Source of the DNA: an uncultured Bacilli bacterium | Lineage (GTDB): Bacteria; Bacillota_I; Bacilli_A; RF39; UBA660 | DNA: 41,996 bases | Reading direction: 5' to 3' | NCBI GenBank assembly: GCA_944358505.1 | Contig: CALVRG010000024.1 | Location: forward strand, 1 to 41,996 | Shown here: in pieces, positions 1 through 41,996 of the stretch | How the letters are laid out: each line of letters starts with the position of its first letter | Position numbering within the stretch: the first letter of the stretch is position 1 | Made by a program: the position numbers and the translations under genes | Notes under the pieces: model-generated | What the model was told of the DNA's origin: nothing | What the model saw: only the letters and a program-made list of their open reading frames with translations | The model's database searches: none

Positions 1-141
1 TGCTTCCGGCTTAGTCTACTTAATTTCTTTAAGCACTCCGAAATGTTATTCACTATTTATTATTACTTGTTTCCACCATTTCACAAGCTCTCTATTAAAT
101 ATTATAAATAGTTACTTCTTTTCATCATTGTTTTATTGTAT
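1..141 (-). ncRNA. T-box leader, partial, probable asparagine specifier
   Basis: Read on the minus strand this is the 5' part (stem I) of a T-box riboswitch, cut by the window edge. The AG-bulge motif AGAGAG is at 93-88. It is followed by a short hairpin (CUUGU/ACAAG) whose loop carries the conserved GGUGGAA at 77-71. The descending strand has GAAU-AAC-AU at 51-44. By analogy with the GAAN-codon-A arrangement of other T-boxes the specifier is AAC (47-45), which is asparagine. The antiterminator and the controlled gene lie left of position 1; asnS or an Asn biosynthesis/transport gene would be expected. The T-box call is firm, the specifier less so. Confidence 0.85.
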
Positions 142-143
142 TT

Positions 144-172
144 AATATACAATTATTTTATGCTCTTGTCAA
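144..172 (-). promoter_or_regulatory. Promoter of the left-edge T-box transcript
   Basis: A perfect -35 TTGACA (172-167), a 17-nt spacer and -10 TATATT (149-144) face left. The -35 lies inside the last codons of the dinG-like gene, so the T-box unit is transcribed separately although its promoter overlaps that gene's 3' end. Confidence 0.8.
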
Positions 173-2176
173 ACTTTTATTCTTCTCTTTTGCCTTTGAA
201 ATAGCTAATTTTTCATTAGCAAACTCTTCAACATCAGATGTTTTTGTAGTAATATTAGTGAATGGTAAAGATTTTATGATATCTTCTTGATAATCTTCAT
301 ACCTTGAATCTAGTATAGAAACTATACCTTTATCATTTGCACTTCTAATTAATCTACCTGCACCTTGTTTTAATTTTATAATCATTTCTGGTAAATATAC
401 TTCTTTAAATCCATCAGTAAAATGACTTGCTTTTTCAACTATAACAGGATTAACTGTAGGAAATGGTAATTTTGTAATTATTACTTGTTCCAAAGATTCA
501 CCTTTAACATCTATTCCTTCGAAGAAAGATCCTGTTGCAAATAAAACAGAAGTTTCATCTTTTCTAAATTCTTCTTTATCACGATTGGCATTATTAGTTT
601 GGAACATAATATTAAAATTGTGTTCTTTAGTACTTATTCTATCATATACACCTTTCATATCTTCTTTCGCTGTAAATAATACTAAACTTCTACCTCCAGT
701 AATTCTAATCAACTCATCTACTTTAACAGCTAATGAGTCTAGATATAATTCATGATTTTTATTTTTTGGAGAAATAACATCATTACTTAAATATAAAAGA
801 GCATTATTTTGATAGTCATATGGTGAGGCTTGTGGAAATTCTCTTATTATTGGTGTTCCATTTATATCATTAATTCCCAAATTACTAGCAAAGTAGTTAT
901 AATTACCACTAGTAGTCATAGTAGCTGAAGTAAACACTTTACCACAGTCACTTTTACTTAACAATTTTTTTGCTTCCATAGCAATATTTTTTCTAACATA
1001 TTCTAAAGATATATGTTCTTTCGTTTTGGGCAAAAAAGATACCCAATAAATATTTTTTCTATTATTACTATTCAAATCTTTAAAAATATCATTATATTCT
1101 TTTAATTTTGACACATAACTTAATAACTTTTCGTTTACAAAGCGAGAATTAAGCGCTTCTTTAATTAATGTGTCCAATTTATTATTAAGATAAGCTATTT
1201 CCTCACTTAATTTTAATGTTACCTCAAAGCCACTAGTTTCTTCATCTAATACTTCAACATTTGTTTTGGCATTTTGTCTATATTTATATTTAGCATTTTT
1301 ACTTATCATTCTAAAGATTTTATTTAAAGAAGTAATAATTGGATTATCTTCATTAGTTTTTATATCATCATAAACCATAAATTCGATTTTAAGAATAAGT
1401 GCTTCTAATTCATTTTTGGAAATACTATTTTGATATGAATTTCTAATTTTATCTTCTAAATTATGTGCTTCGTCAATAATCAAAATAGATGGATCTTTTA
1501 AAATTAAACTATTACTATCTCTTTTTAAAGCTTCAATTAATAAATCATGATTGCAAATGACATAACTTGCACTGGGCCATGTTTTACGATTTAACCTATA
1601 TTGGCATTGTTTCCTATATAAACATTTGTTACAATTGTTGTGATTGATATTAATATTTTCCCAGATTTTAGCTGGTACACCACTATAATCTTCTTTATCT
1701 ATTAGTCCTTCTGCAACTTTTTTTCTAATTTTTTTTAATAATAAATCCGAACTATTTTTTTCAATAAACCTTTCTAATCTTTTCATACAAATAAAATTAT
1801 TTTTTCCTTTTGCAATAGTAACAGGTATTGATATTCCCAACATTTTGGAGATTTTTTCTATTTCTTCTTTTAATTGACTTTGTAAAGCGATTGAAGAAGT
1901 TGATATTAAAAAACCATTAAAATATTTCTTACTTTTACTTGCATATAAAAGTGGAACTAAATATCCCCACGATTTTCCACTACCAACACCTGCTTCAATC
2001 AAAAGCATTTCTTTATTTTTAATAGACTCAAGAACATCTAAACTCATTAAATGTTGTCCTTCGCGATATTCAACTTCTTTTTTTCCTTGTAAATTTTCAA
2101 AAAAAGAGTCAATTTCTTTATATATTTCTTTATAAGTTTCATCATCAAAAGTATTTTTTTCTTTCCAAACACTCAT
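158..2176 (-). CDS. dinG: DinG-family ATP-dependent DNA helicase (XPD-like, iron-sulfur)
   Basis: Superfamily 2 helicase of the DinG/YoaA/XPD group, 672 aa, expected to unwind DNA 5'-3' in repair. Visible motifs: Walker A GVGSGKS near residue 65, DEAH box (IIDEAHNLED) near 232, SATMT, and motif VI QGAGRLIR near the C-terminus. Four cysteines between motifs I and II (FICMKR, then NCNKC and KQCQ) match the 4Fe-4S ligands of XPD/DinG. No N-terminal exonuclease domain is present, unlike Bacillus DinG, so it resembles YoaA-type proteins. The start is placed at the ATG at 2176 because AAAAGGGGG sits just upstream; an in-frame start eight codons earlier has no ribosome binding site. It is monocistronic, after the dnaJ terminator. 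Confidence 0.9.
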   Translation of the reverse strand: MSVWKEKNTFDDETYKEIYKEIDSFFENLQGKKEVEYREGQHLMSLDVLESIKNKEMLLIEAGVGSGKSWGYLVPLLYASKSKKYFNGFLISTSSIALQSQLKEEIEKISKMLGISIPVTIAKGKNNFICMKRLERFIEKNSSDLLLKKIRKKVAEGLIDKEDYSGVPAKIWENININHNNCNKCLYRKQCQYRLNRKTWPSASYVICNHDLLIEALKRDSNSLILKDPSILIIDEAHNLEDKIRNSYQNSISKNELEALILKIEFMVYDDIKTNEDNPIITSLNKIFRMISKNAKYKYRQNAKTNVEVLDEETSGFEVTLKLSEEIAYLNNKLDTLIKEALNSRFVNEKLLSYVSKLKEYNDIFKDLNSNNRKNIYWVSFLPKTKEHISLEYVRKNIAMEAKKLLSKSDCGKVFTSATMTTSGNYNYFASNLGINDINGTPIIREFPQASPYDYQNNALLYLSNDVISPKNKNHELYLDSLAVKVDELIRITGGRSLVLFTAKEDMKGVYDRISTKEHNFNIMFQTNNANRDKEEFRKDETSVLFATGSFFEGIDVKGESLEQVIITKLPFPTVNPVIVEKASHFTDGFKEVYLPEMIIKLKQGAGRLIRSANDKGIVSILDSRYEDYQEDIIKSLPFTNITTKTSDVEEFANEKLAISKAKEKNKSLTRA

Positions 2177-2200
2177 ATTTATCCCCCTTTTAATGAGCAT

Positions 2201-2230
2201 ATTATATCACATTTTTTTAATAAATGCAAA
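2201..2230 (-). promoter_or_regulatory. Promoter of the dinG-like gene
   Basis: Extended -10 TGATATAAT (TATAAT at 2206-2201) with a weak -35 (TTTGCA, 18-nt spacer) just downstream of the dnaJ terminator. Confidence 0.55.
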
Positions 2231-2258
2231 AGAAAAAGCATATTTATTGATATGCTTA
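2229..2258 (-). terminator. Intrinsic terminator of the heat-shock operon
   Basis: On the minus strand AAGCATAT and ATATGCTT form an 8-bp stem with a 6-nt loop, followed by TTTCTTTT. The 5' arm overlaps the dnaJ stop codon. Confidence 0.75.
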
Positions 2259-3395
2259 ATCATTATTTAATGTAAATTTATTAAATTTATCTATTTCATT
2301 ATCTTCTAAGTTTGTCTTAGATAAGGCTTCAAATAACTTCTTTTGATCTTTTGAAATCTTTTTAGGTGTAACTACTTTAAATATTACATACATATCTCCT
2401 GTTTTTCTTCTAGATTCATCTTTAATTCCTTTACTCTTAAGCCTTTGTTTATCTCCGCTATCTGTTCCTGCTGGAATTATTAATTTAACATTACCATAAA
2501 TGGTAGGTATTTCTTTTTTACCTCCTAGAACAGCTTCTGTAAAAGTTATTGGTACTTCTAGATAAATATCTAGGCCATCTCTTTCGTAGAATTTATGTTC
2601 TTTAATGTTAAATTCTAAATATAAATCCCCTGCTGCACCACCATTTTCTCCAGCATGACCTTTAGATGGAACACGAAGGCGTTCACCATTATCAATTCCA
2701 CTAGGTATACTAACTGTTATAGTTTTTCTCGATTTAACTTGCCCTTTACCATGACATTTACTACAAATTTCCTTGTAAGTTTTACCTTTGCCATTACATG
2801 TAGGACAAGTAGTTTTAGTCATAAATGATCCTAAAATTGTTCTTTGTTCACTAGTTATCGTACCACTACCATGACATCTTTTACAAGTTTCTTCTCCAAA
2901 ACCGCCTTTGCCATTACATTCATTACACTCACTTACTACATCTAAATCGAAATCTTTCTCACAACCAAAAACTGCTTCTTCAAAAGATAAATTAACTTGC
3001 ATTAAGACATCACTACCACGCCTTGCTCTTGTTTTGGAACGATTTGTACTTCCTCCAAAGCCAAAACCACCACCAAATAGATCTTCAAAAATATCTCCTA
3101 GGTCACTAGCATCAAAGCCAAAGCCTGCACCATTAAAGCCACCACCAAAGCCAGATCCTGCTCCTCCTCCACTAAAAGCAGCATGACCAAATTGATCATA
3201 TTGGCGGCGTTTATTTTCATCTGATAAAACAGAATATGCTTCTTGTACTTCTTTGAATTTTTCTTCAGCATTTTCTTCTTTACTAATATCAGGATGATAT
3301 TTTTTAGCAAGTTTCCTAAATGCTGATTTTATTTCATCTTGACTAGCACTTTTAGAAACACCTAATACTTCATAATAGTCTCTTTTTGTTGCCAT
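2256..3395 (-). CDS. dnaJ: Chaperone protein DnaJ (Hsp40)
   Basis: Co-chaperone that stimulates DnaK ATPase activity and delivers unfolded substrates. 379 aa, full length for a type I DnaJ. Domains in order: J domain with HPD (KKYHPDIS, residues ~5-70), a Gly/Phe-rich linker (~75-115), four zinc-binding CxxCxGxG-type repeats ([33 protein letters not shown]; ~155-220), and C-terminal substrate-binding domains. The ATG at 3395 has GAGGTGA upstream, directly after the pepF stop codon. It is the last gene of the hrcA-grpE-dnaK-pepF-dnaJ cluster. Confidence 0.98.
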
Positions 3396-3407
3396 AAAAT
3401 CACCTCA

Positions 3408-5207
3408 CTACTCATTATTTAATAAAATAAATTTATCTAATGTCTCCTTGAACATTTCCATAGCTTCTTTTAGAACTTTAGTGTCACTTAAATCAACATC
3501 TATAATTTTTAATACTTCTAATGGATAATCTCTTCCACCACTCTTTAAAAACTCTATATATTTATTTTTGAAATTAGGCGTTTTATTTAAAATGTTTTTA
3601 GCAATGTAACTTGCTATAGATAATCCAGTAGCATATTTATAAACGTAAAATGGTGTATAAAAATGTGGAATTCTTAAACATTCATATCGAATTTCATCAT
3701 CTACAACTACTTTATTACCAAAATATAGTTTATTTAATTCATAATAGTAATTACAAATATTATCACTAGTTAAAACTTCACCTTTATCAGTTAAATCATG
3801 AATATATTTTTCAAATTCTGCAAACATTGTTTGTCTAAAAACAGTTGCCTTAAATGTATCAAGTCTTTCATTCAAGATTGCTAATTTTTCTTCTTTAGTT
3901 TTAGCATTCTCTTCCATATAATAAGATAATAATAGCTCATTAACAGTTGATGCTATTTCTGCTAAAAATATAGAATAACTAGAATTTTCATAATTATTAT
4001 AAGTGTTAGAGAAATATGTATGCATAGAATGTCCTAACTCATGAGCAAGAGTTGAAACATCATTATAAGTATCTGTATAGTTTAATAGAATAAATGGTTT
4101 TGTGTCATAGGATCCTGAAGAATAAGCTCCGCTTCTTTTGTTATAATTTGGATATTTATCAATATATCTTTCTTCAAAAGCTTTAACTAAATTCTTATTA
4201 TATTCATCTCCCAGTATGCTTAAAGCTTTAAGAACAATCTCTTTTCCTTCTTCAAAAGGATACTTTTTATCAATGGATTTGATTGTACTAGTATATCCAT
4301 CATATAAATGAAATTCTTCTATATTTAATAGTTTTCTTTTTTCTTCAAAATATTTATAAAGACTTGGTAAGTTATTATGAACTACTTTAATTAAGTTATC
4401 ATATAGACTTATAGGAATGAAGTCATCAAATAAACTTGCTTCTATACTTGAAGAAAAATTTTTAAGTTTACTAGAAACAGTTAATGCCTCACAGGTAGAT
4501 GCCAATGTTGAAGTTAGAGTGTTTTTAAAATTACCATATACTTTATGATAATTAATGAAAGCATCTTTCCTTACTCTTCTATCACTTGAGTATAATAATT
4601 TACTGTAATTACTTGAAGTTAACTCTATACTATTATTTTTTTCATCTTTAATAGTACCAAATTTCATATCAGTATCCATTAAATAATCTGCAGTATCACT
4701 ACTACTTCCTATAACTTTAGAATAAGAAGACGCTATTCTTTCTTCTTCTTTAGTTAGTGAATGGCTTTTATATCTTAAAACATCTAAAATATTATGTGTA
4801 TAACTTTTTAAATTTTCTTGTTCTTCTAAATACTTTATAACTGTATCTTCATCTTTTTGTAAAATACTTGGTATAACAAACGAAGTTGTTTCTTGATAGT
4901 ATTGATATAAATTACTAATTTTACCATATAATTCTTGATAAATTGTATTACCAGTATCTTCGTCGTTCTTGCGAGCTGCATAAGTATATAATTTTTCAAG
5001 TAATCTAGAAGTCTTACTATCTAATAAAAGAAATATCATAAAATTATTACTGTTTTCTAGAAATACATTCTCCATACTTTTTAACTTATCTATATTTTTT
5101 TTTACTAGTAGATAATCATTGTTATAATCTTCAATAGTTTTATAAACACTTTCTATATCCCATTTATCTTTTGAGCTTACTTCATCCCTTTTTAACAATT
5201 TATCCAT
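3408..5207 (-). CDS. pepF: Oligoendopeptidase F, M3 family zinc metallopeptidase
   Basis: Cytosolic zinc peptidase that cleaves short oligopeptides, 599 aa from the chosen start, the usual length of PepF. The zinc motif HELGH (LAHELGHSMHTYF) lies near residue 388, with a downstream glutamate-bearing helix (FLAEIASTVNELL) that supplies the third ligand. It sits between dnaK and dnaJ and ends 12 nt before dnaJ, so it is probably co-transcribed with the chaperones and may clear peptides produced during stress. The start is uncertain. The ATG at 5207 has no ribosome binding site but lies 5 nt after a TATAAT sequence, so it could be near-leaderless. A GTG at 5243 is in frame but inside the hairpin at 5221-5250. 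Confidence 0.93.
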   Translation of the reverse strand: MDKLLKRDEVSSKDKWDIESVYKTIEDYNNDYLLVKKNIDKLKSMENVFLENSNNFMIFLLLDSKTSRLLEKLYTYAARKNDEDTGNTIYQELYGKISNLYQYYQETTSFVIPSILQKDEDTVIKYLEEQENLKSYTHNILDVLRYKSHSLTKEEERIASSYSKVIGSSSDTADYLMDTDMKFGTIKDEKNNSIELTSSNYSKLLYSSDRRVRKDAFINYHKVYGNFKNTLTSTLASTCEALTVSSKLKNFSSSIEASLFDDFIPISLYDNLIKVVHNNLPSLYKYFEEKRKLLNIEEFHLYDGYTSTIKSIDKKYPFEEGKEIVLKALSILGDEYNKNLVKAFEERYIDKYPNYNKRSGAYSSGSYDTKPFILLNYTDTYNDVSTLAHELGHSMHTYFSNTYNNYENSSYSIFLAEIASTVNELLLSYYMEENAKTKEEKLAILNERLDTFKATVFRQTMFAEFEKYIHDLTDKGEVLTSDNICNYYYELNKLYFGNKVVVDDEIRYECLRIPHFYTPFYVYKYATGLSIASYIAKNILNKTPNFKNKYIEFLKSGGRDYPLEVLKIIDVDLSDTKVLKEAMEMFKETLDKFILLNNE

Positions 5208-5220
5208 ATTTATTATAGTA

Positions 5221-5250
5221 AGAAGTAGTCCTAAATATAGCACTACTTCT
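5221..5250 (-). other. Stable hairpin between dnaK and pepF
   Basis: On the minus strand AGAAGTAGT and ACTACTTCT form a perfect 9-bp stem with a 12-nt loop, 20 nt after the dnaK stop. No U-run follows, so it is not a typical intrinsic terminator. It may be a leaky terminator, an RNA processing or stability element, or a mask for the GTG in its loop. Confidence 0.6.
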
Positions 5251-5269
5251 AATTATCCCTTTCTATTTT

Positions 5270-7093
5270 TTATTTTTCCTCAAAATTAGCATCTTTTACA
5301 TCGTCTTTTTTATCAGTTGTTGTTTCTTCATTATTATTGTTAGCATTTGCTTGTTGATCTTTTTGAATATTTTCATATACTTTTGTAGCAAGTGCCATAG
5401 CTTTTTCTTGCAATTTTTCTTTCTTAGCTTTAATTCCTTCAATATCATTCTTATCTAAAGATTCTCTTAAGTCTTTAATTAAAGACTCAGCTTCTTCTTT
5501 TTCTTTAGAATCAACTTTATCTCCTAAATCTTTAAGTGACTTTTCTGTTTGGAAAACAAGTTGTTCAGCTTCATTCTTTAAATCAGCTTCTTCTTTACGT
5601 TTTTTATCAGCTTCTTTGTTTTCTTCTGCTTCTTTACGCATCTTTTCTATCTCTTCATCACTAAGATTAGTAGATGATGTAATTGTAATAGATTGTTCTT
5701 TATTAGTTCCTAAATCTTTAGCAGTAACGTTAACTATACCATTAGCATCAATGTCAAATTTAACTTCAATTTGAGGCACTCCACGAGGTGCTGGTGGAAT
5801 GTTTCCAAGTTGGAATCTTCCTAATGTTTTATTATCAGCTGCCATACTTCTTTCTCCTTGTAGTACGTGTACATCAACAGCAGGTTGATTATCAGCAGCA
5901 GTTGAGAATACTTCTGATTTAGATGTTGGGATTGTCGTATTTCTTGGAATTAAGACAGTCATAACTCCTCCCAATGTTTCAATACCAAGTGAAAGTGGTG
6001 TAACATCAAGTAATACAATATCGTTAACATCTCCTGTTAAGACACCACCTTGAATAGCTGCACCCATAGATACAACTTCATCAGGGTTAACTTCACGAGA
6101 TGGTTCCATACCAAGTTCTTTCTTAACTGTTTCATAAACAAGTGGAATTCTAGTAGAACCTCCTACAAAGATAACTTTATCAAGATCTTTAGTAGTAAGA
6201 GAAGCATCTTTTAAAGCGTTTCTTACTGGTTCTAATGTAGAATCAACTAAATCACCAATTAAATCTTCAAATTTAGCACGAGTTAATGTCATATCTAAGT
6301 GAAGTGGTCCATCTGCTCCTTGAGAAATAAATGGTGCTGATACTTGTGTACTTGACATTCCTGATAAATCTTTTTTAGCTTTTTCTGAAATTTCTTTAAG
6401 TCTTTGCATAGCCATTTTATCTTTTGTAAGGTCAACACCATTTTCCTTTTTAAATGTTTCAACAAGATAATCAATAATTCTCTTATCAAAATCATCTCCA
6501 CCTAAATGGTTATTACCACTAGTAGATCTAACTTCAACAACACCATCCCCAAGTTCAAGTATTGATACATCAAATGTACCACCACCAAGGTCATATACAA
6601 GAATAGTTTGATTTTTATCTTGTTTATCAAGGCCATATGCTAGTGCTGCTGCAGTTGGTTCATTAATAATACGTTCAACATCAAGTCCTGCAATCTTACC
6701 AGCATTCTTAGTAGCTTGTCTTTGGGCATCATTAAAATATGCTGGAACAGTAATAACTGCTTTAGTTACTTTTTCGCCTAAATAACTTTCTGCATAATCT
6801 TTCATATAACTTAAAATCATAGCGGAAATCTCTTCTGGTGAATATTTTTTAGACTCAGCTTCAACTTTTTGATCAGTACCCATTAATCTCTTAATAGATG
6901 AAATAGTATTAGGATTAGTAATTGCCTGTCTTTTAGCAGCATCTCCTACTATTCTTTCACCATTTTTAAAAGCTACTACTGATGGAGTAGTTCTTCCTCC
7001 TTCTGGATTAGGGATTACTTTGGGTTCCCCAGCCTCTAATACAGATACACAACTATTAGTTGTACCTAAATCAATACCAATTATTTTACTCAT
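5270..7093 (-). CDS. dnaK: Chaperone protein DnaK (Hsp70)
   Basis: ATP-driven foldase that binds exposed hydrophobic segments; partners are DnaJ and GrpE. 607 aa, full length. The actin-like ATPase domain (residues 1 to ~355) starts with [13 protein letters not shown] and contains the [14 protein letters not shown] and FVGGSTRIP motifs. The substrate-binding domain and a charged helical lid follow. The tail is acidic and Asn-rich and ends in NFEEK. The ATG at 7093 has AAAGGAGAGG upstream and overlaps the end of grpE by 8 nt, indicating translational coupling. Confidence 0.99.
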
Positions 7094-7712
7094 TTATATC
7101 CTCTCCTTTATTATCATTATTTTCTTCTATTTTATTTACTTTAACAGATGCAGGTCTAATGACCCTACCTTTTAGTTTATAACCTTTAAGTAATACTTCT
7201 AAAACTTCATCATTTTTAAAGTTTTCATCACTATCAATCATTAAAGCTTCCATAACATTAGGATCATATTCTTCATGTTCTGCTTTAATTTCTTCTAAAC
7301 CATACTTTTTTAATAGTTCATCAAAACTTGCATACATCATTTTAAATCCTTTAAGGAATTTAGATAATTCATCATTTAAATTATTATCATCAAGTTTAAT
7401 TGCACGTTCAAAATTATCTAAAATTATAATAAGTTCGCTAATTAAATCTTGATTTGCAAATTTTAATCTATTTGCAGTTTCTTCTTCTTTTCTTTTACGA
7501 TAATTAATTAACTCAGCTTGATGATATTTAATCTTTTCGTCTTTCTCTTGTATTATCTTATCTTTTTCTTTTAGTTCTTCTTCTAATTTTAAAATAACTT
7601 CTTTATCTTTTTTCTTTCCTTTTTCTTTATGACATTCACAAGTTTTATTATTTTTCTTACATTCACACTCATGATTAGGATTAGCAACTGTTTCTTTTTC
7701 TTTTGTTTCCAT
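7086..7712 (-). CDS. grpE: Nucleotide exchange factor GrpE with Cys-rich N-terminal tail
   Basis: Releases ADP from DnaK and acts as a dimer. 208 aa: a long N-terminal coiled coil (~45-100) followed by the beta-domain that contacts DnaK ([16 protein letters not shown] near the C-terminus). The first ~35 residues are unusual: [19 protein letters not shown] carries a CEC-x6-CECH pattern, where most GrpE tails are simply acidic and disordered. The start at 7712 has GAAAGGTAG upstream and lies 7 nt after the hrcA stop. The CDS overlaps dnaK by 8 nt. Confidence 0.96.
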
Positions 7713-7719
7713 TTAAACA

Positions 7720-8706
7720 CTACCTTTCAATATTTTCTTTTAAGTATTCTAGAATACTAACAACTCTATCATATTCCATTCTTTTAGGACCAATAATAGC
7801 AAGTGTACCTTCCTCACTATCTGTCTTAAAATTAGTCTTAATGACTGTGACATCATTATCAAGTTTATTTTCACTACCTATATAAACTTCAATATTATTA
7901 GATTCATCTCTCTTAATTTTTTGAAGCAAGTCAGTATCATCCAATTTTTTAAATAAACTTCTAATCTTATCTACATTGTCAAATTCTGGTTGTTCTAAAA
8001 ATTTAGTTCTCCCTACAACACTTATGTCTGGATTTGTAATATCAGTAAACACATTATAAATAGCATTGTATAGTTGCTGATGTTGTTTTACATACTTTGC
8101 AATTATAGGTTTAATTTCAAATTCTAATTTTGTACTAACTTCATCAATAGGAGTTCCAACTATTAAATTATTGATTAACTCTATTGTTTTCTTTATATCA
8201 TTCATACTTACATTTTCAAGTGTTATATTTTTATGTTCTACCTTTCCCTTATCTGTTACAACAATAACAATTAGTTGTTTTTCAGATAGTGGCACAACAC
8301 TAACTTCTTTTAATAAGTTTTCATGACTAGTCTTACCAAGAACAACAGCCGTATATGATGTCATGTCAGATACAACTTGTAAACTTTTGCTGATACAATC
8401 ATTTAATGCTAAAGACTGGTTATGGAAAATTATTTGCAATTTCAGCATATCTTCCCCATTCATTTTTTTTGCTTCCATTAAATTATCAACATAATAACGA
8501 TATCCCTCTTCACTAGGAACTCTACCGCTGGATGTATGAGTTTTTTCAAGATACCCTAAATCTTCAAGGGACGCCATTTCACTTCTAATAGTAGCACTAG
8601 AACATTTTAATTTTTTACATAGTTGATTACTACTAACAGGCTTAGCTTGTCTAATATATGACTCAACGATTAATTTTAGCAATTTATTTTGTCTTGAACT
8701 AAGCAT
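7720..8706 (-). CDS. hrcA: Heat-inducible transcription repressor HrcA
   Basis: Repressor that binds CIRCE operators and silences chaperone genes until heat stress draws GroEL or DnaK away. 328 aa. The N-terminal winged helix is recognisable (SSRQNKLLKLIVESYI, SSATIRSEMASLEDLGYL, SSGRVPSEEGYRYYVD), followed by the GAF-like dimerisation region. The ATG at 8706 is chosen because AGGAGGTAGC lies just upstream; an in-frame start six codons earlier precedes that site. It is first in the operon, so it is expected to be autoregulated through the CIRCE-like repeat at 8764-8790. Confidence 0.96.
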   Translation of the reverse strand: MLSSRQNKLLKLIVESYIRQAKPVSSNQLCKKLKCSSATIRSEMASLEDLGYLEKTHTSSGRVPSEEGYRYYVDNLMEAKKMNGEDMLKLQIIFHNQSLALNDCISKSLQVVSDMTSYTAVVLGKTSHENLLKEVSVVPLSEKQLIVIVVTDKGKVEHKNITLENVSMNDIKKTIELINNLIVGTPIDEVSTKLEFEIKPIIAKYVKQHQQLYNAIYNVFTDITNPDISVVGRTKFLEQPEFDNVDKIRSLFKKLDDTDLLQKIKRDESNNIEVYIGSENKLDNDVTVIKTNFKTDSEEGTLAIIGPKRMEYDRVVSILEYLKENIER

Positions 8707-8748
8707 ATAGCTACCTCCTGGCACTGTCTAAAACCAATTGCCAATAGT

Positions 8749-8777
8749 ATTGTATGATAAAAGTTAGCACTTGTCAA
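8749..8777 (-). promoter_or_regulatory. Promoter of the hrcA-grpE-dnaK-pepF-dnaJ operon
   Basis: -35 TTGACA (8777-8772), 17-nt spacer, -10 TACAAT (8754-8749): a strong vegetative-type promoter. The -35 lies in the middle of the CIRCE-like inverted repeat, so bound HrcA would block RNA polymerase directly. Confidence 0.85.
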
Positions 8778-8790
8778 CTCTTTTTGCTAA
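8764..8790 (-). promoter_or_regulatory. Degenerate CIRCE operator (HrcA site)
   Basis: The canonical CIRCE is TTAGCACTC-N9-GAGTGCTAA. Here, minus strand, one half is AAGTGCTAA (8/9 match) and the other TTAGCAAAA (6/9 match), with the correct 9-nt spacing. Only the outer TTAGCA/TGCTAA is symmetrical. Confidence 0.75.
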
Positions 8791-8807
8791 CTTTTTTTCA
8801 ATTTTAT

Positions 8808-8987
8808 TTAAAACGTCATTTTATTTGCAAGGCTATTTAATTCCTCTTCAATTGTAGAGACAAAATCATTTGTTGATTTTCTTTCAAAGCTTTGACTTCC
8901 TATTAGTAAAAATAGTATTATTGCTGCCATTATTAACAGACTATATAATATTGTTGATATCGCAAAACCTTTGTTATTTAATCCCAT
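8808..8987 (-). CDS. Small prepilin-like membrane protein (59 aa)
   Basis: Protein starting MGLNNKGFAISTILYSLLIM. A short polar leader ends in Lys-Gly, followed by a hydrophobic helix (FAISTILYSLLIMAAIILFLLIG) and a charged amphipathic tail (ERKSTNDFVSTIEEELNSL). This is the class III signal layout cut by prepilin peptidase, although the +5 glutamate of true pilins is absent. GAAAGGAAA lies upstream, inside the end of the preceding gene, and the gap is 5 nt, so the two genes form an operon. It may be a minor pseudopilin processed by the PilD homologue at 25785-26558. No family name can be assigned. Confidence 0.7.
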   Translation of the reverse strand: MGLNNKGFAISTILYSLLIMAAIILFLLIGSQSFERKSTNDFVSTIEEELNSLANKMTF

Positions 8988-8992
8988 TTATT

Positions 8993-9553
8993 TTATTTCC
9001 TTTCTTCAATAACTTTAATCATAGCATGGTAATGACTATTTTTATCAATTATAAAATTACTATTGATTGCCCATACTCTAATTGAATATTCTTCTTCACT
9101 ATTAGCCTTTAATGTTCCCTCATATAAAACATTATCTTGATATTCACTCAAAATTTTTGCAACCGGAGTTTGATGATCAATTCTTAAACTTAATTTTAAT
9201 AATTCACTAGGAATAATATTGTTGCTGCAATTGTCTTCATTTATCTTATTTGTATTTGATTCTAATATAATTTTATAATTAACACTACTTTCAGTACTAT
9301 TTTTTACTGTAAATTCATATGCTGTTGAACTTAATCCAACAGCATCTGTTACTGGATTAAATCTTGTTAAGTTAATTTTATTACCCTGTTTACTATGGAA
9401 AACTACTTCCATTTTACCTGTATCAACATCGTGTTCTCTAGCGTTAGAAAAATTATTATAAATTAAATATGTGGAAATTGTTGCTAATGCTATTAAAAAA
9501 ACTATTATTATTATACTTTTAAGCATATGTTTTTTATAATATTTGTGATACAT
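8993..9553 (-). CDS. Membrane-anchored extracytoplasmic protein, possibly SipW-dependent/CalY-like
   Basis: 186 aa. A basic N-terminus and one hydrophobic segment (SIIIIVFLIALATISTYLIY, residues ~12-31) form a signal anchor. The rest is predicted beta-rich, with the pattern YEFTVKNSTESSVNYKIIL, LKLSLRID and YSIRVWAIN. This resembles the TasA/camelysin-type beta-sandwich of SipW-dependent surface proteins, but I recognise it only by style. Start at 9553 with AGAGGTG upstream. It is co-transcribed with the 59-aa prepilin-like gene from the promoter at 9574-9603. A role in pilus-like or matrix structures is inference. Confidence 0.6.
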   Translation of the reverse strand: MYHKYYKKHMLKSIIIIVFLIALATISTYLIYNNFSNAREHDVDTGKMEVVFHSKQGNKINLTRFNPVTDAVGLSSTAYEFTVKNSTESSVNYKIILESNTNKINEDNCSNNIIPSELLKLSLRIDHQTPVAKILSEYQDNVLYEGTLKANSEEEYSIRVWAINSNFIIDKNSHYHAMIKVIEERK

Positions 9554-9573
9554 TTAAAACACCTCTTTTGTTT

Positions 9574-9603
9574 ATTGTAATTCTCTAAAGTTATTTTAGT
9601 CAA
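9574..9603 (-). promoter_or_regulatory. Promoter of the surface/prepilin-like gene pair
   Basis: -35 TTGACT (9603-9598), 18-nt spacer, -10 TACAAT (9579-9574), with the start codon about 20 nt downstream. Confidence 0.7.
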
Positions 9604-9754
9604 TAAAAATTAAAGCATTAGATTGTAAAAATGTACAATTATGAAAAATAAAATTAATTCTGATGTTTTAAGATATATATTTTATTTATAAATTAGTAGT
9701 ACTAAATAAAAAATGTAGCTTATATTTAATAATAAAAAATATTTTTAAAAATAC
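9604..9754. other. AT-rich intergenic stretch, no gene seen
   Basis: Between the minus-strand surface-gene promoter and the plus-strand tRNA promoter. I see no ORF or RNA gene; only a weak inverted repeat (ATTGTA/TACAAT, 9621-9638) stands out. Confidence 0.5.
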
Positions 9755-9783
9755 TTGAATTTTTTTTTAATATAGTATATATT
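9755..9783 (+). promoter_or_regulatory. Promoter of the tRNA-Arg gene
   Basis: -35 TTGAAT (9755-9760), 17-nt spacer containing a T-run, -10 TATATT (9778-9783), about 18 nt before the tRNA 5' end. Confidence 0.65.
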
Positions 9784-9800
9784 ATTATTGTTATTATTTT

Positions 9801-9877
9801 GTCCGCGTAGCTCAGCTGGATAGAGCAATCGCCGTCTAAGCGATCGGTCACGTGTTCGAATCACGTCGTGGACACCA
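9801..9877 (+). tRNA. tRNA-Arg (anticodon UCU) with G33, CCA encoded
   Basis: A complete cloverleaf can be drawn: acceptor GTCCGCG/CGTGGAC (one G-U pair), D arm GCTC/GAGC, anticodon stem ATCGC/GCGAT, 7-nt loop CGTCTAA, 5-nt variable loop, T arm ACGTG-TTCGAAT-CACGT, discriminator A and encoded CCA. The middle of the loop gives anticodon TCT, which reads AGA/AGG arginine codons; AGA is the main Arg codon in this AT-rich DNA. Position 33 is G, whereas U33 is almost universal. It stands alone with its own promoter and terminator. Confidence 0.9.
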
Positions 9878-9886
9878 GATGAAATT

Positions 9887-9917
9887 AACCCTTATTAAAT
9901 AAGGGTTTTATTTTTAT
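9887..9917 (+). terminator. Terminator after tRNA-Arg
   Basis: AACCCTTAT and ATAAGGGTT form a 9-bp stem with a 3-nt loop, followed by TTATTTTTATT. Confidence 0.85.
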
Positions 9918-9923
9918 TATTTT

Positions 9924-9953
9924 TTATAAAAAAATCTTCTTTTAAGAAGATTT
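9924..9953 (-). terminator. Terminator of the kinase-oxidoreductase operon
   Basis: On the minus strand AATCTTCTT and AAGAAGATT form a 9-bp stem (9952-9933) with a 2-nt loop, followed by a T-run. It lies directly after the stop codon of the oxidoreductase gene and back to back with the tRNA terminator. Confidence 0.8.
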
Positions 9954-11015
9954 TTATTTATTTATACATAATTTATAATTCAATTCTCCAAGTCTAGAGG
10001 TTGGAACAAATCCAGGCTCAGCTTTAATAACGTCAGGGATTCTATTTACAATGCTAGCACAAGTTAATTCTACTGTATTAGGACGTTCAACAGTAATAGT
10101 TGTATTAGGCTCACCAATAACACTCCAACAGTTTTTATCAAAGTCTTCTTGAGCATAAACTTTACCAATACATTCACTAATAATAGTAATACCTTCTTTA
10201 GTTTTTGTAGTGACAACAGCACTCATACCTGTGGCATCACCCTTTTTAATTGTCATATCAAGAGTTTGTGATTTAATATCATGTTCACATGTTGTTGGGA
10301 TACATTTTTGAGTTTGTGATATTATCGTCAATCCTAATTTATCTGCTAACCATCCATTAGTATTCCACATATAACTAGGTGTATATTCTCCGCTATTTAT
10401 TAATTTTTTTCTTTCTTCATCACTCATTCTATCTACACTCGCAATTTGTTTATCAAATTCTTCTAAATTTAATCCTGCTCCATGAGCCTTGGCAAGTGCA
10501 ATACCATAATCCTCCACATTATATGATGAACTACCTCTAATCTCTTTTATGGTTTGTGTTGATCCAGCAATTGAAGTAATTAATTGTCCCCAATAAATAT
10601 CTTGATATCCACTACCTGTGATTGTACAATTGTTTTCTTTTGCAAGACGATCTATTTCTTTTGATAAATTTGGATTAGAATTATAAGAATAAAAAGCTTC
10701 TTCACAAGTTGTAATTGCATTTAATCCAAGCTTTGCACAGCTTAATAAAACATCTTTTAAATCACTAAGTAAACTCATAGTTTCGATAATACAAATATCA
10801 GGTTTAATTTCTTTTACTTTAGATTCAAAATTACTAAAGTTATCTACTATTATACCTTTATCATCACATTCCATAATAGCTCCAATATCTTTTCCTATTA
10901 CGTTTTTATTAATATCAAAGGCTAAAACAATTTCTGCATTTTTCTCATATACATATCTCATAGTATATTTAGCCATTTTCCCAATACCTACTTGTACTAC
11001 TTTTATTTTTTCCAT
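9954..11015 (-). CDS. Dihydrodipicolinate-reductase-like NAD(P)-dependent oxidoreductase, possibly 2,4-diaminopentanoate dehydrogenase type
   Basis: 353 aa. An N-terminal Rossmann fold (IKVVQVGIGKMAKYTMRYV, with GxGxMA) is followed by strands ending in LAFDINKNVIGKDIGAI. This pattern and the length fit the COG3804 group, which includes 2,4-diaminopentanoate dehydrogenase of ornithine fermentation. True DapB is much shorter (~250-270 aa). The substrate cannot be read from sequence, and no other ornithine or lysine pathway gene is nearby. The start at 11015 has AGGAAAGG upstream and lies 15 nt after the Hpt-receiver gene, so it is probably the last gene of that operon and linked to the sensor's signal. 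Confidence 0.6.
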   Translation of the reverse strand: MEKIKVVQVGIGKMAKYTMRYVYEKNAEIVLAFDINKNVIGKDIGAIMECDDKGIIVDNFSNFESKVKEIKPDICIIETMSLLSDLKDVLLSCAKLGLNAITTCEEAFYSYNSNPNLSKEIDRLAKENNCTITGSGYQDIYWGQLITSIAGSTQTIKEIRGSSSYNVEDYGIALAKAHGAGLNLEEFDKQIASVDRMSDEERKKLINSGEYTPSYMWNTNGWLADKLGLTIISQTQKCIPTTCEHDIKSQTLDMTIKKGDATGMSAVVTTKTKEGITIISECIGKVYAQEDFDKNCWSVIGEPNTTITVERPNTVELTCASIVNRIPDVIKAEPGFVPTSRLGELNYKLCINK

Positions 11016-11030
11016 TTTATCATTCCTTTC

Positions 11031-11807
11031 CTAATGAGCATATTGAATAGTTTTTTCTACTACTTCTTTTATATCCCTTTCATTGAAAGGTTTCCTTAAA
11101 ACATCTACTATTGGATAGTTAAAAGCCTTAGCAACTAATTCATTATCACCAACTCCTGTAATAATTGAAACTGGTATCATATCAAATAAATTATTTTTAC
11201 TAAAGTATTCTAATACTTGAAAGCCATTAAAATTAGGCATATTAAGATCTAATAACATTCCCACTATTTTAGTACTATTGTTATTAGAAATCATTTGTAA
11301 GGCTTCGTTTCCATCATTTGCTAATAATACTTCAAATTGATTATTAAATATTTTACTAACAAAATTCTTAATAACTGCAGAATCATCAACTACAATAAGA
11401 GCTCGATCTTTTTTAGGGGTCACAAAAGACATAACGGTACCTACTTCTTCAAGTCCTAAGTACTGTTTGACTAAGTGAACTATTCGATCGAGCTCTTTTA
11501 TTAATTCGTCAAAATGTTCAGTTACATAATACATATTATTTTCTTTGCTAGCCATTTCATGATTATATGCATAAGTAGCTAGTGTATCAAACCCAAAATA
11601 TTTAGCATCACTTTTTAGGCCGTGAACCAAAATGGCGTAATTAGCCATATCTCCAGTTTCTTTCGTTTGTTTGATCTTTATTTCTTTCTCATTAATATCC
11701 TGTAGGAAGTCGCCCAAAGTATCATCATACGTTGCCATATCGCCAAACAATTCTAAGCTTTTCTTTACATTTACTCCATTATTAATAAGTAAATTAACAT
11801 CTCTCAT
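11031..11807 (-). CDS. Hpt phosphotransfer plus response-regulator receiver protein
   Basis: 258 aa, two phosphorelay domains and no output domain. Residues ~25-120 are helical with the Hpt motif HGLKSDAKYFG (phospho-accepting His62 in the usual HxxKxxA/S context). Residues ~135-258 are a receiver: the acidic pair in IVVDDSAV, the acceptor Asp in GMLLDLNMPN near 186, a conserved Thr (SIITG) and Lys (LRKPF). It can plausibly take a phosphoryl group from the upstream hybrid kinase. No DNA-binding domain is present, so the final target is a protein or a regulator elsewhere. Start at 11807 with AAGGAGGG upstream. Confidence 0.9.
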   Translation of the reverse strand: MRDVNLLINNGVNVKKSLELFGDMATYDDTLGDFLQDINEKEIKIKQTKETGDMANYAILVHGLKSDAKYFGFDTLATYAYNHEMASKENNMYYVTEHFDELIKELDRIVHLVKQYLGLEEVGTVMSFVTPKKDRALIVVDDSAVIKNFVSKIFNNQFEVLLANDGNEALQMISNNNSTKIVGMLLDLNMPNFNGFQVLEYFSKNNLFDMIPVSIITGVGDNELVAKAFNYPIVDVLRKPFNERDIKEVVEKTIQYAH

Positions 11808-11842
11808 AATAATACCCTCCTTATAATAGAGTATATCATAAT

Positions 11843-13684
11843 TTATTCATTATTCAAGTACTTATTTATAATAGAATCTAAGGCTTTGCGTTCAATTGGT
11901 TTAGGTAAATAGCTATTAAATCCTTCATTCAAATATTTTTCCTCCATACCTGCTATGGCATTGGCTGTTAAAGCAACTACAGGTGTAGTAAAATTAGGAT
12001 TTTCCTTCATTTTATGAAACGTTTCAGTACCACTCATCTTAGGCATCATATCATCCATAAATATTAGATCGTATTTTATTGTTTTTATTTTTTCAAGGCA
12101 TTCAAAACCACTTAAGCAACTATCAACTTCAATACCATAATCTTCTAGAAGTCTAGTTGCAACTTTAATATTAAGTTTATTATCATCTACTACAAGAACA
12201 CTTTTTCCTTTTACATCTTTATCTTTTTGTAAGTCTTCTTTTCTAACCTCTAAAGTATCTTCAAGTTTAACTGTGGATGGTGCAACTTTTTGATCAATTG
12301 AGACAGTAAATTTGCTACCTTTTCCATAAATACTTTGAACAACTAACTCACCATGCATTAATTGCACTAGTTTCTTAGTAATAGCAAGTCCTAGTCCTGT
12401 CCCCTCTATTGTTGTATTTCTATCTTCATCTAGTCGTTCAAATTTATTAAACAATTTGTCTATTTTATCTCGTTTAATACCAATACCAGTATCTTCTACC
12501 GATACAATAAGTCTACAAATATCTCCTTTAATTAGAGAACTAACTTTAAATTCAATGTGTCCTTCTTTAGTATATTTAGCTGCGTTAGTTAAAATGTTTA
12601 AAATAACTTGTTTTACTCTTGTGTGATCTCCATATAAAATTTTAGGTATAGTTTGATCTATGTTAACTATTAACTCTATTGGTTTTTCTACTATTCTTGA
12701 TTTTGTTAAAGTTACCAAGTCATTAAATATTTTATATGGGTTATAATTATTATTTATTATCTCTAATTTATTAGCTTCTATTTTAGAAATATCTAAAACG
12801 CCATTGACTATTTCAAGTAAACTCTCACTTGCCATTAAAATATCATTAACATCTTCCTTAACTCTATCTGGTAAATCCCTCTCATCTTTTAAGGCTTGCG
12901 CAAATCCTGTAACAGCATTAAGTGGTGTTCTGATTTCATGTGACATATTAGATAAAAAGTCTGTTTTGGCATTATTAGCACGTTCCGCTTGATTTTTGGC
13001 AATATTTAAAGCTTCTATCATTTTTAAATCTGGATTTTCAATTGTAAAATACAAGATAACTATAACAATTGATATACAAAAATTTATTAAAAACAAATCC
13101 GGAAATAAGCTTTGAACTAAAATCATGGCTATTACAGAAATTATCATTGCAAATAACGGAGAATACTTAGTTAATATAATATTTCTTCTGTTTTTTATAG
13201 CAAAACATATAGACATAATTATACAAATGAATGCAAATATATATGTTAAATTAACTGATAATCCTTGAGGAAATACAACATTATTTTTAGTTATAAAATC
13301 TAATGGTAGAGTAAAAATCAAAAAAAGTAAAATTATAAATACAAATTTTAATTTAGTAAATACTTTTTTAAAATGTTTTGTTTTGCTGTTTTCTTCTTTT
13401 TTGTGATAGGATATTACGTATATATAAAAAGTGAAAGCCAATATCCATGCAACAAAATAAGTTAATTCTATTTTGACTACAAAAAAGTAAAGAAACGAAT
13501 CTACTGGACATCCTAAAGAAAACAATGCATAAGCAAAAATATCAAAGAAAAGTCCAATTTCAGTAACAATAATTAAAAATTTATATATTTTTGTTTCTGT
13601 ATTAATTATACTTCCTTTTGAAAAGAAAAAGTATATAAATATCATTATAAAAATAAAACTACAAATTGTAAAATATGCTCCCAT
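11843..13684 (-). CDS. Membrane hybrid sensor histidine kinase with receiver domain
   Basis: 613 aa. The first ~220 residues hold about seven hydrophobic segments, like the 7TM sensor regions of Firmicute kinases. Then come a HisKA domain (FLSNMSHEIRTPLN, His near 248), a HATPase domain (NILTNAAKYT, VEDTGIGI, GTGLGLAI), and a C-terminal receiver (VLVVDDNK, acceptor Asp in LIFMDDMMP near 543, Lys in LPKPI). The missing phosphotransfer step is supplied by the Hpt protein encoded 35 nt downstream. The ATG at 13684 follows AGGAG at good spacing; an in-frame GTG three codons earlier is less likely. The ligand is unknown. Confidence 0.92.
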   Translation of the reverse strand: MGAYFTICSFIFIMIFIYFFFSKGSIINTETKIYKFLIIVTEIGLFFDIFAYALFSLGCPVDSFLYFFVVKIELTYFVAWILAFTFYIYVISYHKKEENSKTKHFKKVFTKLKFVFIILLFLIFTLPLDFITKNNVVFPQGLSVNLTYIFAFICIIMSICFAIKNRRNIILTKYSPLFAMIISVIAMILVQSLFPDLFLINFCISIVIVILYFTIENPDLKMIEALNIAKNQAERANNAKTDFLSNMSHEIRTPLNAVTGFAQALKDERDLPDRVKEDVNDILMASESLLEIVNGVLDISKIEANKLEIINNNYNPYKIFNDLVTLTKSRIVEKPIELIVNIDQTIPKILYGDHTRVKQVILNILTNAAKYTKEGHIEFKVSSLIKGDICRLIVSVEDTGIGIKRDKIDKLFNKFERLDEDRNTTIEGTGLGLAITKKLVQLMHGELVVQSIYGKGSKFTVSIDQKVAPSTVKLEDTLEVRKEDLQKDKDVKGKSVLVVDDNKLNIKVATRLLEDYGIEVDSCLSGFECLEKIKTIKYDLIFMDDMMPKMSGTETFHKMKENPNFTTPVVALTANAIAGMEEKYLNEGFNSYLPKPIERKALDSIINKYLNNE

Positions 13685-13710
13685 ATGATACACTCCTACT
13701 CTATAAAAAC

Positions 13711-13739
13711 ACTATATCATAGATTGAAAAAATAATCAA
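13711..13739 (-). promoter_or_regulatory. Promoter of the kinase-Hpt-oxidoreductase operon
   Basis: -35 TTGATT (13739-13734), 17-nt spacer, extended -10 TGATATAGT (TATAGT at 13716-13711). Confidence 0.7.
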
Positions 13740-13763
13740 AAAAACTCGAAAAAAATCGAGTTT
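13738..13763 (-). terminator. Terminator of the AMP-ligase gene
   Basis: On the minus strand AAACTCGA and TCGAGTTT form an 8-bp stem with a T6 loop, followed by a T-run. The first arm includes part of the ligase stop codon, and the T-run abuts the kinase -35. Confidence 0.8.
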
Positions 13764-15648
13764 ATTTTTTAATCATAACTAGTCTTTTTTCCAATGTGCC
13801 TTTTTTTAGTTTTTCGTCATCTTGTTTTTGTAGTAGATTCCATGCTACTTTACCATTAGAACTTTTTGGTAATTGTTCATAAGTAAATTCTATATAATGC
13901 GGTAAAAAAGGTTCTCCTAAAGTTCCATATATTAAAGTGTTTATCTTTTTTTCAAGTTTACTTATATCTGTATCTTGTGATATGCTAATATGATATTTAG
14001 AAACAAATTGTAAATCATCACTCGGTATCTTTGTAACAGCGCTTTCTAAAATTTCAGGTATTTCACTCAATTTATTTTCTATTCGTTGTGGGTAAATATT
14101 AGTAACCCCACAGACAAAACTTCTTTTTAAACGGTCTATAAATTTTTTTTCGTTAGTTTTAGGATCTATCACTGCAATATCACCAGTATTTAACCATATT
14201 TCTCCAGTTTTTTCTTTAATCATTACTTTATCTGTTTCTTTTTGATTATTATAATAACCTGTCATCATTCCGGGACCGTTAACTAATAAAAGACCTTCTT
14301 TCCCTTTTGGTAGTTCCTCTAAAGTTTGTGGATTAACAATTTTTGCTCCGACAAAAGGCAACATATATCCAATTGTTCCTTCATTATCTTTAATTCCTCT
14401 TTTGACACAGACTGGGGCCCACATTTCTGTCATTCCAAGACCATTATATATGCCACAATCTATTCCTAAAACTTTAAAAATTATTGTTAATAATCTCTCT
14501 GTTCTTGTTTTTAATTGTTCTCCGCCTGATACTGGAGCTTTTAAAAATTCTAATTTTAATTTTTTCTTTGTTGTGGAATCTAAATTTAATAAGCTTCTTT
14601 CTACATAATCATAAAATCTATCTTGTTCTTCTATGTTTAAATCTTCGAATTTTTTAAATGCATTTAACACATCACTACTACAAAAACTTAATACGTATAA
14701 AATGTATGCTTCCCATTGAATAGGGCCACCAAATACACCATTTGGTTTTGTTCTATATAGCTCATTCGCAAAATCTTTTGGCATTGCTTTTGAAGTTAAT
14801 TCTATTGATAAACTTCTATTTAAAGCATATTGCATAGAAAACGCCCCGAAAGCCATAAACTCTGGTAAATTTCCAAGAAATACATCTCCTTCTTTTAAAG
14901 GTAAAACATAGTTAACTCCTTTTGTGACAGCAGAAAGTCCTTTACCTGTTAGCATTACTCCTTTGTGTGTACCGCTAGAACCTCCCGTAAAAGTTATATC
15001 GCTTATATAAGGATTATTATCTTTAGAAAATTCAATGCCTGTATATTCTAATCCATCTTCTAATGATAACCAAGTACTAATTTTTTTATTTTTATTAAGT
15101 ACAATATTACCATTCATTAATTTAAAGACATTTAATAAAAGTTCTTCTTTTTTAGAAACGTTAATACTATCAAATGGTGAATAAAAAAGACAGTCAACTC
15201 CATATCGCTTAGCACATGTTGAAAATTTCCTTGAAAAAAGATTTACTCCTATAAACATTTTAGGTTTGACTATTTCAATATCTTTCATTGTATTATAATT
15301 ATTTTCGATTGGATTAATTGCACACACTGTTGCTCCGATTTTATATAATGCTCTTTTTAGGTATATACTAGCTGGTGTATTAGTAGGTGCCAAAGCAATT
15401 TTATCTCCTTGCCTAATACCTCTTAATTTTAGAGCATTAGCATATTCTTCTACTCTAGTATGGAATTCTTCATATGTTATTTTTTCTCCTTTATCAGTAA
15501 TAAGTGCCACTTTATCCATATGTTTTTTGTTTTCTTTTAGCTGATACTCATATGGATTGTCTTCTTCAGGAATTGTAGCTTCCTTAGCTTCTTTTGCATA
15601 ATATTCAATATCTGTATACTCTTTGTATGATAAGTCATTGTTTTTCAT
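13762..15648 (-). CDS. AMP-forming acyl-CoA synthetase/ligase (ANL superfamily)
   Basis: 628 aa adenylate-forming enzyme that activates a carboxylate, probably a fatty acid, to an acyl-AMP and then usually a thioester. Core motifs are visible: the P-loop-like A3 motif TFTGGSSGTHKGVML near residue 219, YNGLGMTE (A5), WLNTGDIAVIDP (A7, adenine/ribose Asp), DRLKRSFVCGVTNIYPQ (A8 hinge), and the C-terminal catalytic Lys in SSNGKVAWN (A10). No carrier-protein or reductase domain is attached. The start at 15648 has AAGGAGAG upstream. It lies 10 nt after a 62-aa gene and shares its promoter. The substrate is unknown. Confidence 0.85.
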   Translation of the reverse strand: MKNNDLSYKEYTDIEYYAKEAKEATIPEEDNPYEYQLKENKKHMDKVALITDKGEKITYEEFHTRVEEYANALKLRGIRQGDKIALAPTNTPASIYLKRALYKIGATVCAINPIENNYNTMKDIEIVKPKMFIGVNLFSRKFSTCAKRYGVDCLFYSPFDSINVSKKEELLLNVFKLMNGNIVLNKNKKISTWLSLEDGLEYTGIEFSKDNNPYISDITFTGGSSGTHKGVMLTGKGLSAVTKGVNYVLPLKEGDVFLGNLPEFMAFGAFSMQYALNRSLSIELTSKAMPKDFANELYRTKPNGVFGGPIQWEAYILYVLSFCSSDVLNAFKKFEDLNIEEQDRFYDYVERSLLNLDSTTKKKLKLEFLKAPVSGGEQLKTRTERLLTIIFKVLGIDCGIYNGLGMTEMWAPVCVKRGIKDNEGTIGYMLPFVGAKIVNPQTLEELPKGKEGLLLVNGPGMMTGYYNNQKETDKVMIKEKTGEIWLNTGDIAVIDPKTNEKKFIDRLKRSFVCGVTNIYPQRIENKLSEIPEILESAVTKIPSDDLQFVSKYHISISQDTDISKLEKKINTLIYGTLGEPFLPHYIEFTYEQLPKSSNGKVAWNLLQKQDDEKLKKGTLEKRLVMIKK

Positions 15649-15658
15649 ATTTCTCTCC

Positions 15659-15847
15659 TTATTTCTTCTCTATCTCATTATAAGCATAAGATTTGATTTC
15701 ATCTTTTACTTTTATTTGATAGAGGTTTCCTATTTTCATTACTACTAACCCTATTATTCCTTTGTCTTTTATTACTACTTCACTCCCTATTTCTATTTCA
15801 TCATTATCATTACTATCAAAAGTTGTATTTTTAACAAATAGCCCCAT
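15659..15847 (-). CDS. Small hypothetical protein (62 aa), possible SH3-like barrel
   Basis: Not recognised. The composition is alternating hydrophobic and charged (IEIGSEVVIKDKGIIGLVVM, NLYQIKVKDEI), suggesting a short all-beta barrel such as an SH3/KOW-like fold, without signal peptide or membrane segment. A GGTGAT element precedes the ATG. It is first in an operon with the AMP ligase, behind a strong promoter. Its real-gene status rests on the promoter, the ribosome binding site and the tight 10-nt spacing. Confidence 0.6.
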   Translation of the reverse strand: MGLFVKNTTFDSNDNDEIEIGSEVVIKDKGIIGLVVMKIGNLYQIKVKDEIKSYAYNEIEKK

Positions 15848-15874
15848 ATATCACCAATTTACCTTTCTAGACAT

Positions 15875-15904
15875 ATTATAATTGTCTATAGATAAATTTG
15901 TCAA
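15875..15904 (-). promoter_or_regulatory. Promoter of the 62-aa protein/AMP-ligase operon
   Basis: Consensus -35 TTGACA (15904-15899), 18-nt spacer, consensus -10 TATAAT (15880-15875). It is divergent from the proS promoter 16 nt away. Confidence 0.85.
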
Positions 15905-15919
15905 TTATTATCATATTTT

Positions 15920-15948
15920 TTGCATATTTTTCTTCTTTATGATAAAAT
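15920..15948 (+). promoter_or_regulatory. Promoter of proS
   Basis: -35 TTGCAT (15920-15925), 17-nt spacer, extended -10 TGATAAAAT (TAAAAT at 15943-15948). Confidence 0.7.
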
Positions 15949-15954
15949 TTAGTC

Positions 15955-16080
15955 AGCAGTGAGATGGTGCTTATGATTTTTTATAATAATTATAATTTTA
16001 TGGGAGCACTCCTTCCCTTTAGGGTATGCTTATTAATTTATGATAACTTTATTAGTTTAAAATATATATTTAAGGGAGAG
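15955..16080 (+). promoter_or_regulatory. Long structured 5' leader of proS, class unknown
   Basis: About 130 nt separate the promoter from the proS start. GTGCT (15967-15971) can pair with AGCAC (16005-16009). CCC/GGG (16015-16024) can form a small hairpin. AGCA (16005-16008) could alternatively pair with TGCT (16027-16030). The two pairings of AGCA are mutually exclusive. No T-box motifs (AGAGA, GGUGNAA, UGGN) are present and there is no U-tract terminator. I do not recognise a riboswitch class. Confidence 0.4.
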
Positions 16081-16088
16081 TTAATGAC

Positions 16089-17507
16089 ATGAAAGAAAAA
16101 TTAGTTAAAGATATAACTTCAAGAGATGTTGATTTTGCAAGATGGTATACAGATGTATGTAGAAAAGCAGAACTTGTAAATTATTCTAATGTTAAAGGAA
16201 GTATGATTATTGAACCATTAGGTTATGCTATATGGGAGAATATGCAAAAAGTACTTGATAAAATGTTCAAGGAGACAGGTCATGAAAATGTTCAATTTCC
16301 TATGTTTATTCCTGAATCATTACTTAATGTAGAAAAAGAACATATTGAAGGCTTCGCACCTGAAGTTGCTTGGGTAACTTATGGTGGTAATGAAAAGTTA
16401 GAAGAAAGAATGTGTGTTAGACCTACTAGCGAGGTATTGTTTTGTGATTATTATAAAAATGTTATTAAAACTTATCGTGATTTACCAAAATTATATAATC
16501 AGTGGTGTACAATTGTTAGATGGGAAAAAACTACTAGACCTTTCCTTAGAAGTAGAGAAATTCTTTGGCAAGAAGGCCACACTATGCATAGAACTAGTGA
16601 AGAAGCTAAAGAAGAGACTCTTAGGATGTTTAATATTTATAAAAAGTTTCAAGAAGAATACCTTGCTCTACCTGTTATAACTGGTAAAAAGACTGAAAAA
16701 GAAAAATTTGCTGGTGCAGAAGTTACTTATACAATTGAGGCAATGATGTATGATGGTTATGCCCTTCAAAATGGAACAAGTCACTATTTTGGAGATCATT
16801 TTGCTAAGGCTTTTGATATTAAGTTTCAAGATGAAGATAATACTTTAAAAACACCTTTTCAAACTAGTTGGGGTGTATCTACTAGAATGATTGGGGGATT
16901 AATTATGACTCATAGTGATGATCATGGTTTAGTTCTTCCACCTAAGATTGCTCCATATAAGGTTATAATTATTCCTATTGGTGATGTTAGTAAAAAATTG
17001 GAGGATTTAAAAAGCAAATTAAATGATAAAGGTATTACTTTCAAAAGTGATGAATCTAAAAAAAGTCCAGGTTTTAAGTTTGCAGAAGCTGAAGTTAAGG
17101 GTTATCCTATTAGAATTGAACTTGGTAAAAGAGATTTAGAAAATAATAAAGTTACCTTAGTTAGAAGAGATACTTTAGAAAAAATCACTATTTTATATGA
17201 TGATATAATTATAGAAATAGAAAAATTATTAGAAACTATCCAAAACGATATGTTTAATAGAGCAAAAAAAAGAAGAGATTCTATGATTTATGAAGCTAAT
17301 AGTTATGAAGAATTATTAGAAATTGCTAAAAATAAAAAAGGATTTATTAAAATAAATTGGTGTGGAAATAGTGCTTGTGAAGATAAAATAAAAGAAGATA
17401 CTGCTTTTAAGTCAAGATGTTTAATTGAAAATGAAAAAGTCACAGGATGTTGTCCTGTTTGTGGTAAGAAGGCTACTACAAGAATTTATATAGGAAAACA
17501 ATATTAG
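16089..17507 (+). CDS. proS: Prolyl-tRNA synthetase, archaeal/eukaryal type
   Basis: Charges tRNA-Pro with proline. 472 aa, class II synthetase of the short ProS type 3 group without the INS editing domain, as in mycoplasmas, archaea and some Firmicutes. Typical blocks: FARWYTDVCRKAELVNYSNVKG near residue 16, the VRPTSE motif, the motif-2 loop VRWEKTTRPFLRSREILWQEGHT (~residues 150-175), and a C-terminal zinc-binding extension with Cys pairs (CGNSACE and CCPVCGKK), ending in YIGKQY with the C-terminal Tyr of this type. GGGAG lies about 10 nt upstream of the ATG. An overlapping 2-codon ATG-ACA-TGA precedes the start. Confidence 0.97.
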   Translation: MKEKLVKDITSRDVDFARWYTDVCRKAELVNYSNVKGSMIIEPLGYAIWENMQKVLDKMFKETGHENVQFPMFIPESLLNVEKEHIEGFAPEVAWVTYGGNEKLEERMCVRPTSEVLFCDYYKNVIKTYRDLPKLYNQWCTIVRWEKTTRPFLRSREILWQEGHTMHRTSEEAKEETLRMFNIYKKFQEEYLALPVITGKKTEKEKFAGAEVTYTIEAMMYDGYALQNGTSHYFGDHFAKAFDIKFQDEDNTLKTPFQTSWGVSTRMIGGLIMTHSDDHGLVLPPKIAPYKVIIIPIGDVSKKLEDLKSKLNDKGITFKSDESKKSPGFKFAEAEVKGYPIRIELGKRDLENNKVTLVRRDTLEKITILYDDIIIEIEKLLETIQNDMFNRAKKRRDSMIYEANSYEELLEIAKNKKGFIKINWCGNSACEDKIKEDTAFKSRCLIENEKVTGCCPVCGKKATTRIYIGKQY

Positions 17508-17512
17508 TTATG

Positions 17513-17550
17513 AAAGACACTTTATATTAATTTGTAAAGTGTCTTTTTTT
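17513..17550 (+). terminator. Terminator of proS
   Basis: AAAGACACTTTA and TAAAGTGTCTTT form a 12-bp stem with a 10-nt loop, followed by a T7 run. Confidence 0.9.
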
Positions 17551-17649
17551 GGTATTTGTTATTATTAATTTATTTATTGATTTTTTATACTTTTTTATTT
17601 AATTCCTTTAAATATTCATTAATTAAATCTATATATTTATATTTTCAAA

Positions 17650-17682
17650 TTAAAAAGATACCATATCAAACAAAGGTATCTT
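17650..17682 (-). terminator. Terminator of the 130-aa hypothetical gene
   Basis: On the minus strand AAGATACC and GGTATCTT form an 8-bp stem (17682-17655), followed by TTTTTAATTTG. It overlaps the stop codon. The ~100 bp between this and the proS terminator is plain AT-rich DNA. Confidence 0.8.
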
Positions 17683-18073
17683 ATCTTTTAAGAGATTTTA
17701 CATAAGATTTTTTTATTTCTTTAGTATCAGAATATTTCATACAATATCTTTCAAGAAAACATAAAGCATGATTTTTTTCGACATCATTAAAATGCTTATA
17801 ATTACATTCACTAGTTAAATATCTCTCAATTGCTTCTTCAAAAGTCAAACAATCATCATATACAGGAATTGAAGGAAAAAATGCAACTTCTGCAGTCTTA
17901 CTTTTCTTTTTCTTTGAAAAAAGATTTATATTAGTTATATTATTAGATCTAATATAACTATGAATTCCAACACCATAGACATCATTAAAGTTTACTTTAT
18001 GTAACTTTTTACTTTGTGACTTTGCATAAAATATAGTAAATTTTAATGAACCATCATCAAAAGTACCTTTCAT
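17681..18073 (-). CDS. Hypothetical protein (130 aa), unrecognised
   Basis: Soluble, basic, no signal peptide. A probable beta-rich first half (LKFTIFYAKS, VNFNDVYGVGIHSYI) carries a Lys cluster (KKKKSK, residues ~54-59). The second half is helical with several Cys (CLTF, ECNY, ALCFLERYCMKY). A strong AAAGGAGGCGG and a clear promoter and terminator show it is a real monocistronic gene. I recognise no family. Confidence 0.65.
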   Translation of the reverse strand: MKGTFDDGSLKFTIFYAKSQSKKLHKVNFNDVYGVGIHSYIRSNNITNINLFSKKKKSKTAEVAFFPSIPVYDDCLTFEEAIERYLTSECNYKHFNDVEKNHALCFLERYCMKYSDTKEIKKSYVKSLKR

Positions 18074-18108
18074 TAATAGCCGCCTCCTTTAAAATTAGTT
18101 TATTTTGT

Positions 18109-18137
18109 ATTATATAGTATTTTTTTATTATAAGCAA
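18109..18137 (-). promoter_or_regulatory. Promoter of the 130-aa hypothetical gene
   Basis: -35 TTGCTT (18137-18132), 17-nt spacer, consensus -10 TATAAT (18114-18109). Confidence 0.65.
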
Positions 18138-18165
18138 CAAAATTCTAATTTTACTTACTATTTTT

Positions 18166-18187
18166 ATGAATCACTATTCATTTTTTT
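18166..18187 (+). terminator. Plus-strand terminator-like hairpin between two minus-strand genes
   Basis: ATGAAT-CACT-ATTCAT followed by a T7 run works only in the plus direction, although both flanking genes are on the minus strand. The 6-bp AT-rich stem is weak. It could stop antisense transcription towards the Gre/HelD genes, or be chance. Confidence 0.35.
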
Positions 18188-18198
18188 GTAAAAGATAA

Positions 18199-18672
18199 TT
18201 AATTGTTTATTATATTTAATATTTGAATATTATAACTAATATCATCCACATTATACTTTACTTTATCTCCTACTTTCTTACCATATATAACACTACCTAA
18301 AGGGCTATTTACAGTGATAGTATTATCATCTTTACTAATAATATCCCCTACTAAAATAAATTCTTCTATTAAATTATCATCAAGAAATAAGATTTTTATT
18401 TTTTTATTTAATCCTACTAAATCATCGTTATTATCTTTCAAGATGATAATATCTTTTAGCATACTTTTCTTCTTGTTATATTTACTAAATAGTTCATGTT
18501 CTTTATGCATAGCTTCTTCATAAGCAAAATTATCATGCCATCCATCTCCATAAGTATCTTCACTTGCATATAGACTCATTAATTTGGCATTATCATCTAT
18601 TTCTTTTTTTATATCTTCTAGACTCTTTAAATAATTTTCATATCCTTTTCTATCTAAATATATCTTACTCAT
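18199..18672 (-). CDS. GreA/GreB-family transcription factor (divergent paralogue)
   Basis: 157 aa. An N-terminal helical hairpin (residues ~1-75) is followed by a C-terminal FKBP-like Gre domain (ISKDDNTITVNSPLGSVIYG, VGDKVKY). Gre factors insert the coiled coil into the RNA polymerase secondary channel and trigger transcript cleavage with acidic tip residues. Here the tip reads GDGWHDNFAYEEA instead of the GDLSENAEY type, so one catalytic Glu position is Asp and the spacing differs. This belongs to the alternative GreA/GreB-family subgroup rather than housekeeping GreA. The gene overlaps the end of helD by 8 nt and is translationally coupled to it. Confidence 0.8.
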   Translation of the reverse strand: MSKIYLDRKGYENYLKSLEDIKKEIDDNAKLMSLYASEDTYGDGWHDNFAYEEAMHKEHELFSKYNKKKSMLKDIIILKDNNDDLVGLNKKIKILFLDDNLIEEFILVGDIISKDDNTITVNSPLGSVIYGKKVGDKVKYNVDDISYNIQILNIINN

Positions 18673-20656
18673 AAATAATAAGTTCCTCTCTTGCTCTTGT
18701 ACATGCTACATAATAAAGATACTTATCTGTTTTAAAGGCATGATCTAAATCTATAATAATAACACTATCAAACTCTAATCCTTTAGCAATATAACTTGGT
18801 ACCACTACTAAATCTTTAATAAACTTTTTACTTTCTTCACTTAACAAAGATATATCTAATTTGTTTTTCAAACTATTATAAATAACTAAAGCTTCCCTAT
18901 CTTCTTTAGTAATAATAGCAAGTGACTTATAAGTATCTTTCAATCTATTAATATCATCTATTAGATTAGACATATCATATCTTATTAAGACATCTTTATT
19001 ATTACTCTTTTTAATAGCATTAACATAATTTAAATTTAATATTTTATTAGTATATTCTATTATTTCTTTAGTAGATCTATATGTCTTTTTTAACTCTAAA
19101 TAATTACTATCATTAAATATATCTTGTAACTCTTCTAGGCTATCATACTTATGATAAGGATTAATATTTTGATTAATATCCCCTAAAATAGTAAAACTTG
19201 CTTTCTTAAACATTTCTTTAATAATTATATATTGCAAATAATTATAATCTTGGGCTTCATCTATAACTACCTGTTTAATATAATTATTATAAGGGAAGCC
19301 AAATAACTTACCTTTTATATATGATGCTAATAGAGCATCTTCATAATTAATTATTTTAGTATTTTTAATATCTAATTTATATTTAGAATAATTACTATTA
19401 AAAAAGTCTTTATATATATCTTTAATATTAAATTTAATATTTAAATTATCTTTTATTAACTTTCTAATAGAGGCTTTTCTTTTACCTTCGGATCCATAAT
19501 ATTTTAATGATAAACACTTAGCAACTTCATCAAGCCTTGAAAGTAAAGGAAATCTACTATATTTTTCTTTTAATAAATAATTGATATCATCTTTTTTGAT
19601 AGTGATTACTTTATCTAAATCTATGTCATTTATTACTTTAAAATTATTAATAAAATTATCTATATAATTATCTAAATCATTTACTATTTCCTTGCTTTGT
19701 TTATATTTAATAATATAATAATCTTCTTTATTTCCTTTGTAATATCTACTTATAAAAGATGAAAAACTTTCAATATTTTTATATTCAGTTAAAAAGTAAC
19801 TTAAATAATCACTAAAAGTAGATTCTAAAGTATTATCTTCCCCTAATTCTGGCAAAACATTAGAAATATATTCTGAAAAAATAGAGTTTGGTGAGAATAT
19901 TAAGACATTATTAGATTTTAAATTTTTAATTCTATATAGAAGAAAAGCGATTCGATGAAGTGCGACTGATGTTTTACCACTACCTGCAATACCTTGTACT
20001 ATTAAGTTTTTATCTTCTAAATTTCTAATAATCTTATTTTGTTCTGTTTGAATAGTATTAACTATATTTTTCATTTTTTCATTATCAGTAGTTGCAATTA
20101 CTTTTTGTAATAGTTCATCATCAATATTTAAAGAATTGTCAAAAATATTTTGAAGTTTTCTATTTTCTATAATATATTGTCTTTTCTTTTCTAATGTACC
20201 TTTATTTAAAATATTATCTACATAATATTTACAAGGTCCTACTTCATAATCATAAAAGATACTGCATATAGGACTTCGCCAATCATAGATAATATTGTCA
20301 TAATTTTCATCTTTTAAATAAGTTAGTGACATATAAATATTAAAAACATTATTATCACTATCTTTATATACAAAAGATGCAAAGTATGGTCTATCTTTAA
20401 TATTAGTTAAAGATTTATAATATTTCCTTTTAGAAAATATTCTTAAAGCCTCTAATTCATCATTAGTCATTACTTGATTAAATTCTGCACTATCAAATGA
20501 TGATTTATCTTGATAATTAAGTTTTCTAAAACTGATTAATTCTTCCTCTTTTAAAAATAAATCTTTACTTACACATTCTAATTCTTTGTCAAGTTTCTTT
20601 AAGATAAATTTTAATTTTTTATTTTCTTCAATCATCTCTTCTTTACTAATTGCCAT
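18665..20656 (-). CDS. helD: HelD-like superfamily 1 helicase (RNA polymerase recycling factor)
   Basis: 663 aa UvrD/Rep-family protein of the HelD type. The N-terminus is a coiled coil (~1-60) as in HelD arms that enter RNA polymerase channels. The HelD signature DWRSPICSIFYDYEVG is near residue 125. Walker A GIAGSGKTSVALHR is near 222, motif II is VIDEAQDYNYLQY, and the C-terminal motif VI is ACTRAREELIIYE. Known HelD proteins use ATP to remove stalled RNA polymerase from DNA. The start at 20656 has AAAGGAGGG upstream. It is co-transcribed with the Gre-like gene that overlaps its stop. Confidence 0.88.
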   Translation of the reverse strand: MAISKEEMIEENKKLKFILKKLDKELECVSKDLFLKEEELISFRKLNYQDKSSFDSAEFNQVMTNDELEALRIFSKRKYYKSLTNIKDRPYFASFVYKDSDNNVFNIYMSLTYLKDENYDNIIYDWRSPICSIFYDYEVGPCKYYVDNILNKGTLEKKRQYIIENRKLQNIFDNSLNIDDELLQKVIATTDNEKMKNIVNTIQTEQNKIIRNLEDKNLIVQGIAGSGKTSVALHRIAFLLYRIKNLKSNNVLIFSPNSIFSEYISNVLPELGEDNTLESTFSDYLSYFLTEYKNIESFSSFISRYYKGNKEDYYIIKYKQSKEIVNDLDNYIDNFINNFKVINDIDLDKVITIKKDDINYLLKEKYSRFPLLSRLDEVAKCLSLKYYGSEGKRKASIRKLIKDNLNIKFNIKDIYKDFFNSNYSKYKLDIKNTKIINYEDALLASYIKGKLFGFPYNNYIKQVVIDEAQDYNYLQYIIIKEMFKKASFTILGDINQNINPYHKYDSLEELQDIFNDSNYLELKKTYRSTKEIIEYTNKILNLNYVNAIKKSNNKDVLIRYDMSNLIDDINRLKDTYKSLAIITKEDREALVIYNSLKNKLDISLLSEESKKFIKDLVVVPSYIAKGLEFDSVIIIDLDHAFKTDKYLYYVACTRAREELIIYE

Positions 20657-20706
20657 AACTTTCCCTCCTTTATAATTAGTAAAGTTCTTTTGAAAACGAC
20701 TAAAAT

Positions 20707-20756
20707 CTACATAAATTAATATGTAGTATTATTTAAGTAATAATTTTGAAAAGCAA
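20707..20756 (-). promoter_or_regulatory. Promoter of helD-gre with a downstream palindrome
   Basis: -35 TTGCTT (20756-20751), 17-nt spacer, -10 AATAAT (20733-20728). Immediately after the -10 lies the inverted repeat CTACATA-N6-TATGTAG (20726-20707), covering the likely transcription start: a candidate operator or 5'-UTR hairpin. Confidence 0.5.
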
Positions 20757-20846
20757 CACGTCAGTAAGATAATAACAAATAAATTAGTTCTTGTAAATAG
20801 TTTGTATAAAATAATAGTAAAAGATGAAACTAATAAAGGTGATATT

Positions 20847-21791
20847 ATGCAAATAAATTTGGGTTATGTTGGTAATCCTATTACTCTTTTAGATATATAT
20901 TCACATAGTTTAACTTATAAAGATTATTTAAAGTATAAGGAACTAGGTAATAGGATACTAATTGATAGAATCAAATTAAATTTTAAAAATTTTGAAAATG
21001 TATTAAAATACAATTATGAAAATAAAATCCTATTTTATAGAATGACTCATACTATGTTTCCTTTACTTACGCATCCTAATATTAACATTGATTATAAAGA
21101 AGCTTTTAAAAAAGAGTTTAATTATTTAAAAAAAGTAATAAATAAATATAATCTTAGAATAGATACTCATCCCGATGAATTTTGTTTATTAAATAGTGAA
21201 AAATATGATGTCATCGTAAATAGTATAAAGATATTATCATTTCATTTGGAAATATTTAAACTGTTAGGTATTAATGGGAGATGTGTATTACATATTGGTA
21301 GTTCTAAGCCAAATAAGGATGTAGCATTAAAGAGATTTAAGGATAATTTTAATAAGTTAGATAATAAATTAAAAAAGTTAATATTACTTGAAAATGATGA
21401 TAAAACTTATACAGTTACTGATACACTTAATTTATGTGAAGAACTTTCCATACCTATGGTTTTAGATTATCATCATTATAATTGTAATCATTATAAAGAT
21501 GAAAAAATAGATAAATTATTGCCTAGAATAATTAAGACATGGGAGAATACTGGCCTAAAACCTAAAATGCATTTTTCTAATCAAAAAAGTAATAAAGAAA
21601 AAAGGAGTCATAGCATGTACTTAAACTATAACTCTTTTATTAAATTTATTAATATATTAAGTGAATTAAATACTGATATAGATATAATGATAGAAGCAAA
21701 AGGAAAAGATGAAGCATTATTAAGATTAATAAGACAATTAAAATTTTATAATGATTATAAAGTTATAGGGACAACTATTATTATACCATAA
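20847..21791 (+). CDS. uvsE: UV damage endonuclease UvsE (UVDE)
   Basis: Nicks DNA 5' to UV photoproducts and other lesions. 314 aa TIM-barrel metal enzyme. Family features: MTHTMFPLLTHP, the Asp/His-rich DTHPDEFCLL, HIGSSKPNK, LENDDKTYT and DYHHYNCNH with metal ligands, and KMHFSNQK near the end followed by KRSHS. The ATG at 20847 is chosen because AAAGGTGATATT precedes it; an in-frame start 15 codons earlier lacks such a site and adds unrelated residues. Divergent from helD. A weak promoter (TTGAAA-N18-TAATAA near 20746-20775) may serve it. Confidence 0.9.
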   Translation: MQINLGYVGNPITLLDIYSHSLTYKDYLKYKELGNRILIDRIKLNFKNFENVLKYNYENKILFYRMTHTMFPLLTHPNINIDYKEAFKKEFNYLKKVINKYNLRIDTHPDEFCLLNSEKYDVIVNSIKILSFHLEIFKLLGINGRCVLHIGSSKPNKDVALKRFKDNFNKLDNKLKKLILLENDDKTYTVTDTLNLCEELSIPMVLDYHHYNCNHYKDEKIDKLLPRIIKTWENTGLKPKMHFSNQKSNKEKRSHSMYLNYNSFIKFINILSELNTDIDIMIEAKGKDEALLRLIRQLKFYNDYKVIGTTIIIP

Positions 21792-21987
21792 CAAATTTTA
21801 TATTTAATATAGTCTTTTAATTTATAAATGACTTAATTCTGAATATATATCATTGGTGCTCAGTAAGTTTTTCTCTAAACAAAATTATAATTATAGTTCT
21901 TACATATTAAATATATTCACATTAAGTTTTAATAAAAAAGTATTATATCATTTTATATTATTGTTTTAATTTATAGTACTGTATAAC
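21792..21987. other. AT-rich intergenic stretch, no feature seen
   Basis: Convergent region between uvsE and the 50-aa gene. I see no ORF, RNA gene or strong terminator for uvsE. Confidence 0.5.
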
Positions 21988-21989
21988 TA

Positions 21990-22018
21990 AAAAAGATGAT
22001 AATTTACATCATCATCTC
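21990..22018 (-). terminator. Terminator overlapping the end of the 50-aa gene
   Basis: On the minus strand AGATGAT (22017-22011) pairs with ATCATCT (22000-21994), followed by TTTTT. The first arm is made from the last Met codons of the gene. Confidence 0.75.
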
Positions 22019-22156
22019 ATCTTCAAAATTATGAACAGCATTTCTCATTTTTTGTTTCATCATATTTAATTTGGCAGGATTGTTTTTAAAATATCTATAC
22101 ATTCCATATCCTGCTGCCATCATGATTCCAGCTGCTATCATTGTTTTTTTATCCAT
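22004..22156 (-). CDS. Small Met-rich membrane-associated protein (50 aa)
   Basis: It begins MDKKTMIAAGIMMAAGYGMY, with one hydrophobic segment (residues ~5-20), then a basic amphipathic helix (RYFKNNPAKLNMMKQKMRNA) and an acidic Met-rich end (DEMMM). Eleven to twelve of 50 residues are Met. GGAGGAAAAAAT lies just upstream of the ATG, and the terminator overlaps the stop. The layout resembles small YtxH-like membrane proteins of Firmicutes, but I cannot assign a family. A TATAAT -10 lies in the gap after recD2. Confidence 0.7.
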   Translation of the reverse strand: MDKKTMIAAGIMMAAGYGMYRYFKNNPAKLNMMKQKMRNAVHNFEDEMMM

Positions 22157-22203
22157 ATTTTTTCCTCCTATTTCTATTATGGATAACTATTATAAAAATA
22201 TAC

Positions 22204-24384
22204 TTAAATAATACCATTTTTTAAAAAATAATCTAATGTAGTCCTTCTTCTTTGTTCACTATTATTATTAATGGCCATTTCTAAAGCATTAATATCGCCT
22301 ATTAGAATAAGTTTTTCTTTACTTCTAGTAACACCAGTATATATTAATTTTCTATATAACATCTTATTATATCCTTTTACTATAGGCATAATTACAGTTT
22401 TAAATTCACTACCTTGACTCTTATGAATTGATATAGCATAAGCTAGAGAAAACTTATTAAACATTGTTTGTGTATATTTAACTTTATTTTCATCATAATC
22501 TATATATATTTCTTTTTTAGGTGATAATTTTATTCTATCAATTATTCCAATATCTCCATTAAAAACATACATTTCAGGCATATTAGATAATTCTATTACT
22601 TTATCATTTTCTCTATAAGTAACATTATTAATAACTATTTCTTTTTTGTTATTTGATTTTTTATTAATTATTTCTTGTAAAGCATTATTAATACTATCTA
22701 TACCATTAATAGTTTTATAAAGTGGTGCTAGTACTTGGTAATCATTATTTTTTAATTTACTAACTTCTTCTTTGATAGTATCTAATACTTTATTGTCTTT
22801 ACATTTTATAAATACTAAATCTTCTTTCTTGTTAAATATATCCTTATTAAGGATACCTTTATTAATATCATGGGCAAGGGTTATAATATTAGAATCTTTT
22901 CCTTGACGATATAAATTATTTAATTTTATAACTTTTATTTCTTCACTAGTTATTAAATCAAATAAGACATTTCCTGCACCAACACTAGGTAGTTGATTAG
23001 CATCTCCTACAAAAATTATTCTTGTATTAGTTGATAATCCTTTTAGAAGATTTGACAAAAGTAATGTATCTAACATACTGGATTCATCAATTATAACAAA
23101 ATTAACTTTGCTCTTATTATATTCATTAATTTGAAATCTATTAGTATCTTTATTCCATTTTAAAAACCTGTGAATAGTAGATGCTCCTAATACGGCAATT
23201 TCACTCATTCTTTTAGAAGCTCTTCCTGTTGGTGCAAGTAAAGCTAAGTTCTCTTCTAAATCTTTGGTTTTATAATTATTTAATACTTGATATAAATCTA
23301 TAATTCCCTTAATTATAGTAGTTTTACCAGTCCCAGGTCCTCCTGTTATAATTAAACATTTATTGGATAATGCTTCTTTAATTGCAATTTGTTGTTCTTC
23401 ATTATAACTGATATTGTTTTTAGCTTCTATTTCTTTCAAAGCTTTATCATAGTTTTTAATAGTTTCTTTTTTAGAATGTGCTAAAAGTCTTAATCTTCTT
23501 GCGATAAATATTTCAGAATCATAATATTCTTTTAAGTATATTTTGTCTTCTTTAACAACAATTAAATCTAAGTTTATTAAACTATTAAGAGAATTTAATA
23601 ATAATTCATCACTTACTTCACTATTTAATATTCTTAATAAATATGGCCTAATTTCATCTAAATAAAAATATGTATTACCACTTGCATTTGTAATCTCTCG
23701 TAATATATAAATGAGCACTGCTCTTACTCTTTTTAAATCTATTTTATTTTCATTATTTTTTAAAAATATATAATCACATACTTTAAAATATATATCATCA
23801 ATATCATAATAGGCTTTATATATATCTTCGTTTATATAATCAAAACTTTTTTCTTTAAATTTACTATATATTTTTAAACTATCTTTAGTTGAAAAGCCTA
23901 ATTTGGATAAGTTTAATATAATTTCATAACTACCCTGATAACTTTTTAAGGATTCATGTAAAACCCTAACTTGTTTTTCATTTATTCCTTTAACTAATAA
24001 TAAATTATTAGGATTATTTAATATAACATCAAAGGTTTCTTCGTGAAACATTGAAACAATTGCTTCTGCTGTTTTCTTACCAATACCTTTAAACATATCA
24101 CTACTTAATACACTAACTATGGAATCTGCCTCTTTTGGCATTACTCTTTCAAAATTAGTAACCATAAATTGTTCACCATATTTAGAGTGATTAGTAATAT
24201 TTCCATCTAAAATATATGTATCTATTTCATTTAGATCAGGAAGATAACCTGTAATAGTAATAGTCTTACTAATTAATTGGTCTAAATCATTACTTGCTTC
24301 TTTTACTTTGAATAATCCTATTAAATAACTATTATTACTATTATGATAAATTGTTTTTTTAAAGTTACCTGTTATATTACTCAT
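22204..24384 (-). CDS. recD2: ATP-dependent RecD2-type DNA helicase
   Basis: Superfamily 1B 5'-3' helicase of genome maintenance, acting without RecBC. 726 aa. An N-terminal OB-like domain and helix-hairpin-helix region (FKGIGKKTAEAIVSMF, LLLVKGINEKQVRVL) typical of RecD2 precede the motor: Walker A ITGGPGTGKTT near residue 350, motif Ia LLAPTGRASKRM, Walker B VIIDESSMLD, FVGDANQLPSVGAGN, and SH3-like plus motif VI region AYAISIHKSQGSEF. The ATG at 24384 is preceded by AGGAGAAATAA inside the mtaB 3' end. The two genes overlap by 8 nt. Confidence 0.95.
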   Translation of the reverse strand: MSNITGNFKKTIYHNSNNSYLIGLFKVKEASNDLDQLISKTITITGYLPDLNEIDTYILDGNITNHSKYGEQFMVTNFERVMPKEADSIVSVLSSDMFKGIGKKTAEAIVSMFHEETFDVILNNPNNLLLVKGINEKQVRVLHESLKSYQGSYEIILNLSKLGFSTKDSLKIYSKFKEKSFDYINEDIYKAYYDIDDIYFKVCDYIFLKNNENKIDLKRVRAVLIYILREITNASGNTYFYLDEIRPYLLRILNSEVSDELLLNSLNSLINLDLIVVKEDKIYLKEYYDSEIFIARRLRLLAHSKKETIKNYDKALKEIEAKNNISYNEEQQIAIKEALSNKCLIITGGPGTGKTTIIKGIIDLYQVLNNYKTKDLEENLALLAPTGRASKRMSEIAVLGASTIHRFLKWNKDTNRFQINEYNKSKVNFVIIDESSMLDTLLLSNLLKGLSTNTRIIFVGDANQLPSVGAGNVLFDLITSEEIKVIKLNNLYRQGKDSNIITLAHDINKGILNKDIFNKKEDLVFIKCKDNKVLDTIKEEVSKLKNNDYQVLAPLYKTINGIDSINNALQEIINKKSNNKKEIVINNVTYRENDKVIELSNMPEMYVFNGDIGIIDRIKLSPKKEIYIDYDENKVKYTQTMFNKFSLAYAISIHKSQGSEFKTVIMPIVKGYNKMLYRKLIYTGVTRSKEKLILIGDINALEMAINNNSEQRRRTTLDYFLKNGII

Positions 24385-25648
24385 TTATTTCTCCTATTAA
24401 GCTATCTAATAAATATGAATTAATTTTTACATTTTTAAAAGTATTAGAATTAATATTTCCTTTCACTTTTACTTTCAAATAATTACTAGTGTGTCCTATA
24501 CTAATACCATCTTTTGTTTCTTCAAATAATACTTCTAAAGTTTTACCAACAAACTTATTAGCATATTCTTTTTCTAATTCTTTTGATAAAGAAAGTAATC
24601 TTCTAGCTCTTTCTTTTTTTATGCTACTTTCAATTTGTCCTGTCATAGTACTTGCAACTGTACCTTTTCTAATTGAATAAGGAAATACATGTATTTTTGT
24701 AAATGCAAAGTGTTTAGAATTTTCTAGTGTTTCTTTAAAGTCTTCTTCTGTTTCATTAGGAAAACCAACAATTATATCTGCTGTTATTGATATATTAGGT
24801 CTAATGGCTCTAATCTTATTGAGCTTATCATTAAAATAATTTAAATCATACTTTCGATTCATCAATTTTAATATTTTATCTGATCCTGCTTGTAAAGGTA
24901 TATGTAGATGATCTACTATTATTTCACTATCTTTTATGACATCTAAAACTTCGTTTGTTAATTCAGTAACTTCTATACTAGATATTCTAAGTCGCTTTAG
25001 TCCTTTTATTTTAATTAAAGCTTTTAAAAGGTTAGCAAAGTTAGTATTAATGTCAACACCATAATTACCAGTATGAATACCAGTTAATACTATTTCATTG
25101 AAGCCTTTACTAACTAGAGTTTTGACCTCATTAACTACAGTATTTAATTCTTTAGAACGGCATTTTCCCCTAACATATGGGATAATACAATAACTACAAA
25201 AATTTTCACAGCCATCTTGAACTTTAACAAACGCCCTACATCTATTCTTAAAGTCTGTAATAAACATATTTTCAAATTTATCTTTAAGTAATCCAACTCT
25301 TCTAATTGGTTCTTTATTTGTAAAATAACAGTCCAATAATTCAATTATTTTACTCTTATCTTTATTACCTACATAAATATCAATATCTAAATCATCATCT
25401 TTGTGATCTTCAACAAAACATCCTAATGCCACTACACAAGAATTTGGATTTAATCTTCTTACTCTATTAATAATCTTTTTACTTTTAATGTCTGCGGTAT
25501 TAGTAATAGTACAAGTATTTATAATATAAACATCACAAATTTCATCAAGATTTCCTATAGTATATCCACTGTCTATTAATTTTGATAATATATACTCACT
25601 TTCATAAGTATTTACTTTGCAACCCAAAGTATAAACACATGCTTTCAT
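24377..25648 (-). CDS. mtaB: tRNA t6A37 methylthiotransferase MtaB
   Basis: Radical-SAM methylthiotransferase that converts t6A37 to ms2t6A in tRNAs decoding ANN codons. 423 aa. The N-terminal UPF0004 domain has three cluster-binding Cys (TLGCKVN, NTCTIT, ALGCF). The radical SAM motif CxxxCxxC is CENFCSYC near residue 148, in the context VKVQDGCENFCSYCIIPYVRG. A C-terminal TRAM domain follows. The start is set at the ATG at 25648 behind GGTG; an in-frame ATG four codons earlier has no properly spaced ribosome binding site. Operon with recD2. Confidence 0.95.
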   Translation of the reverse strand: MKACVYTLGCKVNTYESEYILSKLIDSGYTIGNLDEICDVYIINTCTITNTADIKSKKIINRVRRLNPNSCVVALGCFVEDHKDDDLDIDIYVGNKDKSKIIELLDCYFTNKEPIRRVGLLKDKFENMFITDFKNRCRAFVKVQDGCENFCSYCIIPYVRGKCRSKELNTVVNEVKTLVSKGFNEIVLTGIHTGNYGVDINTNFANLLKALIKIKGLKRLRISSIEVTELTNEVLDVIKDSEIIVDHLHIPLQAGSDKILKLMNRKYDLNYFNDKLNKIRAIRPNISITADIIVGFPNETEEDFKETLENSKHFAFTKIHVFPYSIRKGTVASTMTGQIESSIKKERARRLLSLSKELEKEYANKFVGKTLEVLFEETKDGISIGHTSNYLKVKVKGNINSNTFKNVKINSYLLDSLIGEINE

Positions 25649-25729
25649 AACCTGCACCATCCTAACTATAAATTTATTTATTTTCTAATAATTGTTTTAT
25701 CTAATTATTCTAGCTAATTACTTTTAACG

Positions 25730-25764
25730 GATAATATATTATCATCAGAATAAACGTTCGTCAA
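25730..25764 (-). promoter_or_regulatory. Promoter of mtaB-recD2 with palindrome over the -10
   Basis: -35 TTGACG (25764-25759), 17-nt spacer ending in TGA, -10 TAATAT (25741-25736). The -10 is embedded in the perfect 14-bp palindrome GATAATATATTATC (25730-25743), a possible operator. Confidence 0.6.
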
Positions 25765-25784
25765 CATGTATTTTGTACTCTTTT

Positions 25785-26558
25785 TTATATGGAAAGCATA
25801 GTTAAAAAAGAAAAAATATCATTTGATGTAACTTTACTAAAAAATATTATAAGAAATGCTATCAAAATAAAGGGTCCAAAAGGTATCATGTGCTCTTTAT
25901 TTTTATATAATAAATACAAGGATATTGGTAAAGCAATAAAACTAGCTAAAAAAATAGTAACTAATCCTAAAAAAGGATCTAATATAAGGCCTAAAACAAA
26001 TAATAGTTTTACATCTCCTCCACCTAATGATTCTTTTTTAAATAAAATATTACCTAGTTTCATCAATAAATACATAAATATAAATAAAGAAACTCCACTT
26101 ATTAATGCAAAAAAGACTCCGCTAATACCATTTAATATAAATTTTAGTATTAATATAATTATACTAAATATTACTAGCACTTCATCTGGGATTATCATAT
26201 AAGTTAAATCACTACTAAATACTATAATAGTAAGCGATACTATACTAAGTGATAAAAGTAATTCTATGGAAAGGCCAAAACTATAATAAGAAATAGTAAA
26301 AAGAATTGCACTAACTAATTCTATAAAAGGATTCAATATACTAATTTTTTGTTTACAATATCTACATTTTCCTTTTAAAGTAATATATGAAATTATTGGT
26401 ATTAAATCATACCAAACTAAATCATGATGACATTTGTCGCAATAACTTCTTCCTTTTATAAAACTTAAATTTGTACTTAGTCTTAATCCTACACAGCAAA
26501 AGAAAGACCCAAATACTAGGCCTAAAATAAAGAAACATATTAAATATAAATACTCCAT
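25785..26558 (-). CDS. pilD: Prepilin peptidase (PilD/ComC type, A24 family)
   Basis: Membrane aspartic protease that cuts class III leaders of pilins. 257 aa. The N-terminal domain carries paired Cys motifs (CDKCHHD and CRYCKQK) as in bifunctional PilD. About seven membrane segments follow. Catalytic Asp residues are seen in SSDLTYMIIPD and in GGGDVKLLFVLG, the second with the conserved GGGD. It lies 12 nt after the PilC-like gene and shares its promoter. Likely substrates in the window are the prepilin at 33938-34375 and the 59-aa protein at 8808-8987. Confidence 0.93.
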   Translation of the reverse strand: MEYLYLICFFILGLVFGSFFCCVGLRLSTNLSFIKGRSYCDKCHHDLVWYDLIPIISYITLKGKCRYCKQKISILNPFIELVSAILFTISYYSFGLSIELLLSLSIVSLTIIVFSSDLTYMIIPDEVLVIFSIIILILKFILNGISGVFFALISGVSLFIFMYLLMKLGNILFKKESLGGGDVKLLFVLGLILDPFLGLVTIFLASFIALPISLYLLYKNKEHMIPFGPFILIAFLIIFFSKVTSNDIFSFLTMLSI

Positions 26559-26570
26559 AATTCTCCCCTA

Positions 26571-28025
26571 CTATTGAATCTTTCCGTAAATATCAAACAT
26601 TGGAACAACAATTGATAAAAGAATAGTACCAACTATTAATGCAAGAAACGCAATCATTAATGGTTCAATAAAGCTTTGCATTTGTTTTACAAGCGCTTTA
26701 TGTTGAACTTGATAGTAATTAGCGACTTTTTCCATCATTAAGCCAAGTTGTCCTGTTTTTTCTCCTGTTACAATCATTTCATATGCTGCTACAGGAAAAG
26801 CCCAACTACCTTTGAATGATTCTGAAATGTTTGCACCTTTATTAAGATTTATTATCGTTTTTGCAATCAATTCTTTATATATTTCATTATTAGTAATTTT
26901 AGCAAGGACTTCCATACTATCAGTAATAAAAACTCCATGATTTAATAATGATGCAAATGTTTTAGTAAAGTTATATACTTCGTTATATATAACTATTTTA
27001 CTAAATACTGGTATATGCATTATAACTAATTGAGCATTTTTTCTAAAGCTTCTATTCTTTTTATATAGATATATAAAGATAGCTATTAAGATAACAACTC
27101 CGACTATTATGAAAAAGTAATTACCAACTAAAAAATCACTTGCATTCATGACAAAAGTAGTAATAGCTGGAATTGTGGCATCATTATCTTTATACATTTG
27201 AACAAAGCTTGGTACAATACTAACTAAAATAAAGATAATAACACCAATAGCTATACATAAAACGATAATTGGATATGTCATTGCCGATACCATTTGTTTC
27301 CTTGTTTCTTCTTTAGAAGTATAGTAATCAGCCATATCATCTAATACTGATGTTAAATCACCAGTTAATTCGGCCGTTTTTATCATGTTAACTAATAAGG
27401 TTGGAAACTTATCTTTTTGGCGTTCCATTGCTGTTGATAAGTTTTCTCCTTTTAAAAGCTCATATACAACTTTTTGGTAAACTTTTCTTTGTTCTGGTTT
27501 CTCACTTTGCTTTTCTAAAATTCTAACTGAATCAACTAAGGCAATTCCTGCTTTTAGGTAAGTTGATAATTGTGTAAGTGAAAATGAAAGATCTGCTGCA
27601 TTGAATTTTCCACCTATATTAACATCTATATCATAAACTTTTCTAGGTGTTACTTCTAAAACTTCATATCCTTCATTTTGTAAAAACATTTTTACTTCTG
27701 TTTCACTTGGTCCTTCTATTGTATAATTAACTATTTTTCCGTTATTGTTTCTTATTTTATATCGAAAAGATATTTCTTCTCCTTTGTTATTGAGAATTTT
27801 ATTTTTAGAAGTATTATTTGTATTATTCATCATCTGTTCTACTTCTAAGATTGCTGAATATTCCTTTTCTCTTTTCTCTTTTCTTTCGCTAACTTTTCCT
27901 TTACTCAATTTATCAATAACAGCTAAAACTCCACTATATGAATAATTTAAAATACGTTTTGGAGTAAGAAGAATATAATGTACTACATGATATATAAATA
28001 TAAAAGGCATGGCAATTGTTTCCAT
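26571..28025 (-). CDS. pilC: Type IV pilus/type II secretion platform protein (PilC/GspF-like) with N-terminal extension
   Basis: Polytopic inner-membrane platform of pilus-assembly machines, 484 aa. The GspF family usually spans ~350-400 aa. Here the standard start (FRYKIRNNNGKIVNYTIEG) is reached only at about residue 87. The preceding part has a hydrophobic helix (MPFIFIYHVVHYILL) and a basic/acidic linker. Two T2SSF domains follow: FSLTQLSTYLKAGIALVDSV near 145, and VYNFTKTFASLLNHGVFITDSM near 350, with membrane helices around 255 and 305 and at the C-terminus. The start at 28025 has AAGGAGGAG upstream. No PilB/PilT ATPase is encoded nearby. Confidence 0.9.
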   Translation of the reverse strand: METIAMPFIFIYHVVHYILLTPKRILNYSYSGVLAVIDKLSKGKVSERKEKREKEYSAILEVEQMMNNTNNTSKNKILNNKGEEISFRYKIRNNNGKIVNYTIEGPSETEVKMFLQNEGYEVLEVTPRKVYDIDVNIGGKFNAADLSFSLTQLSTYLKAGIALVDSVRILEKQSEKPEQRKVYQKVVYELLKGENLSTAMERQKDKFPTLLVNMIKTAELTGDLTSVLDDMADYYTSKEETRKQMVSAMTYPIIVLCIAIGVIIFILVSIVPSFVQMYKDNDATIPAITTFVMNASDFLVGNYFFIIVGVVILIAIFIYLYKKNRSFRKNAQLVIMHIPVFSKIVIYNEVYNFTKTFASLLNHGVFITDSMEVLAKITNNEIYKELIAKTIINLNKGANISESFKGSWAFPVAAYEMIVTGEKTGQLGLMMEKVANYYQVQHKALVKQMQSFIEPLMIAFLALIVGTILLSIVVPMFDIYGKIQ

Positions 28026-28051
28026 ATTTACTCCTCCTTATTCTTAAAATA

Positions 28052-28079
28052 ATTATATCACAAAAATATATAATCACAA
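28052..28079 (-). promoter_or_regulatory. Promoter of pilC-pilD
   Basis: -35 TTGTGA (28079-28074), 16-nt spacer, extended -10 TGATATAAT (TATAAT at 28057-28052). Confidence 0.65.
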
Positions 28080-28129
28080 GTAGGAAAAAATTATCATATA
28101 TTAAAGTAGACCGAAAGGCAGGGATAATT

Positions 28130-28429
28130 ATGTATAATCAGTATAATAATATGGGGATGTTTCAAAATGTTCCTAAAAGAGGTATAAACTGGGGAAATAT
28201 TTTAAATAATACACAAAGAACTTTAGGCATTATTAATCAAGTTATTCCCATTGTATATCAAGTAAGACCTTTAGTTAATAATGCTAGGACACTTTTTAAA
28301 ATAGCAGGTGCTGTTAGTGATAATAGCGAAGAAGTAAATAGTAGTATGGAAAATGATTATAGTAATGTTAATAGTACTAATAATTATGAAAATGAAAAAG
28401 ATAGTAATGGGCCTAAATTTTTCTTATAG
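28130..28429 (+). CDS. YqfQ/VrrA-like small protein (99 aa)
   Basis: The start is put at the ATG at 28130, behind AGGGATAATT. The longer frame from 28016 would run through promoter DNA of the divergent pilC gene. The middle, GINWGNILNNTQRTLGIINQ followed by VIPIVYQVRPLVNNARTLFKI, resembles the conserved part of Bacillus YqfQ (VrrA) proteins, whose function is unknown. The N-terminus is Asn/Met/Gln-rich and the C-terminus is Ser/Asn-rich and probably disordered. In Bacillus yqfQ lies near nfo and the DUF2624 gene; here homologues of both sit 5-7 kb away. The family call is tentative. Confidence 0.55.
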   Translation: MYNQYNNMGMFQNVPKRGINWGNILNNTQRTLGIINQVIPIVYQVRPLVNNARTLFKIAGAVSDNSEEVNSSMENDYSNVNSTNNYENEKDSNGPKFFL

Positions 28430-28450
28430 TCTATACTATCTTTTTTTCTT
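28420..28450 (+). terminator. Probable terminator after the YqfQ-like gene
   Basis: ATAGT-CTAT-ACTAT followed by a T7 run between two convergent genes. The stem is only 5 bp, so efficiency may be low. Confidence 0.5.
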
Positions 28451-30205
28451 TTAGAATTCTTTTACAGATATTTTTTCTTGTAATAATTCAATAAATTCTT
28501 TTATATTAACTGTAGTTGTATCTTTATCACCATGTTTTCTATAACTTATAGTATTATTATTCTTTTCATTATCTCCTAATATTAAAGTATAATTAATTTT
28601 TTTAGTTTGTGCTTCTCTTAGTCTATATCCTAATTTTTCGTTACGATTATCTAACTCTACTCTAATACCATTATTTTTTAATTCTTCATATATTTCAGTA
28701 GCATAATCATTTTGATATTCACTAGATACTGGAATAACTACTGCTTGAACCGGAGCTAACCAAAGTGGAAGATTTCCTTTTGTCTCTTCAAGTAAAAAAG
28801 CAATAAATCTATCAAGTGAACCAAGAATAGCTCTATGAATAACAACTGGTCTTTTTTTAGTACCATCTTTATCTATATATGTAAGTTCAAACCTTTCTGG
28901 CAATTGGTAATCTAATTGGACAGTAGAAAGTGTTACATCATGACCAATAGCACTTTTTACTTGAACATCAAGTTTAGGACCATAGAATGCCGCTTCTCCT
29001 TCGGCTTCATAAAAATCAGCTCCTATTTCTTCTAGAACTTCTCTTAATTCTTGTTCACTTTTTTCCCACAACTCATCATTACCAAAATATTTTTCTTTAT
29101 TATTTTTATCTCTTAATGACAATCTAAAGCTATAATCTTTAAATCCAAAGTCTTTATATACATCAAGTATTAAATCTATAACAGCTTTAAACTCTTCTTT
29201 AATTTGTTCATTAGTACAGAATATATGAGAATCATTTTGAGTGAAGGCTCTTGTTCTTTCAATTCCGCACAAAGCTCCACTAGCTTCATATCTAAAATCA
29301 TTTGCAATTTCTGCAATTCTTAATGGTAAATCACGATATGAATGTAAAGAGTTTTGATACATCATCATGTGATGAGGGCAATTCATTGGCCTTAAAACAT
29401 AAGATTCATTATCAAGTTCCATTGCAGGAAACATATCATCTTTGTAGTGATCCCAATGCCCACTAGTTTTATATAAATCTACGCTTCCTAATGATGGTGT
29501 CATAACATGTTTATAGCCATGCTCTATTTCCTTATTAGTAATGTAATCGACAAGTGTACGTCTTACAAAGAATCCATTAGGAAGCCACATAGGAAGTCCT
29601 TTACCTACTAAATCAGAAAACATAAATATTCCAAGTTCCTTGCCCAATTTACGATGATCTCGCTCTTTAGCCTCCTCTAACATTTCTAGATGTTTATTTA
29701 AGTCTTCTAAAGTTTCATAACATACTCCATATATTCTTTGCAACATTTTATTTTTAGAATCTCCTTTAAAGTATGCGCCGCTTACTCTAAGTAATTTAAA
29801 GCATCTTAATTCTTTAGTAGATTCTACATGAGGCCCACGACAAAGATCTGTAAAGTTTCCTTGTGTATAACAAGTAATTACTTCATCACTAGGCATATTA
29901 TTAATTAAATCAATCTTATATGGATCATCTTTAAATTTATCAAGGGCTTCTTCTCTTGTTAATTCGTGACGAATTATTCTTTTATTGCCTTTAGCAATTT
30001 TTTTCATTTCTTTTTCTATTTTAGGTAAATCTTCTTCAGTTAATGTTTTATCTCCTAAATCAATATCATAATAAAATCCATCTTCTATTACTGGTCCTAC
30101 CCAAAACTTAGCTTCAGGATATATATTTTTCACTGCTTCTGCAAGCAAATGGGCACAAGAGTGATTAAGTGGTCCTAATTTTTTATTTTCTTTAATGTTT
30201 ATCAT
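28451..30205 (-). CDS. thrS: Threonyl-tRNA synthetase lacking the TGS domain
   Basis: Charges tRNA-Thr and edits Ser-tRNA-Thr. 584 aa, about 60 shorter than typical bacterial ThrRS because the N-terminal TGS (N1) domain is absent. The protein begins directly at the editing domain with HSCAH (His15, His19), and the second editing motif CRGPH near 120 is present, so editing should be intact. The catalytic core has MNCPHHMMMY (zinc Cys/His), motif 2 FRYEASGALCGIERTRAFTQ and motif 3 HRAILGSLDRF. An anticodon-binding domain closes the protein. The ATG follows GGAG at a long spacing (~13 nt). It is controlled by the Thr T-box at 30331-30555. Confidence 0.97.
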   Translation of the reverse strand: MINIKENKKLGPLNHSCAHLLAEAVKNIYPEAKFWVGPVIEDGFYYDIDLGDKTLTEEDLPKIEKEMKKIAKGNKRIIRHELTREEALDKFKDDPYKIDLINNMPSDEVITCYTQGNFTDLCRGPHVESTKELRCFKLLRVSGAYFKGDSKNKMLQRIYGVCYETLEDLNKHLEMLEEAKERDHRKLGKELGIFMFSDLVGKGLPMWLPNGFFVRRTLVDYITNKEIEHGYKHVMTPSLGSVDLYKTSGHWDHYKDDMFPAMELDNESYVLRPMNCPHHMMMYQNSLHSYRDLPLRIAEIANDFRYEASGALCGIERTRAFTQNDSHIFCTNEQIKEEFKAVIDLILDVYKDFGFKDYSFRLSLRDKNNKEKYFGNDELWEKSEQELREVLEEIGADFYEAEGEAAFYGPKLDVQVKSAIGHDVTLSTVQLDYQLPERFELTYIDKDGTKKRPVVIHRAILGSLDRFIAFLLEETKGNLPLWLAPVQAVVIPVSSEYQNDYATEIYEELKNNGIRVELDNRNEKLGYRLREAQTKKINYTLILGDNEKNNNTISYRKHGDKDTTTVNIKEFIELLQEKISVKEF

Positions 30206-30240
30206 TTTATTCTATTCTCTCCTTTTTCTTATTTTCTTTT

Positions 30241-30269
30241 TTGACACAATATAAACTACACCATATTAT
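30241..30269 (+). promoter_or_regulatory. Candidate antisense promoter facing the thrS leader
   Basis: Perfect TTGACA (30241-30246), 17-nt spacer, TATTAT (30264-30269) on the plus strand, pointing into the complement of the thrS T-box. AT-rich DNA gives such matches by chance, hence low confidence. Confidence 0.3.
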
Positions 30270-30270
30270 C

Positions 30271-30312
30271 TTAATTAGACTTTTCATAATCAGCAATGCC
30301 TAATTTTTTCAT
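30271..30312 (-). CDS. 13-codon leader ORF between the T-box terminator and thrS
   Basis: ATG at 30312 preceded by AGAGGTGAGACAAT, a better ribosome binding site than that of thrS. It encodes MKKLGIADYEKSN and ends in TAA 65 nt before the thrS start. It contains no threonine and is not a TGS remnant. It may help translation of, or couple to, thrS, or be fortuitous. Confidence 0.4.
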   Translation of the reverse strand: MKKLGIADYEKSN

Positions 30313-30330
30313 ATTGTCTCACCTCTATAA

Positions 30331-30384
30331 CAAAAAAAGGATTGTACATTCTAGGAGTGCTATTAGACACACTGTACCATCCTT
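30331..30384 (-). terminator. T-box-controlled terminator of the thrS leader
   Basis: On the minus strand AAGGATGGTACA (30384-30373) pairs with TGTACAATCCTT (30348-30337), 11 of 12 bp, followed by a U-run. The 5' arm contains the T-box UGGU, so tRNA binding would replace this hairpin with the antiterminator. Confidence 0.88.
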
Positions 30385-30555
30385 TGTTTAACTTAATTTA
30401 GATAACGGTAGATACCGGAATTACTTTTAATAATTCTACTCGTTAAGGTAGTAATAAAAGGTCTTTTCTTCATTTTCACCATCCATGAAGTCTCTAAAAC
30501 TAAAAGAAGTCTTTTATCTGGTCCTTACTAATAACGTATTTACAAATAATATTTT
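30331..30555 (-). ncRNA. T-box riboswitch, threonine type, controlling thrS
   Basis: Classical T-box on the minus strand. The AG bulge AGAGA is at 30495-30491, within a hairpin (CTTCAT/ATGAAG) whose loop holds GGTGAAA (30480-30474). The specifier region reads ATT-ACT-ACC; whether the specifier is ACT (30452-30450) or ACC (30449-30447), both are threonine codons. The T-box sequence AAGGATGGTACAGTG carries UGGU (30379-30376), complementary to the ACCA end of uncharged tRNA-Thr. Low charging of tRNA-Thr should open expression of thrS. Confidence 0.93.
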
Positions 30556-30578
30556 ACTACAAAATTTTATCTTGTCAA
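30551..30578 (-). promoter_or_regulatory. Promoter of the thrS T-box transcript
   Basis: -35 TTGACA (30578-30573), 16-nt spacer, -10 TAAAAT (30556-30551). Confidence 0.75.
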
Positions 30579-30579
30579 A

Positions 30580-31440
30580 CTATTTTTCATTTCTTGCTTC
30601 GTTTAATAAAGTATCAAGAGTAACTAAATTAAAACCTCTTTGTTTTATATAGTTTATTAATACTTTTAATTCACTTATATTATTTTTTGTTAAATTAACA
30701 CTAATAATGCTACCACTCCTAAGATTTCCTTTAGCTTTAGAGTATATATTATTATTAAGATTTAAAGTTGGAATAATTGTATGCATTGATAATTTACTAC
30801 ATAAAGTTAATACTTCTTCATTATCATAAGTTGCATAACAATATTTTGGTGTTGTACTAGTTAGTGTTTTAATTTTGTCTATAGAACCTCTAAAAAGTAA
30901 TTCATCGTATTCTTTAGCATAACTAAGCAACTCTACTTCATTATTATTTTTGATAGACTCTATTACAAATTTAGTGTTTTCATCAATATACTCACCATCA
31001 ATAAAAAATGTGGAAGGTGCATTCAATTCTTTTAAAAGTTCATTTATATTTTCTGTATAACTATCATTATTTATCGGAAAAACTAAGGCTATATTAGAGC
31101 TCATTCCATTACCACTAGATATATATTTGTCATAATAATCATCTATAGATATAGTTGGAGTTACTTCTTCAAATACTAAAAGGCTTTCATTATAACTGCC
31201 ATAATTTTTCATTTTTTTAAAGCTTTCTTCTAAATTAACAGCAAGTCCATTATAACCAGGAATCAAATAATTATTGTCTATTTTAGCATCAATTGCTTTT
31301 TCTTCTTGACTACTACTTTTTTCTTTTATTTGTTTCATAATAGGATCATTTGACTCTAAAATAATAATGGCTTTTTCTGTGTAATAAAAAGAAAATAAGA
31401 CAAGAAGGATAGCAAAAGTTATTTCAAGTGCTTTTTTTAT
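30580..31440 (-). CDS. Polysaccharide-deacetylase-fold (NodB/CE4-like) membrane protein, probably inactive; AUA start
   Basis: The first ATG (31338) gives 252 aa without a membrane anchor. The frame stays open 34 codons further up to an ATA at 31440, placed 6 nt after AGGTGA. The extension encodes KKALEITFAILLVLFSFYY, a signal anchor, so I take ATA as the probable start (286 aa). The fold is visible in IALVFPINNDSYTENINELL, then APSTFFIDGEYIDENTKFVIE and the C-terminal RGFNLVTLDTLL. Active CE4 enzymes have TFDDGP and HxxxH; here these positions read VFPINN and LLSYAKEY, so the metal ligands are lost. It is co-transcribed behind the class B PBP and may be a structural partner in wall synthesis. 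Confidence 0.6.
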   Translation of the reverse strand: MKKALEITFAILLVLFSFYYTEKAIIILESNDPIMKQIKEKSSSQEEKAIDAKIDNNYLIPGYNGLAVNLEESFKKMKNYGSYNESLLVFEEVTPTISIDDYYDKYISSGNGMSSNIALVFPINNDSYTENINELLKELNAPSTFFIDGEYIDENTKFVIESIKNNNEVELLSYAKEYDELLFRGSIDKIKTLTSTTPKYCYATYDNEEVLTLCSKLSMHTIIPTLNLNNNIYSKAKGNLRSGSIISVNLTKNNISELKVLINYIKQRGFNLVTLDTLLNEARNEK

Positions 31441-31445
31441 AAGAA

Positions 31446-31479
31446 ATCACCTCATAATAAATTTATTATTAGAGGTGAT
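31446..31479 (-). promoter_or_regulatory. Hairpin sequestering the ribosome binding site of the deacetylase-like gene
   Basis: On the minus strand AUCACCUC (31479-31472) pairs perfectly with GAGGUGAU (31453-31446), and the intervening AT-rich palindrome extends the stem. The 3' arm is the Shine-Dalgarno of the ATA-started gene. No U-tract follows (TTTCTTATA), so it looks more like a translational switch than a terminator, though a weak terminator role for the PBP gene is possible. Confidence 0.6.
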
Positions 31480-31487
31480 AAATTATT

Positions 31488-33569
31488 CTATGGATATAAA
31501 GCAAAGTAAGCATCACTTGCTCTTTTGCTGATTCTTCTTGTAACTAGAGTTGAATAACTATTATTAGGATTTTCCCATGATGAATCTGGGCTTGTTACAG
31601 TAATAGACATTTTAGGATTAGTAGTAGGTGCATAACCAATAAATGCAGTTGAAACAGTTGGAGTATTATAAATACCATCTCCATCTGGATCGGCAAAACT
31701 TTGTGATGTTCCTGTTTTTCCTGATGGGTCATGAGAGGCATCTATATAGCCTTTTCCTAATCCATAGCTTTTAGTCATAACTGCATGAAAGCCTTCTTTT
31801 ACTCTATTTAAATACTCTTCTTTTGTGTTTACTTTATTTAAGGTATTTGTTTCAAAAGAATAAATAACATCACCTAAAGTTTCATCATCAGTTGATTTAT
31901 GGACTTCTTTTAAAAGATGTGGTTGCAATCTACTACCACCATTTGCAATAGTAGAAACGTATTGCGATAATTGAATTGGTGTATAGGTATCATACTGCCC
32001 CATAACAAAGTCAAGTAATAACCCAGGAGCTTTATTGCTACTTGTATATCCTAATGACTCTACTGGTAAATCAATCTCTGTTTTTACACCTAGGCCAAAT
32101 TCTTTAAAGGTATTTCTATATATATCAAATGCTTCTTCATTAATTACTAATGGTTTATTATATTGATATGTTGCCCCTGCTACTTTGATTGCCGTTTTAA
32201 ACTGATAAACGTTACTAGATAAAGCAAGTGCATCTATATCGTTAATTCTTCCTAATGTTTTCCATGAACATTTCTTTTGTGTTCCAGCTATTTTTATACA
32301 TTCGTCTACTTGATATTCTCCCGGCGTTATAGCTCCTGTATTATATCCTACTAGCATGCTGGCACCTTTTACGACCGAACCTGAAGTCATTGGTGAAGTT
32401 GTAATACCAGCAGTACAATCAATTGTTTTATATCCTCCATTACCATCACTTACTGCCTGTCTTCCTGCCATAGCAAGTATTTCTCCTGTATTAGGATCTG
32501 TTATAATAGCATAACTTCTATTATAATAATCAGTATTAGGTTGGCCTTTAGTCGATAATATCTCTTCATTTAAAATATTTTCTAGTTGTTGTTGTAATTC
32601 TATATCAATTGTTAATACTATATCATTACCTCTTTTTCCTTCACTAATTAATTCTAATTCATGAGAATTTATTGTTTGATAAATTGCTTTGGTACCTTTT
32701 AAATATTCTTCGTATTGCTTTTCTAAATAACTGGTGCCAACTATATCATTCAAAGAATAACCTATAGCTAAATATGTTTCTTTTTCTTCAACTGGAACTG
32801 TACCTATATTACCTAAAATTGTTCTGAAAGTATCTCCATAATTATAAACTCTCTCCCAATCAAGTTTAGTATTAAAGCCTTCTAAATCTTCATTATTTTC
32901 TGCAATATAAGCATATTCTTCATCAGTTACATCTACGTTTTTAATAATTTTATCATCATAGGAATAGCCCTTATTCATCAAATAATATAAGTAACTAGCT
33001 TTATTATCTTCGTCTTTAAAAGCGTTAAGTTCTTCCTCAGTTACTCTTTCTATTTTAAGTTCATATATATCATTACTATCAAGTTTTCTTTGTTCGTATT
33101 TTTCCCATTCACTTTCTTTAATTCTATCATCCAAAATGTCATTATTTTTCGCAACAAAAAATTCTCTTTTATTTCTTTCTGTTACTTTATCATATGAAAG
33201 ATTAAGGTGTTCTACAACCTTATAGGCAAGTTCTATTTCTTCTTCTGTTGTCCTATTTTTATCTTTTTTATAATAAATTGTTTTGACTGCCTTATTATCT
33301 ACTATTACTTTTCCGTTGCGATCTAATATTCTTCCTCTTGGAGAACTAGGTCCCTCAACTATTTGAGTAGCAAGTGTTGTAAGTTCCTCCTCATATTTAG
33401 ATTGTTCTCTTAACATAACTTGATATAATCTAAAGATAATTATTAGAAATAAAACAATTAAAATAGCACCTAAAAAAATAAATCTTTTTTTATAGGTTGA
33501 TCCAGTAACAGTATATTTTCTACTTGGACTATTAACATTTTTGGTATTAACTTTTTGCTTTATTTTCAT
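31488..33569 (-). CDS. Class B penicillin-binding protein (PBP2/MrdA-like transpeptidase)
   Basis: Peptidoglycan transpeptidase, 693 aa. A single N-terminal membrane anchor (FIFLGAILIVLFLIIIFRLY, ~29-48) is followed by the dimerisation region with SSPRGRILDRNGKVI near 75, an extended non-penicillin-binding domain, and the transpeptidase domain with SVVK (active Ser near 396), SSN near 448 and KTGTS near 616. No PASTA domains. Start at the ATG at 33569 with GAGGG upstream; an in-frame TTG two codons earlier is possible. It shows that the organism makes a cell wall. The deacetylase-like gene follows in the same transcript. Confidence 0.93.
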   Translation of the reverse strand: MKIKQKVNTKNVNSPSRKYTVTGSTYKKRFIFLGAILIVLFLIIIFRLYQVMLREQSKYEEELTTLATQIVEGPSSPRGRILDRNGKVIVDNKAVKTIYYKKDKNRTTEEEIELAYKVVEHLNLSYDKVTERNKREFFVAKNNDILDDRIKESEWEKYEQRKLDSNDIYELKIERVTEEELNAFKDEDNKASYLYYLMNKGYSYDDKIIKNVDVTDEEYAYIAENNEDLEGFNTKLDWERVYNYGDTFRTILGNIGTVPVEEKETYLAIGYSLNDIVGTSYLEKQYEEYLKGTKAIYQTINSHELELISEGKRGNDIVLTIDIELQQQLENILNEEILSTKGQPNTDYYNRSYAIITDPNTGEILAMAGRQAVSDGNGGYKTIDCTAGITTSPMTSGSVVKGASMLVGYNTGAITPGEYQVDECIKIAGTQKKCSWKTLGRINDIDALALSSNVYQFKTAIKVAGATYQYNKPLVINEEAFDIYRNTFKEFGLGVKTEIDLPVESLGYTSSNKAPGLLLDFVMGQYDTYTPIQLSQYVSTIANGGSRLQPHLLKEVHKSTDDETLGDVIYSFETNTLNKVNTKEEYLNRVKEGFHAVMTKSYGLGKGYIDASHDPSGKTGTSQSFADPDGDGIYNTPTVSTAFIGYAPTTNPKMSITVTSPDSSWENPNNSYSTLVTRRISKRASDAYFALYP

Positions 33570-33647
33570 AGACAAACCCTCTTTTCTTTAATAGTTTAAC
33601 ACATAAATTTAATTTTACTACATATTAATTAATTAAAGGTGATGATT

Positions 33648-33896
33648 TTGATAGAAAGAATAATAAAAAATAATATACAAATATTAAATTCTCATTTAGT
33701 AATGGGATATTTGGAAAGCAAAAATATTTATCCTACAGAAGACGAAGCAACTATAATCTGTAATTTTTTGAAAGAAAATTATATGATTCTTCTAAAAGAT
33801 AATAGTATTTTATTAAGTTTAAAGGGAAATATTCGTGATGAGATATATTATGAAGTATCAAAGCTTTTAATGAATTTAAAGAATACATATTTATAA
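33648..33896 (+). CDS. DUF2624/YqfT-like small protein (82 aa)
   Basis: Small helical soluble protein. It resembles Bacillus YqfT (DUF2624): a short helix-turn-helix-like region (EDEATIICNFLKENYMILL) and a C-terminal amphipathic helix (DEIYYEVSKLLMNLKNTYL). In Bacillus this gene lies next to nfo, as it nearly does here. Start choice: AAAGGTGAT is best spaced for a TTG at 33648; GTG 33639 and ATG 33642 are in frame but overlap the ribosome binding site. The function is unknown and the family call tentative. Confidence 0.55.
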   Translation: MIERIIKNNIQILNSHLVMGYLESKNIYPTEDEATIICNFLKENYMILLKDNSILLSLKGNIRDEIYYEVSKLLMNLKNTYL

Positions 33897-33908
33897 TTGG
33901 TAAATTTA

Positions 33909-33917
33909 TGATATAAT
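33909..33917 (+). promoter_or_regulatory. Extended -10 element of the prepilin gene
   Basis: TGATATAAT in the 41-nt gap before the prepilin, without a clear -35. The same 9-mer occurs before dinG, pilC and obg. Confidence 0.5.
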
Positions 33918-33937
33918 TCTATCATAGGAGTGATAGG

Positions 33938-34375
33938 ATGAATAATAAAGGATTTACTTTAATTGAGTTGTTAGCAACTATTACTATTATGTCTTTAATT
34001 CTTATTATGGTAATGCCTTCTATTACAGCATTAAAAAAGAATAGTGAAAATAAACAATATGAATATTATGCTGATAGTTTAATTGAAGCAGCTAAAGTAT
34101 ATGTAAACAAAGAAGGTGAAGATATTACCTTCCTTGGTATTAATAATTGGATAGGATGTGTTGATATTACTTATCAGGATTTAATAGATGCCGATTTAAT
34201 AAAGCCTTTTACAAATAGCAATATTGATTGTAGTGATGCTAAAATTAGATATACTAAAACAGAAAAATCAGGTAATTATAATTATAATCTAACTTGTCAT
34301 AATAAAAAAACTAATGAAATAGTTTATAGTTACAATGGCATTGGTAATAAAAGCTGCACTGTTACAAGTAATTAA
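33938..34375 (+). CDS. Type IV prepilin-like protein
   Basis: 145 aa. It starts MNNKGFTLIELLATITIMSL, a classic class III leader: a short basic N-terminus, Gly-Phe cleavage site, Glu at +5 and a ~20-residue hydrophobic helix. The secreted part has four Cys (IGCVD, IDCSD, LTCHN, KSCTV), likely two disulfides, and a Tyr/Asn-rich C-terminus. AGGAGTGATAGG precedes the ATG. It should be cut by the PilD homologue and assembled with the PilC homologue. It stands alone, apart from other pilus genes, so it could be a major pilin or a competence-type pseudopilin. Confidence 0.88.
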   Translation: MNNKGFTLIELLATITIMSLILIMVMPSITALKKNSENKQYEYYADSLIEAAKVYVNKEGEDITFLGINNWIGCVDITYQDLIDADLIKPFTNSNIDCSDAKIRYTKTEKSGNYNYNLTCHNKKTNEIVYSYNGIGNKSCTVTSN

Positions 34376-34386
34376 TAGTATAATAA

Positions 34387-35235
34387 TTATTTAATTTTGG
34401 ACTTAATTAATTCTATTTCTTCTTTATAAGGAGCATGTCCATCTATATAAGGTGTTTCTAATATTTTAGGAACATCTTTTAATTTATCATTATTTATAAT
34501 AGTAATTAATGTTTCAAGTCCTATAGTACCTTTCCCTATATTTTCATGTCTATCTTTATGAGAATTAATAACATTTTTACTATCATTAATATGGATACAT
34601 TTAATTTTATCTATACCAATCATTTTATCAAATTCAGTTAAGATTTCATTAAAATTAGTTAAATTGTATCCTGCATCATTTAAATGACATGTATCAATGC
34701 AAACTCCTATTCTATCTTTTTTATTCACCCCTACAATTATTTGTTTTATTTCTTCAAAGTTTTTTCCCACTTCGCTACCTTTACCTGCCATAGTTTCAAG
34801 TAAAATAGTAATATTTGTAGTATCTTTTTCTAAAATTCTATTTAAAGCTGTTATTATGTTTTTTATTCCAATTTTTGTACCTTGTCCTACATGTGAACCT
34901 GGATGTAAGACGAGATATTTCATGCCAAAAGCTTCTACTCTTTTTAATTCTTCACTTAAAAAGTTACAAGAAAATTCAAATTTTGAAAGTTCCCCATTGG
35001 CTAAATTAATGATATATGGAGCATGAACAATAACTTTATTTTTATCTATACCATTTTCTTCCATTAAAAGATGTGCCTCTTTTACTTTATCTAAATCAAT
35101 ATTACTTCTAATAGTATTTTGTGGCGCTCCTGTATAAAACATGAATGTATTTGCACCATAAGTTATAGCTTCTTTTACACTACCAATTAATCCTGTATCT
35201 TTTTTATATCCTACATGTGAACCAATTATTAACAT
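34387..35235 (-). CDS. nfo: Endonuclease IV (apurinic/apyrimidinic endonuclease)
   Basis: Cleaves the backbone 5' to abasic sites in base-excision repair. 282 aa, three-zinc TIM barrel. Metal-ligand motifs: FMFYTGAPQNT, VHAPYIINLAN, LVLHPGSHVGQG, LLETMAGKGSEVG, GVCIDTCHLNDAGYN, IHINDSKN with HKDRHENIGKGTIG. The ATG at 35235 is chosen because GAAGGTACAAAT precedes it and because MLIIGSHVGYK is the usual N-terminus. An upstream in-frame start would overlap tgt. Confidence 0.96.
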   Translation of the reverse strand: MLIIGSHVGYKKDTGLIGSVKEAITYGANTFMFYTGAPQNTIRSNIDLDKVKEAHLLMEENGIDKNKVIVHAPYIINLANGELSKFEFSCNFLSEELKRVEAFGMKYLVLHPGSHVGQGTKIGIKNIITALNRILEKDTTNITILLETMAGKGSEVGKNFEEIKQIIVGVNKKDRIGVCIDTCHLNDAGYNLTNFNEILTEFDKMIGIDKIKCIHINDSKNVINSHKDRHENIGKGTIGLETLITIINNDKLKDVPKILETPYIDGHAPYKEEIELIKSKIK

Positions 35236-35259
35236 ATTTGTACCTTCTTTCTTAAAAGA

Positions 35260-35288
35260 ATTATAAAATAGAAAAGAAAAAGACGCAA
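35260..35288 (-). promoter_or_regulatory. Promoter of nfo
   Basis: -35 TTGCGT (35288-35283), 17-nt spacer, -10 TATAAT (35265-35260), in the 73-nt gap after tgt. A small AAAGAC/GTCTTT hairpin next to it may terminate tgt. Confidence 0.6.
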
Positions 35289-35308
35289 GTAATTTGGTCT
35301 TTATAAAA

Positions 35309-36436
<1,128 letters not shown>

Positions 36437-36448
36437 TCATTTCTTTTA

Positions 36449-36853
36449 TTATTTAATATGTTTATTTTCATTTGCATAATTATTAATATCTACATATAAT
36501 ATCCGTTTTTTGGCATCTTTCATTTTTTTAGTTAACTCTTTTGACATTTCTTTCAATGTTTCATCCAATAGATACTTTCTATATTTATTTTTTACAAGTT
36601 GTCTAAATTTCTCTATTTCATTTAATGCTTCATGATAGGCTGTACCAGTATCATCTTCACTATTTAAATAGAAATTTACCATTTTTAATAATTTTAGATA
36701 CTTTTTATAAACTCTATTTGTAATAAAGACTTTTTGGATTTCTAAATCATATATAGAAATAATTTCTTTTTTAAGAGTAACATTTAGTTCTTTTCCTAAT
36801 GTTAAATCTCCACTATATTCATAACTTTTTTCTATCATAAAAAAATTAGTCAT
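36449..36853 (-). CDS. Hypothetical protein (134 aa) between trmD and tgt
   Basis: Not recognised. Mostly helical and strongly charged, with a Lys-rich middle and end ([29 protein letters not shown]), a hydrophobic start (TNFFMIEKS) and no membrane segment. The ATG at 36853 overlaps the trmD stop by 8 nt and uses AGGAGAAAA inside trmD, so it is translationally coupled to it. The position suggests an RNA-related or housekeeping role, but this is context only. Confidence 0.7.
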
Positions 36854-37526
36854 AATCTTTTTCTCCTTTTAATAAATCAGGTCTTAGTTTTTGTGTTAAT
36901 TCTATTTGTTTTTTTATTCTCCATTTATTTATTTCTCGGTGGTTGCCACTAACTAAAACATCTGGCACTTCTAAGCCTTCATAATTTCTTGGTTTAGTAT
37001 ATGTAGGATAGTCTAAAAGATTATTTGAAAATGATTCTTTCTGATAACTTTCTTCTTTTATAACACCATCTATAAGTCTTGTTATAGAATCAATCAATAC
37101 CATACTTGGTATTTCTCCTCCTGTCAAAACATAATCTCCTATAGATATTTCCATATCACAAATTGTTTTTATTCTCTCATCAAAGCCTTCATAGTGTCCA
37201 CAAATAAGAATTAAGTGTTTCTTTTTTGATAAATCTATGGCAAGTGTTTGATTATAAACTTTACCACTAGGTGTTAAAAGAATTACCTTACTATTTTCAT
37301 TTTTTAAGGTTTTAACTGCATCAAAAATAGGTTGACACATTAAAACCATTCCACATCCTCCACCATAAGGAGTATCATCTACTTTTTTATGAGGATCATT
37401 AGAGTAATCTCTAATATTATGAATATTAATCTCAACTATTTTTTTATCTATTGCTCTTTTAATAATAGATTCTTTAAATATGTCGTTAAACATATTAGGA
37501 AATAATGTTAATACATCTATTTTCAT
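36846..37526 (-). CDS. trmD: tRNA (guanine-N1-)-methyltransferase TrmD
   Basis: Methylates G37 of tRNAs with CNN/UNG-type anticodons and prevents +1 frameshifting. 226 aa, SPOUT trefoil-knot enzyme. Motifs: [51 protein letters not shown], and the C-terminal [21 protein letters not shown]. The ATG at 37526 follows AAGGTAG; an in-frame GTG three codons earlier is less likely. It is downstream of rimM, the usual pairing, but rpsP and rplS, its common partners, are not here. Confidence 0.97.
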
Positions 37527-37541
37527 AACAAACACTACCTT

Positions 37542-38024
37542 CTATGGAAGTTTTATAAGCACTTCTTTATCTTTAGTATTTATATTTTTAATAAACTCTT
37601 TATGGTATGGTACTAAGACTTGTTTTTTATTTATCAACAGCCTAATTATTTTATAATTAACTCCTGTTTTTTCTATATCTAAAATTTTACCATCTAAGTT
37701 ATCTATTGTCTTTACTTTATAAGTAATTAATTCACTATCTAAAATATTATCACTATTTAAATTAATTTCATTTCTATCTTTATAAACTTTTTTGCCTTTA
37801 AAAAATAATACTTGATTAATGTTGTTAAAGCCATCAAAAGTAACCATGTCATAACTTTTATGTTGTCTATAACCAGTTATTAAATATTTTTTATTATCTA
37901 TTATAAGATTAGTACCTATTTTAAATATTTCGTTTTTTTGAATAGGTGTTAAATCACTTTTAATTCTAATTTCACCTTTTATACCATGCGTATTAATAAT
38001 TTGTCCTATAAATAGTTTAGTCAT
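37542..38024 (-). CDS. rimM: 16S rRNA processing protein RimM
   Basis: Assembly factor for the 30S head that binds ribosomal protein S19. 160 aa, two beta-barrel domains: N-terminal KLFIGQIINTHGIKGEIRI and a PRC-barrel region (LITYKVKTIDNLDGKILDI ... VLVPYHKEFIKNI). It overlaps the upstream SpoU methylase gene by 8 nt and has only a weak ribosome binding site, implying translational coupling. Followed by trmD. Confidence 0.93.
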   Translation of the reverse strand: MTKLFIGQIINTHGIKGEIRIKSDLTPIQKNEIFKIGTNLIIDNKKYLITGYRQHKSYDMVTFDGFNNINQVLFFKGKKVYKDRNEINLNSDNILDSELITYKVKTIDNLDGKILDIEKTGVNYKIIRLLINKKQVLVPYHKEFIKNINTKDKEVLIKLP

Positions 38025-38757
38025 TTAATTTATCCATTTCATATAAGAGTATACTAGTTGCAACTCCTACATTTAAACTTTCTACTACTTCATTCATTGG
38101 TATATAGATGAACTTATCACTTTTTTCTAAATACTTAGGATTAACTCCATTACCTTCATTACCTATAATCAGTGCAAATGTTTCTTTTTCTTTTTTTGAT
38201 AAGTTTTTAACTTCTTCTCCATATTTAACATTAGTTGCTAAAACAGGAATGTGTAATTTTTTTAAAATTGGTATTAATTTATCTATTGAGTACATTACTA
38301 TAGGAATGTGAAAAATCATTCCTTGAGTTGATCTAACAACTTTTGGAGAATATACATCTACAGTATTATCTCCTATTACAATAGTATCTATATCAAATGC
38401 TACTGCACTTCTAATTATTGTTCCCATATTACCAGGGTCTTGTACTTCATCAATAACAAGTATTCTATTTCCTATTGTTGTATCTATTTTCTTTTCACAT
38501 AATCCTATCATTTTTGGTGGAGAATTAAGAGTACTTACTTTTTTTAATATGTCTAATGTTACTTCTATTTGTTCAATATCTATTGGAAGGACTTCTCCTT
38601 CTAATAGTAATATTTCTTTTAATACTCCTTTTTTATATGCTTCTAAAACTAAATGTTCTCCTTCTACTAAAAACTCATTATATAAATCACGATACTTCTT
38701 CTTTTGTAATGATGAATAATATTTTACTTTTTCATTATCTAAACTAGTTATAACCAT
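38017..38757 (-). CDS. SpoU-family RNA 2'-O-methyltransferase
   Basis: 246 aa, TrmH/SpoU class. N-terminal substrate-binding domain (SLQKKKYRDLYNEFLVEGEHLV) and SPOUT knot with motif 1 DPGNMGTIIRSA, motif 2 LIIGNEGNGV and motif 3 VVESLNVGVATSILLYEM. It resembles YsgA/RlmB-like 23S rRNA methyltransferases, but the target nucleotide cannot be told from sequence. Start at 38757, 2 nt after the YgjP-like gene; overlaps rimM by 8 nt. Confidence 0.9.
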   Translation of the reverse strand: MVITSLDNEKVKYYSSLQKKKYRDLYNEFLVEGEHLVLEAYKKGVLKEILLLEGEVLPIDIEQIEVTLDILKKVSTLNSPPKMIGLCEKKIDTTIGNRILVIDEVQDPGNMGTIIRSAVAFDIDTIVIGDNTVDVYSPKVVRSTQGMIFHIPIVMYSIDKLIPILKKLHIPVLATNVKYGEEVKNLSKKEKETFALIIGNEGNGVNPKYLEKSDKFIYIPMNEVVESLNVGVATSILLYEMDKLND

Positions 38758-38759
38758 TA

Positions 38760-39410
38760 CTACTCCTCTTCTCCATATTTATTAGTTAAATTACGCCATT
38801 TTTTATAATCAGGACAATTTTCTTTAACAACATTCCAAAATTTCTTAGAGTGATTTGCTTCTACTAAATGAGAAAGTTCATGATATATTACATAATCAAG
38901 ACACCCTATATCTTTAGTAATTAATTCTGTATTTAAGGTAATAACATTTGTTTTTATGTTACATACTCCCCATCTTGTAGTCATTTTTCGAAGTCTTAAT
39001 GTTGGATGTGGTATTTCTCTTGAAAAATTACTATAACACATTTCTAAATGTTTGCTAAATAATCCTAAAGCTTGTTTCTTTTTCCATTTAGCCAAGTCAA
39101 AATCTCTTCTTATAAATACTTTATCCACTCCAAGTTTAATATCACAAAACTCTGTATATATAATATCATATTTTTTGCCTAAAAAGTAAAATTCATTATC
39201 ATATTTTACTTTTTCTTTTACTTTTCTAATCATTTTTCTAATGGAGTTATAATTATTTTCTATTACTTCCATTATCTTTTTATTAGAAGTTAGACTATTG
39301 CAAGTAACATATATAGTTAAATCTTCTTTAACTCTTATATAAATATTTTTAGTAGTTCTTTTCTTTACTATTTCTAATTTGTATGTCTCATTGTCTATAG
39401 TTAAAACCAT
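38760..39410 (-). CDS. YgjP/DUF45-type zinc metallopeptidase-like protein
   Basis: 216 aa, M48-related SprT-like fold. The C-terminal half carries the family block TTRWGVCNIKTNVITLNTEL and the zinc motif YVIYHELSHLVEANHSKKFW (HExxH plus a downstream His). The N-terminal half is beta-rich. YgjP homologues are annotated as metal-dependent hydrolases with unclear substrate. Start at 39410 behind AAAGGAGCATAAG. First gene of the run ygjP-like, spoU, rimM, trmD, ORF134, tgt. Confidence 0.9.
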   Translation of the reverse strand: MVLTIDNETYKLEIVKKRTTKNIYIRVKEDLTIYVTCNSLTSNKKIMEVIENNYNSIRKMIRKVKEKVKYDNEFYFLGKKYDIIYTEFCDIKLGVDKVFIRRDFDLAKWKKKQALGLFSKHLEMCYSNFSREIPHPTLRLRKMTTRWGVCNIKTNVITLNTELITKDIGCLDYVIYHELSHLVEANHSKKFWNVVKENCPDYKKWRNLTNKYGEEE

Positions 39411-39526
39411 AACTTATGCTCCTTTATTATTAAATAGAATATATACATGCAATAAAATTTAAATACTAAAAAATAAAGCAACACCTAGTTTTGAATTATT
39501 AGAAATTATTTTTAATATAACTAAAA

Positions 39527-40798
39527 TTATTTATGATACTCAAAGTAAAAATCTAATATTTTTACCATATCACCAGATTCAGCCCCCATTTTTTCTAATT
39601 CATCATCAATACCCATTTGTCTTAACTTTTTACTGAATCTAGCAATGCCTTCATCAGTAAATTTAGTCATTTTAAATAGTTTTTCTATCTTTTCACCTTT
39701 AACTACAAAGTCTTTGCCATCTTTTTCAATAGTAAATGGTTTTTCTTCTTTAAATTTGTATAATACATGTGACTCGAATGCATCATCATCATATAGATTT
39801 TCTTCTTCTAAAGAATCTAATAAATTACTTAAATAATCTATTACTTCAGTTAATCCGGAGTTTGTTTGAGCTGTAACTTCAAATATTTTTTTATCTGGGA
39901 CTTTCTTTTTAAATTCTTCTAAGTTATTTTTGGCATTTTTTAAATCCATTTTATTTGCTACTATAACCATTGGTTTATTAAGTAATCTTTTGTTGAACTC
40001 TTCTAATTCTTTATTTATTAAAATGTAATCTTCATAAGGATTTCTTCCTTCACTTCCTGCCATATCTATAACATGCAGAATAACTCTCGTTCGTTCAATG
40101 TGTCTTAAAAATCTATCTCCTAGTCCTTCTCCTTTACTTGCTCCTTCTATTAATCCTGGCAAATCTGCCATAACAAATGTTTTTCCATCTGTTGCACGTA
40201 CTACTCCAAGATTTGGTTTTAACGTTGTGAAGTGATACTCTGCTATTTTTGGCTTTGCCTTTGAAACTTTAGAAATAATTGTGCTTTTACCTACACTAGG
40301 TAACCCTACAAGTCCTACATCTGCAAGAAGTTTTAGTTCCACTTTAATGTTACGTATTTCACCAGGCTCACCATTTTCAGAAAAATTAGGTGCTGTATTA
40401 GTTTGTGTTTTGAAAGCTGTATTTCCACGTCCTCCACGTCCTCCTTTTGCTATTAAGGCTTCATCTTCTTTATTCTTTAAATCTGCAATAATAAACCCGG
40501 TATCTAAATCAGTTACAACAGTTCCTTGTGGTACTTTTATAACTAAAGGATCTCTTCCTTTACCATGCTGATTCTTTCCCTTCCCATTTTCGCCTTTATC
40601 ACCTTTGATTTCTTTTTGATATCTTAAATCTAAAAGAGTATGCAAACCTTCATCTACTTTAAAAATAATATCAGCACCATGGCCACCATTGCCACCATAA
40701 GGACCGCCATAGGCTATATATTTTTCACGACGAAAGGCAGTGCACCCATCACCACCACTTCCTGCAATTACTTTAAGAGTTACTTCATCTACAAACAT
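39527..40798 (-). CDS. obg: GTPase Obg (CgtA)
   Basis: Essential GTPase in 50S ribosome assembly and stress response, 423 aa. The N-terminal glycine-rich Obg fold (residues 1-158, e.g. VIAGSGGDGCTAFRREKY) is followed by the G domain with G1 GLPSVGKST near 164, G3 DLPGLIEGA and G4 ANKMDL, and a C-terminal OCT domain as in Firmicutes (KFTDEGIARFSKKLRQMGID). The ATG at 40798 follows GGAGGTG. Monocistronic, from the promoter at 40824-40832. Confidence 0.98.
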   Translation of the reverse strand: MFVDEVTLKVIAGSGGDGCTAFRREKYIAYGGPYGGNGGHGADIIFKVDEGLHTLLDLRYQKEIKGDKGENGKGKNQHGKGRDPLVIKVPQGTVVTDLDTGFIIADLKNKEDEALIAKGGRGGRGNTAFKTQTNTAPNFSENGEPGEIRNIKVELKLLADVGLVGLPSVGKSTIISKVSKAKPKIAEYHFTTLKPNLGVVRATDGKTFVMADLPGLIEGASKGEGLGDRFLRHIERTRVILHVIDMAGSEGRNPYEDYILINKELEEFNKRLLNKPMVIVANKMDLKNAKNNLEEFKKKVPDKKIFEVTAQTNSGLTEVIDYLSNLLDSLEEENLYDDDAFESHVLYKFKEEKPFTIEKDGKDFVVKGEKIEKLFKMTKFTDEGIARFSKKLRQMGIDDELEKMGAESGDMVKILDFYFEYHK

Positions 40799-40823
40799 AA
40801 AAACACCTCCAAAATATATAGGT

Positions 40824-40832
40824 ATTATATCA
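40824..40832 (-). promoter_or_regulatory. Extended -10 promoter element of obg
   Basis: TGATATAAT on the minus strand, about 25 nt before the obg start, without an obvious -35. Confidence 0.5.
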
Positions 40833-40937
40833 TGAATACGTTAAAAAAAGAAGAAATCTTTTTTATATGCATTTATTTATAAATCATATAATTGCAATTA
40901 TTTTAATGAGTTCTATTCATGAGATATATCTTTTACA

Positions 40938-40968
40938 ATATAAAACATGTAGGTTATTTTACCTACAT
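40938..40968 (-). terminator. Terminator of the right-edge surface-protein gene
   Basis: On the minus strand ATGTAGGT and ACCTACAT form a perfect 8-bp stem with a 6-nt loop, followed by GTTTTATA. The T-run is short. Confidence 0.65.
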
Positions 40969-40996
40969 TATTTAAAACTATTATTTATTATGAATA

Positions 40997-41996
40997 CTAT
41001 TCTGTTTTATATTCAATTTCAAAAGGATTTTCTTTTGTTCCATCTCCACTAGTTATTACGACGTTGGATTTTAGATTTAAACATGGTTTAATTCCGTATG
41101 AATTAGAAGGACTACCATCAATTCCAATGATATAACTATAGTCGTTAACATACCAAACATTAAGATCATTATAAGAATTTAGAAGCCAATAAGTTGTGTT
41201 TAAGCCGGCAATAGTTGCTGTCCCTTTGATATAGTATCTTTCATATTGGCCAGTTCCTAATTCGCCATATCTTAATAATCCTACTTTTGCTGTAGTTGTA
41301 TTTGAAGTCAGTGAAGTTCCTGTTGTATCTTCATATTTTGCTAACTTATATGATGAACCATCTAAAACTTGTCCTAAATACCAAATAGTATTTTCTTCAA
41401 TCATTTCAGTATATGGGCTGCCTACATAATTTGTTAGATATTCTCCATTTAAGAATGTTCCTATTGCATTATTACTAGAATATATTGGATTGTCACCAAA
41501 AATACTTGTTTTAAATGATCCAGAATCTTTTAATGCCTTTACACTAGTTATTTTAGTTAACCCTTCGGTCTCATGACTTACTATCATATATAAATCGTTT
41601 TCCCCACTTCCAAAGCGGATGTATTCACCACTATATCTTGTATTTAGTAATGTTCCTGATAGATTACTATCGTTATCTCCTTTTAAGCGATAAGGATTCG
41701 TTTCAGTACCATCACCACTTATGATTTTAACATTTTCTTTTAAATTTATTGATGGACGAACACCAAACCTGATTTCTGAACCAATTCCAAAAGAATAGCC
41801 TGTGTAAACAATATATGAAAGACTCGATGAAGAATGTGGTGTTAATGTAAACCAATTAAGTCCATTATTTAAATACCCCAAGCTATGCTGACTACCTCTA
41901 TAACTCGTTTGATACTCATACATATTTAAAAGTCCTACAGCATCTTCTACTATTGTTCCTGTCTCATCACTTGGTCTTGTTATACTTCCTAACTCT
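40997..41996 (-). CDS. Large repeat-containing extracellular protein, C-terminal part (truncated by window edge)
   Basis: The frame is open through the right end; 332 codons plus stop are visible. Two related units are seen. Each ends in a Pro-x-Leu-Asn-like block followed by SGDG and NPY/NPF: GVRPSINLKENVKIISGDGT with NPYRL, and GIKPCLNLKSNVVITSGDGT with NPFEI. Each is preceded by a Trp/Tyr/Ser/Asn/Gly-rich beta stretch (e.g. TTYWLLNSYNDLNVWYVND), suggesting tandem carbohydrate-binding or adhesin-like modules on a surface protein. In related lineages such C-termini may be attached to pilin-like N-termini, but the N-terminus is outside the window. No precise family assigned. Confidence 0.7.
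   Translation of the reverse strand, partial: ELGSITRPSDETGTIVEDAVGLLNMYEYQTSYRGSQHSLGYLNNGLNWFTLTPHSSSSLSYIVYTGYSFGIGSEIRFGVRPSINLKENVKIISGDGTETNPYRLKGDNDSNLSGTLLNTRYSGEYIRFGSGENDLYMIVSHETEGLTKITSVKALKDSGSFKTSIFGDNPIYSSNNAIGTFLNGEYLTNYVGSPYTEMIEENTIWYLGQVLDGSSYKLAKYEDTTGTSLTSNTTTAKVGLLRYGELGTGQYERYYIKGTATIAGLNTTYWLLNSYNDLNVWYVNDYSYIIGIDGSPSNSYGIKPCLNLKSNVVITSGDGTKENPFEIEYKTE

Follow-up and report, generated by a model that had tools for sequence, protein, structure and literature searches.

A divergent WHDN-type Gre-like gene overlaps helD and is paired with it in relatives of Candidatus Onthousia

Structures of HelD indicate that one arm of this protein and the Gre factors share the secondary channel of RNA polymerase (excerpts of PMC7749165 and PMC7749160). 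In the same excerpts the N-terminal region of HelD is described as resembling GreA/B (PMC7749165), HelD is said to compete, probably, with GreA-like factors, and DXX(E/D) is given as the Gre-family tip motif (both PMC7749160). For HelD of B. subtilis, an extract of PMC12802891 states that changing three acidic residues of the arm tip together (D56, D57 and E60) abolishes the rifampicin effect. A further helicase-like motor, UvrD/PcrA, acts jointly with Gre factors on polymerase stalled at lesions (cited in passages of PMC8655204); that system differs from ours in that the motor is another one, the Gre factors are ordinary and the two are not described as an operon pair in those passages. Nor is a Gre partner gene mentioned in the excerpts of the published HelD work, unlike the pair presented here, and a literature search on HelD-Gre, thymidylate kinase with GreA, Gfh1-type paralogues and Candidatus Onthousia found no HelD-Gre operon.

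The window, by which we mean the whole stretch of 41,996 nucleotides that was analysed, comes from a group of uncultured gut bacteria whose closest named relatives are Candidatus Onthousia species. Its assembly (0.92 Mb in 74 contigs) is 72% complete. The features relevant to this study are as follows.

18665..20656, minus strand: helD, class I HelD RNA polymerase recycling motor of 663 aa (NF041464, phmmer, AF2/Foldseek), with secondary-channel arm helices 5-49 and 56-85, arm tip FDSAEF, Walker A AGSGKTS and DEAQD.
18199..18672, minus strand: gre-like gene, WHDN-type Gre-like protein of 157 aa (PF01272, AF2 model, PDB matches), with coiled coil 8-37/49-74, tip GDGWHDN and a C-terminal FKBP-like Gre domain with an SPLG loop.
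18529..18549, minus strand: codons of the GDGWHDN tip, residues 42-48 (pattern match).
18665..18672, minus strand: 8-nt overlap ATGAGTAA of the helD stop and the gre start (read from the sequence; the same in kin).
18683..18690, minus strand: ribosome-binding-site-like GAGAGGAA, within the 3' end of helD and ahead of the gre start (read from the sequence).
20802..21791, plus strand: uvsE, UV damage endonuclease, divergent from helD (TIGR00629, 231.9 bits).

An earlier note on this DNA had reported that a Gre gene overlaps the helD stop by 8 nt, and both open reading frames are indeed present at these coordinates. Its premise of a channel common to HelD and the Gre factors is borne out by the structures cited above, and its description of a divergent Gre protein with an altered acidic tip, GDGWHDN, agrees with the profile and alignment results given below.

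The upstream gene encodes a class I HelD with a full, long secondary-channel arm and an acidic tip. The protein scored 438.6 bits on the NCBIfam model NF041464 (HelD_BACSU; cut-off 419), matched B. subtilis HelD (6wvk_H) at 7e-89 by phmmer, and its AF2 model (pLDDT 85.0) matched the same chain in Foldseek at 2.3e-43. The SF1 NTPase core was recognized as UvrD-helicase (PF00580, 61.6 bits), and the A-G-S-G-K-T columns 224-229 together with D466, E467, Q469 and D470 were invariant in 22 HelD rows. PADLOC returned generic UvrD-type matches for HelD and none for the Gre-like protein. Ahead of the PYF motif the window HelD has 89 residues, compared to 61-73 in the short-arm HelDs of these genomes. 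The arm tip FDSAEF reads as DXXE and is conserved in kin. Thus, the protein resembles class I HelD of B. subtilis (6wvk, 6zca) in its NF041464 score, whole-chain fold, long arm and acidic tip, and differs in length (663 aa versus 774). About 140 residues (298-435) had no sequence match and sit where the clamp arm of domain 1A, which opens the main channel, is expected; they are a candidate for this arm in a model that aligns as a whole to 6wvk_H. The tip pattern SSFDxAEF was common to the long-arm HelDs paired with a Gre gene (21 of 22; the pattern missed L086) and missing from nine unpaired long-arm HelDs; the paired proteins form one branch of the tree, so this difference is indistinguishable from shared descent.

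The downstream product belongs to a divergent Gre subfamily with the Gre fold. It exceeded the cut-off for the C-terminal domain PF01272 (42.5 bits; cut-off 26.9) and reached none of the curated GreA/GreB cut-offs (best 61.9 of 145 bits). Its AF2 model (pLDDT 86.5) has helices at 8-37 and 49-74 followed by a beta domain, the tip being the least certain part (pLDDT ~65). Over its whole length the model matched GreA, Gfh1 and GreB (Foldseek, VIA-align), with Foldseek values of 1.6e-11 for GreA 9a7t_B, 2.4e-11 for 3aoi_X, 3.2e-10 for 2p4v and 2.7e-8 for 1grj. A weak match to B. subtilis HelD (6wvk_H, E 4.6e-4) was to be expected, given that the N-terminal region of HelD itself resembles GreA/B. 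Like GreA and GreB of E. coli (1grj, 2p4v), the protein has the Gre fold and length, a coiled coil plus an FKBP-like domain, the SPxG loop, and a tip that still carries G-D and an acidic residue followed by N. It departs from them in the tip itself and in sequence: in a tree of 91 rows, 12 canonical GreA proteins, including those of its own family, formed one side of a 100/100 branch and the window protein fell on the other.

At the tip, GDxWHDN replaces the canonical GDLSEN. In a profile alignment with canonical GreA of the same family, GD falls on GD and D47-N48 on E-N with one residue inserted, so that D43 and D47 take the places of the canonical Asp and Glu, which in E. coli GreA are D41 and E44. 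The tip is therefore altered, with Glu changed to Asp, yet still acidic. The signature DXX(E/D) is absent; D43-G-W-H-D47 reads D-x3-D, a spacing kept across the subfamily. Among 18 relatives (17 genomes chosen by whole-protein similarity, rows then picked by the pattern G[DN]xWHD), 12 columns were invariant and five of these lie at the tip (G42, W45, H46, D47 and N48). The same five were invariant in 64/64 thinned rows of a set selected by the motif, in which D43 was kept in 63/64, and P124 and G126 of the C-terminal SPxG loop in 64/64 and 62/64, respectively. This invariance, in the 18 rows and in the motif-selected 64, rules out WHDN as a random lesion of the tip.

We rejected the idea that this protein is the sole Gre factor of such genomes. 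The 72%-complete assembly of the window has one PF01272 match, but canonical tips were found beside the WHDN type elsewhere: among 10 genomes checked, five of them Onthousia-type, nine had at least two PF01272 matches (the exception was G682) and all 10 had a canonical GDLSEN or GDLKEN tip at the best-matching GreA locus.

The gre frame opens with the 8 nt on which helD ends, ATGAGTAA. This overlap was identical in 22/22 Onthousia sequences (those among the best 80 of 91 matches, plus the window), and GAGAGGAA or a near variant was present at all 22 junctions. Both genes are under purifying selection, the median dN/dS being 0.139 across 153 pairs of 18 gre sequences and 0.095 across 231 pairs of 22 helD sequences; the pairing is real and maintained by selection. 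The two genes probably form one operon and are read from one message. A promoter scan of the window was uninformative (35 sites versus 35.8 in shuffled sequence), and the window scan found no terminator behind gre. Downstream of gre, at 17681-18073, lies an open frame of 130 aa without a family match; six Onthousia loci have a relative of it (36-43% identical), placed upstream of helD and not downstream of gre.

Conservation of the pair was surveyed in two sets that share genomes, so the counts are not summed. Eight genomes of the same genus, including that of the window, were found among 193 of the order. Six of these carry helD and gre intact and adjacent, one (G149) has neither gene, and in one (G099) the gre next to helD is broken into two pieces. 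The G099 gene (locus L009, G099:C34:11095-11573, one species) is split into two reading frames, and the tip region lies between these. In public genomes the peptide pattern GD[GTN]WHDN[FP], which covers members with such tips, identified 78 distinct loci with a relative among the best 80 of 91 matches. Of these, 21 are of the Onthousia type, and in every one of them helD lies directly upstream and overlaps gre by the same 8 nt (best 80 of 91). Among the 17 Onthousia loci whose sequence extends 2 kb or more upstream of helD, divergent uvsE was full-length in 13, appeared as a short match in three, and was absent at L091 (best 80 of 91). It is a conserved neighbour in the genus and is not counted as a member of the pair. 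Its place beside helD in most loci of the genus fits a lesion-stalled polymerase, and its retention hints at a tie to that state.

Outside the genus, helD lies directly upstream of the WHDN-type gene on the same strand in 3 of 57 loci (best 80 of 91), with gaps of 8 (L088), 9 (L092) and 91 (L135). In the third (L135:1490-5909) two short-arm HelD genes stand in tandem before a Gre gene cut by the contig end. The HelD of L088 forms a 100/100 clade with the Onthousia proteins, and this clade falls within the long-arm type. The HelDs of L092 and L135 are of the short-arm type and sit on other branches of the tree. The paired HelDs thus occupy separate branches, which points to at least three separate pairings; these trees retain 7 of the 22 Onthousia rows, and L035, labelled unpaired in one of them, is the same gene as that of L092. 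A fourth candidate, L137, was rejected (its helD frame contains a stop, a gene intervenes, and the gre frame has no start).

Assuming independent loci and random gene order, the chance of at least 3 pairings in 57 is 2.2e-6 to 7.3e-4 (1 to 3 helD per genome, 1000 to 1200 genes). As a control, helD was found in 0/22 canonical greA loci (flanks of ~1.5 kb). The pairing of the WHDN-type gene with helD is therefore unlikely to be due to chance. Linkage is far from general, since 53 of the 57 outside loci have no helD in the available flank (best 80 of 91; six of the 57 have less than 700 nt upstream), and a Gre gene followed long-arm helD in 0 of 8 loci from other genera. With the window HelD as query, 1 or 2 genes per genome were found in 9 of 10 genomes at E<=1e-30, a threshold that may miss distant short-arm copies; G681 and G682 gave three rows each because genes matched in pieces. 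Both genes are present and unlinked in G685 (the genome of L087). G686 (the genome of L090) has the WHDN-type protein and no HelD match at E<=1e-30, which suggests that this Gre can work without this HelD.

The reading that we prefer, at a probability of roughly 0.4 and thus tentatively, is that the Onthousia pair are co-made factors that are not resident together in one secondary channel and that act in turn, or compete, on the stalled enzyme. HelD would behave as an ordinary class I motor, reaching with one arm into the secondary channel of a stalled polymerase and with the other into its main channel, and the WHDN-type protein would enter the same secondary channel with its changed tip. Because HelD occupies the same site with a Gre-like N-terminal region of its own, the two proteins would never be together on one polymerase, and mutual exclusion may be expected in this organism. 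Most likely the WHDN-type protein would first engage a paused or backtracked complex, where it might either aid transcript cleavage via its D-x3-D tip or hold the complex. If restart failed, HelD would presumably take over and strip the polymerase from the nucleic acid. A single message with overlapping stop and start would fix the ratio of HelD to Gre. In support are the conserved overlap with its GAGAGGAA-like site, the genus-wide and repeated pairing, the empty greA control, the fold matches, the retained SPxG loop, the DXXE arm tip in the HelD clade and the divergent uvsE. Against it stand the mostly unlinked WHDN-type genes, G686 and G685, the 0/8 result for long-arm HelD and the missing DXX(E/D).

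Alternatively, the two genes may be neighbours without joint action. The Gre-like protein would then be a general accessory factor of transcription whose gene moves about the genome and, in Onthousia, happens to share a transcript with helD. Orphan or differently linked copies do dominate (18 of 57 loci next to a thymidylate-kinase-like gene, others elsewhere; best 80 of 91), and the spread is patchy: 27 of 386 family genomes had a match at E<=1e-20, and a few matches close to that limit could be canonical GreA proteins. A DNA pattern search of the class gave 6 places in 5 of 296 genomes, two of which (L062, L064) are not Gre proteins. We consider this explanation rather unlikely given the exact 8-nt overlap in 22/22 (best 80 of 91, plus the window) under strong purifying selection, the at least three separate pairings with helD, and the use of the same channel that is predicted for both proteins. 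A phage or plasmid origin was rejected as no match was found in plasmids or phages, and none of 17 viral contig stretches with the motif encodes a Gre relative.

The commonest neighbour outside Onthousia is the thymidylate-kinase-like gene, counted in those 18 loci at 164 bits or more, a count that leaves out three open frames at 41-47 bits (L105, L129, L131). By their labels the linked records are Bacilli (12), Clostridium, Bacteroidia, Chitinophagaceae, Spirochaetes, Patescibacteria and one plain 'bacterium', covering four phyla; a single syntenic cluster accounts for many of the Bacilli cases. Seven loci of one cluster have the gene adjacent to gre, as do L139 and L143, which belong to another. 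The 98 genomes of the family of L143 yielded one more WHDN-type gene (G737, 48% identical) with the kinase directly upstream and overlapping. All six kinases tested passed the Pfam Thymidylate_kin cut-off and all six fell below that of the dTMP kinase equivalog. The kinase-like gene was found in 0/22 canonical greA loci (flanks of ~1.5 kb). Adjacent pairs, sometimes overlapping, include L110:1721-2899, L139:5350-6486, L143:5393-6486, L145:711-1755 and, in addition to the 18 of 57, L185. Five loci (L106, L116, L121, L126, L130) carry two WHDN-type genes each, one of the GDGWHDN or GNGWHDN type and one of the GDNWHDN type, in a cluster with LysR-like, thymidylate-kinase-like and peptidase U32 genes. 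A Ham1/RdgB-type pyrophosphatase gene is directly upstream in L113:1877-3034 and L144:5367-6264. Other neighbours are peptidase U32, LysR-like, response-regulator-like and obg-like genes; the names thymidylate kinase, Ham1 and peptidase U32 come from searches, while LysR, HAD, response regulator, obg and phosphodiesterase were read from the sequence.

A broader possibility is that WHDN-type proteins make up a class of their own, hitherto undescribed, among the factors that enter the secondary channel, and that the W-H-D-N chemistry of their tip is obligatory. They would serve as modular partners of HelD (restart versus removal) and, in several phyla, of thymidylate-kinase-like enzymes (polymerase-nucleotide state). 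We regard this as unlikely. A doubtful case, and distinctly so, is that the protein acts as an antagonist of HelD, a blocker like Gfh1 that lacks cleavage activity, fills the secondary channel and shields working polymerases. The broken DXX(E/D) spacing would suit such a role, as would the competition of HelD with GreA-like factors proposed in the excerpt of PMC7749160. Gfh1 of Thermus (2etn, 2f23, 3aoi) also gave the best PDB sequence matches (1.4e-5), polymerase-bound Gfh1 was the second-ranked Foldseek match, and both tips are acidic and non-canonical. Structurally, however, Gfh1 fits no better than GreA (VIA-align Z 13.6 and 13.5), no WHDN is found at the Gfh1 tip in sequence alignments, and the two tip carboxylates D43 and D47 are retained at the frequencies given above, in a set chosen by this motif. 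Moreover, most WHDN-type copies lie far from helD, so that shielding from HelD cannot be their general role. Least probable is a factor for nucleotide quality, tied to nucleotide metabolism and clearing, for example, misincorporated or abnormal RNA 3' nucleotides, with helD as one of several stress partners: the kinase-like gene in 18/57 loci of several phyla (best 80 of 91) and G737, and the Ham1/RdgB family gene of L113 with its relative in L144, speak for it, but no such kinase gene lies near helD-gre in the 21 Onthousia loci searched (0/21, best 80 of 91), the kinases are below the dTMP kinase cut-off and many Bacilli cases are a single cluster.

The earlier note had proposed a neighbour survey of the pair, and the pairing proved to be conserved (6/8 genomes of the genus, 21/21 Onthousia-type loci, 3/57 others among the best 80 of 91, 0/22 greA). 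Its interpretation was partly supported, being right about a conserved, non-chance pairing and too narrow in calling it a 'dedicated' module, given the 53/57 outside loci without helD in the available flank (best 80 of 91) and the commoner kinase-like neighbour. The larger lead is the WHDN-type subfamily, together with the genes around it. HelD and Gre factors share a polymerase channel, and a natural pair of their genes that selection maintains and that arose on at least three occasions offers a direct two-gene system for studying how a cell chooses between restart and removal of a stalled polymerase. The invariant WHDN tip, in turn, raises the question of what active-site chemistry a Gre factor can bring besides DXX(E/D).
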